64,000 bases of DNA from Anisus vortex. Taxonomy: Eukaryota > Mollusca > Gastropoda > Planorbidae. The notes below the pieces were generated by a model, which made no database searches, was not told the DNA's origin, and saw only the letters and a list, made by a program, of their open reading frames with translations. Positions 1 to 64,000 of this stretch are shown piece by piece (positions within the stretch are counted from its first letter, which is position 1; the number at the start of each line of letters is the position of its first letter). The translations under genes were made by a program, and so were the position numbers. Where the stretch lies: the NCBI GenBank assembly GCA_949126835.1, contig OX421497.1, positions 24,307,612 through 24,371,611 of the forward strand, written 5' to 3'.

Positions 1-900
1 AATAACGGATCTTTTTTTACACACTTTTAACATTTCTAAGTCTTATTATCTAGTAAAGTGTTTTGTCATCACTGAAATGATGTGTCTTATATCTAAAAAG
101 TATACATTCATAGCGTTCATACTTATATATTTAAAATTTTTACTTAAGGACAATTACTAAGGTACAATTTTCATACTAGGTCAATAGGTCAATATATGTT
201 TAACTATTAAAACTCATTGATTTTATCACATCTATAATTAAGTTTTATAAATATTAATCCATAAGAGGTGCTTCTATTAAAATTACCCTATACCAAAAGA
301 TAGTTTTATTTATGTTTTAATTGTCTATTCTATTTTAAGTGCTATAGTATTGTTTAAAAATACTAAATAAAGGGTACTTTTAAAACATTTTAGAACCGTC
401 ACACAAAATGCCCACAGTGTTAGCTCACCCCAGCACTATCGCGTTCGACCCTGCTTATCGAATTAAACCGTCACACAAATGCCCGCATGTCGTTGAGTTT
501 ACACAGCTGAGTTTATTTCTTCATAGAGCGAAGACACACACACTGCGTGATTGTATGTATATATGAGTGTGGTTATGTGTGCCCAAATTAGAGAGTGTTT
601 TTTTTTATACTACAATAGTTCATTATAATTTCAATTGATAGGATGCCGTTTTTTATAATTGAAGGTCTATTATTTTAAATTACTTGTTTTAATTTTTAGT
701 AATTTTTACTTACTATGATTTATTATTTTAAATTTTATGCAGCGTGTTTTTTTGTTATAATTTTTTTTTTTTTTTTTTTTTTTTATATTAAACCAGGACA
801 ACATAGAACACAACAATACAACATTACAGTAGTAAGTAAGCAACAAAGCTTTAGTTGTGAATCTTTTTATTTGTTTCTATTTTTTTTTTGTTATACTACA
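1..900. other. AT-rich stretch, no gene recognised
   Basis: This stretch is AT-rich with long T runs near 760-783 and 880-890. A short direct repeat (ACCGTCACACAAA followed by TGCCC) occurs near 397 and 467. The open frame at 715-903 is mostly poly-Phe from T runs and is not credible. Further exons of the minus-strand LOTUS gene would have to lie here or off the left edge, but none could be recognised. Confidence 0.5.
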
Positions 901-948
901 TAATAAAATAACACATTAAAAATTACATAGACGATATAAAATTGTCAC

Positions 949-1761
949 CTTTTTGTCTTTTACTAGGCGGTGGTGTGCTTGCTTCAGCACCACCTACAAA
1001 GCGCCTTTTTCTAGGCGAGAGCTGGTTCTCTATGAGACTTTTCAGGTGGATGGTTGTTTCATTGTATACCCCGTGAAACAGGACTTCACCTGCTTCGTTT
1101 CTAGAAAGACAAACAACAAAATAATAAAAATACTTCGAAGTCTTTGTATTGTTTTTAATAAAAATTAACACAATTGAAGACAAAGCGTGGTTACCAAGAT
1201 CACTTCAACCCCCACAGAGGATTCACACACTTTTCTCACATCAATTACAGACGTTTCTCCTACCACACACTCTCATTGACATCACAAGAAGAACACATAA
1301 CCAGACAAAGGTATGTCTTGGTATTACTGCTGGACACTAGTAGCAAGTCATCGATAGTAGCACCGGTCGCATTTCCCGCTGATACGCGAAAATAGTATCT
1401 ACTGTACTGGGTGATGGGGTAAAGAAAATAAATAAATAAAAGAACTACGTGACTAAAAACTTTACTTACTTGTCTGGCCTTGCGACATCTGGCATCGATA
1501 ACAATAGGTCACTTATATTTTTAAAGTTTAGTTTCTCAAAATCAAGAGGTTTCCCTATAATGTCTTCATATTCCCCTGTTAAATACAAAATAACAATCAT
1601 AACGATTATCTTGATGTTCTATTATTTAACAATAGATTAATAAAGATTCACTTTTGCTAAAACAAATGAAGATTATATAACTTACTGTAAATATCGTCTA
1701 GCAATACGCCATGTTTTGCACTCAGTAGTAGCGATCGGATCTCCTTACGAAATTCTTCCAT
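949..1761 (-). CDS. LOTUS (OST-HTH) domain protein, TDRD5-like, 5' exons only
   Basis: Three minus-strand exons join in frame: 1761-1686 (ATG, 25 codons plus 1 nt), 1575-1470 and 1100-949. Donors are GTAAGT, GTAAGT and GTGACA; acceptors are AACAG and TTTCTAG. The joined product begins MEEFRKEIRSLLLSAKHG, passes a hydrophobic stretch ending LLLSMPDVARPDK, and closes the domain with GEVLFHGVYNETTIHLKSL. This is a complete N-terminal LOTUS fold of about 85 residues, followed by a basic SPRKRR stretch. LOTUS domains occur in TDRD5, TDRD7, Oskar and MARF1, which act in germ granules and in piRNA or mRNA control; the N-terminal placement and the FRKEIRSLL start resemble TDRD5 most. If the last donor is not used, the frame stops at 923. 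Tudor domains would lie beyond the left edge, so the exact family member is an inference. Confidence 0.8.
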
Positions 1762-2930
1762 TATGAGATTTTATTTCTGGAAATAATTAAAATAGACACC
1801 ACCTCCATTAAATTACAAAGATACTTATATGTTTTATAGGATTTTTATAAAATGAAAGGGTTATACGCATTTTGTTTCTTCTAAATTTTTCTCCCTAACG
1901 CGTCAAATAGTCTGTTGAATTCAACATGGCTATACACTATTCATTTGATATGACTTAACCCTCAGAGAACACCAGATCACCGGTGACTTACCACGTTTAA
2001 TGGAAACCCCATTGTTTAAAAACATACAAATATTAATTAAATACGTGTTTTTATTTTTTACCCTTAAAGCCCAGTGTTCCATCTTTGGAATACAAGGGAA
2101 TTAATTGTGATTTCTAGTTCTTAAAATTAACTAAGTCACTGTCCTAATTGTATATGGCCCCCACCCAGAGCCAGAAAATAATTTGGGCCTCCGTGTAAAT
2201 ATGAAACATCGCTATTTCGATTGATTTGTGTTATTCAGGGCCTCGCATTAAGCAAAGGATATAATCTCTAATTAAGAGAGGTTAATTTATTTTATAAAAA
2301 AAAAAAAGCTAGGCTAAATATCTTAAGGGACGCGTTATGTGCAGAACAAAAGTCTAGTAGTGTAGATTGAACGTCCCCCCATACGCAGATTATTTAAACA
2401 TAATACAGAGTTATGCAATAAACATATCAAAACGCACGAATGTCTGATACATAAGAAAATAAACTTACCTTAATGAAACAAGGAATGTAGAACGACAAAG
2501 TAGAAATGTAGAAGAGGCACTTTCCCGAGTATTTATAAGGGGTAAAACACGTCACATGTAAGATTTTGTTTCGCATTAGGACAACAATGTATTGCGTAAA
2601 GTGATATTATTTTAGCTTGTACGGGTCAGTCCGTCCAGCTAGGTTTGACACGTTAATAATCCCAACACTATCAGTCGAAGACATCTATCAAACACTATGA
2701 CAACTAGGAGGGGGGCGGTCTGTTTTGTTTATTTTATTTCTTTATTTTCATGAGGGAAAAAGTTTATCTATTGCAAAGCCTATCTTTGGGAAGTCTTACC
2801 AAACATTAAAAACCAGTTAACAAAAATTTTGTAGATCGCAAGAAGTTTAGAAAAGTAAGGAAGATGTTTTCATTAGGCGACAAATGTTTAGTCACAAGTG
2901 ACATTCTTCTCTCGTTCGCTCATTCTCTCT
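1762..2930. other. Upstream region of the LOTUS gene, no gene seen
   Basis: This is the 5' flank of the minus-strand LOTUS gene, AT-rich with no credible coding frame. A TATTTATA-like stretch lies near 2530 on the plus strand. Promoter elements for the minus-strand gene could not be assigned. Confidence 0.4.
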
Positions 2931-4045
2931 CTCTCTCCCTCCGAAATTTTCTCACGCCCCTCTCTATAGATAAAACATAAACGTCTGTCTTTTTCAAATA
3001 TCACTCACAGTTATTTCTCACGTCTCTATGTCTTTCTCTCTCCGTTTTCTCCCGATCTCTCTCCCTCCGAACTTTTCTCACGCCCCTCTCTATAGATAAA
3101 ACATAAACGTCTGTCTTTTTCAAATATCACTCACAGTTATTTCTCACGTCTCTATGTCTTTCTCTCTCCGTTTTCTCCCGATCTCTCTCCCTCCGAACTT
3201 TTCTCACGCCCCACTCTATAGATAAAACATAAACGTCTGTCTTTTTCAAATATCACTCACAGTTATTTCTCACGTTGTCTTTTTCAAATTTCACTCACAG
3301 TTATTTCTCACGTCTCTATTCTTTCTCCCTTTCGCTCACTCACTCTCTCTCTCTCTCCCTCCGAACTTTCCTCACACCCCTCTCTATAGACAAACATAAA
3401 CGTCTGTCTTTTTCACATTTCACTCACAGTTTTTTCTCACGTCTCTATGTCTTTCTCTCTCCATTTTCTCCCGATCTCTCTCCCTCCGAACTTTCCTCAC
3501 ACCCATCTCTATAGACAAACATAAACGTCTGTCTTTTTAAAATATCACTCACAGTTATTTCTCACGTCTCTATTCTTTCTCCCTTTCGCTCACTCACTCT
3601 CTCTCTCTCTCCGAACTTTCCTCACACCCATCTCTATAGACAAACATAAACGTCTGTCTTTTTCACATTTCACTCACAGTTATTTCTCACGTCTCTATTC
3701 TTTCTCCCTTTCGCTCACTCACTCTCTCTCTCTCCCTCCGAACTTTCCTCACACCCCTCTTTATAGACAAACATAAACGTCTGTCTTTTTCACATTTCAC
3801 TCACAGTTATTTCTCACGTCTCTATGTCTTTCTCTCTCCATTTTCTCCCGATCTCTCTCCCTCCGAACTTTTTCTCACGTCCCTCTCTATAGATAAAACA
3901 TAAACGTCTGTCTTTTTCAAATATCACTCACAGTTATTTCTCACGTCTCTATGTCTTTCTCTCTCCATTTTCTCCCGATCTCTCTCCCTCCGAACTTTCC
4001 TCACGCCCCTCTCTATAGATAAAACATAAACGTCTGTCTTTTTCA
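2930..4045. repeat. CT-rich satellite, about 126-bp unit
   Basis: About nine tandem copies of a CT-rich unit. The word CCGAA recurs at 2941, 3067 and 3193, giving a 126-bp period. Each unit contains TCTATAGATAAAACATAAA, CGTCTGTCTTTTTCA and ATCACTCACAGTTATTTCTC. Copies differ by point changes (ATAGATAAAACA against ATAGACAAACA) and by small deletions between 3270 and 3720. Frames through the array are repeat artefacts. Confidence 0.93.
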
Positions 4046-4339
4046 AATGTGACTCTTGTCATTTATTTATCTCGCTCTTGCTCTGTCTAACCAAACATTT
4101 AGCTAAACATACAACTCTCCTTCTTGTGTTCTTCCCTATCTTTGCAAAGCATTTAACTCTAATCTCTAACTCATTCGTACTTTTGTATATTAGTGACAAT
4201 GACCCTGAACAACCTTCCAGCCCATTGTTTCTGTAATAAACAGACAAGACAAAGTTTCAAATTGTTGTTTCTTGATATCTCAGACACTTAACATTTTTAA
4301 TTCGTTTTCAACTCTACGTATTCCGTTACCTTTGCTTTC

Positions 4340-4450
4340 TTCCTAACAGCCTCTCTCTCTTTCACTCTCTTTCTCTCTCTCTCTCTCTCTCACTCTCTTT
4401 CCTTTTATCGTTCTCTCTCTCTTTCTCTCTCCTTCTCTCTATCTGTCTTT
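4340..4450. repeat. (CT)n microsatellite
   Basis: Interrupted CT/CTTT repeats follow the satellite, suggesting that the satellite grew out of simple CT sequence. Confidence 0.9.
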
Positions 4451-4658
4451 CAAAACCTTTTCGTTAAAACAACACAAATATTAACTCTTACATATTTGCC
4501 CGCTTTCTCACAACATCTGTCTTTACACCTTTCATAATGCTACGCTCGTTTTGTCTAAACTTAAGTTGTCTATTTCTCATCCACATTTCTTCGGTCTTTC
4601 TTGTCTGACTTAACCAGTATGTTTCTTACAATCACGCTCGCCCGTTCTATCTCTATAA

Positions 4659-4659
<1 letters not shown>

Positions 4660-4722
<63 letters not shown>
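4660..4722. repeat. Poly(A) run of 63 nt
   Basis: An uninterrupted A tract, followed shortly by a (GT)n-rich stretch near 4765-4800. It could be the tail of a retroposed copy, but no gene body is recognisable upstream. Confidence 0.9.
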
Positions 4723-4724
<2 letters not shown>

Positions 4725-4879
4725 GGGCCCGCTATGTCATCCTGACATCAAAAGTGTGTATGGGTGTTTTGTGTGTGTGTGTGCGTGTGTGCGTGTGTTT
4801 ACACTCGAACAAGGATTTCCCAGTAGCCTCAATGAAAAAGATATCACATGTCAAACGCTATCGGCTTAGAGTTTGACCT

Positions 4880-5900
4880 GGAGTCAGTTTGAGAAAATCC
4901 CCTTCCCCCTATAGAGAGCCCCAACAACTGATTTAGGTTTAACGAAGTCTAACTGGCTATGGAACCTTTTAGGTTATACACCAACATTTATTAATAGTTT
5001 ATTGAACCATTGTAACAAATAATACCATTCACCACATGATACAACACTTATGTTTTCTTACGACCTCCCTAGGACAACACACCATAGAGTTATTAGAGAC
5101 TTTTCCTTATACAACTATCTTTAGAGTTACGCTGTATTTCAAGGAATGTCTTAACAGGATAGACAAAATAGAGCCATCCATGAATCCACCATCCAATTCC
5201 TAACAGTTGTTTGACTCCCACCCCGACCTTTGTGTACCTAAACATCCTCTTTACAAAATACATATCCTCAACACTCAAGTATAACTTCACACTTGATTGA
5301 CTCCTACCATGAACGAAATCTAACTTTTACAAAACAATCTCACCCGATTAAACCCCATCATAAACAGGTAACCTTGCATAATTCATTCCACGAAAGCTTT
5401 TCTGACTTTTAGGGATAAGACTACCCAACACACTAACCTTTTAAACCACATCACAATACATATCTTTATCAAACAAGTATAACTTAACGGTTGCTTGCCC
5501 CTAGTCATGACATGCAATATATCTGACACTCCACCTTTATGTATAACCCTATCCCAACAAATACGATCACGACACAAGTTTAACATTAGAAAACCTTGCT
5601 TGATGCATACCACAATAAAAACTTTATGTGTTTTTACAAAACTCTCTTTACAATTACACCTTTAGTGATTTTACCCATTTCAAATATCTCCTACGTTTTA
5701 GCAGTAGGCCTATTCCTTCTAATAAATTCATTACCTACCTAGGCCTAAAAAATCAGCATAATAAGCTCCATACTAGATTAAACTAATTACTATCAGCTTC
5801 CCCCTTTTTTAGCCATTCTTTAATTTGTTTGGTTCCGATTTTGTGGTGTTTAAATACGCCTCCATAGGCCCCCGCTCGACTGGGGTCGAAGTAATGCTTT
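4880..5900. other. Gene-free stretch with weak internal repetition
   Basis: No gene is recognised. Some words recur about 200 bp apart: CAAGTATAACTT at about 5276 and 5476, each followed by a degenerate CTTG/CTAC segment. This may be an old diverged tandem repeat or decayed element sequence downstream of the Polinton-type cassette. Confidence 0.35.
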
Positions 5901-5901
5901 C

Positions 5902-6426
5902 TTAGTGTTTGGTCTGTTGCCATCCGTCCCATTTGACAGGGGTTGGTATCTTACTCTTCTTACTTCTAGTATGTTTAGCTGGAGGTGATTTGTCTTGGTG
6001 TCGCTTCTTCTTCTTAGATTGACTTTTTGTGTTAGACGAGGTGGGTATTTCGTTGGTGTTTTTATTTGGCGAGTCGGATATTTCGATCGCGTCTTCTGTT
6101 TTAGGTTCGACTGTTATTTTTTGTTCTTGTGTTTCGTCTGTAACCGTTGTTGTATTTGATTGTATTGTTGGGGCTAGGGGTGGTTTCATATCGATTAATC
6201 CTAATGGTTTGTGTCTGTACTCGGCGAGGCGATTCGTATAGAGCTGCAGTGATTGTTGATATTGTTTCACTTTGTCGCGTGGTGACAAGTCTTCTCTGTC
6301 TAGAATATGTTGCATTTGCATATCCAAGGCTCGTAGGCTATCATTAAGTGTATCAGGTGGTACATACGGTTTTTGGTTCATAGACTCTAATAAACGAGGG
6401 TCGATCAAAATCATTTTCTTGGCCAT
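5902..6426 (-). CDS. Lysine-rich protein of a Polinton/adintovirus-type cassette
   Basis: An intact 174-residue intronless frame starting with ATG at 6426. It is the last gene of three on the minus strand, with only 2 nt between it and the gene before. The N-terminal half (about residues 1-70) begins MAKKMILIDPRLLESM and looks mostly helical. The C-terminal half is rich in Thr, Ser, Pro and Lys, with basic clusters such as KKKKRH and TRSKKSK that could bind DNA or act as nuclear signals. I recall similar short proteins beside packaging ATPases in Maverick/Polinton-like elements of marine invertebrates, but I do not know a biochemical function. A virion-core or DNA-associated role is inference from charge and neighbours. 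Confidence 0.65.
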   Translation of the reverse strand: MAKKMILIDPRLLESMNQKPYVPPDTLNDSLRALDMQMQHILDREDLSPRDKVKQYQQSLQLYTNRLAEYRHKPLGLIDMKPPLAPTIQSNTTTVTDETQEQKITVEPKTEDAIEISDSPNKNTNEIPTSSNTKSQSKKKKRHQDKSPPAKHTRSKKSKIPTPVKWDGWQQTKH

Positions 6427-6428
6427 TT

Positions 6429-6752
6429 TTAAAAACCCAAGACGCCTTTAAGAACGTTAATGACAGGTCCCAATAATGCACCGATAAAACCGCCTTGTTG
6501 CAAAATCTGCTTTCGTCTTTTGACCGTCAATTTCTTTTTGGTAAGTTCCCTTAGACTTTCTTTGTGCCGACGCAAACGTCTCTTCTGAGCTGGTGTGAGT
6601 GGAACATTTCCTTTTAAAACATTGTGACAACATTCACATAAAGTTTGCACGAGTTGTGGTGACGCATTTTTTACAACCGCCTTCACGGTGGGCGGGTTAG
6701 CCCGACATAAGAAGCGTAACATTTCACCTTGTCGTTTCACATTTTCAGACAT
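6429..6752 (-). CDS. Small basic protein with hydrophobic tail, Polinton/adintovirus-type
   Basis: A 107-residue intact frame lying 1 nt after the ATPase stop and 2 nt before the next start. The N-terminal half is helical and cysteine-containing (CECCH near residue 40). The middle is very basic (QKRRLRRHKESLRELTKKK). The C-terminus is glycine-rich and hydrophobic (GGFIGALLGPVINVLKGVLG). A basic core followed by a membrane-active-looking tail is the layout of small core or membrane-lytic proteins of adenovirus-like particles and of the equivalent Polinton/adintovirus gene. The assignment rests on layout and neighbours, not on alignment, so the exact role is unproven. The frame is uninterrupted. 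Confidence 0.65.
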   Translation of the reverse strand: MSENVKRQGEMLRFLCRANPPTVKAVVKNASPQLVQTLCECCHNVLKGNVPLTPAQKRRLRRHKESLRELTKKKLTVKRRKQILQQGGFIGALLGPVINVLKGVLGF

Positions 6753-6753
6753 T

Positions 6754-7377
6754 TTATTTGGGGACGTAAACCACTTGGTTTTCGTAAGGAAATACAGAAC
6801 TGCGTAATCTCATATGATCCGGTGTTTCCTGTCGAAGGTCCAGCAACAAATAACCATGAGGGGTCGAGGTTGCGTCTTTAAAACTTTCCTGGACATAGGA
6901 TGCGCGACCGGGGTACATTTGTTTTGCTAAATGAGAAATCTGCGATCGGTCTCTGGGGTTTTTGAACAGCACAAGGTAATGTGAGTTGAGACTGATCGTT
7001 CTTTGTTCTTTGTTTTTTCCGAATAAGTTTTGGACGATATACATAACGCTGATGTCACGGTGGTGACTTCCCTTAGTAAATAATTTAGTGATCCGGTCAT
7101 CGGTTTCAGCCATTAAATCGTCTATTACAACTAGACGTCGACACCTCCTCTCACCTGTCGGCCATTGTTCCATGTCAGGAAGACCTTCTACAAATTGAAC
7201 GCCCTTCATAGTTTCGTATAGTGGCTGCCATTCCCCGTAACACCATATAATTTCCTCTGGGGTGGGGTCGACCATGTCTGGTAGATGTGCCAAAAATTTG
7301 TTTACGAAAACGGTTTTACCGCTACCTGTCGGGCCAGCAATAAGTGCTGTAAAGGGATGTTTCCACCTAGGATCCAT
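6754..7377 (-). CDS. Packaging-type ATPase (FtsK/HerA, A32-like) of a Polinton/adintovirus-type element
   Basis: A 207-residue intact intronless frame with ATG at 7377. Walker A is GPTGSGKT (residues 15-22). Walker B is LVVIDDL with the acidic pair at Asp86-Asp87. A QN pair at 116-117 follows a hydrophobic strand (VMYIVQNLF), the usual sensor position. Size and motif order match the genome-packaging ATPase of Maverick/Polinton elements and adintoviruses, which pumps DNA into a particle. It is the first gene of a tightly packed three-gene minus-strand block, and a GC-rich motif array sits about 200 bp upstream. No polymerase B, integrase, protease or capsid gene is found in the window, so this is a fragment or a reduced derivative. 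A host-domesticated ATPase is the alternative. Confidence 0.8.
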   Translation of the reverse strand: MDPRWKHPFTALIAGPTGSGKTVFVNKFLAHLPDMVDPTPEEIIWCYGEWQPLYETMKGVQFVEGLPDMEQWPTGERRCRRLVVIDDLMAETDDRITKLFTKGSHHRDISVMYIVQNLFGKNKEQRTISLNSHYLVLFKNPRDRSQISHLAKQMYPGRASYVQESFKDATSTPHGYLLLDLRQETPDHMRLRSSVFPYENQVVYVPK

Positions 7378-7438
7378 TGCGATTAATGTTTTGTTTTTGT
7401 TGTGTATTTTTATTTATTTCTCGCTTACACCCCCTGTC

Positions 7439-7585
7439 TTACAGTAAAAAATAATGACTCGATTACCTCCCCTTGGTTACAACAAATAATAATGACACGA
7501 TTACCTCCTCTTGGTTACAACAAAAAATAACACGCTAACTTCCCCTTGGTTACAGTAAAAAAAAATTTACACGATTATTCCCCTT
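7439..7585. repeat. 38-bp tandem repeat upstream of the ATPase gene
   Basis: About four imperfect copies beginning TTACA(G/A) and ending CTCCCCTTGG, starting near 7439, 7477, 7515 and 7550. They lie between the ATPase start codon and the GC-rich array, so they would be in its 5' leader or promoter. Confidence 0.8.
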
Positions 7586-7589
7586 CCGC

Positions 7590-7978
7590 CACGTAACAGC
7601 ACGTGAGTCGGCCATCTTGGATCCGCCATCTTGTTTTCCGGCTAAACAACACGTGAGTCGGCCCTCTTGGATCCACCATATTGGATCCGCCATCTTGGCT
7701 CCTCGTGTAACAACACGTGGATCCGCCATCTTGGATGACGTCACGGTCAAAAGGTCACCCGCCACCCGCTGGCGGGTGACGGGTCACTTCCGGGTCTTGG
7801 ACGCCATCTTGGGCGCCATCTTGGACCCCATCTTGGCTCCTCGTGTAACAACACGTGGATCCGCCATCTTGGATGACGTCACTTCCGGTCAAAAGTCACT
7901 TCCGGGTTACGGGGTCAAAGGTCACTTCCGGGTCACGGGGTCAAAGGTCACCCGCCACCCGCTGGCGGGTGACGGGTA
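7590..7978. promoter_or_regulatory. GC-rich array of transcription-factor-like motifs
   Basis: A sharply GC-rich island in AT-rich DNA. Direct reading finds GCCATCTTG (YY1-like) at least seven times between 7611 and 7870; CACGTG (E-box) four times; TGACGTCA (CRE) at about 7737 and 7873; CACTTCCGG (ETS-like) about four times; and GGGGTCAAAGGTCA (DR1 nuclear-receptor type) twice near 7914 and 7937. A composite block starting GGCTCCTCGTGTAACAACAC is repeated at about 7697 and 7835. A palindromic CACCCGC...GCGGGTG motif also occurs twice. It lies 213 bp upstream of the packaging ATPase start. That it is a promoter or enhancer is inference; the motifs are seen. Confidence 0.6.
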
Positions 7979-8004
7979 ATAATACCCAAAGGGAACCTAC
8001 TATA

Positions 8005-8895
8005 CTACTTTAGTCTCACAACTGCTTTACCAATCCATACAGTGCACCATTAGTCTCACAACTGCTTTACCAATCTATACAGTGCACCATTAGTCTCACA
8101 ACTGCTTTACCAATCTATACAGTGCACCATTAGTCTCACAACTGCTTTACCAATCTATACAGTGCACCATTAGTCTCACAACTGCTTTACCAATCCATAC
8201 AGTGCACCATTAGTCTCACAACTGCTTTACCAATCTATACAGTGCACCATTAGTCTCACAACTGCTTTACCAATCTAAACAGTACACCAATCTATACAGT
8301 GCACCATTAGTCTCACAACTGCTTTACCAATCTATACAGTGCACCATTAGTCTCACAACTGCTTTACCAATCTAAACAGTACACCAATCTATACAGTGCA
8401 CCATTAGTCTCACAACTGCTTTACCAATCTATACAGTGCACCATTAGTCTCACAACTGCTTTACCAATCTATACAGTGCACCATTAGTCTCACAACTGCT
8501 TTACCAATCTATTAACAGTACACCAATCTATACAGTGCACCATTAGTCTCACAACTGCTTTACCAATATAAACAGTACACCAATCTATACAGTGCACCAT
8601 TAGTCTCACAACTGCTTTACCAATATAAACAGTACACCAATCTATACAGTGCACCATTAGTCTCACAACTGCTTTACCAATATAAACAGTACACCAATCT
8701 ATACAGTGCACCATTAGTCTCACAACTGCTTTACCAATCTAAACAGTGCACCAATCCATACAGTGCACCATTAGTCTCACAACTGCTTTACCAATCTAAA
8801 CAGTGCACCATTAGTCTCACAACTGCTTTACCAATCTAAACAGTGCACCAATCTATACAGTGCACCATTAGTCTCACAACTGCTTTACCAATCTG
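8005..8895. repeat. 40-bp minisatellite with higher-order variant
   Basis: About twenty copies of a 40-bp unit reading ACCATTAGTCTCACAACTGC followed by TTTACCAATCTATACAGTGC; ACCAT recurs at 8046 and 8086. Several units carry an extra segment of about 18 bp (AACAGTACACCAATCTAT), giving a mixed 40/58-bp pattern in the right half. The array abuts a tRNA-derived SINE. The minus-strand open frame inside it is a repeat artefact. Confidence 0.95.
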
Positions 8896-8902
8896 AAGTG
8901 AA

Positions 8903-9095
8903 GCCGGCTGGTCCAGCGGTTAGTTCACCGGACTGTCAACCAAAAACCAACGGACAGGTCGCGGGTTCTAGCCCTGCCACCGACGGATCCCTGTCGCCCT
9001 GCAGGAGTTTTGGGCCTAGTGGACGTAATAATCTTCTATCTAGAAGGAACGTCTGTAAATTTATAAGACAACAGCGCAGAGCGGTGTCACCACTA
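8903..9095 (+). mobile_element. tRNA-derived SINE (family A)
   Basis: The head resembles a tRNA with an A-box-like TGGTCCAGCGGTTAG and a B-box-like GGTTCTAGCCC. The body reads CTGTCGCCCTGCAGGAG and TTTTGGGCCTAGTGGACG, and the 3' part GAAGGAACGTCTGTAAA. Other copies in this window lie at 10436-10600 (plus) and 59405-59587 (minus), with 3' fragments near 11035, 27615 and 58978. Confidence 0.85.
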
Positions 9096-9349
9096 TGTAG
9101 GCCTACAAGATCATGAACCGCCACGTGGAAATGTCCACACATATCCAGGTTGCATCCAACAAGTGTCCCGCTCTACTCGAGGTCATCAGCTAAAACTGTA
9201 TGTTCCACCCGCACGCACCAACGTTTAAAAATTAATATTAAGCTTATTTTTTTTCCATCAGCCATGCTACACTGGACCAAGTCTCCATCACTGCCCCTCT
9301 GTGAAGGATTTCAAATCTCACTGAGGGCCCGGGTTGGACTATAAATACC

Positions 9350-10095
9350 TCAAATGAAACTCCTCATCTGTTTGTAATTCTTGTTTGTTATAAAATTGTA
9401 TTTGTCGTTAAATTTTGGACTTTTTCCTCGGGCCTAACGGGGTCTCCACAGTAATATGAATAAGAAGAACGCTACATGCGTCACAGGTCACAGGTCATAT
9501 AGATTAAAATGGTCTGACGGGAATACTTTACATTTTATTTTACAAATAGCCTACCATTCCATAATTGGGCCTAAATATCCAAAACTATACTAGCCAATTT
9601 TAGATAGCTACTCATTATTGCTTAATAAAATGTGAGAAGTGATAATTTCATCTTCAGAACTCTCTTGGAACAGTTGGAATCGCTATTTGGATCTTCGTTA
9701 AAGTGTGGCTCCCATTAACGTGTCCTTGTATAGGCTACGCACATTTGGCTCTTCGTTAAAGTGTGGCTCCCATTAATTAAACGTGTCCTTGTACACGTAC
9801 ATTTGGCTGCCACTGCTGCCACTGAATAATATAATGATTAAGTTACCTTTGATAAGTCTTAGTAAAATAATATAGCTCAGTGCTGTATATTTGACAAAGG
9901 GATAATAACTGAGTTTTTTTTAGTACTTTAATTCTAGGTGGAAAGTAAAATTCAGTATCGGCATAAACGAGCCGCATTTACCTCAGCTAACATGCAATAA
10001 TGACAGGCATTGTTAATGATTGTACAGTCTGATTGTTTGTAGGACTAAGCACTACACTACACGGTACTACACCTAATTATACTCTTTTAAACATC
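9350..10095. other. POLR3B upstream region
   Basis: No gene is seen. A 50-60-bp segment is tandemly duplicated: CTTCGTTAAAGTGTGGCTCC occurs near 9692 and 9751, each followed by CATTAA and CGTGTCCTTGTA. The POLR3B promoter should lie here, but no element could be assigned with confidence. Confidence 0.5.
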
Positions 10096-10109
10096 AACCG
10101 TTTGAAGCA

Positions 10110-24545
<14,436 letters not shown>

Positions 24546-24818
24546 GGAGATTCTAACCAAGTAGACTTCTAGAGAATATAATTGTGTTTGCATCTCTTTT
24601 GAAAGATGGTAAATTCTTCATTAGGTTATTGGATGAAGTTGAGTGCATAAAATGAAATAGCTCAGTATTTACATAACTTACAATATAGAAATGATATATT
24701 GTGGAGTAAGTTAATGTAGCAGATTTTTATGTAACAAATTTAATAACAATTAATGCTGTAATTACATGAAGATTTAAATTATGTTTGTAAGTTGATTAAA
24801 AAATGTAAATAATTTTGA

Positions 24819-24824
24819 ATAAAT
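24819..24824 (+). terminator. POLR3B polyadenylation signal
   Basis: AATAAA about 275 nt after the stop, followed by T-rich sequence. It is the first canonical signal in the 3' UTR. Confidence 0.6.
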
Positions 24825-24849
24825 GTTGATTTATTTTTTATGGGTATTT

Positions 24850-25455
24850 TCTTTTTGTATTTCTTGTGTGTACAATATCTCTAATATTCACAGCAGACTA
24901 GACATATATACCATATTGTTAACTAAATGACATCTAGGGTCTACATAGCCTATGTATGTACATGGACATTTCCACACTAACAAAGATATTCACAAATTAT
25001 GTACAATCAATTCACTTATAATCATTCTTATTACATAGACAATTCTTTGGTATTTAAATTTATCACATATTGTTATTGTCTGTGTAGCGTGGTAGATAGC
25101 AAAACCTTCCACCATTTCCCCCAAAAATGTATAGATCTAGGCCCTGATATTGTGGTCTGTTTATATCTCTACCCTTAATTTGTTAGTATAGACTAAAAGC
25201 CCTTTGATGACTTCTTCATATTGTTACGGTATGTAGCAAGTAGAACTCTCTATATTCCAGCGGAGAATTTTTCCTTTTTTTTAAGTTCATATCAGACGCT
25301 CCTTTTATACAGACAGAATGTCAAGTCAAATGTCCTAGACTCGTGACATGTATTATAAAAATCAAAATAATTAAACAATGCATATTTTTTTAGTTTTGGT
25401 ATTTAATAGGCCTACTCTGTTTTTTTTACATTTCCAAAAGGGTTTACCCTGTGTC
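24850..25455. other. Intergenic region after POLR3B
   Basis: AT-rich with no credible coding frame. A SINE-like CAGACGCTCC fragment lies near 25295. Confidence 0.45.
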
Positions 25456-25458
25456 CTG

Positions 25459-25892
25459 GAATTTAAGAATATGATTTTATAACTTTTCGCTGATTATGAA
25501 TTTAAGAATATGATTTTATAACTTTTCGCTGATTATGAATTTAAGAATATGATTTTATAACTTTTCGATGACTATGAATTTAAGAATATGATTTTATAAC
25601 TTTTCGCTGATTATGAATTTAAGAATATGATTTTATAACTTTTCGCTGATTATGAATTTAAGAATATGATTTTATAACTTTTCGCTGATTATGAATTTAA
25701 GAATATGATTTTATAACTTTTCGCTGATTATGAATTTAAGAATATGATTTTATAACTTTTCGCTGATTATGAATTTAAGAATATGATTTTATAACTTTTC
25801 GCTGATTATGAATTTAAGAATATGATTTTATAACTTTTCGCTGATTATGAATTTAAGAATATGATTTTATAACTTTTCGCTGATTATGAATC
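25459..25892. repeat. 39-bp minisatellite, about 11 copies
   Basis: The unit reads GAATTTAAGAATATGATTTT then ATAACTTTTCGCTGATTAT. Copies are nearly identical; one has CGATGACTAT instead of CGCTGATTAT near 25567. High homogeneity indicates recent expansion. Confidence 0.96.
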
Positions 25893-26077
25893 TTATCCCT
25901 TTTTCTATTTTTATCAATTTACATTGTGTAGTGATAGTCTCTTCGCTGTATTATTTATATTGTGAACAGCAAAATGTATTAACTTTATGATTATTAAATG
26001 TCATGCTTATCAAGATAGGCACACCCACACAAAAAGTAGAGCTCTAGCTTCTAGCATACAATCGTTCTCACTGTACC

Positions 26078-26410
26078 CAGCGCTGGATTAACTATCCGAT
26101 TAACCATTAAGTATAAAGCAAAATAAGCACGTGCTTGGGGCATCAAGGGAATAGTTGCCCATTCATGTTTTTGTCGCCCGGGGCGGTCTGATTCCCCCCT
26201 TCCACACACACTCATACTCATATGCTGTTTCAAACTTTGCCATCGGCAGGTTGGCCTACTCTGTTATCGGAGAGGACTGGATGACTGTAAGCCTTGTCTG
26301 TCTCATTGCTGAACACCAGTAGTTCTTTATGAGCTTCAGTTTCGAGAAAGAGTGTTCACATCTGGCAACGCTATTAGCTAGGGCCGTCGATAAGGAATCT
26401 GCTTAGCAAG
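26078..26410 (-). pseudogene. hAT transposase C-terminal remnant with terminal repeat
   Basis: On the minus strand, sequence ending at a stop at 26258-26256 encodes ANSVARCEHSFSKLKLIKNY followed by TRLTVIQSSPITE. This is the dimerisation motif of hAT transposases of the ZMYM1-like type, where an S/H-FSKLKLIK core is standard. CAGCGCTGGATTAAC at 26078 is hAT-end-like and would be the 3' terminus. The frame is lost upstream near 26395, and no matching opposite end was found. Decayed copy. Confidence 0.7.
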
Positions 26411-26599
26411 ATAACATTATTATGTGTGAATCCCCAAGGTGGTATCTTTGTCTGAAGTTTAAAGGGTCCATCGATTTCGTCGCTTCCTACAACTTCCACA
26501 AAATACTGCACATCTATTTCGTTTTGGCAAAGAATTCCTATTTTATTTCTCCAGATCTCCATCAACTTCTCAAACCTGATAATCATAGCCTAATTATAA

Positions 26600-29500
26600 T
26601 CAAGAAGAATTGACAATGCAAGAAAAGTGTAGACTCTATATGTTTGCAAAATCATTTATCATCATCATGTGTGGTGTTACAACCCATAGAGGGTTCTTGA
26701 CTGCATCACCACCCCCTTCAACTCAGACCTGTCGGCTGACTTTTTCCTCTATATTCCATGCCTGGACCCCAATTAGCTTTCGCAAGTTCATATCTCAACA
26801 TTTATCTAACCACCACAACACGTGTGTGCCTTTTTGGTCGTTTTTCTCTCTATGATATTGGTTATTTACCACCTTCCCCCCTCCTACAACAACATTATTT
26901 CCAGGTCTGCTCTTTTTCGTCTCCGCTCAGAAGCAAGTTTCAGCGCTGCTTCAGTCAATCCTTCGCCATCCATTTGTTTATACATAGGGATTGGATGCTT
27001 ATTGAATTAGATCTATCCTCCTTTCAGAGCAGTCGTTTTTAAGAAAAAAAAAAGTTTGATTCGTCAATTGCACTGTTCACTATCTTTTTTTTTTCTATTC
27101 TGACGAAAGCAATCTCTTGCCGCCTCTGAACTTGATATAACTTCGTTGTTTGAAGATACTTCGGGGCATCATTGATTTCTGCGAAAACCGAGTTTAACTG
27201 ACTCAGAAACGAAATAAACGGAACCGACAGTAGGGCCTTTAATCAAGTCGAGAATTAAAGATAGGCCTACATCATCTTCTGATTGCATTTTCTGTGAGTT
27301 TCTCCAAGGTAGAGACTCACTTCTGGTAATTTCTTCACTACAATATTTATCGTCTTCTCGACTACTCAATTTAGTTCCATATTTTGATTAGTGGGTTACT
27401 TAAATGAAGACGTCCCAGCTGAGCCATAGGCTATAGTATAGATAGGCCTCTAGAAAAGAACGAGAATAACCTGTAGGGCCTACTGTGTGACACAAAATGT
27501 AACAGACTGAACCACCATAGAAACTACAGATTTGGGGAATGGTCTGGGCATGTGACACCTAGGGCTTTTGGATTGATTTTTTAAAATGCGCTTCTGCACA
27601 CCCGATAGTTGATCTTATCTTATACATTACAGACGCTCCTTCTATAAAGAAGATTATTGCGTCCTACGCTCATCCGTGGTCCGAGTCTAGTCTTGCATTT
27701 TTAATTAAGCTTAATGTTTTAAATGATGTTAAGTATCTGGTTTTCCTGGTTTGTCCAGGCAGTATGAGCTACCATAACAGCAGCATTGTAGGCCTACAAT
27801 GCCTGGCCTAGGCAATCGCCAATCTGAAACCCATCATTCTTCAGTTCTATCAAAACCAATCTAAATATTCCAAATTCAGTCTGCAGTTTTATGCTTTGTC
27901 TCGATGTTGCGTAGAAACTAAATATAAGCTTAGCTTATTCTTCCACCTTCATTTTCATCCATTTTTATACATAGCACAGCACCTTGCTCATCCTGTCAAT
28001 GTGAAATTTCTTTCTCACACGCTCTGACAAAATGAGCGTGGGAGAAAAGGGGGGGGGGGGCACAATCATTGGTAGCAACTGAGCTAAATACGGCCCTTAT
28101 GCTACATTATAGGCCTTACAAATCTTTTTTTTAAAACAGTAGCCCTTGCAAATAATACAACCTTTAATTAATTAAATACTCATTTAGGTCATTTTAGGTA
28201 TAGGCCTACACATAATTTATTAATATTTTAAATAGTTTTTTCTTATTTTTTAACAATAATGGTTTTATATTTTTACAAGCCCATTAAAATGCCGCTTCCT
28301 TGAGAGATAGATCTACATTTTTAGCGTAAAATGTTTAACTTATTTTTTAAACATGTTGATAACAGTGGTTAGTTCGTTGGGTAAACAATTCATTCAGGTT
28401 GGGAGATCAAATGTAGTTTACACAAGTTATCTCCCCTACAAATAACTCTCGTAGAGTCAATACTGTCCCCCGTCGCTGGATGTGTCAATGACTTGCAGTA
28501 AACACCCGAGAGGCTATTGTAGTTTTAAAATGTTTTGAAATGTTAACCAGCACACCGGGACGAGAAAGAAAATTGTTTCCCGCAATACGCATGCGCCGAA
28601 AGTTCAGCGTTAAACGAAAGAAAAAAATATGTGGTCCACAAACTGCCAGCTTTACACAGGTACACAGTCACCTTAGCTTAAGAAAAAAAAATACCAGACG
28701 TAGAATGTTAGGTGTGTCACATGACCTTTATTGGTGACCAAATGGAATGAAACAGGAAACGTTTCGAAGCCACTTCATGGTGGTTCCATTTTATTTCGAA
28801 AAAAGCTATTAGCTAACATGGACTTTTTTTTTAAGTTTACATTTGTTCTACATTAGAATTAGCCTTTGTATAGACGAGTGTTATATTTCTATTCTTGGAT
28901 GTACAATCTTTTGAGAGGTGTTTCTGAGTTATAGTTACAAATAAACAAAAACACGTTACGGTTACGCGGTTAGTCTCACTTAGACTTAGTCTTAGCCACT
29001 CTTAGCCCTCTATTAGTTTATTAGACTGAATATAAAATGTATATGAGTGTGTGAAGTGATAAGTGTAGGAGTGCAGTTATAAAAATAATTCTTCTGGATT
29101 AAAATATTTTGACAAAAAGATGTTTCCAAAATTTTGAAAATGTTATCCACGGATTGTCGGAACTTCGAATTGCTACATTCACATTGAATAATTGAATAAA
29201 TGTAGCTTTGTAAATTGTTGCAGTAGCGATGATGGGAGGATAAGCCATGTTTACTCTTGTCTTCTATAATTTAAAATTGTAGTGGAAACATGACAGGTAT
29301 GTTAGGTATGTTATTTAGGCTACTTATATTGCTCTAGTCTCAATAAACATAAATATAGAGGACTTTAATTATGAATTTATGCAGAAATTTATAATTTAGA
29401 TTTAATTAATTGGATTATTAGTCTAGATTTAGGTAATCTACAATTAAGTCAAGTTTATTTAGCCTTTACTGCCTTTACTTTAGGGCTTACGCCTAATTTT

Positions 29501-32500
29501 TATCTTTAACGTTTTTGGATAATTATTTAGGCCTAATTACAGACGTTGTTTATAGTAGGCTAATTCAATTTTAATAAATTATGAAATATAATTATAGAGT
29601 TGGCCTAAATATAGACTATAGAGAATTTAGACTATTGTTGAGGTTGTTATACCGTCATTTATGAGATAAGCCTACTATTATTAATTATTATCCTGAAATA
29701 TGCAACTTTGTTACATGTTTTTGAAATAATTCACTTCAATAAATATAAAGCGTAACAAATAATGTTTATCGATAGAAGAAACAGGTATTTGGTGAGGTGT
29801 AGGCCTACAAATTAATAAATAATTATCACGTAAAACTTTGCCTGGGTAGACATACCTTACTTCCAACCACTGACACCTAAACTGTGCTTACAACAGACAG
29901 GTGAAGAAAGTCACATATTGGTTCACTGTTTGTTCTTAAAAGGGGTAGGTGCGTTAGCGGCACCATTCCGATGGTCTCTTTGTTTAAGCTATTTAAAAAA
30001 ATGCCGATGTATTTTCTCGGTGTGGATGAGTTCCTACGAGTAGGCCTACCTACATGGTAACATGAGTCTGTATATCGGTAAATGTGATTCAGGTACACAA
30101 AACCCAGTGTAATTAAGCTAATTACGGTAAGCCATAGCCAAAGAAACTGGTGTCAAACACTTTTGTCTGATGTTTTTTTATGGCTATATGAACCAGAATA
30201 GTTTGAAAGTTTTTTTGTAGTCAATAACCGTATTTGTAGTAATGAATTATTCATTTGGTTTTCTTATCCTGCACCACCTGTTAGTTTATATACCGGTGCA
30301 GTCTTCATTTTTTGTGTTCATAGTTTAGTTCTGTATAGGCCTACCTTATTTTTAATTGACTACTAGACTTTGTCCCGTTTTCGCGTTGTCATTGGTAAAA
30401 CTATATCCCTCCCCCACCCACAGAAAGTGTGTATATAGTCAGGGCCACATTAAGGAAATATCGCGTTCGGGGCACCAGAGGGGAAGGGGGAACACTACCC
30501 CCCCCCCTCCCTTAATATTTAATTAGATACCGCTTAAGATATTGTTATGTAGGTACCACGGTGTTTGGTAAACATGTCTAGGCTACTCCAAATGATAATG
30601 GGGGAAATATTTTAAGAACCAAAAACAACAGGTGAAAACCTATCAAAACGGATGAAACCCTTTAAAAAATATTTTCACTGCCAAACCATTAGTTTGTATC
30701 TGATCTAATTATTTAAATAATGTGTAACTATGACACTGATTAGAAAATTGAAAGTAGGCTTACACTTACAGTATTTAATATCACATTAATGTCGCATTTA
30801 TATATAGGCTTATATATATAATATTAGGCCTATAATAATATGCATATCCCATCAAATGAAAACAGTAGAAGAAAAACAGATTGAATTTATTGCGTAATGG
30901 GCTTAGACTAACTTGTTACAAACTTGTCAATACTATTAAGATAGACCCTATATATTATCATATTATTATGGCAACATTAACAAGATCCTATATATTATCA
31001 TTATTATTTATTATGGTAACATTAACATTATCCAACCAGCCTTTGCTGGCTATGTCATACCATATGTTGTGAGCGTTCAACACTCAACTAATTGAACTGT
31101 TGAATACAGCTTACATTGTTGTCTGACCCATTGAATCTGAAGGTCGTTTCTAATTATCTCTAATACATTCCTAGTCACGATCGTTCTAGTACACAGTACA
31201 ATGCACAATTTGGGTTCATTAGAATCCATCGGATAGCAGGCTTTCAGAGCTTTGACTTTGTTTTTTTTGTGTGTATAGTTTACCTTTCGTAACAAAGGAG
31301 CAGATGTGTTTTAAGTTTTAGGGTAGTTGCCCCTACTCACAACCACTTCACAACTTCCCTTAGAATTGGGCAAATATCACCTGTTTTCCCACCCATTTCC
31401 TTTGTCCCCGTGTGGTTTATGGGAATTAACAAAGACACGCAGAAGCCGTCCCACATTGCACTGAACAGAGCTGTATGACCGCAGGCAGTGACACAGGCGA
31501 TGTTTTAGGAAAATACTTGACACGCTCTCACCATAGCACTTTGCTCAAAATGATGCCGAAACATTTATTTTTAGAGACAAGGCATTTGTTTGAAAGGAAG
31601 GCTCCTCGTTAACGTTTCATTGTACGTTCCATTTAGGTTCAAAGGGATGGTGAAGTTAAGTCCTTTAGTTTCGTGACCACGTAGGACTGTAGGACAAGCG
31701 CAATGTTAGATCGCCATTACTTTACTGGTGCCGGGTGGACTCACAACACCATCCAAACACTGATACATTAAATCAGGACTTATCCTCGATTTTAACATCA
31801 GAACTGCAGCATGGCAAGCCAACTCTCTGCAGATAGACCACACCAGCATTGCATCATTGCATCTAAACGCGAAACAAACAAAAGGCCTACTGGAATATTA
31901 CGTGAATACCCCAATAGTATAGGCTACTCAGACACATACAGGATGAAATCAATTAGCCTGAATGAGCAAAGAAAATATTTTGTTGTTTCAAAGTAGTCTA
32001 ATTCTCGGAAAACTACTTTTATAAAAATGTGAATAAAGCATCGAAGTCAATGTCAGACAAATAAAGGCCTACTGAGTAGAACTGATAAGCCTTAGCTGTT
32101 ATATGCGTTGTTGTAGAATCAGTGTATAGCGTGTTGGCTATGTGTTGGACAGGCAATAATTAATTGCATGTAATTGGCTAGTTTGTGAAATCGATGCAAT
32201 ATAATTGATCTTATACAGCATTTTTAAAAAGCCAAAATGACTGTTTTATTAAGATACATATAGGTCTAGGATATTTTAATTGAAAATAAACAATACCAAA
32301 ATATTAATTTTTGAAAGCGTGGATGGAGCTAAAGAAGTTCGGTAAATTTAATTAGATACATGTAATAATTTCGCTTGTTTGATCAGTCAATTAGTTGAAG
32401 TAGAAATCAATCAAAGAAACAGCCACTTCCCTGAGAACTACCGTAATCGAGGCGAAGTCTGTCATGTAATTTTTTGTAATTGTTGGAGAGACATACAGAA

Positions 32501-32700
32501 AGATAAATAAACAAACCACATACTCTACACATATAAAGAAAAAGAATTGGTTTTTAGTGTTGGTTTAGCTTAATAAACTTGTGAACGCTGCTTCACTTAC
32601 CCCATGAGCAATTATGGCCAGAAAGGATTATTTATTTTCTATAGAAACCTTTATAAATGAATGTGGTGAGTCTTTGAGAAAGAGAGATAGCGATATAAAG
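26600..32700. other. Intergenic region before ANKRD6
   Basis: No intact gene recognised. It contains many TAGGCCTA palindromes, SINE-like 3' pieces (27610-27710), poly-G stretches (28050, 30500) and a hAT-end-like segment near 30440 (CAGGGCCACATTAAGG). A GC-richer patch at 28530-28660 has CGCATGCGCC (NRF1-like) and an ACACAG|GTACAC donor-like site, so it could be a promoter or 5' exon of ANKRD6; this is unproven. Confidence 0.4.
27610..27710 (-). mobile_element. SINE-related 3' fragment
   Basis: CTTATACATTACAGACGCTC and ATAAAGAAGATTATTGCG match the fragment at 58978-59020 and the 3' part of SINE family A in reverse orientation. Confidence 0.6.
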
Positions 32701-32734
32701 AAAGAAAGTGAATGGGATGGGTGAGGGCAGTGCC

Positions 32735-32900
32735 CTCACATGGGGGGGGGCAGAGGGGGCATATGCCCGGGGGCGACACTTCCAGGGGGGTGGGGCGGCA
32801 ACTATCTAAATATAGCAAATATAGCACTAAACAAGCAGTTACCGTATGTAAGGGGGCGGCGCTGAAATTTTTGCCTTGGGGCGCTACATAAACTTGTAAA
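32735..32900. mobile_element. G-rich transposon-end-like segment
   Basis: A strand-biased G-rich segment (GGGGGCGACACTTCC, GGGGCGGCAAC, GGGGCGGCGCTGAAA, TTGGGGCGCTAC) resembling terminal parts of hAT elements. No target duplication was found, so the boundaries are uncertain. Confidence 0.35.
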
Positions 32901-33072
32901 AGCTCTGCGGTGAGGGTATAAGAGGGAGTTGTTTAAAGCCTCTCCTCATCCTCAAATTGTATTAGTAACCGTATGAACACGACTAAACCCTGGGGCCTAA
33001 ATTGTATTCAAGATTATTACAAACAATTAGAGCTGACCTTAAACTGTACATTCACAAATTTTGTTTTGTTAC

Positions 33073-48672
<15,600 letters not shown>

Positions 48673-50330
48673 TTTATTTAACTCATGTTGGATAAAAACA
48701 ATTCTCTACTGCTGTTTAATTAATCACCAGGGACACAAAAAGAGAACTCTTCCCAAATGTTCCAATTTAAATTAAAACTTGTACACATATTGTAAATATT
48801 CTGTTAGCCAGTTTTATTAAAATGATGCTGCCAAATTTCACCTTTGTCTGTTTATACACGATTCTGTCTCTGATGTTGTTATCCAGTGATTCAATTGTAT
48901 GCAAAATATATTATTGCTTTCAATAATGAAATGTCATGGTTAAAATTTCAACTATGCAAACTGTTAAAATTGTTTAAAAAAATGTTTCTGTTTTTACTTG
49001 TTTTTTTTTACAACTTCATATCATAAAAAACAAAAATTTGGCTTGGGCCATCCCACAATTATAATTTCAAATTATACAATCTTTTTGGCCTTCTTTAATG
49101 TCAGTCTTTACATCAGTTTTTTGTGAATTTATAATTAGCTTATTGAATTGTAACATTTTTTCAGACATTTTTTTTAAAGTAATAAAACATAAGATATTGT
49201 AAGTCTGTTAAAGACTATTGCTGTATACACCAATTTCTCGTTTCTTAATACAGTGTATACAAGTGTTCTCTTGTACCAAATACTACACTGAAATTTTGTC
49301 AATTTATGGAGATAATTAAGATTCAATGCAGCAATATTAATGTGACATACTTTTTGATGATATATTATGAAGGTAATTATTTAAAGTGCTCCTGCTTCAA
49401 ACCAAACCTGCTGATAATGTACTGTATAGCAAATATTTTTTGGATGGAATAAAATATTTCTAAATTCATTCAGTAGGTATCTAACCTACAGTCATCCTTA
49501 CTTAATATTATAAATTGTGGGAAAGTTTTGGTGACTTTGTCTACCCACCATATTAAACACCTGCTCAATGTTAAACTTACATAAACACTTATCTACTGCT
49601 GAATTCCATTTTCCACAAATTATAAAGCCACTCAACATTAATTTAATTTATTATATAATAATTTGTTTATGCTCTTTTAAAAGCATTTAAAATTTGTTTT
49701 GTTTATTTATTTATCAGAATATGTACAGATATGTTTATAATTAACATTTTTGTTACATATATTTTTTAGAGCAATTATATTAAGAACAAATGTATACTCT
49801 GCAGGATGTAGGAGTAGCTATGTAAATAATATTATTTACAATGTGGAGAATCATATTGAATTTAAAAAAATACTTTTTGTACCCTATCTGAGCCTACTTA
49901 CTTACAATTGAACACTGCATATTATTCACTAGGATGGTGCAAAGCCTTATGATATTTATTAGATTTAAAAAAATATATTTTAACAGTGTAAAAAATAACA
50001 GTTCTACATTTCTCTACAACATACATCATATATACTATGAACAACATCACCCATTTATTTATCTATAAATATATAGGTGTTTGTATTTGTCTATAAATAT
50101 TATTATGCTGAGATAATAAAATCCCTTTTTTTTAAAATAATTTTTAGAAAATTGTATTTCTTGAAATTTATTAGTAGTATACATGTATTTTGTTAGTTTT
50201 AAAGAATCATTATTAGTGATAGAATGATTCATATTGAACAAGCTACATTGCCCGGGTGAAAAAAAACAGGACTGTATAAGATGCAGATAAAAATTGTATT
50301 AACTACAATAAAAAGAAAGCTAGAATTCTA
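48673..50330. other. ANKRD6 3' UTR and downstream region
   Basis: AT-rich non-coding sequence. AATAAA-type signals occur near 49181 and 49448, and either could be the ANKRD6 polyadenylation site. No other gene is seen. Confidence 0.5.
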
Positions 50331-50332
50331 AT

Positions 50333-51159
50333 TAGGGATGTTAAAACCGGTTTCTTTTCAAAACCGGTTTTCGGTTCTATAAAACCGGTTTCAAAACGGC
50401 TTTTGATTCCCCCCCCCCCCTCCCCCCCAGAGATGGTCTACAGTTATATAGGGATCTTGCAGGAAATGTAAAACAGGTTAGTGACATTAGACTTTGACTC
50501 TGTCCTGTTCATTGGAGTTAATATGCAAAACTGACTGCTATATTTATGTTATTAGGTTTAAACTTTGTGTCATCATGAACTCACAAACTTTACATTTCTA
50601 CAGGGTCCTGTGGCACAGACGCGGTGTCTAGCCGAATTGTTCAAGGTCACAGGACAAAACTAGTTTGCGTCTCTCCAATCTCCATTGCGTACATCAAAGA
50701 GTTGTCGTCGGCATCCGTCCGACTCGAGAGACGATGGTGTAGCTTCATTGGTGAGGTATCCAACTGCACCGCCAAGAATAGCGGTGTAGGCAAACCCGGG
50801 AGGGGCAATCCCTGCCGCACTTGAGGCACATCAAAGAGTAGCGCACATCTAAAAGATGAGCCGACATTTGGTTTGATGTTGTTTTTATCCCAAGCCATAG
50901 TTGGTATTTAGAGAGAAAAAAAAGAAACACAATATCTAAGACTAAATAGTGTTAGCAAGGTATTTCAATAATTGTTTTGCGTGAATCCAACTTTTGTTTT
51001 TAAAAATATTTCCATCAGAACCAATAAAAAAATAAATAAATTGGTGTGCTACTTGAAGTAATGACTACCTTCCAGTCAACAAACCGAAATCCGGTTTTAA
51101 AAATCAAAACCGGTTTTCAGATTCAAAACCGGAATCCGATATTCCGTTTAACATCCCTA
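50333..51159 (+). mobile_element. hAT element carrying a captured ANKRD6 fragment (Pack-type)
   Basis: 827 bp flanked by perfect 8-bp duplications ATTCTAAT (50325-50332 and 51160-51167). Terminal inverted repeats TAGGGATGTTAAA, with many AAAACCGG words at both ends. Inside, 50429-50608 copies 45444-45623 of ANKRD6 (end of exon 10, all of intron 10, first 5 nt of exon 11) without gaps and with 3 mismatches in 180. Both splice sites are retained. A poly(C) tract precedes it, and a GC-richer segment of unknown origin (50609-50900) follows. No transposase frame. Confidence 0.93.
50429..50608 (+). pseudogene. Captured ANKRD6 exon-intron-exon fragment
   Basis: Colinear with 45444-45623 at a constant offset of 4,985 bp. 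The differences are two in the exon 10 part (GGGATC against GAGACC) and one in the intron (TTTACATT against TTTAAATT). It is not a processed copy, because the intron is present. It contains donor CAG|GTTAGT and acceptor TTTCTACAG. Confidence 0.96.
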
Positions 51160-51169
51160 ATTCTAATAT

Positions 51170-52012
51170 TTAAATTATTATTTTTTTACTGAAGACTTTT
51201 AGGAAAGACACATGTCCAATGTGAAAAATTATTAGACAGTACATTAGTATATAGGCCTAAGCCTAAATAGGTCAGTGACATAAACTCACAATTTTTCAAA
51301 TTGACCAATGGGGATCTGCGGGGACACAAACACGATCTTTTTATATATATAGATAATAATCAAAGAAATGATAATTTAGAGTCTGTCTCAACACAATAAG
51401 AAAAAAAAAGAAGAAATATTCAATTAAAACAACAGAGAAGATATATATATTTATTCATATTTGCTTCCAATAATCAACTCAGATACCGGTATATATTTTT
51501 TGGAGTAACCAACAAATGTAATAGTATCATTCTACAATATAAAAAGGACATACAATAAAAACTGGTAACACTAAAAAAAAACTGGAACTTTTGGCAAACA
51601 AATAAAAATAGAATACATTTTTATCGCAAATGTACGCCGTCTATTATTCCATTCCTCCATTATTATTGAATGGCATGATCATTGATTGTCCCCCTTCCGT
51701 GGTGCTGCCAACTGTACATGGCCGCCACTATGCAACCTCAAAAGTTCCAGTTTTTCTGTGTCACCCTGTATATAACAGTTTGATAATAACAACCAACCAA
51801 AAGGCTACACACAAAGTCATTCATAAATATATAAAAAAATGTCAGTCACAGTGAAATGGTCTATATACAAAAAATATTTGCAATCGAACAAAGCTGTTGC
51901 TTTCTTTTTCAAATCATATTCTCCTCTAGAATAACGAGCGTCAATTGTAAAGGTTTGATTTTAAATTAACATCTATTCAAGAAAATATGCATTTGGTTCT
52001 TGGCTTCATTTG
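51170..52012. other. Region between ANKRD6 and ACAT1, convergent 3' ends
   Basis: AT-rich. A minus-strand AATAAA (TTTATT at about 51450) could end ACAT1 transcripts. The frames seen are not credible genes. Confidence 0.4.
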
Positions 52013-58382
<6,370 letters not shown>

Positions 58383-58931
58383 AAAAAAGACGAAATATCT
58401 AATAATTAAAAAAAAATATTTAACAATAATAAACTGGTCTTTAATTTAATTATTTTTGTTATTAAAATAGTTATGCACCATTAAAATATATAACAACAAA
58501 TTACTGGGCTTAACTTTCACGTTTAATTTAGGGTAGAAAAAATACATTGTTCATATGCATTCATAGGTCATAGGTCTACAAGGATTTAAAATAAAAAGCA
58601 TATTCCATGCAGCGTCCAGCGCATTTCCCAAACTTTTTTTTTTGTCGTAACCTGTTAGCCTATTTAATAGGCCTACACGTCTATTATAGGGCCTATAATA
58701 ATAACAGTGTATAGAAACAGGCTGTTTAAAATTATAAATATAGCCTAGTGTGTGTATGGGGGGGGGGGGGGGGATGCAGAGTTTTGTGTCTTTATATTTG
58801 GAGGACAGTCCAACTGATTGTGGCTACTTGTTACGATGGGGAAGGAGGTTGGTAAAAATTGCGTGGTATCATTTAGGGACGGCCCCATATGCCTACTACA
58901 AACTTTCATCTGTTACTACGTTGATTTAAGC

Positions 58932-59977
58932 CAGCGGTTCCCAACCTGTGGGTTGCGACCTCTTTGGGGGTCTAATCTTATACATTACAGACGCTCCTTC
59001 TATAAAGAAGATTATTGCGACTACGGTCAAAGGACCCTTTCACAGGGGTCGCCCAATAGGCCTACCATAAAAAAACAACATATTTTTACATATGTTCATG
59101 AGACGCACAAGAGCTTATTAAATTTATGAACAACCATGCTATGCAGTAACAATTGATATCTCTACAATGCCAATTACAGCATTCTGGATCAAGTGTTTGC
59201 AGGCAAATCCTATTCTGCCTGAGAGTGTTGCTACTTCTTCTTTCATCTCCAACAACATATCTTCGCGAAAGAGAGTTTTCCAGGTGGTTAATTATCAATC
59301 TAAATAAGATAAGTCTTTAAGATGATCTTGGTTGTACTTTTGCAAAGACTTGCACGAGAATTTCTGATCTGGCGAGAAATAAGCAATCTCAACCATTGCA
59401 CTAATTCTTATAAGTTTACAGACGTTCCTTCTACTTCTAGATAGAAATAGAAGATTATTACGTCCACTAGGCCCAAAACTGCTGCAGGGCGACAGGGATC
59501 GGTCGGTGGCAGGGATAGAACCCGCGACGTGTCGGTTGGTTTTTGATTGACAGTCCGATGAACTAACCGCTGGACTAGCCGGCTTCACTAACGTTGACTT
59601 CTTACACGTACTGCTACAAAATGTAACACTATAGTTTATTGTTTTATTTAGACTGTTCCATATGCTGCACTATGCTTCAAGAATATTTATTTTTTATTAG
59701 AATAATTAGTTTTTCACAACAGGCCTATATAATTATAGATTGTTTTTGTGATAATTCCCTATATGTTCCATTCTTAACCATGAAAATACATCCTACATAT
59801 CAGATATTTTAATTAGGGTACCATTCATAACAGTATCAAAATTGGTTATGAAGTAGCAAGAACTTAGCCAAGAACAATAGTTTTAATGCTGAGGTCATAA
59901 CATTTAATAACAACAACATATTATTGAACTGTATTATAATTATATGGTCGCGGCATTAGGAAGGTTGGGAACTACTG
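58932..59977. mobile_element. hAT (Charlie-like) element with nested SINEs
   Basis: 1,046 bp with left end CAGCGGTTCCCAACCTGTGG and right end, on the reverse complement, CAGTAGTTCCCAACCTTCC. Flanks are ATTTAAGC (58924-58931) and ATCTAAGC (59978-59985), an 8-bp duplication with one change. The ends match the widespread hAT-Charlie type. Inside are a SINE 3' fragment (about 58978-59020) and a full SINE family A copy (59405-59587), so it predates them. No transposase is recognised. Confidence 0.85.
59405..59587 (-). mobile_element. tRNA-derived SINE (family A), nested in hAT
   Basis: The reverse complement begins GCCGGCTAGTCCAGCGGTTA, has the B-box-like GGTTCTATCCC, the body CTGTCGCCCTGCAGCAG and the end GAAGGAACGTCTGTAAAC. 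It is a full-length copy matching 8903-9095. Confidence 0.88.
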
Positions 59978-59985
59978 ATCTAAGC

Positions 59986-62130
59986 CATCCACAATAGTTT
60001 AAACGAGCATGTGTATTATAAAGTATTTCCTTTTTTAAAATCATTTACCGGGTATATTAAATTCCAAAAAAATGTTTCTTTGTATACGACCAAATCATTG
60101 GAAGGCTAAATTAACCACTTTCCAACATGCTATCAAGAAAAAACTTGACACATAGGCATTAAGCCGATGACAAAACATTCCATCGATTTCTCAACCACAA
60201 CCCCACCCCAAATGAACAAAATTCGTGTTTTATTACACACTATGGTGCACTATTAGAAAATAATGTTAAAAAACTTTTTACAACATTGTTGTGGCAACAA
60301 CTTACTCTAGAAATGGGTTTAATTAAGCTGCAAACTAGTTGGTTGATGACAGATGTGTGGTTAATTTAATACATTTGTTTAGTAAATATCTTATAGTAGA
60401 GAATATCTAGTTTTATAACAATGTTAACGTATCAAGACAAACAGTATTATTACATTATTAGTATTATGAGAGGTTTAAAAACAATTATTCAGATTTCTAT
60501 TTTTTTAGAAAATGTTTATTTTGTATAACAACATATAGTAATACTACAATTTAGACAGATCTTGATGCAAAATACAAACACACATATATACATTTTCAAA
60601 TTGAAACAAATGAGCTAATTCAAAGTGTGTATTAAAGTAATTACAAATATTTGAAATATTACCCGTAAAAATAAATAAAGAAAATAATGTTTTGTTAGGA
60701 CATGTAAATCTACAGTAAAACCATTGAATTAGAGTAAAGAATGTATAGAATTTCCTGTTACAATGTAACAAAACTTTCAGTTCATTTTAGACTAAACTAA
60801 AATATTGGATAAAAACAATATTTTGGAAATATTAAACTCATTAGATTTAAAAAAAGGTAGGTCTAGTTTTACTGTATCAAAATAAAATGAGCTAACAAGA
60901 TAGATTACTGTACCGGTACTATTACATCTGACGATTTATGTGGTTATAATATTTCACCCAAGGAACATTTCAAACGCACTAAATATCATACTATATCACC
61001 ATATCATACTAATATCATGTCATACCGGTACTAATACTATATCACAATGTCATGCTAATACTAAATCATCATGTCATACAATTACTATATCACTTTGTCA
61101 TACTAATACTGTATAATCATGTCATACTATTAGTATATCACTGTTGCCATGTCATACTATAGGATCATGAAAATAAATTATGTCAAACTGTAAAAGTTTG
61201 GAAAAAAAAAATTGCATAGTATATTAAAATTGTCACTTTTGAGCAATTAAAAATGGTGGGCAAATGAGGTTTTTAGAGCCGCATGCAAATCTTTGTTGAG
61301 TTACGTACGCCCTCAATTATTTTTTTCTATGTGATGCAATCCTTAATATGGTACTGAAGTGGGAAATTAAAGATTTTGTTTCAGGTGTGTTGTATGAAAA
61401 CAAATTCATGATATGGTGACAAAAAAAAATCTTAAATACTGTAAATCTTGAGTAATTAGGTTAACAACTAACATTACACAAGTTAGATGTTTCTGAGAAG
61501 AAAAAAAAGTAGTACCAATATTGAACACTTCAGCGTCGCGATGGATGAATACTGATACATATATATTAATATTAACTGGATAAGTAAATATTTACTGATA
61601 TCATTAAAATATTCAAATACATTGACCACGAGTCAGTACACATGTTTTTAAGTTTTGAATATACACAACAAAAGTTAGTTGACCTTTCAATAAGTTTATC
61701 TTAAAAAAAAACATCATATTATGAAATAGCTGAACATGAATATTTAGGATAAACTATGAAACTTTGTACTTTTTAATATGAATTTTTTTTTAAATTTATG
61801 TCACGTAGACAGATCTTCCATTATAATAAGGATTAATTTAAGTTTGATTATGTAAAATATATAATATAAAAGGGTGTGACTCTTACAAAAATATGAGAAA
61901 AAAATAAACGGCTGCTGTCAATGACATTATGTCTGCTCTACCCCCAAAACCACAATAAAGTTTATTGAAACAGCACCGATTAGAAAAATTAAATGAACAG
62001 AAAACAATTCAAATGTCGGAATATAAAGAAAACTTCAATAAAGATCAAATGTGTAGAAATTGTAGAAATGTAGAACTAAATTATTTTTTTGACTAAACCA
62101 GATCATCCACATTATATAAACATTGATAAC
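59986..62130. other. Intergenic AT-rich region between ACAT1 and MPC2
   Basis: No gene recognised. A degenerate repeat of CATACTAATACTATATCA and CATGT words lies at about 60985-61165. The MPC2 3' UTR lies at the right end; a minus-strand AATAAA (61966-61961) is about 170 nt after its stop. Confidence 0.45.
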
Positions 62131-62134
62131 TTGG

Positions 62135-63599
62135 TTAATTTTTGGGATTTTCTTGTTGCACTGTGACTTTCTTGGTGTATTTGTAACTGAAAGCACATGC
62201 AAAAAACAACAACACCATTAACAAAGATATAACTGATCATCTGAAATAGTATGGAACCTTTCAGTGATAAAAAGCTCTTAATAAGGGCCATTCATATATT
62301 ATGTACGCACTATGGGGAAGAGAGATTTTATTTACAGATGCCTATGGTGAGGGATTTTTACAAAATTTGTATGTAGTCACAAAATTATATATATTGCCTC
62401 AATAACATTTTTTAAGAAAACAATCATTCAGACACTAGAATGATTGAATTCACAGATATTAGATTTAAAGTCAAGGGCTGGGCATGGTTATGAAAAATTC
62501 TGTTGAATTCTGTAGCAATTTGTTTCAATGACTGCAAGTGGCATTCAAGACCAACTCATTCAAGACTGATATGCGATAATTGGGTAAACTTATAGATGCT
62601 AAAAAATTCTAAATTTATAATATATACATTGGAAGTAATTAACATTTTATAGTGACTAAATGTTTATACATGACTAAAATCAATACTAAAAACATATCCA
62701 TGACTCTTTGATTTTATCTGCATTTCTTAAAATCCATTTAAAGTTTCTCTTTTGTTTATGTTGTAATATTTAATCAATTATTATGAAGGAGTGTTATTAA
62801 AAATAAAATTTCAATGGGGTAAAGAAGCTTCTTTGAAATCACCCATAGAATAGAGGTGGAGGGGTGTATTATTATCTGACCTTATTTGTCTGAGTAAAAT
62901 TAAGATTGTCACAGGGTATGAGGTACAAAAAAGTAAACATTAAATATTTCTTTACTTACTGAAGAGCTCTCAATAATTGTAAATAACCTGTGCTTCCCAC
63001 AAAGATATTCACTAAGAACAAACTGTAGTTTTTTGGTGTTATCACCAAAGAATACCTTGACCAAATAGTACCTGAATAAATAAATACATTTTATTATCCT
63101 TATGAATTCTTCATTTTAAAAATGTCCTAAAAACTATACAATTAAAATCTAGTAACATGATATTAATTCTACTCATTAAATAGTATACAACGTACCTAGC
63201 TCTTCAAATGGTTTAAATCATATATTTTACATTTTAGACACTTTTTACAAAGTTGAGAATTAAACAAGTTCACTCGTGTCTAATGTAGTGAGAAAAATAT
63301 CTCAGAGAATGAAATAAGAAATCTTACCAGTAGCAGCCAAAGCAGCTGATTGATTAATACTGAGATTTTCTGCAGGTCTTTGTAAATCACCAATACCAGC
63401 AATAACCAGAACCTATCAGTAAACAAACAAAGAAAACTTTAATAATTAATACCAGGCCAGCACCCCTTCTTAAAAACAATGAACAATTTAATGTGGTAGG
63501 GCTACTAATACTATTACTACAAAACAATTATCATTAATTAGCCATTACCAATACCTACCCATTTCAGAGCCGGTGCCCAAAAGTGAATAGTTTTAGGAC
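62135..63599 (-). CDS. MPC2: Mitochondrial pyruvate carrier 2, 3' exons
   Basis: A subunit of the MPC1-MPC2 heterodimer that carries pyruvate across the mitochondrial inner membrane. Four exons join in frame: 63599-63559, 63412-63328, 63071-62960, 62186-62135 (about 97 codons). The product contains the family signatures PKTIHFWAPALKW, the first membrane stretch with GIGDLQRPAENLS, SAALAATG, IWSRYSLVITPKNYSLF, and the last membrane stretch VNIFVGSTGYLQLLRAL, followed by a short charged tail. Donors are GTAGGT, GTAAGA and GTAAGT. The N-terminal exon (about 30 residues) is beyond the right edge. The window contains no MPC1. Confidence 0.95.
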
Positions 63600-63604
63600 C
63601 TGTG

Positions 63605-64000
63605 GATATAATAATAAAAGATAAAAACTTTTTTAGCCTAAGGTGTGTTTGTGTGGGGTTGGGGTTATAACATAATTATGTTGGTCTAGGTGACAGATGA
63701 TGATGTTACTTGCTACTACAAATAAACGGTTCTAGTATTTTCAAAATCGTTTGCATGAAATATAAAATAATGGCCTACCTAGTAAAGATAAATATAAATA
63801 CGGTAGTCTTACTCTTAGACTTATATTTTAAAATTCACTAACATTTCACTTTACAAGAAAGGCTCAAGAAATACAAGTTAAAGGGACATTTTATGGCCCT
63901 TAGTAGAAAAGGTAAAAAACCTGGTGTCATCCTTGACTCACAGTTGCGAAGACTTGGTCAGATCTGACCTTATCTGTATATTTGACTCGGCAAAGAAACT
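63605..64000. other. MPC2 5' intron
   Basis: No coding exon is recognised on the minus strand up to the window edge. It is presumably intronic. Confidence 0.5.

Follow-up and report, generated by a model that had tools for sequence, protein, structure and literature searches.

A hAT element in Anisus vortex carrying an exon–intron–exon piece of the neighbouring ANKRD6-like gene, probably captured in place by gap filling

How does a piece of a host gene, complete with an intron, come to lie inside a transposon downstream of that gene? The question is raised by a 64-kb stretch of the genome of the snail Anisus vortex (hereafter the window, the whole stretch of DNA analysed), in which a non-autonomous hAT-type element at 50333–51159 contains 180 bp of an ANKRD6-like gene. 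Here we report an analysis of the element, of its relatives across the host assembly (863 Mb in 159 contigs) and of the gene from which the piece derives. The transposon family, the replaced segment, its unique source, the junctions and the target duplication are all directly observed. We find that they are best read as a Pack-type hAT element, or animal Pack-TIR, present as one copy and formed in place by gap filling, a reading to which we assign a probability of roughly 0.8.

The element has exact limits, as the original prediction from this DNA had proposed. A perfect 8-bp target-site duplication, ATTCTAAT, flanks it on both sides (50325–50332 and 51160–51167), and it is bounded by 13-bp terminal inverted repeats (TIRs): TAGGGATGTTAAA at 50333–50345 on the plus strand and an exact match to it at 51147–51159 on the minus strand. 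These are the only two exact TAGGGATGTTAAA matches in the whole window, and the same ends are found in sibling copies elsewhere in the genome. Repeats of AAAACCGG lie subterminally at both ends, and 10 of the window's 12 near-matches to AAAACCGGTTT fall inside the element. Two features of the hAT group, the 8-bp duplication and short TIRs accompanied by subterminal repeats, are present.

The source gene lies upstream. Coding exons of an ANKRD6-like gene, located by tblastn with three protein hits, are spread over 33076–48669, and the element starts 1,660 bp past the stop codon in the same orientation as the gene. In a protein search, the top matches of a 1,030-aa frame at 45580–48672 are ankyrin-repeat proteins of pulmonate snails (57% identity over 92% for Bulinus truncatus; 53% over 99% for Biomphalaria glabrata), and two lower-ranking matches, from sea slugs, carry the name ankyrin repeat domain-containing protein 6. 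In tblastn, the alignments of three snail ANKRD6-like proteins run up to 45491 and resume at 45616; this break, together with the GT and AG in the sequence, places the intron at 45492–45618. The gene also holds two tandem arrays, one inside its last coding exon (48436–48612) and one of five 51-bp units between two coding exons (44123–44375).

Alignment bears out the gap-free copy described in the original prediction: plus-strand positions 45444–45623 match 50429–50608 over 180 bp, with three mismatches at 45467, 45470 and 45608. The repeat finder reported a longer ungapped span with four mismatches (183 bp; 45441–45623 against 50426–50608) because it also counted three bases of a C tract. The source piece starts with 48 nt of exon, continues through the full 127-bp intron and stops 5 nt into the last coding exon; it is flanked by ANKRD6 coding sequence according to tblastn. 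The copy, on the same strand, keeps this intron complete at 50477–50603 with its GT and AG splice sites, and the retained intron shows that capture took place at the DNA level; both points had been predicted. The two exonic differences between source and copy are synonymous. A search of the 863-Mb genome with the 183-bp piece returned two candidates, both scored, which are the source and the copy, 4.7 kb apart; the claim of a local, unique source thus holds.

With the whole element as query, the best 40 of 3,464 candidates scored were the window copy and 39 others, which match the 3′ part of the element at 93–96% identity and, in 36 of 39 cases, the 5′ end as well. A script found perfect 8-bp target duplications in 34 of these 39 siblings, and rereading added one more (L013) to make 35. 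The other 38, measured by the script at 864–1,002 bp, yield a consensus of 970 bp, from which they diverge by 1.0–2.9%. The 39-bp 5′ end has 1,132 matches in the genome at up to three mismatches, compared with none for the same pattern written backwards as a control. The family is young and has been mobile recently. To these siblings we added a second batch of 40, consisting of 27 further copies among the 48 exact 5′-end matches listed and the first 13 matches with one mismatch; in 36 of them a matching duplication adjoins the 3′ end (at most one mismatch was allowed by the script), and the four left out (L050, L063, L067 and L080) lack a matching 3′ end within the 4.5 kb taken. The complete copies compared number 76: the 38 siblings, the 36 of the second batch, L013 and the window copy.

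Where the window copy has ANKRD6 DNA, the sibling copies have an interior of ordinary element DNA. Among the 76 complete copies, the search of element ends suggested by the original prediction finds the ANKRD6 piece in the window copy only, and unique gene DNA in place of element DNA was likewise found there alone, in a comparison that did not take in an insert of about 225 bp in L077 and matched stretches of about 44 nt in L081 and L086 only in part. Extra DNA in other copies is of different kinds. An insert of about 480 bp in L066 occurs at 39 other places (best 40 of 387 candidates scored) and, taken as a control, entered without loss of element DNA; that of L062 is a duplication of its own interior; and the interior of L069, L083 and L088 is a variant particular to one subfamily. 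In this subfamily, to which L063 also belongs, a different interior of about 225 bp replaces consensus positions 308–669. Internal deletions of at least 20 bp amount to 23 events in 20 of the 76 copies (a count that omits those of L013 and L027), and many show a few shared bases at the joint. Because internal deletions are common, gap repair is active in the family.

An 83-aa open frame on the minus strand of the family core (50647–50898) matched nothing in Pfam, in PDB or in protein databases, where the searches covered proteins of similar length and then longer ones; an older capture within this core, which we had considered, accordingly finds no support. Dimerisation domains of hAT type are abundant in the genome (best 150 of 4,005 candidates scored, all above the cut-off), and no transposase partner with the family's ends was found at the one such locus that we read, L090. 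An intact 891-aa open frame covers the domain match there (1349–4024 of that locus), with no family ends nearby, and possibly belongs to another hAT or to a domesticated gene. Elsewhere in the window, three overlapping open frames occupy the minus strand at 5902–7413. One of them, of 219 aa, contains a P-loop; its Pfam matches to viral packaging ATPases are weak and stay below the cut-offs (Adeno_IVa2, 20 bits against 21; Pox_A32, 20.1 bits against 22.8). Together, we take these frames to be possibly the remnant of a Maverick/Polinton-like element.

Comparison with the consensus reveals that the gene piece replaces ordinary element DNA rather than being a simple insertion. The window copy keeps consensus 1–88 and 418–970, and the 329 bp between them (89–417), 34% of the element, are gone. 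The kept 5′ part (50333–50428, plus strand) carries the AAAACCGG repeats and ends in a poly-C tract of 12 C, a T and 7 C. The lost 329 bp have given way to what remains of this tract (the T and 7 C), then the 180-bp gene piece, then a 4-nt filler, TGTG (50609–50612, plus strand), which is absent from the source and from the consensus at that point; the kept 3′ part follows (50613–51159, plus strand), with a private 7-bp deletion near its end. At the left joint, CCT in the gene corresponds to CCC in the element ahead of a shared AGAG, that is, CC with one mismatch, and the right joint has the filler; there is no clean microhomology at either, which tells against gap filling, a process for which microhomology at a breakpoint is typical without being required. 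The sequence GTCCTGTG, at the filler, recurs in reverse complement within the kept 3′ part. A templated origin of TGTG was tried and rejected as not significant, since random fillers did equally well in 7% of trials against the element alone and in 12% against all targets.

From these observations we infer an order of events, a trigger, a role for the poly-C tract and a repair pathway. A non-autonomous hAT copy of about 970 bp would have been resident 1.7 kb downstream of the ANKRD6-like gene when a gap arose inside it, either through an internal break or because copy-back repair that followed excision was left incomplete. DNA synthesis starting on the left would have stopped in the poly-C tract and switched to the gene as template, 4.7 kb away, copying 180 bp of exon, intron and exon in the same orientation. 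The addition of four nucleotides (TGTG) and rejoining at consensus 418 would then have closed the gap, at the cost of 329 bp. Between the two triggers, the main text of a survey of animal Pack-TIRs (Tan et al. 2021, PMC8277862) gives a median gap of 4.6% of the element and argues for a break inside it; the loss of 34% here may instead indicate excision repair, and we lean slightly towards that trigger given this loss and the recent mobility of the family.

Alternatively, a different hAT copy might have captured the piece, through replication-fork switching for instance, and the resulting Pack element might then have transposed to its present place, the route proposed for multicopy Pack-TIRs. 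Siblings within 1.0–2.9% of the consensus, mostly with perfect target duplications, attest to recent mobility, and a divergence of 3/180 permits a capture as old as the insertion. Against this stand the single Pack copy in the genome and the source only 4.7 kb away, a distance rare by chance for a transposed copy: simple arithmetic puts a random landing within 4.7 kb of the source, in 863 Mb, at about 1 in 90,000. In the main text of PMC8277862, moreover, multicopy Pack-TIRs are found in distal places only. We consider transposition of a finished element distinctly unlikely. Filling in place fits better because there is a single copy, the source is close and element DNA was lost, and the case for it rests on distance and copy number. 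An artefactual join of gene and element in the assembly, from which the locus was judged, is very improbable, as the copy differs from its source at three positions, carries private element changes of its own (7/622) and sits between the family's ends within a matching target duplication. A last rival holds that the 180 bp are not gene DNA but a repeat found widely in the genome, a refuting outcome named in the original prediction, or else a transposon nested in the element. It can be dismissed almost entirely: nested repeats do exist in the family, as in L066, but the piece occurs at two places in the genome, its exon part encodes residues conserved in ANKRD6-like proteins of other snails, and 329 bp of element are absent at the joint.

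Divergence says less about the timing of the capture. The window copy has private changes at 7 of 622 aligned bases (1.1%; the sibling median is 1.05%), or at 4 of 604 outside a cluster near the 5′ end. Had the capture been as old as the insertion, 2.4–4.0 differences between source and copy would be expected, and three are observed. The original description of the capture as recent therefore stands in a loose sense only, and divergence does not establish that the capture postdates the insertion. A first dating, which used all 12 differences from the consensus in 622 bases and so predicted 6.9 changes for the captured piece (P = 0.085), had leaned towards capture after insertion; it was withdrawn because several of the 12 differences are common to other copies.

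The cluster lies just ahead of the poly-C tract, where four changes fall within 18 bp (P about 8 × 10−5 against the rate elsewhere in the element, a post hoc value). They occupy element bases 60, 64, 68 and 72 (within 50333–50407 of the window) and thus follow one another at intervals of exactly four bases. None of the 38 siblings has C60 or C68, whereas one of the four changes is common to four of the 38 and one to a single sibling; in sibling L041, three positions of this 18-bp stretch depart from the majority base. Error-prone repair is a suggested cause, and slippage between the AAAACCGG repeats is an alternative for the four-base spacing; we have no explanation beyond these two. The tract itself differs in length among copies, and C tracts interrupted by T occur in siblings too. 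Deletions start at it in three other copies, L013 (77 to 378), L088 (73 to 132) and L067 (76 to 110), and a post hoc test of the tract as a hotspot gives P of about 0.01 for 4 of 48 ends, with 24 deletions assumed. It is thus conceivable, though rather doubtful, that the poly-C/poly-G tract is a fragile site or polymerase trap, which repeatedly starts internal deletions in this recently mobile snail hAT family and, in the window copy, started an error-prone capture of a piece of the neighbouring gene, with clustered changes by the junction. If so, the family would allow gene capture by a DNA transposon to be followed in natural populations.

Plant Pack-MULEs and Pack-TYPE elements are mobilised after capture and are often multicopy; the snail element differs in that it exists once and most probably arose where it now lies. 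Pack-MULEs are Mutator-type, with target duplications mostly of 9 bp, and the 8-bp duplications and short hAT-like ends set the snail element apart from them. It shares with plant Pack elements, as described in the part of PMC8903248 drawn on here, the build of a non-autonomous DNA transposon with a gene piece taken up as DNA. The likeness to Pack-MULEs in the original prediction is therefore a loose one: uptake of the piece as DNA stands, and the single copy, the near source and the lost element DNA are better explained by filling in place than by capture and later spread. The Ds elements of maize that carry gene pieces, as presented in the part of PMC3260210 used here, also belong to the hAT superfamily, measure about 1 kb and contain filler DNA, and Ds2-22 carries two exons with the intervening intron. 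Unlike the snail element, with its source 4.7 kb away, they are plant elements, and the two donor genes drawn there are on other chromosomes.

The closest counterparts are animal Pack-TIRs, and the original statement that such captures are poorly documented in animals does not hold. For 100 animal genomes (81 vertebrates and 19 invertebrates), the main text of PMC8277862 gives a count of 370 Pack-TIRs, 208 of them in hAT elements and four multicopy. Under the definition given there, a fragment of more than 100 bp lies between the two ends of one TIR element and has an unambiguous parental copy of similar length that is free of transposons for 100 bp around, with intronless copies of multi-exon genes filtered out; in the snail, 180 bp lie between consensus 1–88 and 418–970, with one ungapped, intron-containing source. 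The nearby source in cis expected of gap filling is also found, 4.7 kb away on the same strand. In that survey the source is within 15 kb in 160 of 281 unique cases, most of those within 5 kb; the unfilled element is present in an outgroup for 91 of 97 primate cases; and one example, ERP44, comprises a coding exon and part of its introns. The snail element is like these Pack-TIRs in being a hAT TIR element with a host fragment between its ends, an intron kept, a single copy and a close source. It is unlike them in its snail host, in the share of element lost (34%, where the survey median is 4.6%), in its filler and in the lack of clean microhomology, and its family is young (1.0–2.9% from the consensus, compared with a median of 18.3% for the surveyed copies). 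A literature search for Pack-TIR gene capture in animal hAT elements returned no match, further searches listed no snail case as judged by title or opening of the abstract, and the main text of PMC8277862, taken without its species list, mentions neither a snail nor an oyster, a sea hare or Lottia.

Gap-filling capture is thus a kind of event already known in animals, and a source as close as this one is typical. The Anisus vortex case offers above-average resolution, with the source, unfilled siblings and exact junctions all at hand in a recently mobile family, and the order of insertion and capture becomes testable through populations and sister species. For the gene itself, a copied intron that lies downstream in the same orientation, with its two splice sites intact, could alter transcripts at the 3′ end of the gene or lead gene prediction astray.
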